A DNA stretch of 64,000 bases, from positions 186,001 to 250,000 of the forward strand of contig CAMDAC010000001.1 in assembly GCA_945888325.1 (NCBI GenBank), read 5' to 3'. Both the position numbers and the translations under genes were made by a program. The notes below the pieces were generated by a model, which saw nothing but the letters and a program-made list of their open reading frames with translations, ran no database searches and had not been told where the DNA came from. The stretch is from Candidatus Sulfopaludibacter sp. SbA3 (GTDB lineage: Bacteria; Pseudomonadota; Alphaproteobacteria; Caulobacterales; Hyphomonadaceae). This document shows, piece by piece, positions 1-64,000 of the stretch; position 1 is the first letter of the stretch, and each line of letters opens with the position of its first letter.

Positions 1-233
1 TTCTGGCCGCCCTTGTCCGCCCATTCGCCGAACGCGCGGATATCGTCTTCGACAACCGTCAGGCCATCCTCGAAGCGCAGCATGTTTTCGAGCAGCACTT
101 TCAGCGCCGCCGGCAGCCGGGACACGTCGCCCAGCCCAGCGTTCTTGGCCGCTGCGGCGATCGAGTAATACGTGTAGCTCTTGCCACCGGCCGTGAGCGT
201 GCTTTTCGATTTGAAGCTGTCTTTTGACGGCAT
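1..233 (-). CDS. acnA: aconitate hydratase AcnA, N-terminal part only (runs off the window)
   Basis: Only the first 77 codons are inside the window. The translation begins MPSKDSFKSKSTLTAGGKSY and continues through a segment resembling LPAALKVLLENMLRFEDG, which is typical of the N-terminus of monomeric aconitase A. This TCA-cycle enzyme interconverts citrate and isocitrate with a [4Fe-4S] cluster. The cluster-binding cysteines lie further downstream, outside the window, so they cannot be checked. The gene is divergent from ccmA with 174 bp between the starts, so both promoters should lie in 234-407. Identity is by recognition of the N-terminal sequence only. Confidence 0.85.
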   Translation of the reverse strand, partial: MPSKDSFKSKSTLTAGGKSYTYYSIAAAAKNAGLGDVSRLPAALKVLLENMLRFEDGLTVVEDDIRAFGEWADKGGQ

Positions 234-407
234 GTGTGGGCAGTGCCTCCTGTCACGCGGCCGCCCGAGGCTGGGTGGGGCGGGTCCGCCTTTATATGCA
301 GCCGTTCCCTTATAGGGCCGATCCCTTGGGCGCAATCGGGTGTCCGATAACGTGCGCGCGACAAGGCCGCGTTTGCGGACCGGGCCGAACAGGGTATCCC
401 TGCCCGG

Positions 408-989
408 ATGAATTCGCAGGCACCTTCCCTTCTGTCCGGCGCCGGACTCGGCATGATCCGGGGTGAGCGCGTCTTGTTTCGGGAGGTTTCCGTTGCGGTG
501 CGCGCGGGCGACGCGCTGTTGCTGCGCGGGGCGAATGGCGCCGGAAAGACAACCCTGCTGCGCATTCTCGCCGGACTGACCCGTCCGGAAGCGGGGCGTG
601 TGACCCGCGAGGCCGCGCATCATTGGGTCGGCCACCGCGAAGGGCTAAAACCGCAAGAGACGCCGCGCGAGCATCTGAAGCTCTGGGCGCAGGCCTGGGG
701 CTCCGGCGCCGAAACTGATTCGGTCCTGACCCGGATGGGTCTTGCACGCCCGGCCGATGTCGCGGGCCGCTACCTTTCCGCCGGCCAGCGCCGCCGTACC
801 GCCCTTGCCCGCCTGCTGCTCGAGGACCGTCCGGTCTGGCTGCTGGATGAACCGTACACGGCGCTGGATGCCGACGGCCGGAACCTGGTGGACGACCTGA
901 TCGCGGCGCACCGGGCGAAAGGGGGCGCCGTGGTCGCTGCGATCCATGGCGAGGCGGGATTTGCGGCGAGCGGAGACCTGACGCTTTGA
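408..989 (+). CDS. ccmA: heme exporter ATP-binding subunit CcmA
   Basis: ABC ATPase of the CcmABCD complex, which releases heme-loaded CcmE during cytochrome c maturation. The 193-residue product has a Walker A motif GANGAGKTT at residues 41-49, an ABC signature LSAGQ at 123-127 and a Walker B segment WLLDEP at 144-149, with YTALD following. The length suits CcmA, which is shorter than most ABC ATPases. It is the first gene of a tight rightward operon ccmABCDG. Its stop codon overlaps the ccmB start (TTGA). The acnA-ccmA arrangement also occurs in relatives as far as I recall. ccmE, ccmF and ccmH are not in the window. Confidence 0.95.
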   Translation: MNSQAPSLLSGAGLGMIRGERVLFREVSVAVRAGDALLLRGANGAGKTTLLRILAGLTRPEAGRVTREAAHHWVGHREGLKPQETPREHLKLWAQAWGSGAETDSVLTRMGLARPADVAGRYLSAGQRRRTALARLLLEDRPVWLLDEPYTALDADGRNLVDDLIAAHRAKGGAVVAAIHGEAGFAASGDLTL

Positions 990-1651
990 GCGCGGCCCCA
1001 ATCCTCGCGGCCTTCCGCCAATCGCTCGGCGAAGCCTGGGCGGGCGGTGCGGGCGCGCTCTTGCCGCTGGGGTTCCTGGGCGGCGCGTCGGTGCTGGTGC
1101 CTCTGGGCATTGGCAGCGACGGCGAAACGCTGAAGGCCGTAGGGCCCGGTATTATCTGGGTTGCCCTCGCGCTCGCCAGCCTCGTGACGCTGGAGCGCAT
1201 CTTCCAATCCGACGCCGAGGACGGCACGCTGGACCTCTGGCTGCAGGCCGGCGCGCCGGTTTCCGCCATCGCCGCGGCCAAGACGCTGGCGCACTGGCTC
1301 TCGGCGGGCCTGCCCCTCGCGCTCTTCTCTCCCCTGCTCGCGCTGATGTTCCAGGCCGAGGCGAGCCCGGCCCTGCTGGTCAATGCGGGTCTCTACGCCC
1401 TCGGCAGCCTTGCCTTCTTCTTTTGGGGCGGGGTGGGCGCGGCGCTCTCCGCCACCGTGCGCCGGGGCGGCCTGCTGATCTCGCTGATCGCCCTGCCCCT
1501 GTATGTGCCGACCGCCATTTTCGGCGCCCTCGCGATGTCCGGCGGCCCCGGATCGGCCGGCGCGCCGCTGTTCCTGGCCGCCTCCACCCTCTTCGCCTGC
1601 GCTGTTGCGCCCTATGCGATGGCGGCAGCGCTCCGCTTGGCGGCAGACTGA
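986..1651 (+). CDS. ccmB: heme exporter membrane subunit CcmB
   Basis: Inner-membrane permease subunit of the CcmABCD heme-handling transporter, 221 residues with about six hydrophobic segments, the usual size for the family. The start is a TTG at 986 that overlaps the ccmA stop in a TTGA junction, which points to translational coupling. The N-terminus SAAPILAAFRQSLGEAW and the segment DAEDGTLDLWLQAGAP match the CcmB pattern of an acidic loop after the second membrane segment. It follows ccmA and precedes ccmC by 21 bp, so one transcript is likely. Confidence 0.92.
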   Translation: MSAAPILAAFRQSLGEAWAGGAGALLPLGFLGGASVLVPLGIGSDGETLKAVGPGIIWVALALASLVTLERIFQSDAEDGTLDLWLQAGAPVSAIAAAKTLAHWLSAGLPLALFSPLLALMFQAEASPALLVNAGLYALGSLAFFFWGGVGAALSATVRRGGLLISLIALPLYVPTAIFGALAMSGGPGSAGAPLFLAASTLFACAVAPYAMAAALRLAAD

Positions 1652-1672
1652 GGGAGCGCTAGGTCAGTTGCC

Positions 1673-2404
1673 ATGTGGACCTACTTCGCCAACCCCCACA
1701 AGTTCCTGCGCCTGTCGGACTGGCTGGCGCCGGCTTTCTATGCGCTCGGCGCCGCCTGCATCGCTTACGGCATCTGGCAGGGGCTCTGGGTCGCGCCGAA
1801 GGACGAATACCAGGGCGGCGACATCATGCGCGTGATGTTCGTGCACGTGCCGGCTGCCTGGCTCGCGATGGCGAGTTATTCGGCCTTGGCGATCGCCAGC
1901 TTCGTCTGGTTTGTCTGGCGCCATGAGCTTGCGGACATTGCGGCGAAAGCCATCGCCCCGATCGGCGCGGTCTGGACCGCGCTTTGCCTGGCGACCGGGT
2001 CCATCTGGGGCAAACCGACCTGGGGCACCTGGTGGCAGTGGGATGATGCGCGGATGATGTCCGTGCTGTTCTTGTTCTTTCTTTTCCTCGGCTACATGGC
2101 CCTGCGCGCCGCAATGGACACCCGCCAGAAGGCGGCTCGCGCCGGGGCAATTCTCGCCATGGTCGGCGCCATCAACATCCCGCTGATCAAGTTCTCGGTC
2201 GACCTCTTCACCTCGCTGCACCAGGACGCGAGCGTCATCACTGCCGACGGCCCGAAGATGGCCGCCGTGTACCTGACGCCGCTGCTCGTCAGCGCCATCG
2301 GCCACTCCCTACTGTTCGGCGGGCTGGTGATGACCAGCATGCGGACGGAAATCCGCGAACGCCGCATCGCCCGCCTGCGGTCGCGTGAACTGGAGGCCTT
2401 CTGA
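1673..2404 (+). CDS. ccmC: heme exporter protein CcmC
   Basis: Inner-membrane protein that handles heme and loads it onto CcmE in cytochrome c maturation. The 243-residue product carries the tryptophan-rich WWD motif WGTWWQWDD at residues 117-125 and a conserved histidine in the MFVHVPAAW segment (residues 55-63). A second histidine in SLHQDAS lies on the other side. These are the known heme-contact elements of the family. About six membrane segments are visible. The gene sits between ccmB and ccmD, 2 bp before the ccmD start. Confidence 0.96.
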   Translation: MWTYFANPHKFLRLSDWLAPAFYALGAACIAYGIWQGLWVAPKDEYQGGDIMRVMFVHVPAAWLAMASYSALAIASFVWFVWRHELADIAAKAIAPIGAVWTALCLATGSIWGKPTWGTWWQWDDARMMSVLFLFFLFLGYMALRAAMDTRQKAARAGAILAMVGAINIPLIKFSVDLFTSLHQDASVITADGPKMAAVYLTPLLVSAIGHSLLFGGLVMTSMRTEIRERRIARLRSRELEAF

Positions 2405-2406
2405 AC

Positions 2407-2562
2407 ATGCCCGAGTTCGACAAGAACGCCGCCTATATCTGGGCCTGCTACGCCCTCGGGGCGCTGCTGATCCTGGGCACGACCCTGCAGGTGATCCTGG
2501 CCGCCCGCGCAGCACGCAAACGGCTCGCGCAGCTGGCCGCCAACGATACGGAAGACGCCTGA
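2407..2562 (+). CDS. ccmD: heme exporter protein CcmD (51 aa)
   Basis: A very short gene missed by length cut-offs. It encodes 51 residues: a short polar start (MPEFDKNAAYIW), one membrane helix from about residue 12 to 33, and a basic cytoplasmic tail (AARAARKRLAQLAA). This is the standard CcmD plan, a single-pass protein that stabilises the CcmABC-CcmE complex. The sequence is weakly conserved in the family, so position between ccmC (2 bp upstream) and ccmG (1 bp downstream) carries much of the assignment. Confidence 0.9.
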   Translation: MPEFDKNAAYIWACYALGALLILGTTLQVILAARAARKRLAQLAANDTEDA

Positions 2563-2563
2563 C

Positions 2564-3085
2564 ATGAGCCGCTGGATCTTCGCCCTGCCGGTTGCTGCGC
2601 TGATCCTGTTCGGGCTGCTCGGCGCCTGGCGGATGCTGTATCCGGCCAAGGGCGAGTTCGAACGCGTCTCCCGCGCCGCGCCGGAATTTGTCTTTGAACT
2701 GAGGGACGGCGGCGAGATTACCTTTGCCCCACCTGCCGATGGCCAGCCGGTGGCCGTGAACCTCTTTGCCAGCTGGTGCGCGCCGTGCGAGGCCGAGCAC
2801 AAATACCTGATACAGCTCAGCCAGACGCACCCGGAGCAGCTGGCCGGCATCCTCTACAAGGACAAGCCGGAGAATGGCGACGCTTTCCTCGAGCGCCTCG
2901 GCAATCCGTTCACGCAGGTCGCGCTCGATCCGGACGGCAAGGGCGGGCTCGATTTCGGCCTGACCGGTGTGCCTGAGACATTTGTCATCTCGGGCGAGGG
3001 AGAGATCCTGCTGCACATCGCCGGGCCGCTGGATGAAACCTCGATCCAAAAAATAAGCGAGGCGCTTGGGGCGCCTCGCTCGTAA
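2564..3085 (+). CDS. ccmG: thiol:disulfide interchange protein CcmG/DsbE
   Basis: Membrane-anchored periplasmic thioredoxin-like protein that reduces apocytochrome c thiols before heme attachment. The 173-residue product has one N-terminal membrane anchor (about residues 5-22) followed by a thioredoxin fold with the active site WCAPC at 71-75. The later segment DFGLTGVPETFVI contains the cis-proline of the fold. It is the last gene of ccmABCDG. The final codons double as the hairpin of a terminator that reads in the opposite direction for the convergent MarR gene. Confidence 0.94.
   Translation: MSRWIFALPVAALILFGLLGAWRMLYPAKGEFERVSRAAPEFVFELRDGGEITFAPPADGQPVAVNLFASWCAPCEAEHKYLIQLSQTHPEQLAGILYKDKPENGDAFLERLGNPFTQVALDPDGKGGLDFGLTGVPETFVISGEGEILLHIAGPLDETSIQKISEALGAPRS
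3046..3080 (-). terminator. intrinsic terminator of the MarR gene, inside the ccmG 3' end
   Basis: A perfect 10-bp stem AGCGAGGCGC / GCGCCTCGCT (3056-3065 and 3071-3080) with a 5-nt loop. On the minus strand it is followed by TTATTTTTT, which gives a typical rho-independent terminator for the leftward MarR gene that ends at 3110. On the plus strand no T-run follows. The whole hairpin lies within the last codons of ccmG. Confidence 0.8.
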
Positions 3086-3109
3086 TTCTGCTTCGTCCTG
3101 AAACAGAGC

Positions 3110-3625
3110 TTATTTCTTTTTCTTGGTCGGTGCTTTTTTCGCAGGGGCTTTCTTGGCAGCAGGTGCTTTCTTGGCTTTCGGCGCCGGTGCAGCCTCTTTC
3201 TTGTCGGCGTCGTCGACAAGACCGGTGAGGCCCTGGATCAGTGCGTCCTGCTTGGCTTTTGCCAGCGTGGCGAACAGGGCGGCGTCAGCTTTCATGACGG
3301 CCGGGAGAGCCTTGTCGTGGGCTTTCTTGCCTTTCGGGGTCAGCGACACCGACTTGGCGCGCGCGTCAGTCTTGGAATCCGAACGCTTGATCATGCCGCC
3401 GGCTTCCATGCGGGCGACCATGTCGGCGAGGGTCGAACGGTCGATGCCGGTGGCATTGACAAGATCAGACTGGCTGACACCTTCGTTGCCCGAGAGGGCA
3501 GCGAGGACAGAGAACTGGCGCAGCGTGAGGCCGGCCGATTTAAGTGCAGCGGCCGAGTGGTTGGCGGCGATCTGCTGGGCGCGGTGCAGGAGGTGGCTGG
3601 GCGAGGTGTTGAGATTGAAGGCCAT
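3110..3625 (-). CDS. MarR-family transcriptional regulator with lysine-rich tail
   Basis: A 171-residue DNA-binding regulator. Residues about 1-140 form a MarR winged helix-turn-helix protein: an N-terminal dimerisation helix, the HTH around SQSDLVNATGIDRSTLADMV (51-70) and a wing with RSDSKTDARAKSVSLTPKGK (81-100). Residues about 142-171 form a low-complexity tail of Lys, Ala and Pro (AKKAPAAKKAPAKKAPTKKK) like histone H1 or AlgP tails, which probably adds non-specific DNA affinity. The ligand and target genes are unknown. It is convergent with ccmG and transcribed alone. The nearest upstream gene is the divergent Nudix hydrolase, whose promoter region lies 3626-3769. Confidence 0.85.
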   Translation of the reverse strand: MAFNLNTSPSHLLHRAQQIAANHSAAALKSAGLTLRQFSVLAALSGNEGVSQSDLVNATGIDRSTLADMVARMEAGGMIKRSDSKTDARAKSVSLTPKGKKAHDKALPAVMKADAALFATLAKAKQDALIQGLTGLVDDADKKEAAPAPKAKKAPAAKKAPAKKAPTKKKK

Positions 3626-3769
3626 GGTGTGGTTTCCGTTTTGCTAAGGATGGGATTGGGTGAAAGGCGTGATAGATCAAACAGGGACAATCCACTGGGT
3701 GGGGCGTTATCAACAACCCCGTAGGCGGATCAATTGCATTCTCCATACAGGCGACAGGATAAAGATTGG

Positions 3770-4321
3770 ATGACTGATCAATTGCCAACTCCTTTCCAGC
3801 ATGAAGATTTTCGGCTGGCGATTCCGGAAGGAGAAGACAGGGTACGGCGTATCTGCAATCGCTGCAACTTCGTGGACTATGTGAACCCGAAGATCGTCAC
3901 CGGCTCGGTCGTGACGCAGGGTGAACTGATCCTCCTCTGCAAACGCGCCATCGAACCGCGAAAGGGATTCTGGACCCTCCCCGCCGGCTTCATGGAGGAA
4001 GGCGAGAGTGTCGAGGACGGCGCCCGCCGCGAAGCAAGAGAAGAGGCGTGTGCGGACATTCGGATTGACAGCCTGCTCGCAGTATACTCCGTACCCCGCA
4101 TTGCGCAGGTGCAGATCATGTTCCGGGCAACGCTGATGTCCGGTATTGCTCCGGGTCCGGAAAGTGAGGACGTGAAGCTCGTCCACTGGAAGAATATTCC
4201 GTGGTCGGAACTTGCGTTCCCGACCGTCGTCTGGGCGCTGACACATTTTGCAGAGACGCGGGGAAAGGATTCGTTTGCGCCGTTCGCCAATCCGCCCGGC
4301 ACCGACAAGCTGACGCGCTGA
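3770..4321 (+). CDS. Nudix hydrolase with short zinc-ribbon-like N-terminus
   Basis: Hydrolase of nucleoside diphosphate derivatives, 183 residues from the ATG at 3770. The Nudix box is clear: GFMEEGESVEDGARREAREE, matching G-x5-E-x7-R-E-x2-E-E, the metal-binding motif. Before it, RRICNRCNFVDYVNPKIV resembles the NADH-pyrophosphatase-type zinc-ribbon linker seen in Nudix_N_2 proteins, though only one CxxC pair is present. The substrate cannot be told from the sequence. An in-frame ATG 36 bp upstream (3734) would add 12 residues with no homology and is less likely. Confidence 0.88.
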   Translation: MTDQLPTPFQHEDFRLAIPEGEDRVRRICNRCNFVDYVNPKIVTGSVVTQGELILLCKRAIEPRKGFWTLPAGFMEEGESVEDGARREAREEACADIRIDSLLAVYSVPRIAQVQIMFRATLMSGIAPGPESEDVKLVHWKNIPWSELAFPTVVWALTHFAETRGKDSFAPFANPPGTDKLTR

Positions 4322-4348
4322 AAGGTCTGCCCATCAAGCGCGCCTCAT

Positions 4349-4418
4349 CCTGCGCGAAGTCGAAGGATGGGCCAGAAAAGCCGCATTCCCTGCGGCCCAT
4401 CCTTCGACTTCGCGCAGG
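4349..4418. repeat. large perfect inverted repeat, REP-like, between convergent genes
   Basis: Two 25-bp arms (4349-4373 and 4394-4418) are exact reverse complements, separated by 20 bp. The core CGAAGTCGAAGGATGGGCC is a motif I recognise from recurrent intergenic repeats in alphaproteobacterial genomes. It lies between the Nudix gene and the convergent septation gene, so a transcript from either side would form a very stable hairpin. It may act as a bidirectional terminator or RNA-stabilising element. No copy of the same arm was noticed elsewhere in the window. Confidence 0.8.
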
Positions 4419-4440
4419 ACGCCGTGCGCGTTTTAGAAGC

Positions 4441-5178
4441 CTAAGCCGCCGCTGTTTCCGTCTCCGGCTCGCGCAGATGTTTCAACGTGTACGGCGTATT
4501 CGCGGCGCCGAAGACCAGCACGATCAGCATGTTTCCAAGCTTCCAGTTGGCCCAGACATCCTCGGCGTCTTTCGCGCCGAATGTCAGTCCAAGGAATTCA
4601 TACGAGCCAGCGGGCGCGACGGGGATGCCCGCCATCACGAGCGGCACATCAAAGCCCGGCGCATAGGTGCGCCAGAGATATTCGTTCCACAGCGCCATCG
4701 CGACGAAGAAAAAGCCCCAGCGAATCGCCAGGGTCCGCCAGGCAAAATCCGGCAGGTCGAACACTTTCGCGAATAGCGACTTCCAGACATTCCGCCCGAA
4801 CAGCAGCGGGATAAAAATGATGCCCGCCATGAACAATTGCTGGATCGTCGGCTTCACATAGATGAAGGCCTTCTCCTGCAGCAGGATCCCGATCAGGCCG
4901 AAGCCGCCGACGATGGCCGACGAAAACAGCATCATCTGAGACACCGGCTCGCGCCGGATCAATTGCCGCGCCAGGAAGACCAGCATCAGCCCTAGCAATA
5001 CGCCGGTCGCCCAGAAAATCGCCGTGTCCTTGTTGATCAGGCCGTCCAGCAGCTCGACGCGCCGGAAAATGTTGTAGACGAGCACGAAGGCGATCACCGG
5101 CACGAAGTCCGCCCAGAGCTGGTTCGCCTTGCCGGCGGCCGTGCCGAGGCCGTTTTCAGATTTCGCTGTCTCGTTCAT
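4441..5178 (-). CDS. ispZ: septation protein A family inner-membrane protein (IspZ/YciB)
   Basis: Polytopic inner-membrane protein of the IspZ/YciB family, linked in other bacteria to cell envelope synthesis and septation. The 245-residue product has about six membrane segments; the family signature is seen in VPVIAFVLVYNIFRR near the N-terminus and in FFFVAMALWNEYLWR near the C-terminus. The ATG at 5178 is preferred because AGGAAG lies just upstream; a start at 5214 would add 12 residues. The family often neighbours ftsY in related genomes, but here about 4 kb of other genes separate them. Confidence 0.88.
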   Translation of the reverse strand: MNETAKSENGLGTAAGKANQLWADFVPVIAFVLVYNIFRRVELLDGLINKDTAIFWATGVLLGLMLVFLARQLIRREPVSQMMLFSSAIVGGFGLIGILLQEKAFIYVKPTIQQLFMAGIIFIPLLFGRNVWKSLFAKVFDLPDFAWRTLAIRWGFFFVAMALWNEYLWRTYAPGFDVPLVMAGIPVAPAGSYEFLGLTFGAKDAEDVWANWKLGNMLIVLVFGAANTPYTLKHLREPETETAAA

Positions 5179-5260
5179 GCCACTTCCTACGCAGTTGACG
5201 GCCCGCTGGTTCAACCGCGCCTGTCTCTCACGGATGCACGCGGCGTTCCAGACCCGCGCG

Positions 5261-6121
5261 TCACCCCGCCGCCTGCATCAGCACAAGGCCGGCTGCCAGC
5301 GTTGACGCCGCCACGATCCGCCGCCGCCCGAAACCTTCCTTGAGCAGCCAGGCCCCGAAGGCCGCGGCAAACACAACCGAGGTTTCCCGCAGCGCGGTCA
5401 CCATCGCCGCGTCCGTCAGCGTATAGGCATAAATTGCAAGGCCGTAGGAGATGGACCCGGCCACGCCGCCGATGATGCCATTGCGCAATTCCGGCTTCAG
5501 GCTCGCGATCACCCTGCCCTTTCGCTGCCAGAGCAGCACGGCCGTCACGCCGATCCAGTCCAGAAGGAACAGCCAGACGATGAAGGTGAACGGCGTCTCC
5601 ATCGCCCGCGCCGCGCGGGTGTCTGCGACGGCGTAGAGGCCGACGCCAACCGCGGTCATCATCGCCCAGAACAGCGCCGACCGGTCGAGCCTGCGTCCAT
5701 CCGGCGTGGCCGAGGTCGGCAGTGCAAAGACGAGGATCGAGAGGCTCGCGGCGACCAGTCCAGCGGTCTGCAGCGAGGAGAGATCCTCGTTGAGCCAGAA
5801 GAACGCCAGCACCGCCGTCGCCAGGGGGCCGAGGCCGCGCATCACCGGGAACACCAGCGACAGCGCGCCCCGGTGCAGCGCGCGTATGGCGCAGAACTGG
5901 TAGAACCAGTGCACGGCCATCGACAGGAAGATCAGCCCCCAGGTCCCCGCCGGCGGTAGTGGCACAAAGGGCGCGAACGGCAGGACCGTCAGCCCCATCG
6001 CGAGCGCGACGATGGCGCGCGTGGTCAGTACGTCGCCGCCCCGTTTCACCATGACATTGGTGATGGCGACCGTCAGGGCCGACATCAGGCAAAGTGCGAC
6101 GGGAAGGAATTCTGGTCCCAT
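5261..6121 (-). CDS. EamA/DMT-family permease
   Basis: Drug/metabolite transporter superfamily member of 286 residues from the ATG at 6121, with about ten hydrophobic segments arranged as two EamA repeats. The first repeat contains MVKRGGDVLTTRAIVA and the second ALRETSVVFAAAFGAWLLKE; the second is the typical end of EamA domains. The substrate is unknown. The reading frame stays open upstream to 6559, but that extension is polar, unlike any EamA protein, and runs antisense to the next gene, so it was rejected. The stop is 82 bp from the ispZ start. Confidence 0.85.
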   Translation of the reverse strand: MGPEFLPVALCLMSALTVAITNVMVKRGGDVLTTRAIVALAMGLTVLPFAPFVPLPPAGTWGLIFLSMAVHWFYQFCAIRALHRGALSLVFPVMRGLGPLATAVLAFFWLNEDLSSLQTAGLVAASLSILVFALPTSATPDGRRLDRSALFWAMMTAVGVGLYAVADTRAARAMETPFTFIVWLFLLDWIGVTAVLLWQRKGRVIASLKPELRNGIIGGVAGSISYGLAIYAYTLTDAAMVTALRETSVVFAAAFGAWLLKEGFGRRRIVAASTLAAGLVLMQAAG

Positions 6122-6253
6122 GGCCAGCGCATAGGCGGGTTTTGCGCGGCGGGGAAGCCGCCTCGCGGGCGGGAGGGAACAATCGGCGCCGGGGCACGTT
6201 ACCCCTCCAGTGCAACCCTCACAGCGCGCATACGCCGGGCATTGGAGACACTT

Positions 6254-6328
6254 ATGGGCAAGGGCATTCTTCTCTGGTTCGTCGGGATTCCGATCCCCGT
6301 CATCATTCTTCTTCTGCTGATTTTTTGA
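6254..6328 (+). CDS. tiny single-pass membrane peptide (24 aa)
   Basis: A 24-residue open frame, MGKGILLWFVGIPIPVIILL plus LLIF, preceded by GGAGA at a good distance. It is almost wholly hydrophobic with a GIPIPVIIL core. I recall similar tiny peptides starting MGKG and containing a GIPIP-like core in other alphaproteobacteria, without a known function. It ends 10 bp before the next gene, which suggests a two-gene operon. Too short for ordinary gene callers. Evidence is the ribosome site, composition and position only. Confidence 0.6.
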   Translation: MGKGILLWFVGIPIPVIILLLLIF

Positions 6329-6338
6329 GGGGCCTGCC

Positions 6339-7190
6339 ATGAACGTTGCCCCTCTTGCTGCCACCGCCACCGCCCGATCGTCTTCGCTGCGCTGGGAAGG
6401 CTCCGCCATCAGCTGGTCTGCGGTATTTGCCGGCGCCTTCGCCGCGCTCGGCTTGTCGATCGTACTTGTCGTCCTCGGTTCCGCCTTCGGATTTGGGGCG
6501 ATGTCGCCCTTTGCCGGGGACGGACTCTCCGCCGCCACCATCGGCACCGTCACCATCATCTGGCTGATCCTGACGCAGAACTTCGCCTCGGTCGCCGGCG
6601 GCTACATCGCCGGGCGGATGCGGGTGCACTGGTCAATCCACACGGACGAAGTCTATTTCCGCGACACCGTGCACGGCTTTCTGGCCTGGGCTGTGGCGAC
6701 TGCCGCGACGTTCGCCATCGCGGGTCTCGTCGCCGCCAGTAGCGCCGCCGCCGCGACCGCCGTGACGACCGCTGCGATCAACTCCGAGGAGTCCGCCCCG
6801 TCCACGCTGATCACGGACCGTCTCTATCGCTCACCCGGCGCAAATCCGGACCTGCTGGCCTCTGCCCGCCTCGAAGCCGACCGTCTCGTCGTCCGCGCGC
6901 TTGCAGATGAAAAGTCGATCACGCCAGCAGATCGGAATTGGCTGGAAGCCGATGTCGCGGAATGGACCGGCGTCAATGCCGAGGCCGCCGAGACCCGCGT
7001 CGACGCTGCCTTCGCCGAGATCGATGTCGCCCGCGAGGAGGCCCGCGAAGCGGTGGACACGGCACGCGCCGCAAGCGTCACACTCGCCATTGCCACGGCG
7101 CTCGCCATGATGATCGGGGCCTTCGTTGCAGCCGCCGCGGCCGTCTATGGCGGCCGCGAACGCAACGGGTTGGAAGATTCGCTGTTCTAG
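6339..7190 (+). CDS. membrane protein of unknown function, four hydrophobic segments
   Basis: The 283-residue product has hydrophobic stretches at about residues 25-52, 65-85, 110-140 and 245-270. Between the last two lies an alanine- and acid-rich helical region of about 100 residues (AEAAETRVDAAFAEIDVARE) that could form a coiled coil on one side of the membrane. The N-terminal part (SWSAVFAGAFAALGLS) resembles a family of alphaproteobacterial envelope proteins annotated only as hypothetical. GAGGGG precedes the ATG. It probably shares a transcript with the 24-residue peptide just upstream. No function is proposed. Confidence 0.75.
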   Translation: MNVAPLAATATARSSSLRWEGSAISWSAVFAGAFAALGLSIVLVVLGSAFGFGAMSPFAGDGLSAATIGTVTIIWLILTQNFASVAGGYIAGRMRVHWSIHTDEVYFRDTVHGFLAWAVATAATFAIAGLVAASSAAAATAVTTAAINSEESAPSTLITDRLYRSPGANPDLLASARLEADRLVVRALADEKSITPADRNWLEADVAEWTGVNAEAAETRVDAAFAEIDVAREEAREAVDTARAASVTLAIATALAMMIGAFVAAAAAVYGGRERNGLEDSLF

Positions 7191-7325
7191 CCTCCGGGCA
7201 AGACAGGCGCCGCGCGCGGGGCTGTTCCGGCAGCCTCGCGCGGACCGGTTTGGGAAGGGCGCCGCAGCGTCAGGGTTTGACACCCCCTCCCCTTGAGGCA
7301 TCCTCCCCAACTGGAGGACTTTCCC

Positions 7326-9065
7326 ATGGCGACACATGACCTGATCATCCGCGGCGGCACCATCATCGACGGGTCCGGCGCACCGGCCTTCGAAGGCGAC
7401 GTCGCCGTCTCCGGCGGCGTGCTCACCGGCGTCGGCAAGGTGAACGGCAAAGGCCTCGAGGAAATCGACGCGCGGGGACAGGTCGTCACCCCCGGATTTG
7501 TTGATCTGCACACCCACTATGACGGCCAGGCCGCCTGGGCCGAAGCGATCAGCCCTTCCTCGCTGCACGGCATCACCACCGCCGTGATGGGCAATTGCGG
7601 CGTCGGCTTTGCGCCCTGCAAGCCTGAAGACCACGGCCGCCTCATCCGCCTGATGGAAGGCGTGGAGGATATCCCCTACCCCGTTCTGGAAGAAGGCCTG
7701 CCCTGGAAGTGGGAGAGCTTCCCGGACTATCTCGACTTCCTCAGCACCCGGAAATTCGACACCGATATCTGCGCGCAGCTGCCCCATGCCGCGCTGCGCG
7801 TCTTCGTGATGGGCGACCGGGGCGCCAACCGCGAGGATGCCACGCCTGCCGACATCGCGGCCATGAAAGCGCTGGCAAAAGAAGCCGTGCTCGCTGGCGC
7901 TATGGGCTTCTCCACCTCGCGCACACTGAACCACCGCACCTCCGACGGCCAGCCCACGCCGACCCTCACCGCCTCGCAGGAAGAACTCACCGGCATCGCC
8001 ATGGGCCTCGCCGAGGCGGGTCGCGGCGTGCTGCAATTCGTCTCGGACTTCAACGATCCGCAGAAGGAGGCCGCGATGCTGCGCCGCCTCGTCGAAGTTT
8101 CCGGCCGCCCGCTCTCGGTCTCGCTCGCGCAGGCCGATGTTGCGCCGGAAGGCTGGCGCCTCTTGCTCGGCGCCATCGAGACCGCAGCCGCCGAAGGCCT
8201 GCCGATCCGCGCGCAGGTCGCGCCGCGCCCGGTGGGCGTGCTGCTCGGCCTCGACCTTACACTGAACCCGTTCAGCGCCCACCCGGTCTACCGCGAGATA
8301 GCCGATCTTCCGCGCTCGGAACGCGTCCGCAAGCTGAACGATCCGGAGTTCCGGGCACGCCTGCTGGCCGATCAGCCGAACACGGACAATCCGTTCCTGA
8401 AAGTGATGCTGCGCAGCTTCGGCAAGATCTTCCAGCTGTCGGACCCCGTCGATTACGAACCTGGCCCCGAGCGCACGCTGGCGGCCATCGCCGCCCGGCG
8501 CGGCGTCAGCCCCGAGGAAGTGGCGCTCGACCTGATGCTGGAGCGCGGCGGCCAGGGCATGCTCTACCTGCCCTTCCTCAATTATGCTCAAGGTTCGCTC
8601 GATCCAATCTCCGAGATGATGCAGAGCCCCGCCACCTTGCCCGGCCTCTCGGACGGCGGCGCGCATGTCGGCATGATCTGCGACGGCTCCTTCACCACCA
8701 CCATGCTGACCCACTGGATCCGTGACCGGACGCGGGGGCCGAAACTCAGCCCCGAATTCCTTGTCCACAAACAGTCCCGCGCCACCGCCGAGTGGATTGG
8801 CCTGTGGGACCGGGGCCTGATCGCGCCGGGCATGCGCGCCGATCTCAACGTGATCGACCTGACGAACCTGAAACTGCATCTGCCGGAAGTCATCCGCGAC
8901 CTGCCGGCCGGCGGGCGCCGCCTGATGCAACGCGCCTCCGGCTATACCGCCACCATCCTCAAGGGCCAGATCACCCACCGCGACGGCACGCCCACGGGCG
9001 CTAAGCCGGGACGGCTGGTGCGCGGCAAACAGGAAGCACCGGCGAGCGCGCTGGCGGCGGAGTAG
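7326..9065 (+). CDS. N-acyl-D-amino-acid deacylase-like amidohydrolase (D-aminoacylase family)
   Basis: Metal-dependent hydrolase of the amidohydrolase family 3, 579 residues. The N-terminal beta-sandwich strand ([14 protein letters not shown]) leads to the metal-binding motif in DLHTHYDGQ and the family segment [17 protein letters not shown], where the cysteine is the extra ligand typical of D-aminoacylases. The C-terminal [12 protein letters not shown] holds the conserved aspartate, and the end returns to the sandwich (ADLNVIDL). The exact substrate, an N-acyl-D-amino acid or other N-substituted amide, is not fixed. GGAGG lies 8 nt before the ATG. A nested hairpin follows at 9121-9168. Confidence 0.85.
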
Positions 9066-9582
9066 AAACTTAAGCCGCTTGTCCCCGGTTCGGGTCCGGC
9101 TGGAAGGACGCGGGCAACGGCTCTGAATGACTCGGGAATTGAGGGTTTTTAGACCCTTGTTTTCAGAGATCCATGGGCGGAGGTGTTGCGCAAGGTTGAG
9201 GGGTGGATTTCACAACGGCTTGACGGGGCTCGGTTTTATTTTTCCGGGGCCGGTTTTTGTGTAGGCGCAAGTCCTCTCTTTCTGTCGCCGGACGGCCTCA
9301 TCCTGTTGCAGGCCTTGTCTTGCTGATGTCGATTCTCTCACATCGATTCTCATTTTTTATCACCTGGTATCGATCGGCTATCGCTGGCTCTCGGGGGTGT
9401 CGGATTTCGGCCTTTGGCCTCTATCCGACCTTGCGGGGTGCGGGTGGGCTCGCGTCGGGCCGAGTGTAACCCCGTCCGGAGGGGTGTGGCGCTCGTTTTC
9501 CGGAGGAATCTTTCAAGCGCCTGATGCGTTTGCGGATTTTTTCTGGTGGGGGCCGATCTTGTTGCACAGGAGAGAGGGGGTC
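9066..9582. other. 517-bp stretch without a credible gene; contains hairpins and short repeats
   Basis: No reading frame here has a ribosome site, family resemblance or normal codon use. It contains a nested hairpin at 9121-9168 (CTCTGAA/TTCAGAG outside AGGGT/ACCCT), a second hairpin GTCGGAT/ATCCGAC at 9399-9405 and 9423-9429, and a short direct repeat TCGATTCTC at 9329 and 9343. The middle part is less G+C-rich than the surroundings. It lies between the convergent ends of the amidohydrolase and ftsY. It may hold terminators, a small RNA or degraded sequence. Confidence 0.5.
9121..9168 (+). terminator. possible terminator hairpin after the D-aminoacylase-like gene
   Basis: Outer arms CTCTGAA (9121-9127) and TTCAGAG (9162-9168) enclose an inner stem AGGGT/ACCCT (9142-9146, 9153-9157) whose right arm is followed by TGTTTT. 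The inner stem with its T-rich tail could end transcripts of the gene stopping at 9065. The stem is short, so the call is tentative. Confidence 0.4.
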
Positions 9583-10824
9583 TCAGCCCTTGAGGCCAAC
9601 CAGCGCCCTTGCAAAGGCCGCCGCACTGAACGGCCGCAAGTCTTCCGCTTTCTCGCCGATGCCGATGAAGTGGATTGGCAGGTCATGCGCTTCGGCGATG
9701 GCGACCAGAACGCCGCCCTTGGCCGTGCCATCGAGCTTGGTCATCACGAGGCCGGTGACGCCCGCCGTATGCCGGAAGGCCTCGACCTGCGCGAGCGCGT
9801 TCTGGCCGACGGTGGCGTCCAGAACGAGGATCACATCATGCGGGGCTTCGGGGTCGAGCTTCCTCAGGACGCGGACGACCTTGCCGAGCTCTGCCATCAG
9901 CTCAGCCTTGTTCTGCAAACGCCCGGCGGTATCGACCAGCACGAGGTCCAGATCTTCCGCCTGCGCACGTTCCACGGCGCCATAGACAAGCCCGGCCGCA
10001 TCGGCGCCGTGGGCGCCCGCCATGACCGGGATGCCGCCGCGCTCGCCCCAGACTTTCAGCTGATCCACCGCCGCCGCGCGGAACGTGTCGCCCGCCACCA
10101 GCAGCGCCTTGGCACCCTGCGCCTGAAGCTTCGAGGCAATCTTGCCGATGGTCGTCGTCTTGCCGGAGCCGTTGACCCCTACGAACAGAACCACGCGCGG
10201 GCGCGGCCCGTCCGAGAAATCCACGACCTTCTCGCGCGGCTTGAGGATCGCCTCGATCTCCTCGGCGAGCACGCTGCGGATTTCCTCGCCGGAAATCTCG
10301 CGGTCGAACCGGCCCTTGGCCAGCCCCTTGGTGACGCGCGCGGCGACCTTGGTGCCCATGTCGGACGTGATCAGCAGGTCTTCGAGTTCTTCCAGCGCCG
10401 CCGCATCGAGCTTCCGGCGCCCGAGGGCCGCGAGCCCTTCCGTCAGGCGCGCGGTGGAGCGGGCGAGACCCTCGCCCAGCTTGCCGAACAGGCCGGGATC
10501 GTTCGCTTCGGCTTCTGCCGCGGCGCGCGCCGCCGCTTCGGCTTCCGCTCGCAGGCGCTCATGCTCGCGCCGGTCTTCCAGCAGTTTCAGCTCGGCCGCA
10601 GCCTTGGCGCGGACGGCCTCGTCGCTGGCCTCCTGCGCCTCGCGCCGCTGACGCTCCTCCCAGGCGCGGTTGGCCTCGGCCACCTTCGCCTCGATCTCGG
10701 CCTTCTCGCGCGCCGCGGCTTCCTGCGCCGCAAGCTCTTCGGCCGACAGCTCCGGCGCGGGCATCGCTGCCCCGGCGGCCTTCGCTTCGTCGAGTTTCTT
10801 CTTCTTGCCGAACCAGAGGATCAT
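9583..10824 (-). CDS. ftsY: signal recognition particle receptor FtsY
   Basis: SRP GTPase that docks ribosome-SRP complexes at the membrane for co-translational insertion. The 413-residue protein has a long charged, Ala/Glu-rich A domain (about residues 8-107), then the NG domain. The GTPase motifs are GVNGSGKTT at 216-224, DTAGR at 298-302 and TKLDG at 362-366. The start overlaps the mtaB stop by 4 bp (ATGA), so the two are translationally coupled. Direction is leftward with dapF and mtaB upstream, an order shared with relatives. Confidence 0.97.
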   Translation of the reverse strand: MILWFGKKKKLDEAKAAGAAMPAPELSAEELAAQEAAAREKAEIEAKVAEANRAWEERQRREAQEASDEAVRAKAAAELKLLEDRREHERLRAEAEAAARAAAEAEANDPGLFGKLGEGLARSTARLTEGLAALGRRKLDAAALEELEDLLITSDMGTKVAARVTKGLAKGRFDREISGEEIRSVLAEEIEAILKPREKVVDFSDGPRPRVVLFVGVNGSGKTTTIGKIASKLQAQGAKALLVAGDTFRAAAVDQLKVWGERGGIPVMAGAHGADAAGLVYGAVERAQAEDLDLVLVDTAGRLQNKAELMAELGKVVRVLRKLDPEAPHDVILVLDATVGQNALAQVEAFRHTAGVTGLVMTKLDGTAKGGVLVAIAEAHDLPIHFIGIGEKAEDLRPFSAAAFARALVGLKG

Positions 10825-12098
10825 GGGAGGTGTGTTCCAAGCAGTTGTTTGCCGTCATGGCCGGTAATCCGTACCGGGAGGACCTGTCCGCCCTCCCCGG
10901 CCGGAGCACTGAGACGTACAGGCGTGAAATCCGGAAGCCGGGCCGCCAGGCCGCGCTCGAGCAGCGCGTTGCGGGTTTCGCCCACATGCCGCGTGAAGTG
11001 ACGCACCAGGGCCGCATCACCCGCCGCGCGCAGGCGCGCCGCGCGGTCTTTCACTAGCGGCTTCGCGACTTGCGGCATCTTCGCTGCCGGTGTGCCGGGA
11101 CGCGGGCTGTAGGGAAAGGCGTGCAGGAAAGAGAGGCCGCACTCTTCGACCATCCGCACGGAGTTCTCGAAGTGCGCCTCGGTCTCGGTCGGAAACCCGG
11201 CAATGATGTCGGCGCCCAGCGCGATGTCCGGACGGACGGCGCGCAAACGCTCCGTGAGCTGAATGGCTTGGTCGCGCCCATGCCGGCGCTTCATGCGCTT
11301 GAGGATCAGGTCGTCCCCATGCTGGAGCGAAAGGTGAAGGTAAGGCGCCACGCGCGCCTCGCCGAGCGCTTCGATCAGCGCCTCGTCCATCTCGATCGCA
11401 TCGATCGAGGAAATCCTCAGTTGGCGGAGTTCCGGCACCAGCTTGAGTATGCGTTGCACCAGATTGCCCAACTGCGGCGCGCCCGGCAGGTCCGCGCCCC
11501 AGCTGGTGAGGTCCACACCGGTCAGCACAACTTCGTAATGCCCGGTCTCGACGAGACGCCGCACCTGCGCGACCACCTCCCCTGCCGGCACCGAGCGCGA
11601 GTTCCCGCGCCCGTAGGGTATGATGCAGAAAGTGCAGCGGTGGTCGCAGCCGTTCTGCACCTGCACATAGGCGCGCGCCCGCCCGTCCATCCCGTCGATC
11701 AGGTGCGCGGCCGTCTCGCGCACGCTCATGATGTCGTTGACGCGGACTTTCTCCTCGCCGCCGAGCAACTCCAGCGGCGCCCAGGTCTCGGCCTGCATTT
11801 TCTCATGGTTGCCGATTACGCGCGTGACTTCCGGCATCGCCGCGAAGGCGCCCGGATCGATCTGCGCCGCGCAGCCCGTCACGAGGATCGGCGCGCCGGG
11901 ATTGTCCTTCGCCGCCCGCCGGATCGCCTGGCGGGCCCCGCGCACTGCTTCCGAGGTCACCGCGCAGGTATTGATGATCACAGCCTCGCGGAGACCTGCC
12001 TCCAGCGCATGGCGCCGCATCACCTCGGACTCATAGGTGTTGAGGCGGCATCCGAGGGTAATCACCGTCGGGCCAGAAGGAGGGGCGGTATCCGGCAT
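10821..12098 (-). CDS. mtaB: tRNA t6A37 methylthiotransferase MtaB
   Basis: Radical-SAM enzyme that adds a methylthio group to t6A at position 37 of ANN-decoding tRNAs. In the 425-residue product, three cysteines of the N-terminal UPF0004 domain (17, 45, 76) would bind one [4Fe-4S] cluster. The radical-SAM motif CDHRCTFC lies at 151-158. The central TIM barrel and a TRAM-like C-terminal end follow. The early TLGCRLNTYESE favours MtaB over MiaB or RimO. It lies upstream of ftsY with an ATGA overlap. Confidence 0.93.
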   Translation of the reverse strand: MPDTAPPSGPTVITLGCRLNTYESEVMRRHALEAGLREAVIINTCAVTSEAVRGARQAIRRAAKDNPGAPILVTGCAAQIDPGAFAAMPEVTRVIGNHEKMQAETWAPLELLGGEEKVRVNDIMSVRETAAHLIDGMDGRARAYVQVQNGCDHRCTFCIIPYGRGNSRSVPAGEVVAQVRRLVETGHYEVVLTGVDLTSWGADLPGAPQLGNLVQRILKLVPELRQLRISSIDAIEMDEALIEALGEARVAPYLHLSLQHGDDLILKRMKRRHGRDQAIQLTERLRAVRPDIALGADIIAGFPTETEAHFENSVRMVEECGLSFLHAFPYSPRPGTPAAKMPQVAKPLVKDRAARLRAAGDAALVRHFTRHVGETRNALLERGLAARLPDFTPVRLSAPAGEGGQVLPVRITGHDGKQLLGTHLP

Positions 12099-12160
12099 GT
12101 TGGGGTGTCACATCGCCCTGAAGCGGGCGAAAAGCAAGCGCGGCCGCTGATTCGGCCGCC

Positions 12161-12970
12161 CTAGACGTCCGTCTCGAATTCCAGCTCCACTGGGCCGGTC
12201 ATGTAGACATGGTCGTCGCTTTCTCGCCAGTCGATGAGGAGGTCGCCGCCGTCCACGATGACGCGCGCCTTGCGGCCCGTGAGCTTGGCGCGCGCCGCGC
12301 AGACCAGCGCCGCGCAGGCGCCCGTGCCGCAGGCCTTGGTCAGCCCTGCCCCGCGCTCCCAGACCCGCAGCCGGATCGTCTGCTTGTCGATCACCTGCGC
12401 AAAGCCGACATTCGTGCCCTGAGGGAACAGCGGATGGTTCTCGACCAGCGGGCCGATCTTCGGGATGTCATAGGCGTTCACGTCCTCGACGAAGAACACC
12501 GCATGCGGATTGCCCATCGAGACGACCGCGGGCAGCGCGAGGATCGGCTTGTCGATCGGGCCGATCTTCAGGTCGACGCCGCGCACGTCCATTTTCTCCG
12601 CCAACGGAATATCCGCCCAGCCCATCAGGGGCGAGCCCATGTCGACCGTGATCAGGCCGCCCTCGGCGCGGAAGGCCTTCAGCATGTCGGCTTCGGTCTG
12701 GATCGTGATCCGGTCCTTGCCGGTCTCGGCGAGGATCAGGTGGCCGACGCAGCGCGAGGCATTTCCGCAGGCATAGACCTGGCCGCCATCGGCGTTCCAG
12801 ATCCGCATGAATACGTCTTTCGTCGCATCCCGCTCCAGCGCGATCACCTGGTCGGCCTTGAGGTCAGCGGCAATCTGGCGGATCTGCTCCACGCTCGGCG
12901 CGAACGGCGTCGAGCGCGCGTCAAAGATGGCAAACGCGTTGCCGGCACCGTTCATCTTCCAGAGCTTCAT
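12161..12970 (-). CDS. dapF: diaminopimelate epimerase DapF
   Basis: Converts LL- to meso-diaminopimelate for lysine and peptidoglycan synthesis. From the ATG at 12970 the product is 269 residues and begins MKLWKMNGAGNAF, the normal DapF N-terminus. The two catalytic cysteine motifs are present: ACGNASRCVGH (residues 67-77, Cys68 and Cys74) and KACGTGACA in the C-terminal half. Upstream in-frame codons to 13063 have no family resemblance. It is the first of dapF-mtaB-ftsY in the leftward direction, 62 bp from the mtaB start. Confidence 0.95.
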   Translation of the reverse strand: MKLWKMNGAGNAFAIFDARSTPFAPSVEQIRQIAADLKADQVIALERDATKDVFMRIWNADGGQVYACGNASRCVGHLILAETGKDRITIQTEADMLKAFRAEGGLITVDMGSPLMGWADIPLAEKMDVRGVDLKIGPIDKPILALPAVVSMGNPHAVFFVEDVNAYDIPKIGPLVENHPLFPQGTNVGFAQVIDKQTIRLRVWERGAGLTKACGTGACAALVCAARAKLTGRKARVIVDGGDLLIDWRESDDHVYMTGPVELEFETDV

Positions 12971-13032
12971 GTGCGGAGTCCTACCGGGTTTCAGCGTCTG
13001 CGGGAAGCGGCCCAAAAGCCTCACTTCGCTGT

Positions 13033-13458
13033 TCATTTCGGAACGCGCGCAGAGACCACCCATCCCGCCAGTTGAACGCCCAAAGCAAAGATCAAAGCCA
13101 GCGGCACGAGCCAGTAGTCGAACACCAGCACGGCGGCTGCGGCCGCGATGCAGGCATAGTCCACAAGGTCGCTCGACATCAGCCAGCCCATCGGCCCGCG
13201 GGCCCGGCGCACATCAATCAGCGTGACGCCCGGCCAAGTGCGCCCCATGTCCGGCGGACCGAACACCGCCATCAGCTGTTTGGGGTTCAGGATGCCGGTC
13301 ATCTCGGCGAGGTCCGACAGTTTGGCCTCGCCCTGCGCAATCGAGCGCTTGCGCCCCGACGTGCCGATCAGGCTGACCAACGCCGACAGGAAAATCGCCA
13401 GCGCCGTCGCAAACTCTGTGAAATCCACGTAAGGAAGATAGCCGCCCATCGCCCCCAT
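13033..13458 (-). CDS. hypothetical membrane protein
   Basis: A 141-residue product from the ATG at 13458 (a second ATG lies at 13449). It has one hydrophobic segment near the N-terminus (FATALAIFLSALVSLIG), a polar middle part of about 70 residues with LNPKQLMAVFGPPDMGRTWP, and a hydrophobic hairpin near the C-terminus. I recognise no family. The start lies within the 3' end of neither neighbour, and the gene ends 62 bp before dapF. It is probably co-transcribed with the downstream genes. Confidence 0.6.
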   Translation of the reverse strand: MGAMGGYLPYVDFTEFATALAIFLSALVSLIGTSGRKRSIAQGEAKLSDLAEMTGILNPKQLMAVFGPPDMGRTWPGVTLIDVRRARGPMGWLMSSDLVDYACIAAAAAVLVFDYWLVPLALIFALGVQLAGWVVSARVPK

Positions 13459-13480
13459 ATAGGATGTCTTTCGGGCTACG

Positions 13481-14557
13481 TCAGCGGGCCCGCGGAATCG
13501 CTGCCCAATAATCGAAGTCGAGCAGCACGCCGTCGGCATATTTGCCGTCGGAATTCTTGTAGGCGAAATCGCCCGGCGGCTGGTCTTTCACCGCGACGAG
13601 GCGCAGGCGCAGCGCGCCGCAGGTCTCCGACAGCTCCGCCTTGTCCAGCACTTCGCTCCAGGCATAGATCGTGTCCCAGGCGAACAGCGGGCTGACATGG
13701 CTGCCGGCATTGATCGCCAGCATCTGCCCGGCATTGGCGAGGCCGTTGAACGACAGCGAGCGGGCGATCGAGATCACCACACCGCCATAGATCAGGCGCT
13801 TGCCGAACCGGCTTTCTTTCTGGCCATGGAAGTCGAAGTGGACCTTGGCGGTGTTCTGGTAGAGGCGCGTCGCGATCTGGTGCTCGGCCTCCTGGATCGT
13901 CATGCCGTCACTGTGGTTGATCTTCTCGCCGATCTCGTAGTCTTCGTACATGTGCCGGCTGCCGGACTCGGCGATGTTCCAGCGCTTCATCTGCGGAAAG
14001 CCCGTCAGATCCTTTGCCGCCACTGCCGCCGGCAGATCGGGCACCACCGGCTTCGGCGCGGGCGAGGCCTCGTCGCGCTTGTTGACCATCACCCAGCGCA
14101 CATAGTTCAGCACGTCTTCGCCGTACTGGTTGCGCCCGTTCGTCCGCACCCAGACGACTCCGGTCTTGCCGTTGGAGTTCTCCTTCACCCCGATCACTTC
14201 GCTGGTCGCGCGCAGGGTGTCGCCGGGCATCACCGGGCGCAGGAAGCGGCCATCGGCATAGCCGAGGTTGGCCACCGCGTTCAGGGAGATGTCCGGCACG
14301 CTCTTGCCGAACACGATGTGGAAGGCATGCAGCGGATCGGCGCCCAGGCCCGGCAGGCCGACACTGCGGGCAAACTCGGCGCAGGAGTATTGGGCAAACC
14401 GGCTGCCGTTCAGCGCCCGGTAAAGCGCGAGGTCACCCTCGGTCACCGTCTGCGGCGTCGCATGCACCAGCGTGTCGCCGGGCTTGAAATCTTCGAAGAA
14501 ATTGCCGGGGTTCGACTTCAAAGTCCCGGTTTTCTGAATCGTCGCTGCGCCTGCCAC
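13481..14557 (-). CDS. MaoC-type double-hotdog dehydratase, mesaconyl-CoA hydratase-like
   Basis: The 358-residue protein has two MaoC-like hotdog halves. The first half (NPGNFFEDFKPGDTLVHATP, LYRALNGSRFAQYS, LNAVANLGYADGRFL, VIGVKENSNGKTGVV) closely matches what I know of mesaconyl-CoA hydratase (beta-methylmalyl-CoA dehydratase) of the ethylmalonyl-CoA pathway. That enzyme interconverts mesaconyl-CoA and beta-methylmalyl-CoA. The start is a GTG at 14557 with a strong AAGGAG site. A CitE/malyl-CoA-lyase-like gene lies about 0.8 kb upstream in the same direction, which supports a shared C4-C5 acyl-CoA route. The window shows no other pathway gene, so the physiological role is inferred. Confidence 0.78.
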   Translation of the reverse strand: MAGAATIQKTGTLKSNPGNFFEDFKPGDTLVHATPQTVTEGDLALYRALNGSRFAQYSCAEFARSVGLPGLGADPLHAFHIVFGKSVPDISLNAVANLGYADGRFLRPVMPGDTLRATSEVIGVKENSNGKTGVVWVRTNGRNQYGEDVLNYVRWVMVNKRDEASPAPKPVVPDLPAAVAAKDLTGFPQMKRWNIAESGSRHMYEDYEIGEKINHSDGMTIQEAEHQIATRLYQNTAKVHFDFHGQKESRFGKRLIYGGVVISIARSLSFNGLANAGQMLAINAGSHVSPLFAWDTIYAWSEVLDKAELSETCGALRLRLVAVKDQPPGDFAYKNSDGKYADGVLLDFDYWAAIPRAR

Positions 14558-14588
14558 GTCCGTCTCCTTGGTTAGCGGGTAGCGCGCG

Positions 14589-14858
14589 TCAGCTCCGGAA
14601 CGGGGACGCCGCGCCCAGCACGGTCTCGGCGAACACCTGCACCTGAGGGCCCGGTGAAATCAAGGCGGGAGCGACAAAGGGCAGCGCCGCGATCAGGGCT
14701 GCCGCGGCTGCAAGCACGCCGGCCATGGTCTGCGCGTCCGGCCGCTCGCCGAATTCCTCGAAAGCCCGGGCGCCCATCAGCATGTAGGGCAGCCCGAAGG
14801 CCGCAAAGGCCGCAAAGGCGAGCAGGAGACCGGCGAAGACAAGGGCGAGGATCATCAT
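14589..14858 (-). CDS. small hypothetical membrane protein (89 aa)
   Basis: Begins with a double Met (14858 and 14855) and encodes 89 residues: a first hydrophobic helix (ILALVFAGLLLAFAAFAAFG), a short polar loop with ARAFEEFGERPDAQ, and a second helix of alanines and leucines before a short tail. The codon composition fits neighbouring genes. I recognise no family. It sits between the double-hotdog gene (31 bp downstream) and the ArsC-like gene, in the same direction, so it probably belongs to the same transcript. Confidence 0.55.
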   Translation of the reverse strand: MMILALVFAGLLLAFAAFAAFGLPYMLMGARAFEEFGERPDAQTMAGVLAAAAALIAALPFVAPALISPGPQVQVFAETVLGAASPFRS

Positions 14859-14962
14859 CCGCCGACTGTCCCACGCCCGGCCTGAAATTTGGCGAATCCG
14901 ATCGGTGAAATTTGATCGACCGGCCCCGCCTGGCCCCGTTCTGCGACAAAATTGCGCGGCGC

Positions 14963-15310
14963 TCAGAGGATCTCGAGCAGCTTCGCGTTCGGCCGTCCGA
15001 GCACGGCCTTCTTGCCGTTGATGCCGATCGGCCGCTGGATCAGCTTCGGATTCTCGGCCATCGCGGCGTAGACCTTGTCGTCGCTTGCGGTCTCGGCGAG
15101 CCCCGCTGCCTTGGCGTCCGCCTCGCGCAGGAACGCGCGCGGCGATACCCCGCCCATCTTCTTCGCAATGTCCTTGAGCTCTTCCACCGAGAGCCGCTCC
15201 GCCGCGCTCATGTACTTGCGCACCTGCGGCGCCACCCCGTTCGCCTCTAGCAGCTCCAGCCCCTTCTTGGACGAGCCGCAACCGGGATTGTGGATGAGGA
15301 TATAGGTCAT
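14963..15310 (-). CDS. ArsC/Spx-family thioredoxin-fold protein
   Basis: A 115-residue member of the ArsC/Spx/YffB group. The N-terminus ILIHNPGCGSSKKGLELLEA carries the conserved N-terminal cysteine, and ENPKLIQRPIGINGKKAVLGRP near the C-terminus holds the Arg-Pro segment of the fold. Arsenate reductases of this family share both features, but so do relatives without arsenate activity, and there is no ars gene nearby. It lies between the CitE-like gene and the small membrane protein on the same strand. Function is left open. Confidence 0.82.
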   Translation of the reverse strand: MTYILIHNPGCGSSKKGLELLEANGVAPQVRKYMSAAERLSVEELKDIAKKMGGVSPRAFLREADAKAAGLAETASDDKVYAAMAENPKLIQRPIGINGKKAVLGRPNAKLLEIL

Positions 15311-15383
15311 GAGGCGCTCCGTTGTCTGGTGGGTGAGGAATTAGGGGCGAGCCGCGCGGTGTCGAGTCCAGCGGCTCAAGTGC

Positions 15384-16262
15384 CTAAGCCAACGCCCGGA
15401 TCGCCTCATCCATCGCCACGGTGCGGCGCGCCTCGTCGAGGTGGAGCAGTTCGGTCATCTTGCCGTTGACCTTCAGCACGCCCTTGCCGGCATTTTCCGG
15501 GTCCGCGAACGCCTCGATCACGGCGCGGGCCTGGTCCACGTCGGCGGCCGAAGGGGCAAAGACGCGGTTGCACACCTCGACCTGCGAGGGGTGGATCAGC
15601 GTCTTGCCGTCGAAGCCGAGGTCGCGGCCCTGCTCGCATTCGGCGGCAAAGCCCGCCTCGTTCTTGATGTCATTGTAGACGCCGTCGATGGCCGTGAGGC
15701 CGTAGGCCCGCGCGGCCGCGACCGAGAGCTGCAGCGCGGTCTGGAAGGCGAGCCGGTCCGGGGTCATCCGGGCACGGTATTCCTTGGCAAGGTCATTGGT
15801 GCCCATCACGAAAGTCGTGAGGCGCGAGCCGAACTTCGCTGCCGCGATCTCCTTGATGTTGAGAATGGCGAGCGGCATCTCGATCATTACCCAGAGCGCA
15901 AAGTCTGCGCCGGCACCGGCCTTGGTCAGCGCTGCGTCCAGCCGTTCGATATCGCGGGCGCTGGTCACCTTCGGCGCCAGCACCGCGTGCGCGCCGGCGG
16001 CCACCGCCATCTCGAGATCGGCATGCCCCCATTCGGTATCGAGCCCGTTCATCCGGACGAGCAGTTCGCGCGGGCCGTATCCGCCGGCCTTCAGCGCCGC
16101 CGCAATCGCGCCGCGCGCCTCGGCCTTGGCGTCGGGGGCAACCGCGTCCTCCAGATCGAGGATCAGCGTGTCGGCGGGAATCTCGCGGGCTTTCTCCATG
16201 GCGCGGGCATTGGCGCCCGGCATGTAGAGGCAGGAACGGCGCGGGCGGTGAGCGGTGGACAT
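15384..16262 (-). CDS. CitE-like CoA-ester lyase (malyl-CoA lyase / malyl-CoA thioesterase group)
   Basis: HpcH/HpaI-CitE family TIM-barrel enzyme of 292 residues from the ATG at 16262. Family elements are RSCLYMPGANARAMEKA at the start, LILDLEDAVAPDAK with metal-binding acidic residues, LLVRMNGLDTEWG, WVMIEMPLAILN and the C-terminal DGKTLIHPSQVEVCNRVF. Members cleave or hydrolyse citryl-, malyl- or methylmalyl-CoA. With the mesaconyl-CoA-hydratase-like gene on the same strand, a malyl/beta-methylmalyl-CoA substrate is the best guess. Relatives acting as (3S)-malyl-CoA thioesterase cannot be separated by eye. Confidence 0.82.
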   Translation of the reverse strand: MSTAHRPRRSCLYMPGANARAMEKAREIPADTLILDLEDAVAPDAKAEARGAIAAALKAGGYGPRELLVRMNGLDTEWGHADLEMAVAAGAHAVLAPKVTSARDIERLDAALTKAGAGADFALWVMIEMPLAILNIKEIAAAKFGSRLTTFVMGTNDLAKEYRARMTPDRLAFQTALQLSVAAARAYGLTAIDGVYNDIKNEAGFAAECEQGRDLGFDGKTLIHPSQVEVCNRVFAPSAADVDQARAVIEAFADPENAGKGVLKVNGKMTELLHLDEARRTVAMDEAIRALA

Positions 16263-16304
16263 GAGCGGGTTACCCCTTAGGCTGGTGCTGGTTTCAAGGG
16301 AGCG

Positions 16305-16790
16305 ATGCCCCGCATGACGCAGCATGTCCAGATCAGACGGGCGAGCCCTGTGGATTTCGATGCGCTGGGCGAGGTATTCCATGCGGCGATCCGCGAGGGC
16401 GCGGGCCGGTACACCGAGGCGCAGCGCGCCGCCTGGTCCCCCGCCCCGCGCGCTGGCGAGGCTTGGGCCGCACATTTAGGCGCGCAGTCGGTCTGGCTCG
16501 CCGAAACCGGCGGCCGCGCGGTCGGCTTCCTGACACTGACGGATGAGGGGTATGTCGACCTCGCCTACATTCTTGCCGAGGCGCAGGGACAGGGCCTTTT
16601 CCGGCGGCTCTACGACGCGCTCGAAGGCGAGGCCCGCCGCCGCGGAATTGTCCGTCTCTGGACCGATGCGAGCCTGCATGCGAAGGGCCCCTTCGAAGCG
16701 GTGGGTTTTACCGCCGCCTATGCCGAAACGGTGGAGCGCGCCGGCGAGCAGCTGAAACGCTTCCGGATGGATAAGACACTTCATGGCTGA
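16305..16790 (+). CDS. GNAT-family N-acetyltransferase
   Basis: A 161-residue GNAT protein. The acyl-CoA binding core appears as VDLAYILAEAQGQGLFRRLYDALEGEARRRGI, with Q-x-x-G-x-G/A-like spacing; the region before it (VGFLTLTDEGYVDL) forms the central strands. The substrate is not predictable. A second ATG nine bases later (16314) has better spacing from GGGAG and may be the true start. It heads a rightward run with a serine hydrolase (8-bp overlap) and a LysE exporter. Confidence 0.85.
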   Translation: MPRMTQHVQIRRASPVDFDALGEVFHAAIREGAGRYTEAQRAAWSPAPRAGEAWAAHLGAQSVWLAETGGRAVGFLTLTDEGYVDLAYILAEAQGQGLFRRLYDALEGEARRRGIVRLWTDASLHAKGPFEAVGFTAAYAETVERAGEQLKRFRMDKTLHG

Positions 16791-17916
16791 TACCGCACCT
16801 GCCCCGATCTCCGGTTTCACCGCGCCCGGCTTCGACGCCGTGCAGGATGCCTTCGCGGACAATTTCGCGCGCGGCGAGGAACAGGGCGCGGGCTTTGCGG
16901 TGCTGCTGGACGGCGAGGTGATTGTCGACCTTCACGGCGGCTGGGCCGACCGGGCGGGCACCAAGCCCTGGGACGCGGGCACGATCGTGCCGGTCTACTC
17001 CACCACCAAGGGGATCGCGGCGCTCGTGCTGGCCATGGCGACCGAGGCCTTGCCCGCAGGTTACGAAACGCCCGTGGCCGAAGTCTGGCCGGAGTTTGCG
17101 GCGAACGGAAAAGAGGCGGTCACGATCGGCGAAGTCGCGAGCCATCAGGCGGGCCTGCCGGGGTTCATCGAGGAGATCGACCCCGCCCTCTGGCTCGACC
17201 CGCCGGCCTGCGCCGCCGCGCTTGCTCAGCTTGCCCCGATGTGGCCGCCCGGCACGGCGCATGGCTACCACCCGCTGTCCTGGGGCTATCTGGTGGGCGA
17301 GATCGTCGGCCGCATCACGGGCCGCACGCTCGGCACAATCCTGCGCGAGGACATCACCGCGCCGCTCGGGATCGACTTCCGCATCGGCCTTCCGGAGGCG
17401 GAGCATTACCGCGTCGCCGAAATCCTGCGCCCCAAGGCGCTCGCCCCGCTGGGCGAGATCACGCCGCCGCGCCGCGCCGCGTTCCTCACCAAATGGTCGG
17501 CGCCCGACCGGGGCGGCGCGATCTGGCGCGAGATCGAGATTCCATCCGCCAACGGACATGGCACCGCTTCGGCCGTGGCGACGCTCTACAACGCCTATGC
17601 GAACGTCGGCCTGATCGGCGGCAAGCGCCTGATGCGGCCCGGCACCTTCGCAGCGCTCACCACGGCGCGCGTGGACGGGCCGGACCTCGTGCTGCCGATG
17701 GTCACGCGCTTCGGCGCGGGCATCATGCACAACAACCTCAAGGCCTTTGGCCCGTTCGAGAACGGGCTCGGCCATTGCGGCTGGGGCGGCTCGCTCGCCA
17801 TCGCCTCGCCGTCGCGGGGACTGACCTGCGCCTATGTGATGAACCGCCAGTCGAGCAGCCTGGTCGGCGACCCGCGCGCCGTACGCCTCGTCGAAGCCGT
17901 GGCGGGATGCCTGTAG
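16783..17916 (+). CDS. serine hydrolase, beta-lactamase/family VIII esterase type
   Basis: A 377-residue class-C-beta-lactamase-like hydrolase. The nucleophile motif S-x-x-K is STTK at residues 73-76. A tyrosine motif in GYHPLSWGYLVGEIVGR and a C-terminal WGG segment (CGWGGSLAIASPSRG) match family VIII carboxylesterases. There is no signal peptide, so the enzyme is probably cytoplasmic and more likely an esterase than an antibiotic-degrading enzyme. It overlaps the upstream GNAT gene by 8 bp and precedes the LysE gene by 4 bp. Confidence 0.85.
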   Translation: MADTAPAPISGFTAPGFDAVQDAFADNFARGEEQGAGFAVLLDGEVIVDLHGGWADRAGTKPWDAGTIVPVYSTTKGIAALVLAMATEALPAGYETPVAEVWPEFAANGKEAVTIGEVASHQAGLPGFIEEIDPALWLDPPACAAALAQLAPMWPPGTAHGYHPLSWGYLVGEIVGRITGRTLGTILREDITAPLGIDFRIGLPEAEHYRVAEILRPKALAPLGEITPPRRAAFLTKWSAPDRGGAIWREIEIPSANGHGTASAVATLYNAYANVGLIGGKRLMRPGTFAALTTARVDGPDLVLPMVTRFGAGIMHNNLKAFGPFENGLGHCGWGGSLAIASPSRGLTCAYVMNRQSSSLVGDPRAVRLVEAVAGCL

Positions 17917-17920
17917 CCAG

Positions 17921-18541
17921 ATGCCGGACGGGTTTGACTGGATCGGTTTCCTGTTCGCGGTCGCGGTCATCGAGCTGACGCCGGGCCCCAACATGGGCTG
18001 GCTGGCGGCGCTGACGATCCGCGAAGGCCGCAAGCCCGCCTTCGGCGCGGTCGCCGGAATTTTCACCGGCCTCTCCCTGCAGCTCATCGCGGCGGTCACC
18101 GGCCTCACGGCGCTGATCGCCAGTGTGCCGAGTGTTCACGCCGGCCTGCACTGGGCCGGCATCGCCTTCATGCTCTACCTCGCCTGGGAGGCCTGGTCAG
18201 ACACAGGCTCGGTCGCCCTCTCTGCCGTGGGCCAGGAGCGCGGCTTCCGGCGCGGCCTGATCGCGAACGTATTGAACCCCAAGGCGCTCGCCTTCTATGT
18301 GCTGCTGATCAACCAGTTCGTGGACCCTACCAGCGCCCTGCCCGTCTGGCAGCAGAGCCTGCTGCTCGGCGGGATCCATCTTGCCGTCGCAACGCTCGTG
18401 CATGCCGGCATCGTCCTGCTCGCTGCCCAGCTCGGCGCGCGGCTCGAGACCTGGCGCACTTCGTTCGCAGCCCGGTTAACTTTCACGGCCCTTCTGATTG
18501 CGATTGCCGCGTGGCTCGCCCTCACCCCGCCGCGCGGCTGA
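17921..18541 (+). CDS. LysE-family exporter
   Basis: A 206-residue inner-membrane protein with about six membrane segments. The LysE/RhtB signature is seen near the N-terminus as VIELTPGPNMGWLAALTIREGRKP is typical in outline, with the ELTPGPN core. A later KALAFYVLLINQF segment also fits. These proteins export amino acids or related metabolites; the substrate is unknown. It is the last gene of a three-gene rightward run and is followed by a good terminator at 18615-18647. Confidence 0.85.
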   Translation: MPDGFDWIGFLFAVAVIELTPGPNMGWLAALTIREGRKPAFGAVAGIFTGLSLQLIAAVTGLTALIASVPSVHAGLHWAGIAFMLYLAWEAWSDTGSVALSAVGQERGFRRGLIANVLNPKALAFYVLLINQFVDPTSALPVWQQSLLLGGIHLAVATLVHAGIVLLAAQLGARLETWRTSFAARLTFTALLIAIAAWLALTPPRG

Positions 18542-18614
18542 GCCTGCGTCTGGCACGTGCATTGCATTTGTTCCGGTGGACCCAACAATGCTCTCATCAG
18601 CATTCGACAGACTT

Positions 18615-18647
18615 AGCGGCGGCGCCTCCGGGCTCCGCCGCTTTTTT
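18615..18647 (+). terminator. intrinsic terminator after the LysE-family gene
   Basis: Stem AGCGGCGG / CCGCCGCT (18615-18622 and 18635-18642) followed directly by TTTTTTG. This is a strong rho-independent terminator for the rightward GNAT-hydrolase-exporter group. It ends 6 bp before the 3' end of the convergent rarD gene. Confidence 0.85.
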
Positions 18648-18652
18648 GTGCC

Positions 18653-19564
18653 TCAGGCTGGCCGGGCCGCGCGGGCCAGCCGCCGCGCCTTGGCGTCGCC
18701 CATGAGGCTGTCGGCGGTAAAGATCACCAGCGCGGTCCAGATGAAACCGAAGGCCACCGCGTGCACCGGGCTGAACGCTTCCTTGAACACGAACAGCGCG
18801 ATCAGGAACTGCAGCGTCGGGCCGATGTACTGCATCATGCCGATGGTCGAGAGTCTCAGGCGCTTGGCCGCGAGCGCGAACAGGATCAGCGGCACTGCCG
18901 TGATCGGACCTGCTGCGATCAGCAGCGCGATGTCCCAGCCGCCCTCCCCCATCCAGCGCCCGCCCGGCTGCGTCGTTGCAAACCAGACGAGCCAGAGCGC
19001 CGCCAGCGGCGCGAGCAGCGCGACCTCGACGAGGAAGCCCGCGCGGCTGTCGATGACGACCTTCTTCCGGATCACGCCGTAGCACGCGAACGACGTGCAG
19101 AGCGCCAGCGCCACCCAGGGCACATGCCCGAACGCGAAGGCCATGCTCACGACACCGATGGTGGCAATCCCCACGGCGACCCATTGCCCGATGCGCAAGG
19201 TCTCCGAAAAAATCAGCATGCCGAACAGCACGTTGACCAGCGGGTTGATGTAATAGCCAAGCGAGGCCTCCATCGCCCGGCCGGCATTGACGGCCCAGAT
19301 ATAGATCGCCCAGTTCGCCCCGATCAGGACGCTGGAGAGCGCCAGCCATTTGAGGTTCGAACCGGTGAAGGCCGCCTTCACATCGCGCCAGTTGGCGGCC
19401 AGCGCAATCAGCAGCACCGCGGTCGGCACCGACCAGAGGATCCGGTGCGCCAGCAGCTCGAACGGGCTGACATGGCTCGTCGCGCGGATGTACAATGGCA
19501 GGCTGCCCCAGATCAGGTAGCAGCCGAGGGCGGCGGGAAATCCGAGGCGGAGGGCGGGGTTCAT
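18653..19564 (-). CDS. rarD: RarD-type EamA permease
   Basis: DMT-superfamily permease of 303 residues with ten hydrophobic segments. The N-terminal LGFPAALGCYLIWGSLPLYI and the following LLAHRILWSVPTAVLLI are characteristic of RarD, named for chloramphenicol sensitivity but of uncertain substrate. The middle part (NWAIYIWAVNAGRAMEASLG, YINPLVNVLFGMLIFSETL) also fits that family closely. It is transcribed alone, divergent from the secreted amidohydrolase with 123 bp between starts. Confidence 0.9.
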   Translation of the reverse strand: MNPALRLGFPAALGCYLIWGSLPLYIRATSHVSPFELLAHRILWSVPTAVLLIALAANWRDVKAAFTGSNLKWLALSSVLIGANWAIYIWAVNAGRAMEASLGYYINPLVNVLFGMLIFSETLRIGQWVAVGIATIGVVSMAFAFGHVPWVALALCTSFACYGVIRKKVVIDSRAGFLVEVALLAPLAALWLVWFATTQPGGRWMGEGGWDIALLIAAGPITAVPLILFALAAKRLRLSTIGMMQYIGPTLQFLIALFVFKEAFSPVHAVAFGFIWTALVIFTADSLMGDAKARRLARAARPA

Positions 19565-19687
19565 CGCCGCGACCTATAGGCCGCTGCCCAAACCCGCGCC
19601 ACCCGGATTTTGCGGGGCCCGATTGGCTGGCCAAGCCCCCCGGCGGGCGCTAGGTCTGAGGGGCAACCAGACCCCCGGAACCGTCCC

Positions 19688-20965
19688 ATGCTTCGCGCCC
19701 TTCTGACCGCCGCCAGCTTCCTCGCCCTCAGCGCCGCCGCCACGGCCGAGACGACCCTTCTGTCCGGCGGCCATGTCATCGATGTCGAGCGCGGCACCGT
19801 AATGAAGGATCATGACATCCTGATCGAGGACGGCCGCATCAAGGCGGTCGGCAGGGCCGGCACGCTCGGCGCCTCGGGCGTCCCCCGGATCGAGATGAAG
19901 GGCGCCTTCCTGCTCCCCGGCCTGTCCGACAGCCACGTCCACCTGACCAGCCGCTCCGACCTGCACGGCTACCGCCGCCTCGCCGTCTCGACTTCCCGCT
20001 CCGCCATCTCCGGCGTCGCGAACGCCGAGAAGACGCTGCGCGCCGGCTTCACGACCGTGCGCAATCTTGGCGGCCCGGGTTTTGCGGATGTCGATCTCAA
20101 GGACGCCATCGATTCCGGCGAAGTGCCCGGCCCGCGGATCATTCCGGCCGGCCAGTCGATCGGCATCACCGGCGGGCACTGCGACAACAATCTCCTGCCG
20201 TATGAAGATCACGCCATCGGCGGCGGCGTGGCGGATGGTCCGTGGGCGGTTCGCCAGAAGGTGCGCGAGAACAAGAAATACGGCGCCGAGGTGATCAAGT
20301 TCTGCGGCACCGGCGGCGTGCTCTCGAAAGGCACGACCATCGGCGCGCAGCAATTCACGCTGGAGGAAATGAAAGCGATCGTCGACGAGGCGCACGAGCT
20401 TGGCCTCAAGGTCGCCGTGCACGCCCACGGCGCCAAAGGGATCGCCACGGCCATCGAGGCGGGTGTCGACTCGGTCGAGCATGCGAGCCTGATCACCGAC
20501 GAGAGCATCAAGGCTGCGATCAAGAAGGGCATCTTCCTGTCGATGGACATCTATGTGTCGGACTTCATCCTCGGCGAAGGCGAAGCGGCCGGCATCCTTC
20601 CGGAGTCTCTGGAGAAGGAAAAGATCGTCGGCCAGGCGCAGCGCGAGCGCTTCCAGGCCGCCGTGAAAGCCGGCGCGAAAATCGCCTTCGGCACCGATGC
20701 CGGCGTCTATACCCATGGCTACAATGCCCGCCAGTTCGCCTTCATGGTCAAATGGGGCATGAGCCCGGCCGACGCCATCCGCGCCGCCACGATCGGCAAT
20801 GCCGAACTGTTCGGCCTCGCGGGCGAGATCGGCAGCCTCACCGCCGGCAAGCGCGCCGATATCATCGCCGTCACCGGTGATCCGCTGGCGGACGTTCGCG
20901 AGCTTGAAGACGTCGACTTCGTGATGAAGGACGGCGCGGTGTTTTTTGACGGGTTGGCGAACTGA
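19688..20965 (+). CDS. secreted metal-dependent amidohydrolase (imidazolonepropionase/prolidase-like)
   Basis: A 425-residue exported hydrolase. Residues 1-20 form a signal peptide ending AAATA before ETTLLSGGHVID. The metal site motif HVH lies at residues 83-85 in LPGLSDSHVHL; further ligands appear in VHAHGAKG and GTDAGVYTHG. These features fit the amidohydrolase branch that includes Xaa-Pro dipeptidases and peptide-degrading enzymes in Caulobacterales and Xanthomonadales. It probably acts in the periplasm on peptides, but the substrate is not proven. A bidirectional terminator follows at 21002-21033. Confidence 0.87.
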   Translation: MLRALLTAASFLALSAAATAETTLLSGGHVIDVERGTVMKDHDILIEDGRIKAVGRAGTLGASGVPRIEMKGAFLLPGLSDSHVHLTSRSDLHGYRRLAVSTSRSAISGVANAEKTLRAGFTTVRNLGGPGFADVDLKDAIDSGEVPGPRIIPAGQSIGITGGHCDNNLLPYEDHAIGGGVADGPWAVRQKVRENKKYGAEVIKFCGTGGVLSKGTTIGAQQFTLEEMKAIVDEAHELGLKVAVHAHGAKGIATAIEAGVDSVEHASLITDESIKAAIKKGIFLSMDIYVSDFILGEGEAAGILPESLEKEKIVGQAQRERFQAAVKAGAKIAFGTDAGVYTHGYNARQFAFMVKWGMSPADAIRAATIGNAELFGLAGEIGSLTAGKRADIIAVTGDPLADVRELEDVDFVMKDGAVFFDGLAN

Positions 20966-21001
20966 CCCGCTCCCCTCTCCCGCTTGCTGGGTTCAAGAAA
21001 C

Positions 21002-21033
21002 AAAAAAGGCCGCCCTTGCAGGCGGCCTTTTCC
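21002..21033. terminator. bidirectional terminator between convergent amidohydrolase and TonB receptor genes
   Basis: Perfect 11-bp stem AAAAGGCCGCC / GGCGGCCTTTT (21004-21014 and 21021-21031) with a 6-nt loop. The plus strand ends in TTTT, the minus strand in TTTTTTG, so it can end transcripts from both sides. Confidence 0.88.
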
Positions 21034-21092
21034 GTCTGACACCCCCGGTGCCCCTTCAGGCCAGGCTCTCGCCCAGCCTGCTTCAGACTAGG

Positions 21093-23597
21093 TTATTCGA
21101 AGCTGTAGTTGAACCGTACGCCGATGACGCGCGGCGCTCCGACATAGGTGAAGTAGCTGCGGGTATAGACCGGGCCGCCATCGGCGTCCGTCAGCACCTG
21201 GTTGAACAGCGGCGAGGAGACAACGCCCGTCTCATAATACTCGTCGAACAGGTTGTTGATGAACAGCGAGGCTGACCACGGTCCGGTATCATAAACCGCC
21301 GAGACGTTCGCCACGCCGTAGGCATCGAGCGTCAGCCCGCCGCCGCGGTCACCCGTGCGGGAGAGCACGTCGCCCTGCCAGGCATAGCCGCCGTTGAAGG
21401 TCAGCGTGCGATCCGCGGTCAGCTGGTGCACATAGGTTCCGAACATGGAGAACTGGTCCTCCGGCGAACCCGGCAGACGGTCGCCGTCTTCGCCGTCGAT
21501 CAGGATCGAGCCGAAGCCCGGCGGCGTGATCGAGCCGACGAGGCCGGGCGCGAGCGCTGTCAGCGAGGCTTCGGAATGGCTGTAACTGCCACGAACCGAG
21601 AGGGCCTCGGAGATCAGCCACTCGCCATTGAACTCGATACCCTTGGACTCGGCGCCGTCAGCGTTGACGGTGATCGGGATCGACGCGTTGATCGTCGCCG
21701 AGGTCAGCTGCGGATCCGTCCACTCGATGAAGTAGGCGGCGCCATTCAGCGTGACGCGGCCATCCGCCAGCGTCGTCTTGAAACCTACTTCGTAGTTGGT
21801 GGTCGTGTCGGGCAGGTACTGCCGCTCGTCGCGCGTGGAAACATCGCCGGGGTTCGGCCCGAACTGCTGGCCGGGCGCGAGGGCGCAGGCGCCCTGCACG
21901 TTCGGCGCGAGCGGGTCGAAAGCGGGGCATTCCGGCACGCCGTTCTGGTCACCGATGCGGTAGCCTTCGGAGACCGTGAGATAGCCGAGGATATCATCCG
22001 TGAACTGATAGGAAGTGTTGAACTTGAAAAGGGTGCCCTCGTCCGACTGGCCCGTCTGCTCGGTGCCATTCGGGCTGCCCGCCGCGAAGTCCGCCTCTAG
22101 GCTCGATTGCAGCGAACTGACGCCGACGGTCTGGAAACCGGGATCGAACAACGGGAAATCCACGTCGCTGAGGGATTCCAGCTCGTACTCGTAGTAGCGC
22201 CCACCAAACGTGACCGTCCACTTGTCCGTGAGGTCGTAGCCGATCTCGCCGAAGAAGGCGGACTCTTCCAGCTTAGAATAAGCCTGCGAATAGTATTCGA
22301 GATCATCCGCGCGGTCGAAGCCCGCGAAGGCGGCATAGCCCGGCGTATACTCCGCCGAATAGCCTGCACCCTCGAACTGGTTATAGAAGACACCGGCGAT
22401 CCAGTTCAGCGGGCCATCGGTCGTCGAGACGAGACGAAATTCCTGGTTGATCCGCTCCTCCTTGCCCTTCTCGCGCGTGTACGACGTGAAGGTCGGGAAG
22501 GCTTCGTAGCTGTACTCGAGCGTGATCAGCAGGTCTGTCTGGTCGCGCTGGCCGATGTCGGCGTATTTGGAATAGCCGGTGGCAGAGGTGAGTTCGGCAA
22601 AGCCGAGGTCGGCGACGACTTCGAGCGCGAGCAGCTGGTTGGTGATCTCGTTCGGCTCTTCCACACGCTTGGCGAGTTCATACTCGCCGGCCGGAACGGT
22701 GGAGCGCGCGGACGAGCCGCGGCGGCCTTCGATATCTGACTGCTGCACATAATAGGTCAGCGTGCCGTCGAGCCAGTCGAGCGGGGCCCAGCGGGCCGCG
22801 ATGCGCGCCGACAGGACATCCTCGCCGTCGGCATCGTTCACCCGGCGCAGGTTGGCCGCCACGTCCGATGGATCGGTAAAATCCGGGTCCGGATCCGACA
22901 CGCCGATCTGGCGAACCACGAAAGGATAGTCGACGAAGCCGGAATCCTTCTCGAAATCGACCGAGCCGCGCACCGCAAAGTTCGGCGCCAGCGCCTTGTT
23001 GAACGTGAAGCCGGTATCATAGGAAATGTCGTCGGCTTCGGAATACTGGGAAAGTTCGGTGCGGACATCCAGTGTGTCGCCATCAAAGTCCGGCTTCTTC
23101 GGAATGTAGCGGATCGCGCCGCCGAGTGTGCCGGCGCCGTAGAGCGTGCCTTGCGGGCCGAGCAGGACCTCGACGCGCTCAAGGTCGTTGAGCTTCAGGT
23201 CGACGAAGACCGGGACCTCGCCGATATAGGTGGCGACGGTGCCGCCGCCGTCATTATTGCCGTCGCCGGAACCGAGGCCGTCAGCGTTCAGGCCGCGCAC
23301 GATGATCGGGTTGCCCTGCCGGCCGCCGCGGTCGATGACGTTGATGCCGGGCACATAGGCGAGCACATCGGCCAATTCGTCGAAGCCCTGCTCCTCGATC
23401 TGCTCACCGCCGACGGCGGCGATGTTCAGCGGCACATCCTGCACGCTTTCGGCGCGGCGGGTGGCGGTGACGGTAACGGCCGTGACGCGGAGTTCGGAGT
23501 CGGCCGCCGGGGCTGCCTCCTGGGCTGCGGCGGTCAGCGCGAAACTGGAAGCGAGCACGGCCGCGCTCGCGGTCAGCAGAAGATGTTTTCGGGACAT
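21093..23597 (-). CDS. TonB-dependent receptor
   Basis: Outer-membrane ligand-gated channel, 834 residues. Residues 1-25 are a signal peptide ending TAAAQ. The plug domain follows (ESVQDVPLNIAAVGGEQIEE, ADVLAYVPGINV, IIVRGLNADG). The rest is a 22-strand barrel with the usual TTNYEVGFK segment and a final strand ending in phenylalanine-rich RFNYSFE. No TonB-box can be assigned with confidence. The substrate is unknown; the plug is of the type common in sphingomonads and Hyphomonadaceae. It is divergent from a TPR-sulfotransferase gene with a 165-bp gap. Confidence 0.93.
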   Translation of the reverse strand: MSRKHLLLTASAAVLASSFALTAAAQEAAPAADSELRVTAVTVTATRRAESVQDVPLNIAAVGGEQIEEQGFDELADVLAYVPGINVIDRGGRQGNPIIVRGLNADGLGSGDGNNDGGGTVATYIGEVPVFVDLKLNDLERVEVLLGPQGTLYGAGTLGGAIRYIPKKPDFDGDTLDVRTELSQYSEADDISYDTGFTFNKALAPNFAVRGSVDFEKDSGFVDYPFVVRQIGVSDPDPDFTDPSDVAANLRRVNDADGEDVLSARIAARWAPLDWLDGTLTYYVQQSDIEGRRGSSARSTVPAGEYELAKRVEEPNEITNQLLALEVVADLGFAELTSATGYSKYADIGQRDQTDLLITLEYSYEAFPTFTSYTREKGKEERINQEFRLVSTTDGPLNWIAGVFYNQFEGAGYSAEYTPGYAAFAGFDRADDLEYYSQAYSKLEESAFFGEIGYDLTDKWTVTFGGRYYEYELESLSDVDFPLFDPGFQTVGVSSLQSSLEADFAAGSPNGTEQTGQSDEGTLFKFNTSYQFTDDILGYLTVSEGYRIGDQNGVPECPAFDPLAPNVQGACALAPGQQFGPNPGDVSTRDERQYLPDTTTNYEVGFKTTLADGRVTLNGAAYFIEWTDPQLTSATINASIPITVNADGAESKGIEFNGEWLISEALSVRGSYSHSEASLTALAPGLVGSITPPGFGSILIDGEDGDRLPGSPEDQFSMFGTYVHQLTADRTLTFNGGYAWQGDVLSRTGDRGGGLTLDAYGVANVSAVYDTGPWSASLFINNLFDEYYETGVVSSPLFNQVLTDADGGPVYTRSYFTYVGAPRVIGVRFNYSFE

Positions 23598-23762
23598 GAG
23601 TTTTTCCTTGCTTGCGGATTTTTAAGGCCGCCCCTCTGTGGACCAATCAATTGGCGAGGTGCAACCCAGGCAAGCCGGGCCACGGCGATTGCTTCCAATT
23701 TCGATGCAAATGCAGCAAAAAGAACACAGAATGGGCGTGCCGGTGCACGCTGCGGAGACGCT

Positions 23763-25376
23763 GTGCCCAATTTTTCATCACCTCCCGGGCCAGGCGACAG
23801 AAGGCTCGCCGAGGCGGCGCGCCTTCTGTCGCGGAAGGCCTACCGGGAGGCGCACGCGCTGTGCGTCGAGGTGCTGAAGACGGCGCCGGACAATGCCGAG
23901 GCGTTCTATCTGCTCGGCCTGCTGACCAGCGATCACGCGAATTTCGCCCGGGCCGAAGAGCTGTTTCGCGCCGCGCTTGAGCGGGCACCGGATCATGCCG
24001 GCGCCCATGCCCAGCGGGCGCGGTGCCTGATCGCGCTGTCGCGGCGGGCGGAGGCGGTGGACGCGGCGCGCCGTGCTGGCGCGTTGTTGCCAGAGGATGC
24101 GTTCACGCTGGACACCATCGGCGTGGTGCTGAGCCGCGCGGGGCTGCACGGCGAGGCCCTGCCCTTCTATGCGTGCGCGACCGAGGCTGAGCCCGGCAAT
24201 GCGAACTACCAGTACAATTACGGCGCCGCGCTGCAGTTTGCGGGCGAGATGGACGCCGCGCGGGCGGCCTACCGGGCCTGCGCCGGGGCCGACCCGGAAG
24301 ATACGCGCGGCCTGCCGGCCATTGTGCAGATTACCCGGCAGACTGAGGTGCACAACGAGATCGCCGCTCTGGAAACGCTGTTTGCGCCGCATGCGGACGA
24401 TCCGGATGCGGCGCTGCGGATCGGGCATGCGCTGGCGAAGGCGCATGAGGACCTGAAGGCACCGGAGGCGGCGCTGCATTGGCTGGCGCGCGCGAAAGTG
24501 GGCAAGCGGGCGACCGTCTCGCATGACGCGGGTGCGGATGCCGCGCTGTTCGAGGCGGCGATCCGGGCGGCCGGAACACTCCGGGAGCGGACGAGCTCGG
24601 CCGCAGGGGCGCCAGTTTTCATCTGCGGGATGCCGCGGACGGGCACGACTTTGGTGGACAGGATCCTGTCGAGCCATAGCCAGCTGACCTCTGCCGGGGA
24701 GCTGACGGACTTTGCGCTTTGCCTGAAACGGATGGCGAAGACGCGCTCGAACCTCGTGCTTGATCCTGAAACGCTGGACGCGGCAGCGGGGGCGGACCTG
24801 ACACAGCTGGGCGCGGGCTATCTGCAAAGCGTGCGGGACTCGCTCGGGCTGGCGGGCCGGTTCACCGACAAGATGCCGCTGAACATATTGCTCGCACCGG
24901 CGATCCTTGCGGCGCTTCCCGAGGCGCGCGTCATTTGCCTGCGGCGGCACCCGGCGGATACGGTGCTGTCGAACTACCGGCAGATGTTTGCGACGAGCTT
25001 TTCCTATTACAACTATGCCTACACGCTGGAGGACACCGCGCGCTACTTTGTGCAGTTCGACCGGATGGTCCGGCAGTTCGAACATGCGCTTCCGCCGGAG
25101 CGGTTCACCGTGGTGCATTATGAGCGGGTGGTGGCGGACCTTGAAATGGAAGCGCGGCGCCTGCTGGAGTTTTGCGGCCTGCCCTTCGAGGATCAGTGCC
25201 TGGCCTTCCATGAGAATGCCGCGCCGGTGGCGACCGCCAGTTCGGCGCAGGTGCGCGAGCCGCTGTATACGACCGCGCTGGGCCGCTGGAAACGCTATGA
25301 AGCGGGGTTGAAACCGGCGCTGGACATCCTTGAGGCGGCGGGTTGCCTTGCGGCAGGTGAAAGATCACCCGCTTGA
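23763..25376 (+). CDS. TPR-containing sulfotransferase
   Basis: A 537-residue protein from a GTG start at 23763 with GGAGA upstream. Residues about 15-230 consist of tetratricopeptide repeats (KAYREAHALCVEVLKTAPDN, ARAEELFRAALERAPDH). The C-terminal half is a sulfotransferase: the 5'-phosphosulfate loop FICGMPRTGTTLVDRIL starts near residue 285, and CLRRHPADTVLSNYRQMFA is the 3'-phosphate site. It would transfer sulfate from PAPS to an unknown acceptor, in the style of tyrosylprotein sulfotransferases. The frame is open much further upstream, but that part is antisense to the TonB receptor gene. The divergent pairing suggests a linked role. Confidence 0.82.
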   Translation: MPNFSSPPGPGDRRLAEAARLLSRKAYREAHALCVEVLKTAPDNAEAFYLLGLLTSDHANFARAEELFRAALERAPDHAGAHAQRARCLIALSRRAEAVDAARRAGALLPEDAFTLDTIGVVLSRAGLHGEALPFYACATEAEPGNANYQYNYGAALQFAGEMDAARAAYRACAGADPEDTRGLPAIVQITRQTEVHNEIAALETLFAPHADDPDAALRIGHALAKAHEDLKAPEAALHWLARAKVGKRATVSHDAGADAALFEAAIRAAGTLRERTSSAAGAPVFICGMPRTGTTLVDRILSSHSQLTSAGELTDFALCLKRMAKTRSNLVLDPETLDAAAGADLTQLGAGYLQSVRDSLGLAGRFTDKMPLNILLAPAILAALPEARVICLRRHPADTVLSNYRQMFATSFSYYNYAYTLEDTARYFVQFDRMVRQFEHALPPERFTVVHYERVVADLEMEARRLLEFCGLPFEDQCLAFHENAAPVATASSAQVREPLYTTALGRWKRYEAGLKPALDILEAAGCLAAGERSPA

Positions 25377-25435
25377 CCACTGGCGCAATGCGCGCACGGC
25401 GTTAGGTTGCAGCGCGAACTCAAAGGGAAGAAACA

Positions 25436-26452
25436 ATGAAACACCGCCGCCTGGGCAAGAGCCCGATCTTCGTCTCCGACATCTGCATGGGGACGATGAC
25501 GTTCGGCTCGCAGACCGACGAGGCCGAGGCCTTCCGCATCCTCGATGCGAGCTATGAGGCGGGCATCAATTTCTATGATACGGCCGAGAACTACCCCGTA
25601 CCGCCGGATTCCAAATGGGCCGGACGGACGGAGGAATTCTTCGGGCGCTGGATGCAGACCAAGGACCGCGACTCGATCATCCTCGCCACCAAGGTGTGCG
25701 GGCCCTCGCATGGCTGGATCAAGGGATCGCAGCGCGCCGGCATGACGGCGCTCGACCGGCACAATATCCGCCGCGCGGTGGAAGCGAGCCTTGACCGTCT
25801 GCAGACGGATTATATCGACCTCTACCAGACCCACTGGCCGGACCATGGCACCGCCTATGACGAGACGATGGACACGCTGGACGAACTGGTGCGGGAGGGC
25901 ATTGTGCGTATCGTCGGCTGCTCGAACGAGGACGCCTGGGGACTGATGAAGTCGATCGCGACCTCGGAGCGGCTCGGCACCGTCCGCTACCAGACGATCC
26001 AGAACAATTTCTCGCTGAACAACAGGCGCTTCGAGGATGCGCTGTCGAAGGTGTGCAAGGAAGAAGGCGTGAGCCTGATCCCCTATTCCCCGATCGGCGG
26101 CGGCGTGCTCTCTGGCAAGTATAATGGCGGGGCGACGCCGGACGGCGCGCGGTTCTCCTCTTACCTGAAGCTGGGCGGGCGGCAGGCGGCGATGGCCAAA
26201 CGCTTCGTCAACGAGAAGTCCCTCGCGGCGACCGAGCGCTACATGCAGATTGCGGCGGACGCCGGCATCAGCGTGGTGACACTGGCGACGGCCTGGTCGA
26301 AACAGCATGACTTCGTGGCGTCAACAATTGTCGGCGTTTCGAAGTTTGATCAGCTGGCGGACATCCTGGCGGCGATCGATCTGGAGCTGTCGCCGGAGGT
26401 GATGAAGGCGTGTGATGCAGTGACGAAGGATATCCTGTATCCGATGGGGTGA
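25436..26452 (+). CDS. aldo/keto reductase
   Basis: NADPH-dependent oxidoreductase of 338 residues. The catalytic tetrad is visible: Asp48 and Tyr53 in FYDTAENY, Lys86 in LATKVCG, and His133 in YQTHWPD. The C-terminal part contains the nicotinamide-phosphate site (IVGVSKFDQLADILAAID). The length and the long loop after Lys86 place it in the YghZ/Tas-like group. The substrate is unknown. GGGAAG lies 6 nt before the ATG. It is followed by a hairpin terminator and is convergent with ftsK. Confidence 0.92.
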   Translation: MKHRRLGKSPIFVSDICMGTMTFGSQTDEAEAFRILDASYEAGINFYDTAENYPVPPDSKWAGRTEEFFGRWMQTKDRDSIILATKVCGPSHGWIKGSQRAGMTALDRHNIRRAVEASLDRLQTDYIDLYQTHWPDHGTAYDETMDTLDELVREGIVRIVGCSNEDAWGLMKSIATSERLGTVRYQTIQNNFSLNNRRFEDALSKVCKEEGVSLIPYSPIGGGVLSGKYNGGATPDGARFSSYLKLGGRQAAMAKRFVNEKSLAATERYMQIAADAGISVVTLATAWSKQHDFVASTIVGVSKFDQLADILAAIDLELSPEVMKACDAVTKDILYPMG

Positions 26453-26491
26453 GGCTCCCTGAGGCGAGGGGCGCTCCGCTCATAAACGATC

Positions 26492-26537
26492 AGGCCCCCG
26501 CCTCCATCTTTGGGAGGTCGGGGGCCTTTGGCTTTGT
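26492..26537 (+). terminator. hairpin terminator between aldo/keto reductase and ftsK
   Basis: Outer stem AGGCCCCCG / CGGGGGCCT (26492-26500, 26519-26527) with an inner CCTCC / GGAGG. The tail is TTGGCTTTGTTT, so the T-run is broken but plausible. It may serve both convergent genes. Confidence 0.7.
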
Positions 26538-26564
26538 TTCCCACCAAAGTTTGTTACCGAAAGG

Positions 26565-29027
26565 CTAGGCAGCCTTCGCCTTGGTGAGGACTTCGCGTTT
26601 GCCGGCGTGGTTGGGGGCGGAGATGACGCCCTCTTCCTCGAGGCGGTCGATCAGACCGGCGGCCTTGTTGTAACCGACCTTGAGGCGGCGCTGGAGATAG
26701 GAGGTGGAGGCGCGCTGATCGCGGATCACGACCGAGACCGCTTCGGCGAAGAGCGCGTCGTCATCATCGCCGCCGCCGCCTTCACCCATGCCGAGCATGG
26801 CGTCCATCACCGGGGAGCCCGAAGAGCCGTCATCCTTGGCCTCGACGATGTCCATGACATAGTCCGGCTCGCCCTGTTCGCGCAGCCAGTCGGCCACCGC
26901 GCAGACTTCCTCGTCGGAGACGAAGGGCCCGTGCAGGCGCTGGGTTTTCTTGCCGGGTTCCTGGTGGAGAAGGTCGCCGTTGCCGAGCAGCTGTTCGGCG
27001 CCCTGCTCGTTGAGGATGGTGCGGCTGTCGACCTTGTTGGTGACCATGTAGGAGATGCGGGTCGGGAAGTTCGCCTTGATCGTGCCGGTGATGACGTCCA
27101 CGGACGGACGCTGGGTGGCGGTGATCAGGTGGATGCCGGCGGCGCGGGCCATCTGGGCGAGGCGCAGGAGGCAGCCTTCGATTTCCTTGCCGGCGACCAC
27201 CATCAGGTCCGACATCTCGTCGATCACGACGACGATCTGCGGGATATGGTCGAGGGGCAGCATCTCGGTTTCGAACATCGGCTTGCCGCCGGCGTCGAGA
27301 CCGGTCTGGACCTTGCGCACCAGCGGCTCTCCGGCAGCGCGGTATTTCGAAGCCTTCTCGTTGAAGCCGGCGAGGTTGCGCACGCCTGCCTTGGACATCA
27401 GCTCGTAGCGGTTTTCCATTTCGCGCACGGCCCATTTGAGCGCGTTGACGGCTTCCGGCGCCTTGGTGATGACCGGGGCCAGCAGGTGCGGAATGCCTTC
27501 GTAGACCGTGAATTCGAGCTTCTTCGGGTCGATCAGGATCAAGCGAACCTGTTCCGGCGTGTGGCGGTAGAGCAGCGACAGGATCATCGCGTTGACGCCG
27601 ACCGATTTACCCGAACCGGTGGTGCCGGCGACGAGCAGGTGGGGCATGCGGGCAAGGTCCACCACGGTCGGCTGGCCGCCGATGTCTTCGCCGAGGGCGA
27701 CGGGCAGCGAGGCGCGCGAGTTCACATAGGCCTCGGACTGCAGGATGGAGCGCAGGAAGACTTTCTCGCGCTCGTCGTTCGGCAGTTCGATGCCGATTGC
27801 GTTCTTGCCGGGCACGACCGCGACGCGGGCGGAGACGGCGCTCATCGAGCGGGCGATGTCGTCGGCGAGGGTGATGACGCGCGAGGATTTGACGCCGGGG
27901 GCCGGCTCCATCTCGAACAGCGTGATCACGGGGCCCGGGCGCACTTCCTTGATGCGGCCCTGGATGCCGAACTCCTTCAGCACGGCGGAGAGGCGCTCGG
28001 CCTTGGCCAGCAGGGCATCTTCGTCGAACGTCTCGGGGCGCTCTTCGGGGACCTGCAGCAGGTCAAGCGACGGCAGGCGCGTGGAGGTGCGGCGGCGGGT
28101 GGGCGCGGCGACTTTCGGGGCGGCGGTGGTCTTCGGGGTCTGGCGGGGCACGGCGAAGCGCAGGCCGGGCGGCGGCGGGGCGGCTTCGGCTTCTTCACCG
28201 TCTTCGTCGTCGTCCCAGGCGGCGGCGCCGTAGCGGCTGTCGTCTTCATCGGCGTCATTGTCCGACGGCAGGTAGCGGGCGCTCGGCACATAGTCGTCGT
28301 CATGCTTGATGATCAGCGTGCGGTCGTTGGTGGCCGGCACGTCAGCCTCGTCCATGCGCACCGGCTGGCGGGCGGCGAGCGAGTGGCCGACGCGGATCAG
28401 GAAGCCGCCGAGGCCGGCGGCGCCAACGACGGCTGTCTTGCCGGAGCGGGCGGCGGTATCGGAGAGGAGCTTCGCGTCGCGGCGCTGGAAGCCGAGCGCG
28501 GAGAGGCCGGCCCAAAGCGCAGCGCCGCCGAGCAGGAAGCCGGCCCAGCTTTCGGGTGCAGGCAGCATCAGGGCGCGGAACGGCAGGACGGCCAGATTGA
28601 ACACGCCGTCGCCGAACATGCCGCCGAGGCCGGCGCTGAGCGGCCAGGTTTCCGGTACGGGCCAGGCCGCGAAGGCAGCGGCCGACAGCGGCACGGCCAC
28701 GGCGCCATACATCCAGCGGCGGATGCGCGGCTTGCCGACGAGCACGGCGCGCATGGCGCCGCCGATCATCAGCGCGAGACCGGCAATCCAGCCGGACCAG
28801 CCGAGCAGCTGGCGCGCGAGATCGGCGAACACAGCGCCGGCGGTGCCGAACAGGTTCTGCACGCTGGCGCCGGTGGCGGCGTTCCAGCTGGGATCGGACG
28901 GCAGGTAGGAGCCGACACTGCCGCACACGAACACCCCTGCCCCGAACGCGGCAGCGCCGGTCAGGATCCGCCAGACCGGATCGCTTACGGTGCGCAGGTC
29001 TTCGTCCCGGATATCGGTGTCTGGCAT
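26565..29027 (-). CDS. ftsK: DNA translocase FtsK
   Basis: Septum-located DNA pump that clears the chromosome terminus. From the ATG at 29027 it has 820 residues: four membrane helices at about 20-190, an acidic and proline-rich linker, then the motor domain with the Walker A loop GTTGSGKSVG and Walker B in VVVIDEMSDLM. The C-terminal winged-helix gamma domain (SYLQRRLKVGYNKAAGLIDR) recognises KOPS sites. A GGAG site supports this start over an ATG 69 bp upstream. It is monocistronic here, convergent with the aldo/keto reductase. Confidence 0.96.
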   Translation of the reverse strand: MPDTDIRDEDLRTVSDPVWRILTGAAAFGAGVFVCGSVGSYLPSDPSWNAATGASVQNLFGTAGAVFADLARQLLGWSGWIAGLALMIGGAMRAVLVGKPRIRRWMYGAVAVPLSAAAFAAWPVPETWPLSAGLGGMFGDGVFNLAVLPFRALMLPAPESWAGFLLGGAALWAGLSALGFQRRDAKLLSDTAARSGKTAVVGAAGLGGFLIRVGHSLAARQPVRMDEADVPATNDRTLIIKHDDDYVPSARYLPSDNDADEDDSRYGAAAWDDDEDGEEAEAAPPPPGLRFAVPRQTPKTTAAPKVAAPTRRRTSTRLPSLDLLQVPEERPETFDEDALLAKAERLSAVLKEFGIQGRIKEVRPGPVITLFEMEPAPGVKSSRVITLADDIARSMSAVSARVAVVPGKNAIGIELPNDEREKVFLRSILQSEAYVNSRASLPVALGEDIGGQPTVVDLARMPHLLVAGTTGSGKSVGVNAMILSLLYRHTPEQVRLILIDPKKLEFTVYEGIPHLLAPVITKAPEAVNALKWAVREMENRYELMSKAGVRNLAGFNEKASKYRAAGEPLVRKVQTGLDAGGKPMFETEMLPLDHIPQIVVVIDEMSDLMVVAGKEIEGCLLRLAQMARAAGIHLITATQRPSVDVITGTIKANFPTRISYMVTNKVDSRTILNEQGAEQLLGNGDLLHQEPGKKTQRLHGPFVSDEEVCAVADWLREQGEPDYVMDIVEAKDDGSSGSPVMDAMLGMGEGGGGDDDDALFAEAVSVVIRDQRASTSYLQRRLKVGYNKAAGLIDRLEEEGVISAPNHAGKREVLTKAKAA

Positions 29028-29201
29028 GAGGGGATGCTCCGGTAGTGGCGGGGGAAGGAGCGTCAGGTTTCGCCTGTTAGGCTTAACATGCCGCAAACGC
29101 AGCCTGTGGAATTCGCAGGTTTTTCGGCCCGGAAAGCCGGAATCTGCTGGAATCCGGCGAGCTTAAATTTCCTTCACACCGGAGGGGGCAGACGGTGCAA
29201 C

Positions 29202-29235
29202 GAAAAAGGGCCGCGGAGCGATGCCGCGGCCCTTT
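29202..29235 (-). terminator. intrinsic terminator of amt
   Basis: Perfect 12-bp stem AAAGGGCCGCGG / CCGCGGCCCTTT (29205-29216, 29224-29235) with a 7-nt loop. On the minus strand it ends in a run of five Ts, as expected for the leftward amt gene that stops at 29271. Confidence 0.85.
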
Positions 29236-29270
29236 CGAGTGAGACGTTAGCGGGGTGCTAAACGCGCACC

Positions 29271-30731
29271 CTAGCTGTGATAGGCGGATTCACCGTGCGA
29301 GGTGATGTCCAGGCCTTCCTGTTCGGCTTCTTCGCTGACGCGCAGGAGACCGAGCACTTTCAGGAGACCGAAGATCACGAGGCTGCCGACGCCCGACCAG
29401 ACGAGCGTCACGGCGACGCCTTTGAGCTGGGCGGTGAGCTGGAACATCATGTCGTAGGCTGCGACCGGGCAGGTGGAGAGCACCGCGCCTGCTTCCGAGC
29501 AGCTGACATAGTCAACGACGCCGGCGCCGCCCCAGGCGGGGTTGACGACGAGGCCGGTGGCGATGGCGCCGACAATGCCGCCGACGCCGTGAATGCCGAA
29601 CACGTCGAGCGCGTCGTCATAACCGAGCATCGACTTCAGTGCCGAGCAGGCAAACAGGCAGACCGGACCAACCACGAGGCCGAGGATCAGGGCGCCCATC
29701 GGACCGGCGAAACCGGCAGCCGGAGTGATCGCGACGAGCCCCGCCACGATGCCCGAGCAGAGGCCGAGAAGGCTGGCCTTGCCCTTGGTGAGGAACTCGA
29801 CGAGGGCCCATGAGAAGCCTGCCGCAGCCGGAGCCAGGAAGGTGTTCGCCATGGCGAGGACCGAGTAGTAGTTGGACTCGAGGTTGGAGCCGGCGTTGAA
29901 GCCGAACCAGCCGAACCAGAGCAGTCCGGTACCGATCAGCACCATCATCAGCGAGTGGGGCGCCATCGGCTCTTTCTTGTAGCCCAGACGCTTGCCGAGC
30001 ACGATACAGCCGACGAGGGCTGCGATGCCGGAGTTAATGTGAACGACCGTGCCGCCTGCGAAGTCCAGCGCGCCGAAGCCCCAGATCAGGCCCGAAGCGA
30101 TCGGGTCTTCCGGATTGCCGGCGACGAGGTCCGGACCCGGCCACCACCAGACCATGTGGGCCATCGGGTAGTAGACAAGGATCGGCCAGACGATGGCGAA
30201 GATCACGATGCCGGTGAACTTCACCCGCTCCGCAAGGCTGCCGATCACGAGCGAGGCCGTGATGCAGGCGAAGGTCATCTGGAACACGACGAAGACCAGC
30301 TCCGGCAGGTAGATGCCGGTCGAGAAGGTCGCGACGAGGTTGTCGGAAAGGTCCGTGCCCGCGTCCGAGAGGAAGAGACGGCCGGTACCGCCGACGAAGG
30401 TGTCGAGCGAGCCGGGGCCGGTGGTGAACGAGAGGCTGTAGCCGATCAGGGCGTACATGATCATGCCGATGACGGTGACCGTGCCGACCTGCATGAGAAC
30501 CGAGAGCGCGTTCTTGGTGCGCACGAGACCGCTGTAGAACAGCGCAAGGCCGGGGATGATCATCAGGAAGACGACCATTGTGGAGACCATCATCCAGGTG
30601 ACATCGCCCTTATCTACCGTCGGCTCCGGCAGGGTGATCCCTGCTTCCTGCGCCCATGCCGCTCCCGCTGCGAGCATTGGCAGCGGAGCAAGCAAGGCCC
30701 CGCGGATCCATCGTCCAGTCAATTGGCCCAT
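29271..30731 (-). CDS. amt: ammonium transporter Amt
   Basis: Inner-membrane ammonium channel, 486 residues from the ATG at 30731, which has a strong AAGGAGG site. An N-terminal signal-like segment ends near AAGAAWAQ, then eleven membrane segments follow. Amt signatures are FYSGLVRTKNALSVLMQ, DFAGGTVVHINSGIAALVG and DALDVFGIHGVGGIVGAI, which include the conserved pore histidines. No glnK/PII gene lies next to it, unlike many bacteria. The leader carries a GC-rich hairpin at about 30763-30785. It is divergent from the UbiH-like gene. Confidence 0.95.
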   Translation of the reverse strand: MGQLTGRWIRGALLAPLPMLAAGAAWAQEAGITLPEPTVDKGDVTWMMVSTMVVFLMIIPGLALFYSGLVRTKNALSVLMQVGTVTVIGMIMYALIGYSLSFTTGPGSLDTFVGGTGRLFLSDAGTDLSDNLVATFSTGIYLPELVFVVFQMTFACITASLVIGSLAERVKFTGIVIFAIVWPILVYYPMAHMVWWWPGPDLVAGNPEDPIASGLIWGFGALDFAGGTVVHINSGIAALVGCIVLGKRLGYKKEPMAPHSLMMVLIGTGLLWFGWFGFNAGSNLESNYYSVLAMANTFLAPAAAGFSWALVEFLTKGKASLLGLCSGIVAGLVAITPAAGFAGPMGALILGLVVGPVCLFACSALKSMLGYDDALDVFGIHGVGGIVGAIATGLVVNPAWGGAGVVDYVSCSEAGAVLSTCPVAAYDMMFQLTAQLKGVAVTLVWSGVGSLVIFGLLKVLGLLRVSEEAEQEGLDITSHGESAYHS

Positions 30732-30948
30732 TGGCCCCTCCTTCTGTCTGTTGCAGTCCTGCAGAGCGGGGACCCCCCGCGCTCTCCCGGAGCCGATATG
30801 ATTTCGGCTGCCCGGAAAAGTCGCACGGCAGTCGTAGGCCGGACCTGATTCGGGGGGGCGTTGGTTAAAGCTTGTGCACGCTTGCGGCCAAACGCCCAAT
30901 TCGGTGCCATTGCTGGACGCCGCGGTGCAGCATCGCTACCTCTTTCAC

Positions 30949-32187
30949 ATGACGGAAACACGCCTCGCCTCCCCTGCCCCCTGTGAACTCGCGGTCGTTG
31001 GTGCGGGGCCCGTCGGCACGTCGCTGGCCATCCTCGCCGCGCAGGCCGGGTTTGCCGTCACGCTGATCGATGGCCGGCCGGCGACTGGCGCAAATACAAC
31101 AGATACAAGGACTTTCGCGGTGGTGCGCGGGAGTTGGCGCCTGCTCCGGGCGACGGGTATCGGCGCCGAACTGGCGGATCAGACGACGCCCCTCAACGGC
31201 CTCGACGCGGAGGATGGCGGCACGCATTGGTTCGGGGCGCCCCACGCGGCCTTCTCCACAGAGGACCTGGACCCGGACGCCAGCGGCGAACCGCTGGGTC
31301 AGATGGTGCCTGCCGGCGCCCTCCAGGCCGCGCTGGACCGCCGGACGGCGGAGATACCGGGCCTGACCTGGCTGCGCGGCGCCCGGTTTTCGGGCATGAC
31401 AACCTGTCCGGCGGGCGCCGAGATCACGCTCGAAGATGGACGCGTGGTCCGGGCCGGGCTGGTAGCGGCCTGTGACGGGATCCAGTCGGCGGTGCGCCAA
31501 TCCCTCGGTATTCCGACCGAAGGGCGCGCCTATGGTAAGTCGGTTTTCGCGGCCGACGTGACCCTGAGCCGCCCGCATCATGGAATCGCCCGCCAGCTGT
31601 TCACGCCGGAAGGCCCGTTTGCGACCCTGCCACTGCCGGGCAACCGCGCGAACCTTGCCTGGTACATGAAGACCGGCGCCGCCGAGACACTGGCGAAAAT
31701 GCCGAAGGACGCAATCGAGGCGGAACTGAATGCGCGCTTTGCCGGCTTCGCGGGCGAGATGCACCTGGACGGCCCTCCCCTCTCCTATCCGCTGGTGATG
31801 CAGATTGCCGGGAAGATGGCGGGCCCGCGCACCGCCTTGCTGGGCGACGCGGCGCGCCGGATCAACCCGCTGGCCGGGCAAGGCCTGAACCTCGGCTTCA
31901 AGGATGTCGGCGCGCTGATCGATGTGATGACAGAGGCCCGCGAGACCGGGCTAGACCCCGGCAGCGATACCGTGCTGGCCCGTTACCAGGAATGGCGGCG
32001 CTTCGATTCCGCCGCGACGGCCATGGCGATGGACCTGATCGACCGCGCCTTCTCCAACGACAATGCCTTCCTCAAGCCGCTGCGCGGCCTGGCGTTGACC
32101 GTCGCCAACCGGATCGCGCCGCTGCGCCGGGCGCTGGCGCGGCAGGCGAGCGCGGATCAGAGCCATTTGCCGAGCCTGATGCGGTAG
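30949..32187 (+). CDS. UbiH/Coq6-type FAD-dependent monooxygenase
   Basis: Flavin hydroxylase of 412 residues from the ATG at 30949. It has the N-terminal Rossmann motif VVGAGPVGTSLA and the second FAD motif GDAARRINPLAGQGLNLGFKDV, both diagnostic of the UbiH/UbiF/Coq6 group. This group hydroxylates the aromatic ring of ubiquinone precursors. UbiH, UbiI, UbiF and UbiL cannot be separated by eye, so the ring position is left open. It is transcribed alone, divergent from amt and convergent with the DUF971 gene across a repeat. Confidence 0.85.
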   Translation: MTETRLASPAPCELAVVGAGPVGTSLAILAAQAGFAVTLIDGRPATGANTTDTRTFAVVRGSWRLLRATGIGAELADQTTPLNGLDAEDGGTHWFGAPHAAFSTEDLDPDASGEPLGQMVPAGALQAALDRRTAEIPGLTWLRGARFSGMTTCPAGAEITLEDGRVVRAGLVAACDGIQSAVRQSLGIPTEGRAYGKSVFAADVTLSRPHHGIARQLFTPEGPFATLPLPGNRANLAWYMKTGAAETLAKMPKDAIEAELNARFAGFAGEMHLDGPPLSYPLVMQIAGKMAGPRTALLGDAARRINPLAGQGLNLGFKDVGALIDVMTEARETGLDPGSDTVLARYQEWRRFDSAATAMAMDLIDRAFSNDNAFLKPLRGLALTVANRIAPLRRALARQASADQSHLPSLMR

Positions 32188-32194
32188 CCAAGGA

Positions 32195-32300
32195 CTGTCA
32201 TCCCGGCCAGCGCGCAGCGCGTGAGCCGGCATCTTGTTCAGGAAAGAGCCGATAGAAGGTCCCGGATCGGCGGCGCTACGCGCCTGGTCCGGGATGACAG
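32195..32300. repeat. intergenic inverted repeat, second type
   Basis: A 12-bp perfect inverted repeat CTGTCATCCCGG / CCGGGATGACAG flanks a 106-bp element (32195-32206 and 32289-32300). Inside are CCAGCGCGCAGCGCGTGAG and GGTCCCGGATCGGCGGCGC, which look like the arms and core of mobile-type intergenic repeats I recall from alphaproteobacteria. It fills the gap between the convergent UbiH-like and DUF971 genes. Its sequence differs from the repeat at 4349-4418. Confidence 0.7.
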
Positions 32301-32310
32301 CGGTTTTGGT

Positions 32311-32616
32311 CTAACCCCCGACCGTCAGCGCGCGCAGGATGTTCCAGGTGTACAGCCCGCTGGAGTGGCCATCAGAGAAGAATAGACGCAGGGCGTAGCG
32401 GCCGACGGGTTCGGCCTTCAGGACACGGATGTCATCTGGCACCGGCTTTTGCGGCGGCTTGGGGCCGCGGCCATGACCCTGGACTTCCGCAGACGGACTT
32501 TCCTCGCGCAGGCGCTTGTAGGGCACGCGGCCGCACTTGCCGTCGTCGAATTCGACGACGAGTTCCTGCGCGCCGGCGCGGAAAGTGAGGCGGGCGGGCC
32601 AGGCGGGAGCGGTCAT
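32311..32616 (-). CDS. DUF971 (gamma-butyrobetaine hydroxylase-like N-terminal domain) protein
   Basis: A 101-residue single-domain protein. [21 protein letters not shown] and [21 protein letters not shown] are the hallmarks of the DUF971 fold, which in eukaryotes forms the N-terminal domain of gamma-butyrobetaine hydroxylase. Bacterial stand-alone versions are often linked to Fe-S or Mrp-type genes, but their role is not settled. Its start overlaps the Trm112-like gene stop by 4 bp, so the two are translationally coupled. Confidence 0.88.
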
Positions 32617-32885
32617 TTCCCCTCCCCTGTTTCCTGACGATCCGATGTTTCGTCCGTACCGCCGGAAAGATCCGGCAACACGTCCATGTCGCGGGCTTCC
32701 TCTTCCAGCATGATCGGAATGCCGCCCCGGATCGGATAGGCGAGGCGCGCCTTGGCCGAGATCAGTTCGTTGGCGGCGCGGTCATAGACCAGCGGCTGGC
32801 GCGTGACCGGGCAGATCAGCAATTCCAGCAGGCGCGGATCGACGCCGTTGGGCAAGAATTCGGCGGGGGCTTCAGGGTCGCTCAT
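32613..32885 (-). CDS. Trm112-family (UPF0434) protein
   Basis: A 90-residue protein with the Trm112 core: [37 protein letters not shown] and a following acidic tail. Homologous proteins activate methyltransferases in eukaryotes and archaea; the bacterial role is less clear. The first CP pair is present but the second cysteine pair of the zinc form is missing, as is common in bacterial UPF0434. It lies between the LON-domain gene (8 bp upstream) and the DUF971 gene (4-bp overlap). Confidence 0.9.
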
Positions 32886-32893
32886 GGCGCGTT

Positions 32894-33538
32894 CTATTGC
32901 ACGGCGCCATCGTCGCCGCCACTGGCGCTCATCGCCATCAGGGCGATCAGTGTGCGGGCCTGGTCAGCGAGGCTCACCGCTTCGAGCAGCGCCTGTTTCT
33001 CCGGCGCGGGGAACGGGCACCCGGCGGCGAGCGCGTGGACCAGCGTTTCCATCGGCGCCTCTTCGACCGCGCTCCAGTCTGCCTGCAGGCCGTGCGTGGC
33101 CGCATAGGTGCGCAGCGACAGGATCAGCTCGCTGCGATCCGGCAGGCCGTCCTCGGAGGCGGGATAAAGATCGGCGGCATAGGCGTCCCAGCGGGGCGTG
33201 ACCTGCCGGTAGGGCGTGGTGACGGCGAGCTCCTGCTTGACGGCGAAGCGGCAGATGCCGGTGAGGGTGACGAGGTAGCGGCCATCGTCGGTCTCGGCAT
33301 AGCTGGTGATGCGCCCGGCGCAGCCGACACGCGCGATTTCGGGGCGCTCGCGCGTCCCGCCCATCGACTGGACCATGCCGATCAAACGGTGGCCGCGCAT
33401 CGCATCATCGAACATGTTGAGATAGCGCGGCTCGAAGATGTTGAGCGGCAGTTCCCAGCGCGGGAACACCAGCGCGCCCGGCAGCGGGAACACGGGGAGC
33501 GTGTCCGGCAGGTCTGCGGTCTTTCGGTACTGCGACAT
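32894..33538 (-). CDS. LON substrate-binding-domain protein
   Basis: A 214-residue protein that has only the N-terminal domain of Lon protease. [27 protein letters not shown] and the later [25 protein letters not shown] are clear LON-domain segments. No ATPase or protease domain follows. Its function is unknown; it may bind unfolded peptides. It sits in a leftward group YbbN-LON-Trm112-DUF971 that I recall from other alphaproteobacteria, 48 bp after the thioredoxin gene. Confidence 0.9.
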
Positions 33539-33586
33539 GTCAGGCCCTTCCGGCTTTGCTGGACAGAAGGTGGGGCAAATCCCCGA

Positions 33587-34474
33587 TCAGGCAAACATCA
33601 GGGACGCGAGACGCCGGCGGCCCTCGATGGTGACCGGATCAGCCGGGCCGGCGGCCTCGAAGACCTGCAAAAGTTTTGTCTTCGCCTTGCCGTCTTCCCA
33701 GCCGAGCTTGGCGGACAGGATGATCAGCAAGTGATCGGCGGCGTCCTTGTAGCGGCCCGCGGCGGCGTACTGTTCGGCGAGGTCGTAACGCTTGGCGTGG
33801 TCGCCCGGATTGGCGCTGACAGCGGACAGGGCCGCGTCGAGTTCGGTCGGCGCCGGCGCATCGGCGGCCATCTCGATGGCGAGGCGGACGCTTTTGACGA
33901 CGCTTTCATTCTTCTTGGCGGGCGGCACCATCTCCAGCGTGGCGAGGGCGCGCTCGGTGTCACCATTGGCGAGGTAGCAGCGCGCGAGGCCGGCGATGGC
34001 GGCGGTATTTTCGGGATCTTCCTGGATCACGGCAGCGTAGATTTCGGCGGCGAGTGCAATGTCGCCCCCCTGGCTGGCGGCTTCGGCCTGGGTGAGGGCT
34101 TCGGCGATGACCTGCGCATTGTCGGTGCCGCCGAGGAGGCGTTCGATGAAGGCGGAGACTTGCGATTCCGGCAGCGCACCCATGAAGCCGTCCACCGGGC
34201 GGCCCTTGTGGAAGGCGTAGACGGCCGGGATCGAACGCACGCCGAGCTGGGAGGCATAGGCATTGTGCTCTTCGGTGTTGATCTTGACGAGTTTCACCGC
34301 GCCCTTCTTGCCTTCGACGACGCGCTCGAGGATCGGGCCCAGCGTGCGGCAGGGGCCGCACCAGGGGGCCCAGAAGTCGACGATGACCGGCTGGGTCATG
34401 GAGGCTTCGACCACATCGGCCATGAAGCCCTGGTCGGTGCCGTCCGATGTGTGTTGCAGACCTGCGGTGGCCAT
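33587..34474 (-). CDS. thioredoxin-TPR co-chaperone, YbbN/CnoX-like
   Basis: From the ATG at 34474 the product has 295 residues. The thioredoxin domain carries the active site in FWAPWCGPCRTLGP, and the rest is made of TPR-like helices (IALAAEIYAAVIQEDPENTA, KRYDLAEQYAAAGRYKDAAD). This is the layout of YbbN/CnoX, a holdase that protects proteins under oxidative stress and passes them to chaperones. Here CGPC is complete, unlike the SxxC of E. coli YbbN, so reductase activity may be kept. It heads the leftward YbbN-LON-Trm112-DUF971 group. Confidence 0.9.
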   Translation of the reverse strand: MATAGLQHTSDGTDQGFMADVVEASMTQPVIVDFWAPWCGPCRTLGPILERVVEGKKGAVKLVKINTEEHNAYASQLGVRSIPAVYAFHKGRPVDGFMGALPESQVSAFIERLLGGTDNAQVIAEALTQAEAASQGGDIALAAEIYAAVIQEDPENTAAIAGLARCYLANGDTERALATLEMVPPAKKNESVVKSVRLAIEMAADAPAPTELDAALSAVSANPGDHAKRYDLAEQYAAAGRYKDAADHLLIILSAKLGWEDGKAKTKLLQVFEAAGPADPVTIEGRRRLASLMFA

Positions 34475-34669
34475 GTCGGGTGTCCCTTGCGATACGGTAA
34501 GTTTCAGGCCGCAAGATGGGACGCCGGCGGAAAATCTGCAAGCCGGAGGGGCTGATACAGCTGGGACCGGCGCGGGTATTTGCATAAACGTCAGCCAACT
34601 GCCCTGTTTAGGCCGGGTTCAGACGCCTACCTGTACACCCCGGCTCAAGGTCATAAGGAGACCCGACAC

Positions 34670-35332
34670 ATGATGAACTTGATCGCCAGTATCAGCGCCG
34701 CCGCCCTTATCATGGGCGCGCCCCTGACGATGGTCCTGAAACAGGTCCCGACCAGCCCGTCCGTTTCGGCCCCTGCCCCGGCCGCGGCCGCCGCGCCGCT
34801 GACCGCCGCCGAGCGCTCGAAACTGCTTAAGGAGGCCGCCAAGGCGCTCGCGTCCGTGAAAACGGCGCGCGGCAAGTTCGAGCAGTATTCGCCGGATGGC
34901 TCCTACTCGACGGGCCAGTTCGCGATGTCGCGGCCCGGCAAGGTGCGGTTCGATTATGACGATCCGGTGCCGCTGGTGCTGGTGAGCGACGGGACGACTG
35001 TGGCGCTGCAGGATTCCGACCTGGAGACGACCGACCGGGTGCCGCTCGCCTCGACGCCGCTGTCGCTGCTGCTGTCGAGCACGCTGGACTTCGAGAAGGA
35101 AGCCGAAGTGGTGGATGTGCGCCGGACCGGCGACCAGACGAACATCACGGTGCGTGACAAGACCGGCGAGATGGACGGCACGCTGACCGTGGTGCTGGCA
35201 GACAATGCGCTGACCGGCTGGCGGACGGTGGACGCCAATGGCGGACGCACCTCGGTGCTGCTCAGCGGCGTGGAAACCGGCGCCAAACTGAACCCGCGCC
35301 TGTTCATCCTGAAGGATTTCGACAACCGCTGA
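34670..35332 (+). CDS. lolA: outer-membrane lipoprotein carrier protein LolA
   Basis: Periplasmic chaperone that ferries lipoproteins from LolCDE to the outer membrane. The 220-residue product starts with a signal peptide, then an Ala/Pro-rich linker (about 30-55), then the LolA fold: TARGKFEQYSPDGSYSTGQF, RPGKVRFDYDDPVPLVLVSD and the C-terminal NPRLFILKDFDNR. AAGGAG precedes the double ATG at 34670/34673. It follows a divergent YbbN gene and is followed by xth in the same direction, after a gap with a hairpin. FtsK lies 6 kb away, on the other strand. Confidence 0.9.
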   Translation: MMNLIASISAAALIMGAPLTMVLKQVPTSPSVSAPAPAAAAAPLTAAERSKLLKEAAKALASVKTARGKFEQYSPDGSYSTGQFAMSRPGKVRFDYDDPVPLVLVSDGTTVALQDSDLETTDRVPLASTPLSLLLSSTLDFEKEAEVVDVRRTGDQTNITVRDKTGEMDGTLTVVLADNALTGWRTVDANGGRTSVLLSGVETGAKLNPRLFILKDFDNR

Positions 35333-35628
35333 CCGGTGAGCGGAGTTACCTTCAATTAACTTGCGAATCTGATCGGCAGTGACATTATTGCCACTATCGA
35401 CGGCAAGGAAACCCCGCGCAGCACTGACCCCCCGCTGCGAACCTTCCGATCCGCCGAGACCAGTGGCAACTTGCCAGGGTCAAATCAAAGACGCCGTGAA
35501 AAGCGTCCGGCGCGCCCGAACTCCCCGCGTTCGGGCGCGTTGACGTTTCTGGGGCGGGATTTCGAAATTTCACGCCTTTCCCCAAGAACCGGGTTTCGCT
35601 TTGCGGGACGGCACTCTACTCCATCCGG
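35333..35628. other. 296-bp intergenic stretch between lolA and xth
   Basis: No gene was found here. It holds a small hairpin TGGCAACTTGCCA at 35463-35475 and a strong one at 35511-35539. The first part has AT-rich patches (TTCAATTAACTTGCG) that may be promoter-like, but no clear -35/-10 pair stands out. Confidence 0.5.
35511..35539 (+). terminator. strong hairpin between lolA and xth, possible terminator
   Basis: Perfect 11-bp stem CGCGCCCGAAC / GTTCGGGCGCG (35511-35521, 35529-35539) with a 7-nt loop. The tail TTGACGTTTCT is only weakly T-rich. It could stop lolA transcripts or sit in the xth leader. Confidence 0.5.
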
Positions 35629-36438
35629 ATGCCCAAGCCCCTCAGAATCGTCAGCTGGAACATCAACTCGGTGCGCCTGCGTGCGCCGAATGTAGAAGGC
35701 TTTGTCGCGGCCGAGAAGCCGGACGTCATCTGCCTTCAGGAAACAAAGTGTCAGGACGCAGAGTTTCCGCTGAAGGCGTTCAAGGAGATGGGCTTTGCGC
35801 ATGTCCTGATGCGCGGGCAACGCGGCGGGCATGCGGGCGTTGCGATTGCCTCGCGCACGCCGATCGAGGCCGTCGATACGCCGGACCTCTGCCGCGAGAA
35901 CCATGCGCGCGTGATTGCGGCGCGGCTGAAATCAGGCCTCGAGATCCACAACATCTACCTGCCGGCCGGCGGCGATGTGCCGGACGCGGCGGTGAACGAG
36001 AAGTTCGCCCACAAGCTCGATTTTCTCGACCGGCTGGGGCCCGGCTACAAGAAACTGAAAAAGGGCGTGCCGCGGATTCTCGTCGGCGATCTGAACGTTG
36101 CGCCGCACGAGCATGATGTCTGGTCGCACAAGCAGCTGCTCGGCATCGTCTCGCACACACCGGAAGAAACCGAGCGGCTGGAGGATGGGCGGAAAGTCGC
36201 CGGGTTCGCGGACATCGCGCGTCTCGCCGTGCCGGCCGAGCATAAACTCTACACCTGGTGGAGCTACCGCGCGACCGACTGGGCCGCCGCCAACAAGGGC
36301 CGGCGGCTGGACCATATCTGGGCCAACAAGGAAGCGCTCAGCGATACGAAGGTGGACAGCTACCGCGTGCATGTTGCCTGGCGCGGTGGCTGGAAGCCGT
36401 CCGACCATGCGCCGATCAGCGTCGAGGTGAAGGCCTAG
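35629..36438 (+). CDS. xth: exodeoxyribonuclease III (AP endonuclease) Xth
   Basis: Base-excision repair enzyme, 269 residues, that cleaves abasic sites and trims 3' ends. Family motifs are IVSWNINSVRLR near the start, CLQETKCQD with the catalytic glutamate, LVGDLNVAPHEHD, and the final RLDHIWANK and SDHAPISVE segments with the catalytic Asp-His pair. The stop codon shares the palindrome CTAG with the stop of the convergent response regulator gene, so the two genes overlap by 4 bp. Confidence 0.95.
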   Translation: MPKPLRIVSWNINSVRLRAPNVEGFVAAEKPDVICLQETKCQDAEFPLKAFKEMGFAHVLMRGQRGGHAGVAIASRTPIEAVDTPDLCRENHARVIAARLKSGLEIHNIYLPAGGDVPDAAVNEKFAHKLDFLDRLGPGYKKLKKGVPRILVGDLNVAPHEHDVWSHKQLLGIVSHTPEETERLEDGRKVAGFADIARLAVPAEHKLYTWWSYRATDWAAANKGRRLDHIWANKEALSDTKVDSYRVHVAWRGGWKPSDHAPISVEVKA

Positions 36439-37121
36439 ACCTGAAGGCGGTATCCGCCCGGATCGGTCATAAGCAGGCGCGCATTGCCGGGATCGGGCTC
36501 GACCTTCTGGCGGAGGCGGTAAATGTGCGTCTCCAGCGTGTGGGTGGTGACGGCGGCGTTGTAGCCCCAGACTTCCGACAGCAGCGTCTCGCGCGCGACC
36601 GCTTTTCCCCCTGCCCGGTAGAGGTACTTCAGGATCTCGGTTTCCTTCTCCGTCAGCCGGATGCGTTTGCCTTCCTTGGTGCGCAGCGTCTTGGTCGAGG
36701 GGCGGAACTCATAGGGGCCAATCTCGAACGTCGCATCTTCGGTCTGCTCAAAGCTGCGCAGCTGGGCGCGCACGCGCGCGAGCAGCACCGAGAAGGTGAA
36801 GGGCTTCGCGACATAGTCGTTGGCGCCGGCATCGAGCCCGGCGACCGTGTCGGCCTCGCCGGTACGGCCCGTCAGCATGATGATCGGCGCGCGGATCCCG
36901 GCGGCTCGCAGGCGCTTGCAGGTCTCGATGCCGTTGATGCCGGGCATGTCGACATCCAGCACGATGATGTCGACACGCTGGGCGGCGGCGAGAGCCAGCG
37001 CGTCCTCACCGGTTCCCGCACTTGTGACCTGGAAGCCCTCGCTCAGCTCGAACTGCTCGGCGAGCGAGTCGCGAAAGTCGGCCTCGTCATCGACGATGAG
37101 AATGTGTTTCTTGGCCGACAT
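36435..37121 (-). CDS. OmpR-family response regulator
   Basis: A two-domain transcription factor of 228 residues from the ATG at 37121. The receiver domain has the acidic pocket in ILIVDDEADF, the phospho-acceptor in IIVLDVDMPG and the conserved lysine in DYVAKPF. The C-terminal winged helix includes RLTEKETEILKYLYRAGGKAVARE and THTLETHIYRLRQKVE. No histidine kinase is adjacent, so the partner is unknown. A GTG one codon earlier (37124) is an alternative start. It is divergent from the L,D-transpeptidase gene with 118 bp between, and convergent with xth. Confidence 0.92.
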   Translation of the reverse strand: MSAKKHILIVDDEADFRDSLAEQFELSEGFQVTSAGTGEDALALAAAQRVDIIVLDVDMPGINGIETCKRLRAAGIRAPIIMLTGRTGEADTVAGLDAGANDYVAKPFTFSVLLARVRAQLRSFEQTEDATFEIGPYEFRPSTKTLRTKEGKRIRLTEKETEILKYLYRAGGKAVARETLLSEVWGYNAAVTTHTLETHIYRLRQKVEPDPGNARLLMTDPGGYRLQV

Positions 37122-37239
37122 CACGAAAATCCTTCAACGCCTACATGGGCTTAGGTCCGGGCACCCCTTGGCGCCGGGCATGGCGGGCTGCATAGTTCGG
37201 CGCGTCACCAGAGGCCAATAACAATCCCGGGAGCCGAGA

Positions 37240-37749
37240 CTGGCAAGCCATTTCACTGCCTTTGCAGACGGGCGTTTTGAAGGCGAAGGCCTGGTTTTCC
37301 GCTGCGCGCTCGGAAAAGGCGGAGTCAAACCGGCGGCGGCAAAGCGCGAAGGCGACGGGGCCTCGCCGATCGGCGCCTGGCCGGCGCGGCGGGTGTTTTA
37401 CCGGCCGGACAAGGGACCACCGCCGGAAACCGGATTGCCGGCCATCGGCCTGAAGCCGGAAGACGGCTGGAGCGATGACCACGCCGAGCCGAGCTACAAC
37501 CGTCTCGTTAACCTGCCCTGCCGGGGCAGCCATGAAAGGCTCTGGCGGGAGGACGGGCTCTACGACCTGATCGTCGAACTCGGCTACAATGACGATCCCG
37601 TCATGGCGGAGATGGGCAGCGCGATCTTCCTGCATGTGGCGCGGGCCGGATATGCACCGACTGAGGGCTGTATCGCGCTGGCGGAAGAAGACCTGCGAGC
37701 CGTGCTGAAATTGCTGGGCGGCGGGTCGGTGATCGAGATCCGGGCCTAG
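37240..37749 (+). CDS. L,D-transpeptidase (YkuD family) with an apparent CTG start
   Basis: Cross-linking or peptide-modifying cell-wall enzyme of 169 residues. The YkuD active site is IFLHVARAGYAPTEGCIAL with the histidine and the catalytic cysteine. Family homology (GLVFRCALGKGGVKPAAAKR, EGDGASPIGAWPARRV) extends well upstream of the first canonical start, a GTG at 37393. In the same frame a stop (TAA) closes the frame 7 codons before a CTG at 37240, and GGGAG lies 6 nt before that CTG. No ATG, GTG or TTG exists in between. So the start is either CTG or a sequence error hides a usual one. No signal peptide is seen. Confidence 0.75.
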   Translation: MASHFTAFADGRFEGEGLVFRCALGKGGVKPAAAKREGDGASPIGAWPARRVFYRPDKGPPPETGLPAIGLKPEDGWSDDHAEPSYNRLVNLPCRGSHERLWREDGLYDLIVELGYNDDPVMAEMGSAIFLHVARAGYAPTEGCIALAEEDLRAVLKLLGGGSVIEIRA

Positions 37750-38405
37750 ACTCGCTCACCAAACAGCGCCGTGCCCACGCGGACATGCGTTGCGCCGTAG
37801 CGGGCGGCGAGTTCGTAGTCTCCGCTCATGCCCATCGACAGGGACTGCAATCCGTTCGCGCGGGCGAGTTGGGCGAGCAGCGCAAAGTGCGGTCCGGCCG
37901 GCTCGCCCACCGGCGGGATGCACATCAGGCCGTCTATTTCGAGGCCTTTGGCGCGCGCATGATCCAGCAAGGCGGGCAGATCAGCGGGCGAAACGCCGGC
38001 TTTCTGCGGCTCCTCGCCCGTATTCACCTGGATCATCAGGCGCGGACGGCGGCCAACTTTCGCCATGGCGGCGGCCAGCGCATCGGCGAGCTTCGGCCGG
38101 TCGAGCGTCTGGATGACATCGCAGAGGCGGACCGCGTCCTCGGCCTTGTTCGACTGCAGCGGGCCGATCAGGTGCAGTTCGAGATCCGGAAAGCGCGCGC
38201 GGCGGGCTTCCCAATGGGCTTTGGCTTCCTGAACGCGGTTTTCCCCGAATACCCGCTGGCCGGTGGCGAGCATGTCTTCGAGCGCTTCGTCCGGCTGTGT
38301 CTTGGACACCGCCACCAGCACGGGCGGCGGGGTGGCCGCGGCGGCGAGCTGCGCGAGGATCAAATCCCGGCGTTTGGAAATTCCGGCTTCCGGCGTATCG
38401 GTCAT
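37746..38405 (-). CDS. PLP homeostasis protein, YggS/PROSC family
   Basis: Pyridoxal-phosphate-binding TIM-barrel protein of 219 residues without catalytic activity of its own. It controls free PLP levels. The PLP lysine is in PPVLVAVSKTQPDEAL, and further signatures are FGENRVQEAKAHWEA, LIGPLQSNKAEDAV, QVNTGEEPQKAG and the C-terminal LSMGMSGDYELAARYGATHVRVGTALFG. The start at 38405 is 4 bp from the start of the divergent ThiE-like gene. The stop overlaps that of the L,D-transpeptidase gene in a CTAG palindrome. Confidence 0.94.
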   Translation of the reverse strand: MTDTPEAGISKRRDLILAQLAAAATPPPVLVAVSKTQPDEALEDMLATGQRVFGENRVQEAKAHWEARRARFPDLELHLIGPLQSNKAEDAVRLCDVIQTLDRPKLADALAAAMAKVGRRPRLMIQVNTGEEPQKAGVSPADLPALLDHARAKGLEIDGLMCIPPVGEPAGPHFALLAQLARANGLQSLSMGMSGDYELAARYGATHVRVGTALFGERV

Positions 38406-38409
38406 CGCG

Positions 38410-39078
38410 ATGAGCCTAGAACCCCAAAGCCGGGCGCAGCGCAAGCTGATAGCCGCTGCGCGCCTCAGCGCGTCGCACCTGCCCCCTGCCCTGCCCCCGG
38501 CCTGGTTCGTGACCGATCCGGCTCGGACACCGGACCCGGCGGCGATTGCGAGCGGCCTTCCGGCGGGATTTGGCGTCATTTACCGGCATTTTGGCGCGGC
38601 TGACCGGGAGCGCGTGGCCCGGACGCTGGCCGGGATCTGTGCGCGACGCGGGCTGGCCTTTCTGGTTGCGGCCGATCCCGGGTTGGCCGCCAAGGTGGGC
38701 GCGGACGGGGTACACTGGCCTTCCCGCCTTCGGCACGCGGCGCGCCGTTGGCAGACCCGGTTCGCTGTGCAGACGGTCAGCGCCCATTCTGCGCGGGAAT
38801 TGCGCGTTGCGGCCAGACTGCCCGTCGACGCGGTGCTGCTGTCGACCGTGTTTGCGTCGCGCAGTGCGAGCGCGGGAACAGCGATGGGCGCGCTCCGGTT
38901 TCGCCAACTGGTCCGGGACGCGGGACTTACTGTTTATGCGCTGGGCGGTGTGGCGCCCGAGAACGCCGGGGGCATCTCGAAAGTGGCAGGCTTCGCCGCA
39001 GTAGACGGCATGTGCGCGTTCACTGCCGGGCCGCGTAGAGAAAGCGGGCATAGCCAATCTCCGCAGCGTTCTTCGTGA
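38410..39078 (+). CDS. ThiE/TenI-like thiamine phosphate synthase homologue
   Basis: A 222-residue TIM-barrel protein of the ThiE family. Recognisable parts are AWFVTDPARTPDPAAIA at the start, VGADGVHWPS in the middle and LPVDAVLLSTVFASRSASAG with YALGGVAPENA at the end. The usual ThiE substrate segments are altered: the Q-x-R-x-K strand is replaced by GVIYRHFGA and the INDR strand by LVAADPG. So it may have lost or changed ThiE activity. It starts 4 bp from the yggS start and overlaps the convergent DinB-like gene by 59 bp at its 3' end. Confidence 0.75.
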   Translation: MSLEPQSRAQRKLIAAARLSASHLPPALPPAWFVTDPARTPDPAAIASGLPAGFGVIYRHFGAADRERVARTLAGICARRGLAFLVAADPGLAAKVGADGVHWPSRLRHAARRWQTRFAVQTVSAHSARELRVAARLPVDAVLLSTVFASRSASAGTAMGALRFRQLVRDAGLTVYALGGVAPENAGGISKVAGFAAVDGMCAFTAGPRRESGHSQSPQRSS

Positions 39079-39586
39079 GCTCAAGGTTCACCCAGGCAGC
39101 GACGTCTGCAAAGGGGCGGTCCAGGAATGGCCAGCGGGTAAGTTGGGAAGACTGCAGCTCTGTCTCGGTCAACGCGTCGAGAGCCTCCACCCATCTGGAT
39201 TCCAGCCCGGAGATCCATGCCACTGCCGCCGCGGCGTTGCCAGGCCAGATGATGTCTTCGCGGCGCAGGCGACCTTCGCCGAAGGAATGGTCGAGCACCA
39301 TCGACCACCAGAAACCGATGTGCCAGGTCAACCAGGCGATGCTGGGCGGGCCGAGGGCATAAGCCTCGTCTTCTGGCCAGTCTGCAGTCCAGCGCCCCTC
39401 TGCTGACAACTGCACGTGCGGCCCCACAGGCGCCGGGCGCCAGAAGCACTCATCGTCGGTCAGCGTTGCGAGATGGTAGTTTAACAGGCGCGAGGCCGTG
39501 CCGAACTGCGCGTTAAGCGCAGGCTTGATCAGAACTTGAAGGCCGATTTCAGCCGGATGCCGGCTTCGACGTCCTGATTTTCCCAA
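39020..39586 (-). CDS. DinB-like four-helix protein
   Basis: Protein of up to 188 residues with the DinB/YfiT layout: LLNYHLATLTDDECFWRPAP, WLTWHIGFWWSMVLDH with the first metal-type histidine, LTETELQSSQL, and a C-terminal helix LELTKNAAEIGYARFLYAA. Such proteins include metal-dependent thiol S-transferases, but the substrate here is unknown. The exact start is uncertain: the first ATG overlaps the ntrZ 3' end by 58 bp, and no later ATG or GTG fits. Its 3' end overlaps the convergent ThiE-like gene by 59 bp. Confidence 0.72.
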   Translation of the reverse strand: MGKSGRRSRHPAEIGLQVLIKPALNAQFGTASRLLNYHLATLTDDECFWRPAPVGPHVQLSAEGRWTADWPEDEAYALGPPSIAWLTWHIGFWWSMVLDHSFGEGRLRREDIIWPGNAAAAVAWISGLESRWVEALDALTETELQSSQLTRWPFLDRPFADVAAWVNLELTKNAAEIGYARFLYAARQ

Positions 39587-39990
39587 CGGGCGGAATCGTT
39601 CAACCCGTTCAGTTCATCCGCGCGGATGCTGACTTCACCGCCAACCGAGAAGCGGGGCGTGATCTTGAAAGTCGCGCCGGCCTGGACTTCCTCGCGGGGA
39701 AGCGGCGAGGTGCCGAGGCGGGTGAACTTGTCGACGCTCAGTTCCCAGCGGGAATCACCGCCGAGACGCATCGAGAAATCCTGCGACGGCTCAGCCTGCC
39801 ATTGCGGGCGGTTTTCAGCCGGCTTGGCTTCAGAGAACTGGCGATACCACTCGGCCCGGGCCGACGGGGTTTCCGAGGCGGTGGGCGCTTCGATCCGGAT
39901 GGCGTCATCATCCGCGCGCACCTGTGCGATCGCAGGGGCCGAGAAGGCCGCCGCAGCGAAGGCAAAGGAAAGGGCAAAACGAGCGCGCAT
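39529..39990 (-). CDS. ntrZ: NtrZ-family periplasmic regulatory protein
   Basis: A 153-residue exported protein. From the ATG at 39990, with AGGA 8 nt upstream, a signal peptide (MRARFALSFAFAAAAFSAPA plus IAQ) is followed by a mature part with EWYRQFSEAKPAENRPQWQA, ITPRFSVGGEVSIRADEL and a C-terminal VEAGIRLKSAFKF. This matches the small periplasmic NtrZ protein described in Caulobacter, which acts on the sensor kinase NtrY. The kinase is not in the window. A near-consensus CtrA box lies about 40 bp upstream. The assignment is by memory of the family. Confidence 0.65.
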   Translation of the reverse strand: MRARFALSFAFAAAAFSAPAIAQVRADDDAIRIEAPTASETPSARAEWYRQFSEAKPAENRPQWQAEPSQDFSMRLGGDSRWELSVDKFTRLGTSPLPREEVQAGATFKITPRFSVGGEVSIRADELNGLNDSARWENQDVEAGIRLKSAFKF

Positions 39991-40030
39991 CAAAGACATC
40001 CTAGGCACCCGAGATAGTCTGCGCAGGTTG

Positions 40031-40045
40031 CTAATGAAAGATTAA
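40031..40045. promoter_or_regulatory. near-consensus CtrA box upstream of ntrZ
   Basis: CTAATGAAAGATTAA fits TTAA-N7-TTAA with one mismatch. It lies 41 bp upstream of the ntrZ ATG, in the 75-bp gap before the porin-like gene's 3' end. Binding is inferred only from the motif. Confidence 0.45.
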
Positions 40046-40065
40046 CATTCGGAAACTCTGGGCTT

Positions 40066-41250
40066 TTAGCCTGACAGTGTGATTTCGATCACAATGCCAT
40101 CGGCCTCTTCGCGTATTTGGGGCACCAAGGGGAGCGGGTTTCCCGTATAGCGGGTGTCGCGCCACTGCCAGCCCCCGACAACGCGGACCTGATCGCCGAT
40201 ATTCCGGCCCAGCGACAGGCCCAGCGACTCCGATTCGGCGCCGATTCCCTCGTCCTCCGCATTCGCCAGCTCGAACCCGGCGTCGATCTTGCCGAGGGTC
40301 AGGCGCAAGGCGGCCGACAGGGCGGAATAATCCCCGTTGCCGAGGGCAAAGCCGTTATCGCTGTCCAGGTAGCTCGCCCCGAAGGCCAGCGAGGAGAACT
40401 CCACAGATCCGCCGGCGGACCAGGTTTCGACCGTGTCATAGACGCCGGGAAGCGCGGTCTGCGCCGCATCGGCCTGGCTCCAGGCCGCCCCCGCCCGCAG
40501 ACGGACGCCGCTGCGCGGCAGGCGGCGGGAGACGTTGAGACCGACTTCGACGGCATTCTCGATGTCCGGCTGCGGCGCCCCGCCAAGATCGCGGACGGGA
40601 TCACGGTCGAGGCCGCCGGCATTGGCCTCCGGCGTCAGGGACACCCCTGCCCGCGCGCCGAGGATGCGCGGGGTGGCGTAACTCACCTTGAGGGACGGGC
40701 CGGTGAGGTCATGGTCAGTGCGCGCGATCGTCCGGCCGGTGGGGTCGAGCGACGGATTGACCAGCGCTGCATGGCGAAACAGCGTCGGCGCGCCTTCGAA
40801 GAAGCGCGTGGCGACGCCGTCATCGAGACCGGCGCGCAGCTCGCCGTAGCCGCCCTCTATATATATGTAGCCCGTTTCGATCCGCCCGCGGGGGCCGGCA
40901 TCCTCGGCGGCGGGACCGCGTGCCAGGCCGCTGAACGCGCCGGAAGGGGTTGGCAAGGGCTGTTTAGGGCCGAACACACCGCTGAACCCGGCCCGAGCGG
41001 GCGAGTCCTTGTCGAAGCCGCCCGAGGCGCGAAAGCCGACTTCGGCACCGTTTTCGAGAACCAGGTTCGCCGCGAAGGCGCCGCGCGCAGTATAAAGAAC
41101 CGACTCGTCGGCGTCCGCGGCCGCCACGACGGCGGCCTCATAGGTCGCCTCGGTTTCGATGCCGCCGGGTTCATCCCAGACATCCTGGGCCGAGGCGGGC
41201 GCCGCGCCTACGGCCATCATGATAGCCAGACCTGTCAGATGTTGCCGCAT
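40066..41250 (-). CDS. porin-like outer-membrane beta-barrel protein
   Basis: A 394-residue exported protein from the ATG at 41250 with GAGGGAG upstream. A signal peptide ends near APASAQ. The mature part alternates polar and hydrophobic residues in strands with tight turns, including RIETGYIYIEGGYGELRAGL, ISVYATP-like segments (LKVSYATPRILGARAGV) and the aspartate-rich loop YLDSDNGFALG. This is the general pattern of alphaproteobacterial trimeric porins, but the terminal residue is Gly instead of the usual Phe. The solute is unknown. It is convergent with nothing and lies upstream of ntrZ on the same strand. Confidence 0.8.
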   Translation of the reverse strand: MRQHLTGLAIMMAVGAAPASAQDVWDEPGGIETEATYEAAVVAAADADESVLYTARGAFAANLVLENGAEVGFRASGGFDKDSPARAGFSGVFGPKQPLPTPSGAFSGLARGPAAEDAGPRGRIETGYIYIEGGYGELRAGLDDGVATRFFEGAPTLFRHAALVNPSLDPTGRTIARTDHDLTGPSLKVSYATPRILGARAGVSLTPEANAGGLDRDPVRDLGGAPQPDIENAVEVGLNVSRRLPRSGVRLRAGAAWSQADAAQTALPGVYDTVETWSAGGSVEFSSLAFGASYLDSDNGFALGNGDYSALSAALRLTLGKIDAGFELANAEDEGIGAESESLGLSLGRNIGDQVRVVGGWQWRDTRYTGNPLPLVPQIREEADGIVIEITLSG

Positions 41251-41368
41251 CGAGAAACTCCCTCGCGAAGTGTCCGGTTCGGGCCATGCGCAGAACGACA
41301 CTGGCGAGGCCATACCTGCGTTGTTATACACGCCCCGTGAACAAGGTCTTGCACGCAGGAACACAACG

Positions 41369-41794
41369 ATGATGAAGCCGATGACTGCCGCCGCTTTTGC
41401 AGCGATGATCGCCCTGAGCGGATGCCTGTCGGGCGGCAAATCCAACTCGGCTGCCGACGCTGCGGCGGAATCGGTGGGCGCCGTGAACCCCTACCTGTGG
41501 CGCGCCACGCTCGACACGATGGCGCCTCTGCCGCTGGTCAGCGCCGACGCCCTCGGCGGGCTCGTCATCTATGACTGGAAGTCGTTCGAGGGTGCGCCCG
41601 CCGAACGGATCAAGGCAACGGTCTATATCCTGGACTCGCGGCTACGCGCCGACGGCGTCAAGGTCAGCGTCTATCGCCAGGTCAATACCGAGGGTACCTG
41701 GACTGACGCGGCGGTGGATTCTGAAACCGGCCAGCAGCTCGAGAACAAGATTCTTGAGCGGGCCCGACTTCTTAAGGCATCCGAGATCGGCTAA
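41369..41794 (+). CDS. DUF3576 lipoprotein
   Basis: A 141-residue predicted lipoprotein: the lipobox LSGC gives Cys after about residue 16, followed by LSGGKSNS. The mature domain (VNPYLWRATLDTMAPLPLVS, ADALGGLVIYDWKSF, KATVYILDSRLRADGVKVSV) is DUF3576, a family confined to alphaproteobacteria. It is commonly found just before leuS and lptE, as here, which suggests a role in the outer envelope. AGGA precedes the ATG. Confidence 0.9.
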   Translation: MMKPMTAAAFAAMIALSGCLSGGKSNSAADAAAESVGAVNPYLWRATLDTMAPLPLVSADALGGLVIYDWKSFEGAPAERIKATVYILDSRLRADGVKVSVYRQVNTEGTWTDAAVDSETGQQLENKILERARLLKASEIG

Positions 41795-41841
41795 AGCGCC
41801 GGACTTCGACCTTACTTCTGATGCCTTGATGGGAGCGCCGG

Positions 41842-44435
<2,594 letters not shown>

Positions 44436-44439
<4 letters not shown>

Positions 44440-44921
44440 AACGCTTCATCGCCGCCCTGCTTATCGCCGCCTCAAGCGCTTGCCTCAGCGCCTGCGGCTT
44501 CCAGCCGGTCTATGCGCCGGTGGACGGCAAGTTCGCCGATGCCGGGCTGATCGAGGTCGCAGAGATCCGGGGCAGGCCGGGACACATGCTGCGCCAGGCC
44601 TTGCTGCAGGAACTGGCGCTCGGCGTGCCGGGCCTGACGGAGCAGGTGACCCTGAAGGTTGACCTGGATGACCAGCTCTCACGTCTCGCCTTCCAGCCGG
44701 ACGGGGCCGCTTCGCGCTCCAGCGTTCTGGCGATCGGGGCTTATTCGATGACGGGCGAGACGGTTTCGGTGACCGGCAGCGTGAATGTCGAGACCGGCTT
44801 CCTGGTCCCCGACTCGCCGTTCGGCGACATCGCGGCGCAGACCAGTGCGTCCGACCGCGCGATGCGGATGCTCGCCAAGCGGATCGCGGACGACATCCGC
44901 CTTAAGTTCGCGTCGCAGTAA
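44436..44921 (+). CDS. lptE: LPS assembly lipoprotein LptE
   Basis: Outer-membrane lipoprotein of 161 residues that plugs LptD. The lipobox is LSAC in [17 protein letters not shown], where CGFQPVY is the conserved start of mature LptE. The rest is a short alpha/beta domain with [20 protein letters not shown]. The start overlaps the leuS stop (ATGA), and its stop overlaps the holA start by one base (TAATG), as in the conserved leuS-lptE-holA operon. Confidence 0.93.
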
Positions 44922-45952
44922 TGCTGCTCAAGGGCAAGCAGGCGGAAACTTTCGCCCGGCGCCCCGGAGACGATATCTGGGCGGTGCTCGCCTTTTCCGA
45001 CGATGACGGTCTCGCCTCCGACGCCTCGCAAGCCGTGCTGTCGGCCTGGGGCGGCAAGGCCGGACTCGAGGTCACCGTTCTGGACGATGACGCGATCCGC
45101 AAGGATCCCTCCCTCCTGTTCGACGCGCTCGAAGCGGTCTCGCTGCTCGGCGACAAACGGGGCGTGCGGGTGCGCACCGGCGGCGACAAGATTGCGGCCC
45201 TGCTGATCGAGGCGATCGAGGCGGGCGATGCCTCGCCCGGGCGGTATGCCGCAAAGCTGGTGATCGAGACCGGGAGCCTCGCCGCTAAATCCAAACTGCG
45301 CGGCGCGGCGGAGAAAGCGAAGCGAACGGCTTGCCTGCAGCTCTTCGCCGAAGAGGCCGGCGACATCGGCGACCGGGTGCGCGCCGCATTAATGGCGGAA
45401 GGCGCCGTGATCGACGACGCAGCGTTAGAGGTCTTCTGCGCCGACTTGCCCGGCCACCGGGCGATTGCCAATTCCGAGATCGAGAAGCTGGCCCTTTATG
45501 CGCGGGGACTGGGGCGCAACGTGTCGGCCGAGGACGTGCGCGCGTTGACAGCGACCACCCTGCGCCAGGATATGAGCGGGGTGCTGATCGCGGCGCTCGA
45601 AGGCCGCCCTGCGGAGGCGCACACGGCGCTCGACCGTCTGAACGAGGCGGGCACGAGTCCGATCTCGATCCTGCGCTCGCTGCAGACGGAAACCCTCCGG
45701 ATGCTGAGCGCGCATGAAAAGGTCGCGGCGGGAGACGCCAACGCAGGCCGCAGCCTTAGGCCACCGGTCTGGGAGAAAGACTGGCCGGCCTTCCGCAAAC
45801 GGATGAATACCTGGACCCCGCGGCGCCTGATGCGGATCATGGAGCGGATCCACGATGCCGAGCGTCAGGCCAAGACGGCGGGGCAGACGGCCGAGCCAAT
45901 CGTCCGTCTACTGATTAACGATCTGGCAAGGGTTGCCGAAGGCGCGCGCTGA
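44921..45952 (+). CDS. holA: DNA polymerase III delta subunit
   Basis: Clamp-loader subunit that opens the beta clamp, 343 residues. Segments typical of HolA are DDIWAVLAFSDDDG near the start, FCADLPGHRAIANSEIEKLALYA in the middle and LKR-like LRSLQTETLRML in the C-terminal domain, which packs against the other loader subunits. It is the third gene of leuS-lptE-holA. The gene ends only 16 bp from the stop of the convergent parB gene. Confidence 0.93.
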   Translation: MLLKGKQAETFARRPGDDIWAVLAFSDDDGLASDASQAVLSAWGGKAGLEVTVLDDDAIRKDPSLLFDALEAVSLLGDKRGVRVRTGGDKIAALLIEAIEAGDASPGRYAAKLVIETGSLAAKSKLRGAAEKAKRTACLQLFAEEAGDIGDRVRAALMAEGAVIDDAALEVFCADLPGHRAIANSEIEKLALYARGLGRNVSAEDVRALTATTLRQDMSGVLIAALEGRPAEAHTALDRLNEAGTSPISILRSLQTETLRMLSAHEKVAAGDANAGRSLRPPVWEKDWPAFRKRMNTWTPRRLMRIMERIHDAERQAKTAGQTAEPIVRLLINDLARVAEGAR

Positions 45953-45968
45953 TGCCTTCGATCGCTGC

Positions 45969-46907
45969 TTAGAGTTTGCGCTTCGCCGTCAGGCGTTTGC
46001 AGACTTCGTCGAGCTGTTCGAGGTCGCGGTACTTGATCCGGATCTCGCCCCCTTCCCGGCCATGACGGATATCGACGACGAGACCGAGTTCGCGGCTGAT
46101 GTCCGCTTCGAGGGCCTCGGTGTCGACGTCCTTTTCCATCGCGGGCTTCGGCGGCATCGACTTGGTCTCGAGAGTCGCTTCACGCGACTCTCGGGCCTTG
46201 GCCTCGACTTCGCGAACGCTGAGGCCCTTTTCGATGGCAAGATCAATGAGCGCCTCGGGGTTGGCGCAGCCGAGCGCCGCGCGGGCATGGCCGGCGCTGA
46301 TGCGGCCTTCGCGGATATGGCGGCGAGCGCCTTCCGGAAGCTGGAGTAGGCGGAGCGTGTTGGTGATATGGGCGCGGCTCTTGCCGACGCTGGTGGCGAG
46401 GCTGTCCTGGGTGCGGCCGAAGCGTTTGATCAGCGCGTCATAGGCTTCTGCCTCGTCGACCGGATTGAGGTCGGCGCGCTGGACGTTCTCGATGATGCCG
46501 ATCTCGAGAAGGGCGAGTTCGTCGACGTCTTTGACGACGGCCGGAATGTGCGTCAGCCCCGCCATGCGCGCGGCGCGCCAGCGGCGCTCACCGGCGATGA
46601 TCTGGAACTTGCCCGCTTCTTTAGGATCGGGGCGTACGAGGATCGCCTGGAGCACGCCCTTGGTCTTCAGGGATTCCGAAAGCTCGCGCAATTCCCCATC
46701 ATCGAAACTGCGTCGCGGCTGGGCCGGGTTGCGGCGGATCAGGTCGAGTGCGATCTCGTTCGGTCGTTCCGTAGGCGGAAAATCCGGGGCCGGAACACTT
46801 GCCGCAGGCGAGCGAACGCCCATTGCCTCGACTTCGCCGATCAGGGCCGAAAGGCCGCGTCCGAGACGCGAAGCGCGGCGGCCGTCATCCTGGAGTTCGC
46901 CGCTCAT
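45969..46907 (-). CDS. parB: chromosome-partitioning protein ParB
   Basis: CTP-dependent clamp that loads at parS and spreads. The 312-residue product has the N-terminal nuclease-like domain with GERRWRAARMAGL (the CTP/arginine box), the central HTH (TQDSLATSVGKSRAHITNTLRLLQLP) and the C-terminal dimerisation domain ending CKRLTAKRKL. A conserved ParA-stimulating N-terminus (RRASRLGRGLSALIGE) is also present. parA overlaps by 4 bp. Two perfect parS sites are within 3 kb, in rsmG and mnmG. Confidence 0.97.
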   Translation of the reverse strand: MSGELQDDGRRASRLGRGLSALIGEVEAMGVRSPAASVPAPDFPPTERPNEIALDLIRRNPAQPRRSFDDGELRELSESLKTKGVLQAILVRPDPKEAGKFQIIAGERRWRAARMAGLTHIPAVVKDVDELALLEIGIIENVQRADLNPVDEAEAYDALIKRFGRTQDSLATSVGKSRAHITNTLRLLQLPEGARRHIREGRISAGHARAALGCANPEALIDLAIEKGLSVREVEAKARESREATLETKSMPPKPAMEKDVDTEALEADISRELGLVVDIRHGREGGEIRIKYRDLEQLDEVCKRLTAKRKL

Positions 46908-47710
46908 GCCACCCTCGCCTTCTCGCGCTGCAGGACCTCCGAAGCGAGACGGATGTACGCCTCGCTGCCCGGGCAGCGATAATCATAAAGGAGCGCCGGC
47001 TTGCCGAAGGACGGCGCCTCGGACAGGCGCACGTTGCGCGGGATGACCGTGTTGTAGACCTTCGAGCCGAAGAAGGAGCGCACTTCATTGGCCACCTGGT
47101 CGGACAGCGAATTGCGCCGGTCATACATGGTCAGCACCACGCCCTGGATTTCAAGTGTCGGGTTGAGACCCGAGCGGACCACCTCGACTGTGCGCAAGAG
47201 CTGCGACAGGCCTTCAAGCGCCAGGAACTCGCACTGCAGCGGAACGAGCAACGCATCGGCAGCCGTCATGGCGTTCATGGTCAGGGCCGACAGCGAGGGC
47301 GGGCAGTCGATCAGGACGTAATCATACTTCACGAGGTCACCGGTCTCGGCGCGCGCGATATAGGTCTGCAGCGCTTCCTTGAGCCGGTAGGACCGGTGGG
47401 CATCGCCCGCGAGTTCGGTCTCGACGCCGGACAGGTTCTCGTCGCCGGGAATGATGTCGAGGCGCGGCACGATGGTGGAGAGCACGGCTTCCTCGAGCGG
47501 AATCCGGTCGACCACAAGATCATAGGAGGTCTGAAGGCGCTCCGCCCGGGAGATGCCGAGGCCGGTCGAGGCGTTACCCTGCGCATCGAAGTCGACGATC
47601 AGCACCCGGCGCCCGACGGCCGCCAATGCGGTGCCAAGGTTGATGGACGTCGTCGTTTTACCGACTCCGCCTTTCTGGTTCACAACTGCAAATATCCTAG
47701 GCTTAGCCAT
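46904..47710 (-). CDS. parA: chromosome-partitioning ATPase ParA
   Basis: Walker-type ATPase that moves ParB-parS complexes, 268 residues. The deviant Walker A motif is KGGVGKTTT at 13-21; other parts are VDFDAQGNASTGLG and LIDCPPSLSALT, the Walker A' and B segments. The start overlaps the rsmG stop by 8 bp and the stop overlaps the parB start by 4 bp, so the three genes form a tight unit. Confidence 0.98.
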   Translation of the reverse strand: MAKPRIFAVVNQKGGVGKTTTSINLGTALAAVGRRVLIVDFDAQGNASTGLGISRAERLQTSYDLVVDRIPLEEAVLSTIVPRLDIIPGDENLSGVETELAGDAHRSYRLKEALQTYIARAETGDLVKYDYVLIDCPPSLSALTMNAMTAADALLVPLQCEFLALEGLSQLLRTVEVVRSGLNPTLEIQGVVLTMYDRRNSLSDQVANEVRSFFGSKVYNTVIPRNVRLSEAPSFGKPALLYDYRCPGSEAYIRLASEVLQREKARVA

Positions 47711-48326
47711 GACGACGTGCCGCTTCCCTGACGATTAAAATTACCCCGGCACCACCGCTGCGACTTGGAATCGCTTGATAAGCGAAATTCCACCTTTGCT
47801 GGGCTGCCGTCAATTCTTCTTTCCAGCGTTCGCCCTTTGGGAAGACTCCTGTTGCCCCTTTGCACAGCCAGGGCGCAGCATAATCGAGCAGCTCCGGGAG
47901 CGGGGCAAAAGCGCGTGCAGTGACGTAAGCAGCGGCGATCGGGGGCGCGGCCTCGACCCGGCCCTGGTGGACTTCGGCGGGCAAATCGGCGGCTTCGATG
48001 GCGGCGCGCAGAAACGCACATTTCTTTCCGACACTCTCGATCATCGTCACATGACCCGCCGGACGCGCCGCCGCGAGAATCAATCCGGGAAAGCCGGCGC
48101 CCGATCCGAGGTCGACCACGCGGGCTGTATCCGGGATCCGGTCGAGCAGCTGGACGGAGTCGCCGACATGCCGCGTCCAGATCTGCGGCCACTCTTTCGG
48201 ACCGATCAGATTGCTCCGCGTTCGCCAATGGTCGAGCGTCTCGATGATGATGTCGAGCTTGGCCAATGTTTCACGTGAAACATCGTGGGCGGCCAGAAAG
48301 GCCGCGCGGTCGTTATTGTCTGTCAT
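47703..48326 (-). CDS. rsmG: 16S rRNA m7G527 methyltransferase RsmG (GidB)
   Basis: Methylates G527 of 16S rRNA; 207 residues. The SAM-binding motif is VVDLGSGAGFPGLILAAARP, and RAFAPLPELLDYA lies further on. The codons for HDVSRETLA, residues 14-22, contain a perfect parS site, so this stretch serves both as coding sequence and as a ParB site. It overlaps parA by 8 bp at its 3' end and lies 17 bp after mnmG. Confidence 0.96.
   Translation of the reverse strand: MTDNNDRAAFLAAHDVSRETLAKLDIIIETLDHWRTRSNLIGPKEWPQIWTRHVGDSVQLLDRIPDTARVVDLGSGAGFPGLILAAARPAGHVTMIESVGKKCAFLRAAIEAADLPAEVHQGRVEAAPPIAAAYVTARAFAPLPELLDYAAPWLCKGATGVFPKGERWKEELTAAQQRWNFAYQAIPSRSGGAGVILIVREAARRHG
48267..48282. promoter_or_regulatory. 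parS: parS site inside rsmG
   Basis: TGTTTCACGTGAAACA, a perfect 16-bp palindrome identical to the canonical ParB-binding parS consensus. It lies in codons of rsmG, 0.6 kb from the parA start and about 7.4 kb from the predicted origin. Confidence 0.95.
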
Positions 48327-48343
48327 TCGCCTGCCGCCCGGAT

Positions 48344-50209
48344 CTACCCTGTTCGCCGGACGCGTTTCACGTGACCGAGCAGAGCGGTCAAGGCCCCGGG
48401 TGTCACACCCTCGATCCGCGCCGCCTGGCCGAGGGTCATCGGACGAACGGCCTTGAGCTTGGACCGGACCTCGTTCGACAGCCCGCCGATGGTATCATAG
48501 TCGAGGCTCTCAGGAAGCGTCAGGGACTCGTCCCGCCGGAGCGCGGCGACGTCATCCGACTGCCGGTCAAGGTAAGCGCCGTACAGCGCTTCAATCTCGA
48601 TCTGCGCGCCGATGGCATCCGGGATCGATTCCAACTCCGGCCAAACTGCGCGGAGGTGTGCGAGCGTGATCTCTTTATATGAGAGATACTCCCAGGCCGA
48701 GCGGACCCGGCCATCCTGATTTATGGTCCAACCGGCTTTCACCGCGGCGGCCGGAGACAGGGTAAGAGATTTGAGTTTAGTGCGGGCCTCATCCAGCGCG
48801 CGATGTTTCACGTGAAACATTGCGGCGCGTTCCGGACCCACGCAACCGGCCTCAAGTCCGCGCGGCGTCAGACGCTGGTCGGCATTGTCGGCGCGAAGCG
48901 CAAGACGGTATTCGGCGCGCGACGTGAACATGCGATAAGGCTCGGTGACACCCCGGGTCACAAGGTCATCGATCAGGACTCCGATATAGGCCTCGGCCCG
49001 GTCGAAGATGACGGGGTCTTTTCCGGCCGCGGCGCGGGCGGCATTGAGCCCCGCCATCAGACCTTGAGCGCCTGCTTCCTCATATCCGGTCGTGCCGTTG
49101 ATCTGACCGGCGAGATAGAGGCCGGTGAGCGCCTTGACTTCCAGAGCCGGCGAAAGCGCGCGCGGGTCCACATAGTCATATTCAATGGCATAGGCATGCT
49201 GGAGGATGACGACATCCTCCAGGCCGGGGATCGTCCGGATGAACTGGTCCTGGATCTCCTCCGGCAGTGAGGTCGAGATGCCGTTCGGATAGACCGTGTG
49301 ATCATCCAGGCCCTCCGGCTCGAGGAAGATCTGGTGGCGATCCCGGTCGGCGAAGCGGTGGACCTTGTCTTCGATCGAGGGGCAATAGCGGGGACCGCGT
49401 CCGGCAATCGCCCCGGAATAGACCGCCGACTGGTTGAGGTTCGCGTCGATGATCGCGTGGGTCTCGGGCGTGGTCCAGGTAATGCCGCAGGCGACCTGGG
49501 GCACATGAATCCGGGGGGTCAGGAAACTGAACGGGATCGGCTGGTCATCGGCGGGCTGCATCTCGAGCCGGTCCCAATGGATCGTCCGGCCATCGAGCCG
49601 AGCGGGGGTGCCGGTCTTGAGCCGGCCCATCGGCAAGCCGAGCGCGTAGAGCCGGTCCGACAATCCGATGGCGGGCGCTTCGCCAACCCGGCCCGCGGGG
49701 ATACGTTTGGCGCCGATGTGGATGACGCCCTTCAGAAAGGTGCCGGTCGTGATCACGACCTTGGCCACCCGGTAGAGGGTTCCCGTCAGGCCGATGATGC
49801 CAGCGACCTGTCCGTCTTCGACGACCAGATCTTCGGCGCCGTCCTCGATGATCGTCAGGTTCGGGTACGCGCCGAGTTCGGCCTGCATCGCTTCGCGGTA
49901 GAGCTTCCGGTCGATCTGCGCACGGGGTCCCCAGACGGCCGGACCCTTAGACCGGTTGAGCATCCGGAACTGGATACCGGCCTTGTCGGCCATCCGGCCC
50001 ATGACGCCGTCGAGGGCATCGATCTCCCGGACGAGGTGACCTTTGCCAAGACCGCCGATGGCGGGGTTACAACTCATCTCGCCGATGGTCGACCGCTTGT
50101 GGGTGACGAGCGCGGTGCGCGCGCCGAAGCGGGCAGAGGCCGCCGCAGCTTCGCAGCCGGCATGGCCGCCGCCAATCACGATTACATCAAAGTCGGCCGC
50201 GTGCGGCAT
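48344..50209 (-). CDS. mnmG: tRNA cmnm5U34 synthesis protein MnmG (GidA)
   Basis: FAD enzyme that modifies wobble U34 together with MnmE; 621 residues. Motifs are [53 protein letters not shown] and the C-terminal LRPQTIGQAARI-like [26 protein letters not shown] perfect parS site (48804-48819) encodes an internal MFHVKH, and a degenerate one lies near the 3' end. A perfect CtrA box overlaps the start codon at 50209. Gene order mnmE-mnmG-rsmG-parA-parB is the usual origin-proximal order. Confidence 0.97.
48364..48374. promoter_or_regulatory. degenerate parS-like site in the mnmG 3' end
   Basis: GTTTCACGTGA with one clean arm: over the 14-bp core GTTTCACGTGAAAC it differs at three places in the second arm. 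It may bind ParB weakly or be chance, given the two perfect sites close by. Confidence 0.35.
48804..48819. promoter_or_regulatory. parS: parS site inside mnmG
   Basis: TGTTTCACGTGAAACA, identical to the site at 48267 and 537 bp away. In the mnmG frame it is read as the peptide MFHVKH, a well-known sign of a parS embedded in coding DNA. Confidence 0.95.
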
Positions 50210-50223
50210 TAACCATCTCTTAA
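50209..50223. promoter_or_regulatory. exact CtrA box overlapping the mnmG start
   Basis: TTAACCATCTCTTAA is an exact TTAA-N7-TTAA, and its first half TTAACCAT is itself a known CtrA half-site. It overlaps the mnmG ATG (50207-50209) by one base and lies in the 66-bp gap to mnmE. CtrA binding is inferred from the motif and the taxon, not shown. Confidence 0.65.
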
Positions 50224-50275
50224 GCAGGGGGCTGAGGCCGGGTATATAACGCCGGGGGAGGGGATTCCCTAGAGC

Positions 50276-51607
50276 CTATTTCCCGATGCAGAAGCGGGAG
50301 AAGACGGCGCCGAGAACATCCTCGACCCCGATCTCGCCGACGATCGATTGCATCTCGCGGATGGCGAGGCGGAGGTCTTCCGCGACCAGTTCAAAGCCGA
50401 GCTCCTGGTCGAGCGCCGCCTTCGCCGAGGCAAGGGCAGCGAGGCCGCGGGTCAGTTTCTCCCGGTGGCGGGCACGGGTGATGACCGGGGATTCGACCGA
50501 TCCGGCCAGCGCCGAGATACGCGCGCCAAGCCCGGCTTCCAGCGCTTCGATCCCGGCGCCGTCCTTCGCACATATAATAAAGTCGGATGCGGGCATCGTG
50601 CCGGGGCCGGCGAGGTCCGCCTTGTTCACCACAATTATCCCCTTCGGCGGCGGGAAGGGGAGGGGAGGGGGGGCTCCCGGATCGGACGCGTCGATCAGGA
50701 GGAGGCAGAGGTCGGCATCCTCCGCCGTCATCCTGGCCCGCCGGATTCCTTCCGCCTCGATCTCGTCGTCGGTCTCGCGCAGCCCTGCCGTATCCGCGAT
50801 CCAGACAACCTGGCCGCCGAGCACCCGGCGGATCTCGATCACGTCGCGGGTGGTTCCCGGCCGGGCGGTCACGATCGCGGCCTCGCGTCCGGCCAGCCGG
50901 TTGAGGAGCGTAGACTTGCCGGCATTCGGCGCGCCGATGATCGCGATGCGGAATCCATCCCGGATGCGCTCACCGATCCCGCCATCCCCGAGCGCGGCTT
51001 CTACATCTTTGATCAATCCGTCCACCCGGTTCCGGACCGGTTCGGCAACGTCCGAAGACACATCACCCTCATCCGGAAAGTCGATCAAGACCTCCACCAG
51101 AGCGAGAAGTCCCATCAACTCGTCCCGCCATGCTGAATAGGTCGCAGACAATCCGCCGGACAGTTGGCGGAGGGCCTGGCCCTTCTGGGCAAGGGTCTCG
51201 GCTTCGATGAGATCGGCTACGCCCTCGGCCTGGGTCAGGTTCAATTTTCCGGCTTCGAAAGCGCGGCGGGTAAACTCTCCCGGCTCGGCGAGCCGGACAT
51301 CCGCCATGGACGTCAGCGCAGCGAGCGCATGGGTGATGACCGCAGGTCCGCCATGCAGGTAAAGTTCGAGCGTGTCTTCGCCGGTGTAGGAGTTGGGGGC
51401 GGGGGAGAAGAGGGCAATGCCTTCATCGACCAGGTTGCCGTCCCGGTCGCTCAGCCTTGTGAGGGTTCCGCGCCGGGCCGCCGGCAAACCGCCCGACAAC
51501 AAGACGGCGCCGATTTCGTAGACGGCCGGACCCGAAATCCGGACGACCGCAATCGCCGAAGGCGGCGCGCCCGAGGCGAGGGCGCAGATCGTGTCGCGCG
51601 TGCCCAT
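50276..51607 (-). CDS. mnmE: tRNA modification GTPase MnmE (TrmE)
   Basis: Partner of MnmG in U34 modification, 443 residues. The N-terminal folate-binding domain starts MGTRDTICALASGAPPSAIA. The GTPase domain has GAPNAGKSTLLNRL (G1), a DTAGLRE segment (G3) and NKADL (G4). The C-terminus ends in CIGK, with the conserved cysteine motif. It lies between rho (16 bp upstream) and mnmG. Confidence 0.97.
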   Translation of the reverse strand: MGTRDTICALASGAPPSAIAVVRISGPAVYEIGAVLLSGGLPAARRGTLTRLSDRDGNLVDEGIALFSPAPNSYTGEDTLELYLHGGPAVITHALAALTSMADVRLAEPGEFTRRAFEAGKLNLTQAEGVADLIEAETLAQKGQALRQLSGGLSATYSAWRDELMGLLALVEVLIDFPDEGDVSSDVAEPVRNRVDGLIKDVEAALGDGGIGERIRDGFRIAIIGAPNAGKSTLLNRLAGREAAIVTARPGTTRDVIEIRRVLGGQVVWIADTAGLRETDDEIEAEGIRRARMTAEDADLCLLLIDASDPGAPPPLPFPPPKGIIVVNKADLAGPGTMPASDFIICAKDGAGIEALEAGLGARISALAGSVESPVITRARHREKLTRGLAALASAKAALDQELGFELVAEDLRLAIREMQSIVGEIGVEDVLGAVFSRFCIGK

Positions 51608-51623
51608 CGGCAGGCGCCTCCCG

Positions 51624-52913
51624 TCAGTTCTTCATCGCTTCGAAGAACTCGTCGTTGGTCTTCGTCTGGCGCAGCTTGTCGATCAGGAAGTCGATCGCGT
51701 CAGAGGTTCCCATCGGGCCGAGGATGCGGCGGAGGATGTAGATCTTCGACAGCTGGTCCTGCGGCGTGATGAGTTCTTCTTTCCGCGTGCCGGACTTCAT
51801 GATGTCGAGCGCCGGGAAGGTCCGCTTGTCGGCAATCTTCCGGTCAAGGACGATCTCGGAGTTACCCGTGCCCTTGAACTCTTCGAAGATGACCTCGTCC
51901 ATGCGCGAGCCGGTATCGATCAGGGCGGTGGCGACAATCGTCAGCGATCCGCCATTCTCGACATTCCGCGCCGCGCCGAAGAAGCGCTTCGGTCGTTGCA
52001 GCGCGTTGGCATCCACACCGCCGGTCAGCACCTTGCCGGAAGAGGGGACGGTCGTGTTGTAGGCGCGGCCGAGACGCGTGATCGAGTCGAGCAGGATGAC
52101 GACATCGCGCTTGTGCTCGACGAGGCGCTTGGCTTTCTCGATGACCATTTCGGCGACCTGGACGTGGCGCGTCGCCGGCTCGTCAAAGGTCGAGGCGATC
52201 ACTTCGCCCTTCACCGTGCGGCGCATGTCGGTCACTTCTTCCGGGCGCTCGTCGATCAGCAGGACGATCAGGTAGCACTCGGGATGGTTCTCTTCGATGG
52301 CCGACGCGATGTTCTGCATCAGCACCGTTTTACCTGTCCGGGGCGGGGCGACGATCAGGGCGCGCTGGCCCTTGCCGATCGGGGCCACGATGTCGATGAC
52401 CCGGCCAGAGCGGTCCTTCTTGGTCGGATCGCGGCTCTCCATTTTCAGGCGGCGGTCCGGATAGAGCGGCGTCAGGTTGTCGAAGTGGACTTTCTTGTTG
52501 GCCTTGTCCGGGTCCTCGAAGTTGATCCGGCTGACATCGGTCAGGGCGAAGTAGCGCTCGGAATCCTGCGGCGCGATGATCGGCCCTTCGACCGTGTCGC
52601 CGGTGCGGATGTTCGCTTTCTTGAGGACTTCGGGGCTGACATAGATGTCGTCCGGACCAGGCAGGTAGTTCGATTCCGGCGAGCGCAGGAAGCCGAAGCC
52701 GTCGACCAGAACCTCGAGCACGCCCTGGCCCGTGATCTCGACTTCGCTATCCGCCAGCTCCTTCAGGATCGCAAACAGCATGTCCTGGGTACGCATTGAG
52801 GACGCATTCTCGACCTCAAGCTCCTCGGCGTAGAGCAGCAGTTCCTCAGGCGATTTCGCCTTGAGTTCGCGCAAAGTTACACTGGTGAGGTTGTCGAGCA
52901 TCGAGGAAGCCAT
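51624..52913 (-). CDS. rho: transcription termination factor Rho
   Basis: Hexameric RNA helicase of 429 residues. The N-terminal domain starts with [14 protein letters not shown], the RNA-binding cold-shock-like domain contains [20 protein letters not shown], and the ATPase domain has the P-loop [11 protein letters not shown] and the later [11 protein letters not shown]. The gene lies between hemJ and mnmE on the same strand, the usual order in this group. The 140-bp leader before it carries no obvious signal. Confidence 0.97.
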
Positions 52914-53053
52914 TCGGAACGGTCCGGATTTTGGATCTAGCGAGGGGGTGCCGGTCAGGTGAAATCGGGAGGCGCCACAAGGACTGGGCGCACCGGCATG
53001 TATCCCTCATCGCCAATTTGTCCGGAAACGTCAAGCCGGAAAGGATTTTGCGG

Positions 53054-53485
53054 TCAGAACGGCCGGACGATCACCATTAGCACGACGCCGATCATCAGGA
53101 TGAAGGGCACTTCGTTGAGCATCCGCAGGGTTTTCGCCTGGACGGTGCCTGAGACCGCATCCACCTTCTTGCCCAGCACCATGAAATAGGCGTGTACGGC
53201 AGTGATCACGGCGACCAAAGCCAGTTTCACATGCATCCAGCCCTGCGACAGCAAATCTGGGTTCAACACGAGCATCCAGATACCGAGTCCCCAGACCAGG
53301 AGAAGGCTGGGCGTCAGGATGATCCGCTTCAGGCGCGCCGACGCATCTTTCATCGTCTCGAAGAGCGGTTCGCCCGGCCGGCTCGAGAGCTGATGGATCT
53401 TGTAGCGGGGAAAAATCAGCAGACCGGCCATCAGGGCGATCACGAAGATGATGTGGGCCGACTTTACCCAGAGATAAATTTCCAT
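53054..53485 (-). CDS. hemJ: protoporphyrinogen IX oxidase HemJ
   Basis: Membrane-bound oxidase of the late heme pathway, 143 residues with four membrane helices. The starting YLWVKSAHIIFVIALMAGLLIFPRY holds the conserved histidine, and WMHVKLALVAVITAVHAYFM the second conserved region. Replaces HemG/HemY in many alphaproteobacteria. It lies 9 bp downstream of hemH and 8 kb before parB in the leftward cluster hemE-hemH-hemJ. Confidence 0.93.
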   Translation of the reverse strand: MEIYLWVKSAHIIFVIALMAGLLIFPRYKIHQLSSRPGEPLFETMKDASARLKRIILTPSLLLVWGLGIWMLVLNPDLLSQGWMHVKLALVAVITAVHAYFMVLGKKVDAVSGTVQAKTLRMLNEVPFILMIGVVLMVIVRPF

Positions 53486-53494
53486 TCCGGCCCC

Positions 53495-54568
53495 TCAGAT
53501 TGCCTGCTCGACAACGCGCTCGCCTGCCTTCTGTTGTGCGACGGCATGCGGGCATCCCGTCCAGTCCGAAGGGCAAAGCCGGCCGCCTGCGCAGGACCGG
53601 ATTTCGCCCTTCATGCTCAGGGCTGCCACGGTTTCATCGGCCAAGGTCCGGATAAACCCGGGATGCGTCCCGAGCGCTTCGACACGCGTGTAGCTCGCCG
53701 CGCCATCGGCTTCGGCGACAAGCCGGTACTCTTCGCCCAGCTCGACCAGCGTTTCGATATGTTCCGAGACGAAAGCGATCGGCGCGATCAGGATGTGTTT
53801 CTTCGCCTTTGCCGCGCGCTCGACTTCCGCCTCGGTGGCTGGGCCGATCCATTTCAGCGGCCCGACGCGGGATTGGTAACAGGGGATTACTTCCCAATGC
53901 GCCGGTACCCGGCCGGCAATCATTTCGGCCAGCGCCTCGCATTGCCACTGATACGGATCACCCTCGCGCACCACCTGTTCCGGCAAACCGTGCGCCGAAA
54001 GCAGCAAGGTCACCTGCTCCGGTTCACCCGCGCGCCGGTGGCCATCCATGATCCGGTCGACATGCGCCGCCACGAAGTTTTCGTCGAAAGGATAGCAGCA
54101 GACCGTTTTCGCCTGACCCTTGAACGCAGCCTTCCAGGCCGTGAGGGACGAACCCGTCGTGGTCGTGGAGAATTGCGGATAGAGCGGCAATAGCACCACA
54201 TCATCAGCGCCCCAGCGTTTCACATCGGCGGCAGCTTCTTCCGTGAACGGGTGCCAGTAGCGCATGGCGATGAAGCATCTCACTTCGTCGCCGGGCAGGG
54301 ATTTGCCCAGCTCCGCTTCCAGCGCCCGGGCCTGAAACTCGGTTTCGCGGAGCAGGGGAGAGCCCCCGCCGGCATCCATCATCGCATAATTCTTGATCAC
54401 CGCCGGCGCGCGGGTCCGGGAAATCAGACGCGCCAGAAGCCAACGAATCGGCAGCGGCGCCCGTATGATCGCGGGATCGCGGAACAGGTTCTTCAGGAAC
54501 GGCTGAACCGACGCGGGTTTGTCCGGACCGCCGAGATTGAACAATACAACGGCGATCTTGCGGCCCAT
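53495..54568 (-). CDS. hemH: ferrochelatase HemH with C-terminal cysteine cluster
   Basis: Inserts iron into protoporphyrin IX; 357 residues. It starts MGRKIAVVLFNLGGPDKP and has LLLPLYPQFSTTTTGSS-type and LLSAHGLPEQVV segments, the second with the catalytic histidine. The C-terminal tail has three cysteines (326, 332, 339) in SCAGGRLCPSDWTGCPH, the arrangement that binds a [2Fe-2S] cluster in some bacterial and in animal ferrochelatases. It lies 8 bp after hemE and 9 bp before hemJ. Confidence 0.96.
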   Translation of the reverse strand: MGRKIAVVLFNLGGPDKPASVQPFLKNLFRDPAIIRAPLPIRWLLARLISRTRAPAVIKNYAMMDAGGGSPLLRETEFQARALEAELGKSLPGDEVRCFIAMRYWHPFTEEAAADVKRWGADDVVLLPLYPQFSTTTTGSSLTAWKAAFKGQAKTVCCYPFDENFVAAHVDRIMDGHRRAGEPEQVTLLLSAHGLPEQVVREGDPYQWQCEALAEMIAGRVPAHWEVIPCYQSRVGPLKWIGPATEAEVERAAKAKKHILIAPIAFVSEHIETLVELGEEYRLVAEADGAASYTRVEALGTHPGFIRTLADETVAALSMKGEIRSCAGGRLCPSDWTGCPHAVAQQKAGERVVEQAI

Positions 54569-54576
54569 CGGCAGGC

Positions 54577-55614
54577 TTATCCTTTTCGAATCCGGGCCAG
54601 AACGCGCTCGACGTTCGCAATCGGGGTTTCAGGACGAACCCCGTGGCCAAGATTGAAGATATGGGGCCGGCCGCGATAGGCGTCCAGAAGTTGGTCCACC
54701 CGTGCGTCAAGACGCGCACCTCCCTCGATCAGCAGCAGGGGATCGAGATGGCCCTGAACCGGGAAATTCGGGGGCAGCGTGCTGTTGATGAATTTCGGCA
54801 GGGCGGCGGTATCGAGGCCCACGCCTGTCACGCCCGTCGCGGCCACATAGTCCGGCACCATGACGCCGGCCCCGCGGGGAAAGCCGATGATCGGCACGGT
54901 CACGCCCATGCCGCGCAGGCGCGACACCAGTTTCTTGGTCGGCGCGATGATCACTTCCTCGAAGATATTGTCCGGCAGGCCTTCGGCCCAGCTGTCGAAC
55001 AGCATCAGCGCATCGGCGCCGGCTTCGACCTGGCGGGCGAGGTAATGGGCGGTTGCCTCGCCGACGAGATCCATCGCCGCCGCCAGATCATCCGGGCGTC
55101 CATGCGCCCAGCGCCAAGCCATCGACTTGTCGGTCTTGCCCCGGCCTTCGACAGCATACAGCGTCACGGTCCAGGGCGAACCGGCAAACCCGATCAGCGC
55201 GCATGACGGCGGCAGTTCGGCCTTCACCCGCGAGACCGTTTCATAGACGGGCGACAGCTTGTCAGCAGCCGCCTGCGGTTTGACCCGCTGCAGGTCTGAC
55301 GGCGTGTTGATGACTTCGACTAGCGGGCCTTCGCCCTTTTCGAACGTGACGCCGAGACCCATCGCATCAAGGATCAGCAGAATGTCGGCAAACAGGATGG
55401 CCGCGTCCATGCCGTACCGGCGAACCGGCTGCAGCGTGGCTTCGGCGGCCAGAGACGGCGTGTAGCAGAAGTCGAGAAAGTCGCGCGCCCGCGAACGGGT
55501 TTCGAGATATTCCGGAAGGTGCCGGCCAGCCTGCCGCATCATCCAGACCGGGGGAGGGGAGACCGCCTGACCTGAAAGCACATCCAGAAATTTTTTCCCG
55601 CTGGTGGCCGTCAT
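54577..55614 (-). CDS. hemE: uroporphyrinogen decarboxylase HemE
   Basis: Fifth step of heme synthesis; 345 residues from the ATG at 55614. The active-site region PPVWMMRQAGRHLPEY lies at the normal distance from this start, and FAGSPWTVTLYAVEG and LFDSWAEGLP fit the family. An ATG 27 bp upstream (55641) is an alternative. The gene flanks the predicted origin on the left, as hemE does at Caulobacter Cori, so its promoter may lie in the origin. Confidence 0.97.
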   Translation of the reverse strand: MTATSGKKFLDVLSGQAVSPPPVWMMRQAGRHLPEYLETRSRARDFLDFCYTPSLAAEATLQPVRRYGMDAAILFADILLILDAMGLGVTFEKGEGPLVEVINTPSDLQRVKPQAAADKLSPVYETVSRVKAELPPSCALIGFAGSPWTVTLYAVEGRGKTDKSMAWRWAHGRPDDLAAAMDLVGEATAHYLARQVEAGADALMLFDSWAEGLPDNIFEEVIIAPTKKLVSRLRGMGVTVPIIGFPRGAGVMVPDYVAATGVTGVGLDTAALPKFINSTLPPNFPVQGHLDPLLLIEGGARLDARVDQLLDAYRGRPHIFNLGHGVRPETPIANVERVLARIRKG

Positions 55615-55958
55615 CACCTTCCCCTTTTCATCCCATTTCAAACGAGCCCGTCAGGGCGCTTATAGTTATGAAGCTGCAGATAGGTTGGAGAGCCTCGTTT
55701 CAACGGCTTTGTCCACCAAAATCCACAAGCGAGTCACAAGCGCCGCTCGCCTGACAGGCGAGCGGATTCCCGAAGACTCTCAATGGTTAACGCAAGGTTA
55801 AAGACCCTAGGGGAATCACAGGACGGAACAGGCCGTGACCGCGCGGGAGTCGAATTCTCCCAGCTGTGGAATGCGTGTGAGTCCCTGTGGGCTGCGGCGC
55901 ATTCCACAGGCGAGTCACAACCCTTGTGCAAAGAAGGAAGCCCCGGCAAGACAGGCGC
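55615..55958. other. oriC: predicted chromosomal replication origin (oriC) between hemE and ppsR
   Basis: A 344-bp gap between divergent hemE and ppsR, the same place as Cori in Caulobacter. It contains an exact CtrA box at 55787-55801, seven GANTC sites between 55731 and 55916, and CCACA/TGTGG cores of DnaA-like boxes at 55723, 55865, 55886 and 55903. A 10-bp stem CCGCTCGCCT/AGGCGAGCGG lies at 55743-55765, a 12-bp inverted repeat CTGTGGAATGCG/CGCATTCCACAG at 55864-55875 and 55898-55909, and a direct repeat GCGAGTCACAA at 55729 and 55910. An AT-richer patch near 55660 could be the unwinding element. Origin activity is inferred from these features and synteny. Confidence 0.8.
55787..55801. promoter_or_regulatory. 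exact CtrA box in the predicted origin
   Basis: TTAACGCAAGGTTAA, a perfect TTAA-N7-TTAA. In Caulobacter, CtrA binds such boxes at the origin to block replication in swarmer cells. Only one exact box is present here, against several in Caulobacter. Confidence 0.75.
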
Positions 55959-56801
55959 ATGACACGCCCCACCCGGCCCGCTATCTACTTCAATGTGCAC
56001 CTCGTCTCGGACTCCACGGGCGAGACGCTGAACGCCGTACAGCGCGCCGCCTGTGCGCAGTTCGAGAACGTCCAGCCGCTGGAGCACAACTATTACCTTG
56101 TCCGCTCTGAACGCCAGCTCGAACGCGTCACCCGCGAGATCGAGGCAGCGCCCGGTGTCGTCTGGTACACCATCTCAGATTCCGGCCTGCGCGCCCGCCT
56201 CGAGTCCTTCTGCCGTGAGCGGAGCATTCCAACCCTGCCGGTGCTCGATCCCTCGATCGCGATGCTGAGCCGCCATCTCGGCGTCGCCGCAAACAACCGT
56301 GTCGCCGGCCAGCATGCGATGGATGAAGACTATTTCGAGCGGATGGAAGCGATCAACTTCACGCTCGCGCACGATGACGGCCAGAACATGGAAAGCCTGA
56401 TTGGCGCCGATGTCATCCTGCTGGGCGTCAGCCGCACGTCGAAGACGCCGACCTGCGTCTATCTCGCCAACCGCAAGGTCCGTGCCGGCAACATCCCGCT
56501 GGTGCCCGGCGCCCCGTTGCCGGACTTCCTCGAGAATATGGGCGACAAGGGTCCGCTGGTCGTCGGCCTGAAGGTTTCCGCTGAGCGCCTCGTTCAGATC
56601 CGCCGCCAGCGCCTGATCTCGCTCAACCAGGATGACGCCGGCGACTATGCGGACGAAGAGGCGGTGCGCGAGGAAATCACGCAGGCCAACCGTCTGTTCC
56701 AACGCAACCAGTGGAAGACCATCGACGTCTCACGCCGTTCGGTCGAAGAAACCGCCGCGGCGATCCTCAACCTTCTGCACGAACGCCGGGGCCATCCGTG
56801 A
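55959..56801 (+). CDS. ppsR: PEP synthase / PPDK regulatory protein (DUF299)
   Basis: Bifunctional kinase/pyrophosphorylase that controls phosphoenolpyruvate synthase or pyruvate, phosphate dikinase. The 280-residue product starts MTRPTRPAIYFNVHLVSDST, and the P-loop-like segment GVSRTSKTPTCVYLANR is the signature of this family. This is the homologue of the gene that flanks the Caulobacter and Rickettsia origins (RP001). Its stop overlaps the maf start in GTGA, so it heads the ppsR-maf-aroE-coaE-dnaQ run. Confidence 0.94.
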   Translation: MTRPTRPAIYFNVHLVSDSTGETLNAVQRAACAQFENVQPLEHNYYLVRSERQLERVTREIEAAPGVVWYTISDSGLRARLESFCRERSIPTLPVLDPSIAMLSRHLGVAANNRVAGQHAMDEDYFERMEAINFTLAHDDGQNMESLIGADVILLGVSRTSKTPTCVYLANRKVRAGNIPLVPGAPLPDFLENMGDKGPLVVGLKVSAERLVQIRRQRLISLNQDDAGDYADEEAVREEITQANRLFQRNQWKTIDVSRRSVEETAAAILNLLHERRGHP

Positions 56802-57394
56802 GCCTCGCCGTCACGCTCGCTTCCGGCAGCGCCAGCCGCCGCGCCTTGCTGACGGCTGCCGGCGTCAGCGCCGAAGCCGTTGCGCCAAACGTCGATGAAG
56901 AATCGTTCCGCACCGCGATGCGCGCAGACGGCGTTTCCGTGCGCGACCAGGCCATGCAGCTCGCCGAGATGAAAGCCGTGCGCGTGTCGCAGTCCAGGCC
57001 CGGGCTCGTGATCGGCGGCGACCAGATGCTCGCCCTCGGCGAGGAGGCGTTCGACAAGCCGCGCGATCTGGCGGAGGCGAAAAGCCACCTCATCCGCCTC
57101 TCCGGAAAATCGCATACGCTGGAGACCGCCATCGTCGTCTGCGAAGAGGGCCGCTCCGTCTGGCGCCACCTCGCGCGCCCGAAGCTCACGATGCGCCCGC
57201 TCTCGCCCGAGTTCATCGACGACTATGTGTCCCGCTGCGGCAACGCGCTGCTCACCGCCGTCGGCGCCTACCAGCTCGAAAGCCACGGCGCGCAGCTTTT
57301 CTCCCGCATCGAGGGCGACTATTTCTCGATTCTCGGCCTGCCGCTGCTGCCGCTGCTCGACTATCTCCGTGTCCGGAAGGTCCTGCCGCAATGA
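56798..57394 (+). CDS. maf: Maf-family nucleotide pyrophosphatase
   Basis: House-cleaning nucleotide pyrophosphatase of 198 residues. From the GTG at 56798 it begins SLAVTLASGSASRRALLTAAG, the family start; GGDQMLALGEEAFDKP and YQLESHGAQLFSRIEGDYFSILGLPL are further signatures. It overlaps ppsR (GTGA) and aroE (ATGA). The exact substrate among modified nucleotides is not predictable. Confidence 0.93.
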   Translation: MSLAVTLASGSASRRALLTAAGVSAEAVAPNVDEESFRTAMRADGVSVRDQAMQLAEMKAVRVSQSRPGLVIGGDQMLALGEEAFDKPRDLAEAKSHLIRLSGKSHTLETAIVVCEEGRSVWRHLARPKLTMRPLSPEFIDDYVSRCGNALLTAVGAYQLESHGAQLFSRIEGDYFSILGLPLLPLLDYLRVRKVLPQ

Positions 57395-58206
57395 CCAGGC
57401 TGCTCGGCGTCATCGGCGATCCGGTCGCCCACTCGCTCTCCCCCTATATCCACAATCACTGGCTGCGCGAGAACGGCATCGATGCTGTTTACGCCGCAAT
57501 CGAAGTAAAAGCCGACGAGCTTGCCGCCTCGCTGGAATCTCTTTGTGCGCACGAGGCCATTGGCCTCAACGTCACGCTGCCGCACAAGGAAAGCGTGCTC
57601 CGCCTCGCCGCCACCGCGAGTGATACGGCGAGGCGCCTCGGCGCCGCCAACACGTTGGTGCGCACGCCGGAAGGCCAATGGCATGCCGAAAACACCGACG
57701 CGCCCGGGTTCGCCCTGACGCTCGACTATGGCGACATCAACGTCGAGGGCCGCGACGTCTTCCTGCTCGGGGCAGGGGGCTCGGCCCGCGCGGTCGCAGA
57801 TGTGCTCGCCCGGCGCGGCGCGCGCCTGACCCTCTGTAACCGGACGATTGCCCGCGCCGAATCCCTGGCGCTGGATCTGGCCCCCGCCGCCCGCATCCTG
57901 ACGCTCGAGGAAGGTCTCGCCCAGCTCGCGCGCGCCAGCGTCGTCATCAACACATTGAGCCTCGGCCATTCCGGAGAGGCGCTCAAGCTGCCGGAATCCG
58001 CCGGCGGCATCTTCTATGACATCAGCTATGGCAAGGGCGCCGCGGTCGCGCTCGCTGAAGCGCGCCGCAAGGGTTGGCGCGCGCTGGACGGGCTCGGCAT
58101 GCTGGTCGCGCAGGCCTCGCTCAGTTTCGAACTCTGGTTCGGCGCTGCGCCGGATCTCGCCGCCGCGCACGCCCGCGCGCGGTCATTGCTGGAGGCTGTC
58201 CAATGA
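57391..58206 (+). CDS. aroE: shikimate dehydrogenase AroE
   Basis: NADP-dependent shikimate dehydrogenase of 271 residues. The substrate segment [17 protein letters not shown] is at the start, [12 protein letters not shown] contains the catalytic lysine, and the NADP loop is [15 protein letters not shown]. It overlaps maf by 4 bp and coaE by 4 bp in the same run. Confidence 0.96.
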
Positions 58207-58811
58207 TTATCCTTGGACTGACGGGTTCCATCGGCATGGGAAAGTCCGCAACCGCAACGCTGTTTCGCGAGGAGGGCGTGCCCGTCTATGACGCCGACGC
58301 CGCCGTGCACGCGCTCTATGCTGAAGGCGGTGCTGCGGTGGCCCCCATCGAGGCAGCCTTTCCGGGTGTCACCGAAGGCGGCGCGGTCGACCGCACGCGC
58401 CTGCGTACCCGCGTGCTCGACGATCCCGACGCGATGAAACAGCTCGAAGGCATCGTCCATCCGCTCGCCGGCGCCGCGCAGCTCGATTTTCGCCGCAGCG
58501 CCCACGCGACAGGCGCGCCGTTCGCCGTGATCGACGTTCCGCTCCTGTTCGAGACCGGCGGAAACCGGCACTGCGATTTCACGCTCGTCGTCACCGCGCC
58601 TGCAGAAGTTCAGCGCGAGCGTGTCCTAGCCCGGCCCGGCATGACGCCGGAAACCTTCGAGGCGATCCTCGCGCGCCAGATGCCGGACGCCGACAAGCGT
58701 GCCCGCGCAGATTTCATCCTCTCCTCCGCGCATGGCTTCGACTTTGCCCGCGACCAGGTTCGGGCCATAGTCGCGCTGATGATTCGCCTCGCTGCCGAGA
58801 GAAACGCATGA
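58203..58811 (+). CDS. coaE: dephospho-CoA kinase CoaE
   Basis: Last step of coenzyme A synthesis, 202 residues. The P-loop GSIGMGKS spans residues 8-15, and [13 protein letters not shown] and [20 protein letters not shown] are typical. ATGA overlaps join it to aroE and dnaQ on both sides. Confidence 0.96.
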
Positions 58812-59509
58812 CTGCCCGGATCCGCGAAATCGCCTTCGATACCGAAACCACCGGCCTCAACCCGGCGGACGGCGACCGCGTGATCGAGATCGGCGCGGTC
58901 GAGCTGATCAACCATATACCGACCGGGCGCACCTTCCGCCGCCTGATTAATCCCGGCCGGCCGGTCTCCGAAGCCACCATCCGCATCACCGGCATCACCG
59001 ACGCAGACCTGAAGGACCAGCCGCCCTTCGAGCATCCCGATATCGTCGATGCCTTCCTCAGCTTCCTGGGTGACGCAACGCTCGTCGCGCACAATGCCGC
59101 GTTCGACCGCGGCTTCCTCAACGCAGAACTCGCCCGCTGCGACCGCCCGCCGATCCCGGACGATCGCTGGATCGACACGGTGGTTATGGCGCGCAAGCGC
59201 TTTCCCGGTGCCCCGGCCAGCCTCGATGCGCTCTGCAAGCGTTTCGACATTTCGCTGGAAAGCCGCACCTTCCACGGCGCGCTGCTCGACAGCCAGCTGC
59301 TCGCCAGTGTCTATCTCGAACTGCTCGGCGGACGCGCCCGCGCGTTCAGCTTCGATGCGGCGAATGACCTGGAAGGCGGCCCGGTGCGTCCGCCCGCGCT
59401 TCAGCGGCCGAAGCCGCTTGCCTCATCGGCGACGGAGGAAGAACTCGCCGCCCATGCCGCGCTTATCGAAAAGCTCGGCGCCGGCGCGCTCTGGAAAGCC
59501 ATCCCGTAA
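58808..59509 (+). CDS. dnaQ: DNA polymerase III epsilon (proofreading exonuclease)
   Basis: 3'-5' exonuclease of 233 residues. Exo I is [12 protein letters not shown] with Asp11 and Glu13, Exo II is [15 protein letters not shown], and Exo III has [17 protein letters not shown]. The C-terminal tail may bind the alpha subunit. It ends the ppsR-maf-aroE-coaE-dnaQ run and is 3 bp from the stop of the convergent secB gene. Confidence 0.96.
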
Positions 59510-59512
59510 GGA

Positions 59513-60004
59513 TCAGGCCGGTGCCTCACCCGCGCGCTCGGCCGCCTTGCGGTACTGGGCCTGATAGAGCTGCACGAAATCGACCGGGTCGATCAGCAGG
59601 GGCGGGAAGCCGCCCTCGCGTGTGATCTCGGCGATGATCCGGCGCGCGAACGGGAACAGGAGGCGGGGGCACTCGATCAGCAGCATCGGCTCGATCTGCT
59701 TCTCGGTGACATTCGACAGCTGGAACAGGCCCGCATAGTCGAGTTCCGTGATGAACAGCGTCGTCTCGCCGGACGAGGCCTTGGCCGACAGCTTCAGGGA
59801 GACCTCAAACAGGCCGTTGCCGTCGACATGCGGGGCAGCGCCCACATCGATCCCGAGATCGATGTTCGGCTGGGTCTGGACCGGTGCATGGCCCGGATTT
59901 TCGAATGACAGATCCTTCACATACTGGCCAAGTACCCGCAGTGAGGGAGCTGGCTGCGCAGGGCCGCCGGGAGTGGGGTTTGCGGGCGCGCTGGTATCTG
60001 TCAT
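59513..60004 (-). CDS. secB: protein-export chaperone SecB
   Basis: Tetrameric export chaperone of 163 residues. YVKDLSFENPGHAPV near the start, the middle IFEVSLKLSAKASSGETTLFITELDYAGLF and the C-terminal PLLIDPVDFVQLYQAQYRK are the SecB signature. It holds preproteins for SecA. It is divergent from timA, with 150 bp between starts, and convergent with dnaQ. Confidence 0.96.
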   Translation of the reverse strand: MTDTSAPANPTPGGPAQPAPSLRVLGQYVKDLSFENPGHAPVQTQPNIDLGIDVGAAPHVDGNGLFEVSLKLSAKASSGETTLFITELDYAGLFQLSNVTEKQIEPMLLIECPRLLFPFARRIIAEITREGGFPPLLIDPVDFVQLYQAQYRKAAERAGEAPA

Positions 60005-60123
60005 TGTAAATCCTCTACTCTGTCCCGGGGTGGCTGCCGGGCCCCGCGCCTAGCATGCGCCCCTTGGCCGCGCAACGCAAAGGCTGGCACGTCGGTATGG
60101 CCTGCACTATCTAACCCTTACCC

Positions 60124-60132
60124 TGTGGATAA
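60124..60132 (-). promoter_or_regulatory. perfect DnaA box upstream of timA
   Basis: TGTGGATAA on the plus strand, that is TTATCCACA on the minus strand, identical to the E. coli DnaA consensus. It lies 22 bp before the timA ATG and 120 bp from the secB start. A control role of DnaA on these promoters is an inference. Confidence 0.6.
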
Positions 60133-60154
60133 ACTCAAGGATCCCGCCCCTAAA

Positions 60155-60769
60155 ATGTCTAATCCCGTGATCGAAGTCCTCATCCTGGCTGCCGTGGCGC
60201 TGTTCGTGCTGTGGCGTCTCTATGTGGCCCTCGGCCGGGGAGGGGACGAGCGGCCGATGCAGCGCCCGGCGCCCGCGCCGGAACAGCGCGGCGGCGCGCC
60301 TGAAGCGCAGGCCCCCGTGCCGCGCCGGACCGAACCCGAGCGCCCGATCTTCACCGGCCCAGCCGCCGGCGGGCTTGAGGAAATCTACAATGCCGACAGC
60401 TCCTTCTCGGCGGAAGAATTCCTGCGCGGCGCCAAGGCCGCCTACACCATGATCGTTGGCGCCTATGCGCGCGGCGACCGCGCGGCCCTGCGCCCGCTGC
60501 TGGACGATGACGTCTACGAAGCCTGGGACGCCGCCATCAAGGCGCGCGGATCCTCCAACGACCGGGCTTTCGAGCTGCTGCGCATCAAGCGCGCCGAGAT
60601 CGACCGCGCCGACCTCGAAGCCGGCATCGCCCGCGTCTCGGTGCGCTACGAAGCTGATCTGGGCGACGGCGAAGTGACCCGCACGGCCAAGGAAATCTGG
60701 ACCTTCAAGCGCGCGGTTGCCTCGAGCGATCCGAACTGGCTGCTCGACGACGTGGACGTCGCCACCTGA
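60155..60769 (+). CDS. timA: Tim44-like domain protein (TimA family)
   Basis: A 204-residue membrane-anchored protein. One N-terminal membrane helix (IEVLILAAVALFVLWRLYVAL) is followed by a Pro-rich linker and a Tim44-like domain with FSAEEFLRGAKAAYTMIVGA, YARGDRAALRPLLDDDVYEA and RYEADLGDGEVTRTAKEIWTF. Bacterial members are suspected to aid membrane protein export or assembly. Position next to secB and mltA supports an envelope role. A GTG at 60125 could add 10 residues. Confidence 0.83.
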   Translation: MSNPVIEVLILAAVALFVLWRLYVALGRGGDERPMQRPAPAPEQRGGAPEAQAPVPRRTEPERPIFTGPAAGGLEEIYNADSSFSAEEFLRGAKAAYTMIVGAYARGDRAALRPLLDDDVYEAWDAAIKARGSSNDRAFELLRIKRAEIDRADLEAGIARVSVRYEADLGDGEVTRTAKEIWTFKRAVASSDPNWLLDDVDVAT

Positions 60770-60830
60770 CTCTCTTGCAAGGTGAATCGCCGGGTGACAG
60801 CCCGGGCCGTTTCACGGCATATCCGCAGGC

Positions 60831-62045
60831 ATGCGACATCTCAGATTCCTTCTTCCGCTCGCCCTGATCCTGTCGGCCTGCCAGACCGCGCCTGCGCCGA
60901 TTGTACACCACCCGGTCCCCGGCCGGTCCGGAATCTCAGGCCCACCGCCGTCCGCAAATCCCGCCACCTACCTGGAACTGCCGGGCTGGAGCACGGCCCC
61001 GCTCGCCGCGCCGGTCGAGGCCTTCCGGCGCACCTGCGACCGCTTCAACCGCCGCGCCTTTGACGCTGCCCTGTCGCGCAGCGCGCCCTGGGCCGGAACG
61101 GCCGGCGACTGGCAACCGGGCTGCGCCGCGTTTGAATCCGCCCGTGATGAGGCCGCCGCCCGCAAGGTTTTCGAAACGCAGTTCGTCCCGCTCGAGATCA
61201 TCGACCGCGAAGGCAAGGACAAGTTCACCGGCTATTTCGAGCCGCGCTATGAAGCCCGCCGCGCGCCCGAAGGCGTGTTCACCGAACCGGTTTTCGCCGT
61301 CCCGTCTGATTTCGTCGCGAATGGCGACAGCCCGCTCCAGAAAATGCCTGACGGATCGACCCGGCCTTATCCCTCCCGCGCCGACATCACCGCACGCGGC
61401 GGCCCGGCCATCGCCTACGCGCATCCGGCAGACGTCTTCTTCCTGCAGGTCCAGGGCTCCGGCCGGCTGACCTTTCCGGACGCCAGCACGCTGCGCGCCG
61501 CCTATGCCGCCCATAATGGCCAACCCTTCAAGTCGGTCGCCAACTGGCTGATCGAAACCGGCCGCATCACGCGCGCTGAAGGCTCAATGCAGGGCATCCG
61601 GGGCTGGATGGACCGCTCCAGCGCCGCCGAAGTGCGCGAGGCGATGAACATCAACCCGCGCTTCGTCTTCTTCCAGTCACTGCCCGAAGGCGACCCGAAC
61701 CTCGGCCCGAACGGCGCCCACAATGTGCCGCTGACGCCGCTCGGCTCGATGGCGGTCGATCCCGAATTCCACGCCCTCGGCGTGCCGATGTTCGTGCAGA
61801 CGACGGCGCCAGGCCTCGGCGGGGACTGGTCGGGCCTGCTGATCGCGCAGGATACCGGCGGCGCCATCAAGGGTCCGGTCCGCGGCGACATCTATTTCGG
61901 CACCGGGGTCGATGCCGGCAACCGCGCCGGCACGATGAATGCCAAGGGCCGTCTCTGGGTGCTGCTGCCGCGCGCCGTCGTGGAGCGGATGTTCGAAGCC
62001 GGCCTCGTCGCCAGTATCGACAACCCCGGCCAGACCGGCGGATGA
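60831..62045 (+). CDS. mltA: membrane-bound lytic murein transglycosylase MltA
   Basis: Lipoprotein of 404 residues that cleaves peptidoglycan with 1,6-anhydro ends. The lipobox LSAC in LALILSACQTAPAP gives the lipidated cysteine near residue 16. The MltA domain contains FTGYFEPRYEARRAPEG and DVFFLQVQGSGRLTFPD, and the C-terminal 3D domain has DPEFHALGVPMFVQT and IAQDTGGAIKGPVRGDIYFG, with the catalytic aspartates. The smr gene overlaps by 4 bp. Confidence 0.95.
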   Translation: MRHLRFLLPLALILSACQTAPAPIVHHPVPGRSGISGPPPSANPATYLELPGWSTAPLAAPVEAFRRTCDRFNRRAFDAALSRSAPWAGTAGDWQPGCAAFESARDEAAARKVFETQFVPLEIIDREGKDKFTGYFEPRYEARRAPEGVFTEPVFAVPSDFVANGDSPLQKMPDGSTRPYPSRADITARGGPAIAYAHPADVFFLQVQGSGRLTFPDASTLRAAYAAHNGQPFKSVANWLIETGRITRAEGSMQGIRGWMDRSSAAEVREAMNINPRFVFFQSLPEGDPNLGPNGAHNVPLTPLGSMAVDPEFHALGVPMFVQTTAPGLGGDWSGLLIAQDTGGAIKGPVRGDIYFGTGVDAGNRAGTMNAKGRLWVLLPRAVVERMFEAGLVASIDNPGQTGG

Positions 62046-62560
62046 CCCGCCGCAACCTGTCGCCCGAGGAAGCCCGCGCCTGGGCCCGCGTCGCCGCGAC
62101 GGTCAAACCCATCGGCAAGCGCGCCGCCGACCTCGAGGAATTGTCCGCAGCGCTGGAATCCGGCCGCACGGAACTGGATGCGCCGCCGCCCAAGGCCGCG
62201 CCCAAATCACAAAAACCGGAAACGCCGAAAACGCCTGCACCGCCCGCCGAGCGCGGCGGCGAGAAGAAAGTCCGGCGCGGCAATCTCTCCATCGCCGCGC
62301 GGTTTGACCTGCACGGCCATACGCAGGCCAGCGCTTCGCGCGCATTGCCTACTTTCCTCGAACATCAGCAGACGGATGGTGCGCGCTGCGTGCTCGTCAT
62401 CACCGGCAAGGGCAAGGAAGGCCAGGGCGTCCTGCGCCGCAACTTCCTGCTCTGGCTCGAATCCCCCGGCGCGCGCCGCCTCGTCTCGGGCTATGCCGAG
62501 TCGCACCCCAAGCATGGCGGGGCAGGGGCTTTCTATGTCTTCCTCAGGCGGGCGGACTGA
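62042..62560 (+). CDS. Smr-domain protein
   Basis: A 172-residue protein with a basic, proline-rich N-terminal half and a C-terminal Smr (MutS2-type) domain: RFDLHGHTQASASRAL with the DLHG motif, CVLVITGKGKEGQGVLRRNF and HPKHGGAGAFYVFLRR. Smr domains are nicking endonucleases or RNA-cleaving enzymes. The gene overlaps the mltA stop (ATGA) and is convergent with trcR. Confidence 0.92.
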   Translation: MTRRNLSPEEARAWARVAATVKPIGKRAADLEELSAALESGRTELDAPPPKAAPKSQKPETPKTPAPPAERGGEKKVRRGNLSIAARFDLHGHTQASASRALPTFLEHQQTDGARCVLVITGKGKEGQGVLRRNFLLWLESPGARRLVSGYAESHPKHGGAGAFYVFLRRAD

Positions 62561-62578
62561 CCGCCCGCCTGAAAGGAA

Positions 62579-63250
62579 CTATTCGAAATCGCGGAACACG
62601 TCGTCGGCCGAGAAGGTCCTGCGGCGATCTTCTTCCGGCTCCGGCACGAACGGCGCGGGCGTATCCTGCGCGGGCGCAAGGCCCGGGCCTTCGGAGCGCG
62701 CGGCTTTCTCGGCGTCCATCTTGCGGCGCTTGTCGGCGGCTTTCGCGATCACTTCGTCGAGTTCGATCTGGCTGCACAGGCCCAGCGTCACCGGGTCCAC
62801 CGGTTTGATGTTGGTGGCGTTCCAGTGCGACTTGTCGCGCACGTTGTTGATCGTCGCTTTCGTGGTGCCGATCAGCTTGATGATCTGGGCGTCCGGCACT
62901 TCCGGGTGGTGGCGGATGAACCAGGCCACGGCGTCCGGCTTGTCGGCGCGGCGGATGACCGGCGTGTAGCGGCTGCCCTTGCGTTTCGGCTGCGGGATAT
63001 GGTCGATGCGCGACTGTTCGACCTTGAGGTCATAGCCAGCATCGGCCTCGCCCAGCGCGATTTCCTCGCGCGAGAGAATGCCGCCGGCGATCGGGTCCAC
63101 GCCGCGCATGTTCTCGGCGACATCGCCGTCCGCGATGCCCTTCACTTCGAGGTGGTGCAGGCCGCAGAATTTCGCGATCTGCGCGAAGGTCAGCGTGGTG
63201 TTGTCGAGCAGCCAGACAGCAGTGGCGCGCGGCATGAGAACGTCGGACAT
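62579..63250 (-). CDS. trcR: DUF1013 cell-cycle transcriptional regulator TrcR
   Basis: A 223-residue protein of the DUF1013 family, confined to alphaproteobacteria and named TrcR in current annotation. The N-terminal MPRATAVWLLDNTTLTFAQI and KFCGLHHLEVKGIADGDV form an HTH-like region, followed by ILSREEIALGEAD and IKLIGTTKATINNVRDKSHWN. The C-terminal part is polar. It is convergent with smr, and GAGGAGA lies before the ATG. A stem-loop lies 37 bp upstream. No other cell-cycle gene is adjacent. The biological role rests on family knowledge. Confidence 0.85.
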   Translation of the reverse strand: MSDVLMPRATAVWLLDNTTLTFAQIAKFCGLHHLEVKGIADGDVAENMRGVDPIAGGILSREEIALGEADAGYDLKVEQSRIDHIPQPKRKGSRYTPVIRRADKPDAVAWFIRHHPEVPDAQIIKLIGTTKATINNVRDKSHWNATNIKPVDPVTLGLCSQIELDEVIAKAADKRRKMDAEKAARSEGPGLAPAQDTPAPFVPEPEEDRRRTFSADDVFRDFE

Positions 63251-63286
63251 GGAAATCTCCTCAAAAATCTTCCGCCTGAAATGCAG

Positions 63287-63313
63287 CCGCCCGGCACTTG
63301 GGGTGCCGGGCGG
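63287..63313 (-). promoter_or_regulatory. strong stem-loop upstream of trcR
   Basis: Perfect 11-bp stem CCGCCCGGCAC / GTGCCGGGCGG (63287-63297, 63303-63313) with a 5-nt loop. On the minus strand it lies 37 bp before the trcR start and after the end of the hypothetical gene. No T-run follows, so it is either a weak terminator or a leader structure. Confidence 0.5.
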
Positions 63314-63382
63314 TTGGGGTCCAGGACGACTGGATACCTTGCGGCGCGCTATACGCCAGAACCAGCCTGCTGGAAAGGCCCA

Positions 63383-64000
63383 CTACTCTCTGGGGGAAAT
63401 CACGCCCGGGTCATAATGGTAGATCGCGCACATTGAGGTGCTGTCTGCCGGTGGCCAAGGGCCATCACGGAACAGTGCCAATGTGAGGAAGTCCGCGTCC
63501 GGGCCCATCCGCTGCCCCGTGAGGATGACGTATCGGGGCGTCTGACACGCAGGATCTTCGTCGAATTCGAGAAGTTTCCTGTTGGGCTCGATCACCTCGA
63601 AGACGAAAACCAGCGTCCCCGCGTCCTCGGTTGCCTCGGCCAGATAAGCCGCCATGCCGATGGGCCGCCCCAGGATGTGGGACCAGTCGATCCTGCCGAT
63701 CGCATTGACACCGCCATCGGGAACGATCCGCAGGTCCACGGTCAGCCCATTTTCGCCCCGCATGCGGAGGGGATGGGTCGGCGAGTCCCAATCGTCGGGC
63801 ATGGGCAGGGCGGAAAAGGTGAGCGCGCCGGTGAAGGATTGGCCCGGTCTTTCGCCATATTCGAACGTGGTCGTCTCGCCGTTGATGCTGAGCGGCGGCG
63901 GATAGGTCATCACCTCGTAGTGGCAGCAGTACATCCCCTGCTCGCTGAAGTACCTTCCGAGGTCAGCTTCGGCTTCTTCTTCCTCGATCAAGTCTTCCGG
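63383..64000 (-). CDS. hypothetical protein, 5' end probably outside the window
   Basis: The frame is open from the window edge to the stop at 63383; a TTG at 63991 exists but may not be the start. At least 203 residues are encoded. The sequence is rich in aspartate and glutamate with no membrane segment, and includes YGERPGQSFTGALTF, GMAAYLAEATEDAGTLVFVF and DFLTLALFRDGPWPP. I recognise no family. It is on the same strand as trcR, 132 bp upstream of it. Confidence 0.55.
   Translation of the reverse strand, partial: PEDLIEEEEAEADLGRYFSEQGMYCCHYEVMTYPPPLSINGETTTFEYGERPGQSFTGALTFSALPMPDDWDSPTHPLRMRGENGLTVDLRIVPDGGVNAIGRIDWSHILGRPIGMAAYLAEATEDAGTLVFVFEVIEPNRKLLEFDEDPACQTPRYVILTGQRMGPDADFLTLALFRDGPWPPADSTSMCAIYHYDPGVISPRE

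Follow-up and report, generated by a model that had tools for sequence, protein, structure and literature searches.

The chromosomal origin of Caulobacter crescentus, Cori, is bordered by hemE and by RP001, and its W-box has the sequence TCCCCACA. It carries the CtrA box TTAA-N7-TTAA, GANTC sites and only moderate and weak DnaA boxes, the weak sites having G at position 2 (TGATCCACA). In Hyphomonas neptunium, marker frequency peaks close to hemE, with parAB and two parS sites approximately 7 kb away (PMC6650430, 2019), and CtrA ChIP-seq placed a site adjoining ori (PMC7200025, 2020). Both papers place the origin; the passages considered here describe no internal box structure, and according to them neither DnaA boxes nor GC skew led to a clear outcome (PMC6650430; PMC7200025).

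The window analysed here is a stretch of 64 kb (G000:C1:186001-250000) from a 65-contig assembly of 3.28 Mb. Its genus (g1), taken to be Hyphomonas, is represented by 42 genomes in the family set. The gap between hemE and ppsR in this window shares its hemE flank and its parAB and parS neighbours with the H. neptunium origin, next to which CtrA is bound. Within it, conserved CACA cores of DnaA type overlap the CcrM site GANTC.

The hemE-ppsR gap and its neighbourhood

The features that define the locus are as follows.

45969..46907, minus strand: parB, TIGR00180 at 187 bits (cut-off 58)
46904..47710, minus strand: parA, ParA-superfamily matches, none of the 25 matches listed lying above its own curated cut-off
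48267..48282, plus strand: parS site 1, perfect, identical to the oligonucleotide tested in H. neptunium (PMC6650430)
48804..48819, plus strand: parS site 2, perfect, identical to the same oligonucleotide (PMC6650430)
54577..55614, minus strand: hemE (uroporphyrinogen decarboxylase), TIGR01464 at 354 bits (cut-off 303), ATG at 55614; left border of the gap
55615..55958, no strand: the gap between divergent hemE and ppsR, predicted oriC
55959..56801, plus strand: ppsR (DUF299/RP001 homologue), PRK05339 at 316 bits (cut-off 225), ATG at 55959; right border of the gap

The two start codons set the limits of the gap exactly where the original prediction had them. Within the window, rho, mnmE/mnmG, rsmG, parA and parB lie to the left, with maf, aroE, dnaQ and secB to the right; mnmE and mnmG were identified by reading translations, and all other neighbours, borders included, by family matches. 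The position and neighbours of parA are the same as those of H. neptunium parA. ParA/ParB and parS had been noted about 7 kb away, and the two perfect parS sites are found 6.8 and 7.3 kb from the gap, with a chance expectation of 0.09 matches when up to 3 mismatches are allowed.

The proposed synteny with the Caulobacter origin is supported by the hemE and ppsR borders and by the recurrence of the same divergent arrangement in 44 loci from outside the genus, in bacteria ranging from Henriciella to Sphingopyxis. Together with 33 loci of the genus (31 distinct) this gives 77 loci, a count that includes the window's own locus once and leaves out its second copy. Other hemE loci examined, such as those of Devosia, had no ppsR match beside hemE. 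One genus locus (L029, genome G067) has a gap of approximately 750 bp as opposed to the usual ~340 bp, with two copies of the composite motif described below 596 bp apart, reflecting either an insertion or an assembly fault. In two complete Hyphomonas chromosomes, dnaA is located approximately half a megabase from the gap (G046:C1:213432 and G074:C1:738978, with gaps at 696 and 1242 kb respectively), and is therefore no marker of the origin. The first base of another complete record of the genus (G042, 3,705,021 bp) lies inside the gap, which carries the fused cores in this genome as well.

Sequence elements of the gap

The elements other than candidate DnaA sites are listed below.

55646..55671, no strand: block on the hemE side, the best conserved there, with GC-rich GCCCGTCAGGGCGC leading into an A+T stretch; conservation across 42 genomes is 88-98% in columns 55646-55663
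55765..55769, no strand: GANTC outside boxes, poorly conserved (8/42)
55775..55779, no strand: GANTC outside boxes, poorly conserved (7/42)
55787..55801, plus strand: CtrA box TTAA-N7-TTAA, exact match
55847..55851, no strand: GANTC outside boxes, fairly conserved (35/42)

A CtrA box, many GANTC sites and repeat structures had all been noted in the gap, and each was confirmed. The exact TTAA-N7-TTAA sequence occurs twice in the 64 kb, with 0.06 occurrences expected, and only one of these copies is in the gap. When aligned across the genus, the box is exact in 23 of the 42 genomes, and conforms to TTAA-N7-T(T/A)AA in 41. The second exact copy (50209-50223) overlaps the start of mnmG on the minus strand, between mnmG and mnmE, and is possibly a CtrA-controlled promoter. 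Seven GANTC sites are present in the gap, a number reached by none of 2000 dinucleotide shuffles (mean 1.43, maximum 6). The repeats consist of TCCACA(A/G)GCGAGTCACAA, present twice 181 bp apart, and two inverted repeats, CTGTGGAATGCG/CGCATTCCACAG and CCGCTCGCCTG/CAGGCGAGCGG. The latter forms a perfect inverted repeat, CCGCTCGCCTG-A-CAGGCGAGCGG (55743-55765), between box A2 and the CtrA box; inspection of the genus alignment by eye found it not generally kept, with similar sequences only in the nearest relatives.

In contrast to Cori, the gap has a single CtrA box and no exact G-box or W-box. Also unlike Cori, it has no exact match to the IHF consensus WATCAN5WTR, and the canonical DnaA box TTATNCACA is absent from the window's gap and from 40 of the 42 genus gaps, the remaining 2 having one copy each. 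The conserved block at 55646-55671 is tentatively assigned as a candidate unwinding element or as the hemE promoter region. On the hemE side, DnaA-trio-like triplets (TAA/TAG, minus strand) number at least 3 in 24 of the 38 genus genomes scored (of 42), compared with 26 of 1900 shuffles; the run is weak in the window's own gap, with 2 triplets.

The original prediction of a replication origin is supported by synteny, the CtrA box, GANTC density, the conserved DnaA-type cores, retention of the gap in 42 genomes and the mapping in H. neptunium. We consider it almost certain that the hemE-ppsR gap is the chromosomal origin, oriC. Since the hemE-side mapping and CtrA binding are already published for H. 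neptunium, the origin call itself is not new: the origin is confirmed in kind, was already known for the genus, and its start in vivo is on record for H. neptunium. Likewise, where this locus had been put forward as a point of comparison for stalked budding bacteria, the origin stands, while such a comparison point was already in print with the marker frequency (2019) and ChIP-seq (2020) data.

GC skew around the origin

A GC-skew switch had been expected at the gap. This is the case in the related genus g3, where strand-corrected skew in G012 changes sign at the gap, with 9 of 10 bins negative on its left and all 10 bins positive on its right. In the window's own contig and in G046, the local minimum lies approximately 80 kb to the hemE side, and in G063 the sign likewise changes approximately 80 kb to that side. 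The cumulative minimum of G046 is at 618.3 kb with the gap at 696.1 kb (78 kb off), and the strand-corrected minimum of the own contig, the single 331-kb contig over which the skew of this 65-contig assembly was traced, is at 162.8 kb with the gap at 241.8 kb (79 kb off). These minima could be taken to mean that the origin is not in the gap at all, but some 80 kb to the hemE side. We regard this as very improbable. Opposite mean skew is found on either side of the gap in two complete g1 chromosomes sampled by 20 stretches each (the stretch over the gap left out of the counts): −0.029 (9 stretches, 6 negative) and +0.048 (10 stretches, 9 positive) in G046, and −0.028 (10 stretches, 8 negative) and +0.041 (9 stretches, all positive) in G074. 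The region is furthermore rearranged. The outer flanks are swapped and inverted between the own contig and G046, with breakpoints at the displaced minimum, and among the stretches compared, agreement in position with the own contig is confined to −33 to +6.5 kb around the gap in G063, and to −9 to +6.5 kb in G012. The sign change at the gap in G012 and the published marker-frequency peak close to hemE in H. neptunium (PMC6650430) likewise argue for an origin within the gap.

A similar division is seen in G042, where positive skew prevails on one side (7 of 9 stretches) and negative skew on the other (7 of 10). Third-position skew in strand-corrected 20-kb bins has the wrong sign in four left bins and the first two right bins for G046, in 3 of 4 left bins and the first right bin for the own contig, and in 4 of 4 left bins (two near zero) and no right bin for G063. 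Over tens of kb to either side of the origin, the strand-corrected GC3 skew of the own contig (G000:C1:160000-300000) leans towards the wrong sign. Ribosomal operons were considered as a cause of the breakpoints and rejected: searching seven stretches, which included both breakpoints of the own contig and of G046, with Rfam at gathering scores gave no rRNA and one tRNA (own contig, ~313.7 kb). The displaced minimum coincides with rearrangement breakpoints, but the reversed local sign in Hyphomonas is not fully explained. GC skew was discarded as a means of pinpointing the origin, both on the own contig and in relatives: the two sides differ clearly, with the local position unsharp. Overall, we take the skew to agree with an origin in this neighbourhood, precisely in g3 and in blurred form in Hyphomonas.

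Conserved CACA cores are fused to GANTC

Eight conserved CACA cores of DnaA type were found in the gap, with each core retained in 40 to 42 of the genus genomes (n = 42). No two of the 42 gap sequences are identical, and that of G072, although truncated to 225 bp, is included in every denominator.

55719..55727, plus strand: box A1, AAATCCACA, plain partner in pair A; CACA 40/42
55730..55738, plus strand: box A2, CGAGTCACA, fused to GANTC, its core lying 11 bp beyond that of A1; CACA 40/42, GANTC 38/42
55812..55820, plus strand: box S2, GGAATCACA, GANTC-fused, single, just past the CtrA box; CACA 42/42, GANTC 41/42
55865..55873, minus strand: box B1, reading CATTCCACA on the minus strand and paired with B2; core 42/42
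55876..55884, minus strand: box B2, GGACTCACA on the minus strand, GANTC-fused; core and GANTC 42/42
55900..55908, plus strand: box C1, CATTCCACA, partner of C2; core 42/42, with 0-1 mismatch to TTATCCACA in 19/42 genomes
55911..55919, plus strand: box C2, CGAGTCACA, fused to GANTC, its core lying 11 bp beyond that of C1; core 42/42, GANTC 36/42
55925..55933, minus strand: core D, reading CTTTGCACA on the minus strand, an unpaired and weak site of DnaA type; core 42/42

Six of them are arranged as three pairs, the members of each lying on the same strand and offset by 11 bp (55724/55735, 55865/55876 on the minus strand, and 55905/55916). Each pair, as well as the single core S2, carries one copy of GANTCACA, in which the CACA core overlaps the CcrM site GANTC; core D is unfused. 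B1 is plain in the window and is itself GANTC-fused in 16 of the 42 genomes. A ninth CACA core (55886, minus strand) is kept in 17 of 42. The overlap of GANTC with the conserved CACA cores, which are candidate DnaA sites, is far above chance.

GANTC is kept within cores A2, S2, B2 and C2 in 38, 41, 42 and 36 of the 42 genomes, compared with 8, 7 and 35 for the sites outside cores. At B2, the variable base of GANTC (plus strand) is A in 15 genomes, C in 10, T in 9 and G in 8, while the seven fixed bases TGTGA.TC are invariant in all 42. The same base is G (25), A (12) or C (4) at S2, and only G or C at A2 and C2. A freely varying N within an otherwise fixed GANTC is the pattern expected if selection favours the CcrM recognition sequence rather than one fixed oligomer, and the conservation pattern indicates that GANTC is under selection inside the fused cores. 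The absence of GANTC from C2 in 6 genomes, from A2 in four (one of them a truncated sequence) and from S2 in 1 indicates that individual fusions are not all indispensable.

Such conservation could also be understood if this were an ordinary Caulobacter-type origin in which GANTC is kept for transcription of hemE and ppsR via GcrA, as opposed to control of DnaA. Both proteins needed are present: the genome encodes GcrA, for which we know of no role at ori, and CcrM, recognised by PF01555, a RAMA domain and a match to 6pbd (E 9e-159). GcrA binding depends on adenine methylation in Alphaproteobacteria (PMC3667746), initiation control in C. crescentus does without CcrM (PMC3973325), and the conserved site at 55847 (35/42) is outside any core. 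However, GANTC is best kept precisely where it and a CACA core overlap, at four sites that occupy both strands and are spread over ~190 bp; three of the fused sites belong to fixed 11-bp pairs, which promoters would not need; and a plain TCCACA box stands at the corresponding place in two g3 genomes, G004 and G012 (see below). A role confined to transcription is, in our estimate, unlikely.

The fused motif is a feature of the genus

All 4 copies of GANTCACA in the 64 kb are in the gap. Over the 3.28-Mb genome it occurs 41 times versus 48 for the reversed control, and so shows no genome-wide excess. One cluster of three copies within 40 bp (G000:C23:6782-6819, L181) was considered as a second origin or titration site and rejected, as it sits at the end of a short ORF that was read by eye as an insertion-sequence transposase, resembling the IS5 type; the cluster looks more like the end of an insertion sequence. 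The composite CCACA-N3-GANTCACA is far more selective, with 2 copies in the 3.28-Mb genome, both in the gap, and none for the control.

Each of the 42 genus genomes has 3 to 5 copies of GANTCACA in its gap, as do the 33 genus loci (31 distinct), in comparison with none in 39 and one in 5 of the 44 gaps from other bacteria. Within the family, all 42 g1 genomes contain the composite, as does a single one of the 63 others, G078 of genus g6; the control gave 5 matches across the 105 genomes. By coordinates, the g1 matches lie upstream of ppsR at a distance of 660 bp or less. The exceptions are one extra copy each in G045 (C25) and G047 (C33), which are located away from hemE/ppsR and were set aside. 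With these 2 genus matches elsewhere as the few false ones, the 16-base composite can serve to mark the origin in Hyphomonas draft genomes.

Across the order, 34 of 299 genomes contain the composite, made up of 25 of 25 g1 genomes, G078 and 8 of 238 genomes outside family f1; the latter have one copy each, and control matches occur in 5 of the 238. Two of these 8, both of one genus, have the composite in a hemE-ppsR gap, and the other 6 show no hemE or ppsR match in loci of approximately 3 kb. The two former loci (L315 and L316, genomes G177 and G277, from another family of the order) have one composite each, possibly an independent gain of one fused box.

Smaller numbers of fused cores also occur elsewhere in the family. 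Two fused cores (pairs A and B) are present in g6 and one (pair B) in the Hyphomonadaceae loci L047 and L050, while GANTCACA was absent from the three g3 gaps sampled (G004, G007 and G012). In a DnaA tree g1 forms one clade, g6 is placed weakly with g3 and the position of g9 is uncertain. The fused cores could have been gained stepwise; alternatively, they may have been gained independently, or lost in g3. Judged by sequence, fused boxes of CcrM and DnaA type are a genus-wide variant. As far as our searches show, this anatomy is new: the literature searched, mostly at the level of listings and passages, gave no description of GANTC fused to DnaA boxes.

The fused cores as probable DnaA sites

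We consider the fused cores to be probable DnaA sites on the grounds of core, spacing and the corresponding pair in g3. Between cores on the same strand, 11 bp is the most frequent distance, both in the genus (124 pairs, from 42 gaps that are related and hence not independent) and in the 44 gaps of other bacteria (15 pairs). In E. coli, low-affinity DnaA sites are 2 bp apart (PMC6727663); a 2-bp gap between 9-mers corresponds to 11 bp from start to start, the same shift as in the Hyphomonas pairs.

The ppsR-side pair offers a comparison with g3. In G004 and G012 this pair consists of TATCCACA, followed 11 bp on by CCTCCACA or CATCCACA, whereas the second member in Hyphomonas is GAGTCACA or GACTCACA in 36 of 42 genomes. 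The correspondence was judged by position and flanks as opposed to alignment. As the g3 pair at this place is plain, the fused C2 occupies the spot of an ordinary (TCCACA) box in relatives.

In Caulobacter the G-box reads TGATCCACA, and the box of H. pylori reads TCATTCACA (PMC4285127). When set against the G-box, the fused form xGANTCACA has G2, A3 and CACA in common, places T at position 5 (the N of consensus TTATNCACA) and leaves position 4 free. The G at position 2, present in both, here also starts the GANTC site. With 3-4 mismatches to TTATCCACA almost throughout, the fused cores would be weak at best; Cori, similarly, is without strong boxes.

This poor fit at the first positions could indicate that GANTCACA is the site of another origin protein, possibly one reading methylation, acting beside DnaA at the plain boxes; a motif nearly restricted to the genus could mean a genus-restricted protein. 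We think this improbable, more so than the transcriptional alternative, as the CACA core, the 11-bp pairing and the plain box of g3 all fit DnaA, and the DnaA recognition motif is kept. Indeed, the RDHTT motif of domain IV is present in all 8 genus genomes inspected, reading FGKRDHTT in the window's own genome. An altered DNA-binding domain as the cause of the unusual boxes was rejected in view of this motif, with 3 of the last 115 alignment columns separating g1 (8 genomes) from 13 others. Taken together, the core, the spacing, the g3 pair and the DnaA motif make a role for DnaA at the fused cores likely, as judged from these comparisons.

A proposed role for methylation

We propose a model in which DnaA would anchor on the plain, better-matching box of each pair and then be handed to the weaker GANTC-fused box, following the 2-bp-spaced arrays of E. 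coli oriC. In the swarmer cell, CtrA~P at the box beside S2 would block loading. Following initiation, the new strand would make the fused boxes hemimethylated, a state lasting until late in the cell cycle, when CcrM acts. Loading of DnaA could then differ between old, fully methylated and new, hemimethylated origins, loosely resembling the effect of Dam/SeqA in E. coli, through a direct effect of methylation or via a reader, and this difference might either limit re-initiation or license the next round.

In a mixed C. crescentus population, about 80% of the cells have origin-near GANTC in the hemimethylated state (PMC3973325). If this holds in Hyphomonas, the weak boxes would be hemimethylated for most of the cycle after initiation. 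However, C. crescentus cells lacking CcrM had a DNA-content profile resembling that of the wild type, and initiation was, in the authors' conclusion, not under CcrM control (PMC3973325). Since this result concerns another origin, it lowers the prior and leaves the Hyphomonas case unsettled. In Agrobacterium tumefaciens, a block by hemimethylation has been proposed as a model for the RepC-dependent ori2 (PMC11514494).

We judge the chances that methylation state changes initiation to be evenly balanced. The explanation as a whole, comprising an origin with paired DnaA boxes and CcrM-tuned loading, is somewhat favoured.

Comparison with known origins

One parallel outside the Alphaproteobacteria is E. 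coli oriC, where low-affinity DnaA sites are likewise 2 bp apart (PMC6727663), and where methylation sites overlap the low-affinity DnaA sites R5, I2, I3 and tau (PMC4285127). The two origins differ in using GATC and Dam in E. coli as opposed to GANTC and CcrM here, and any effect on initiation in Hyphomonas is hypothetical. SeqA blocks the E. coli DnaA sites that overlap GATC, and seqA is reported from only a subset of Dam-bearing proteobacteria (PMC4285127). Vibrio cholerae ori2 provides a second parallel, with head-to-tail initiator sites at 10-11 bp spacing that each contain a methylation site (RctB 12-mers with GATC; PMC6090056). There the initiator is RctB and not DnaA, the methylase is Dam and not CcrM, and binding is methylation-dependent (PMC6090056). 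It is conceivable, though we hold it somewhat doubtful, that Hyphomonas independently evolved an alphaproteobacterial counterpart of Dam/SeqA, in which DnaA boxes were turned into CcrM sites; the long hemimethylated period that follows initiation would then alter DnaA loading and hold a budding bacterium to one round of replication per cycle.

For H. neptunium itself, fused cores would help to explain why the search for DnaA boxes failed. A methylation mark fused to likely initiator sites suggests that methylation helps to decide when copying may start. If true, Hyphomonas would have a DnaA origin controlled by CcrM, a combination sought in Caulobacter and not found there. The question of whether CcrM controls the start of replication was asked for Caulobacter and answered in the negative (PMC3973325); Hyphomonas presents a different anatomy, in which the methylation site and the likely initiator site are identical. 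As CACA and GANTC are separable by single-base changes, the question is directly testable in H. neptunium, where gene fusions and deletions have been made (PMC6650430).
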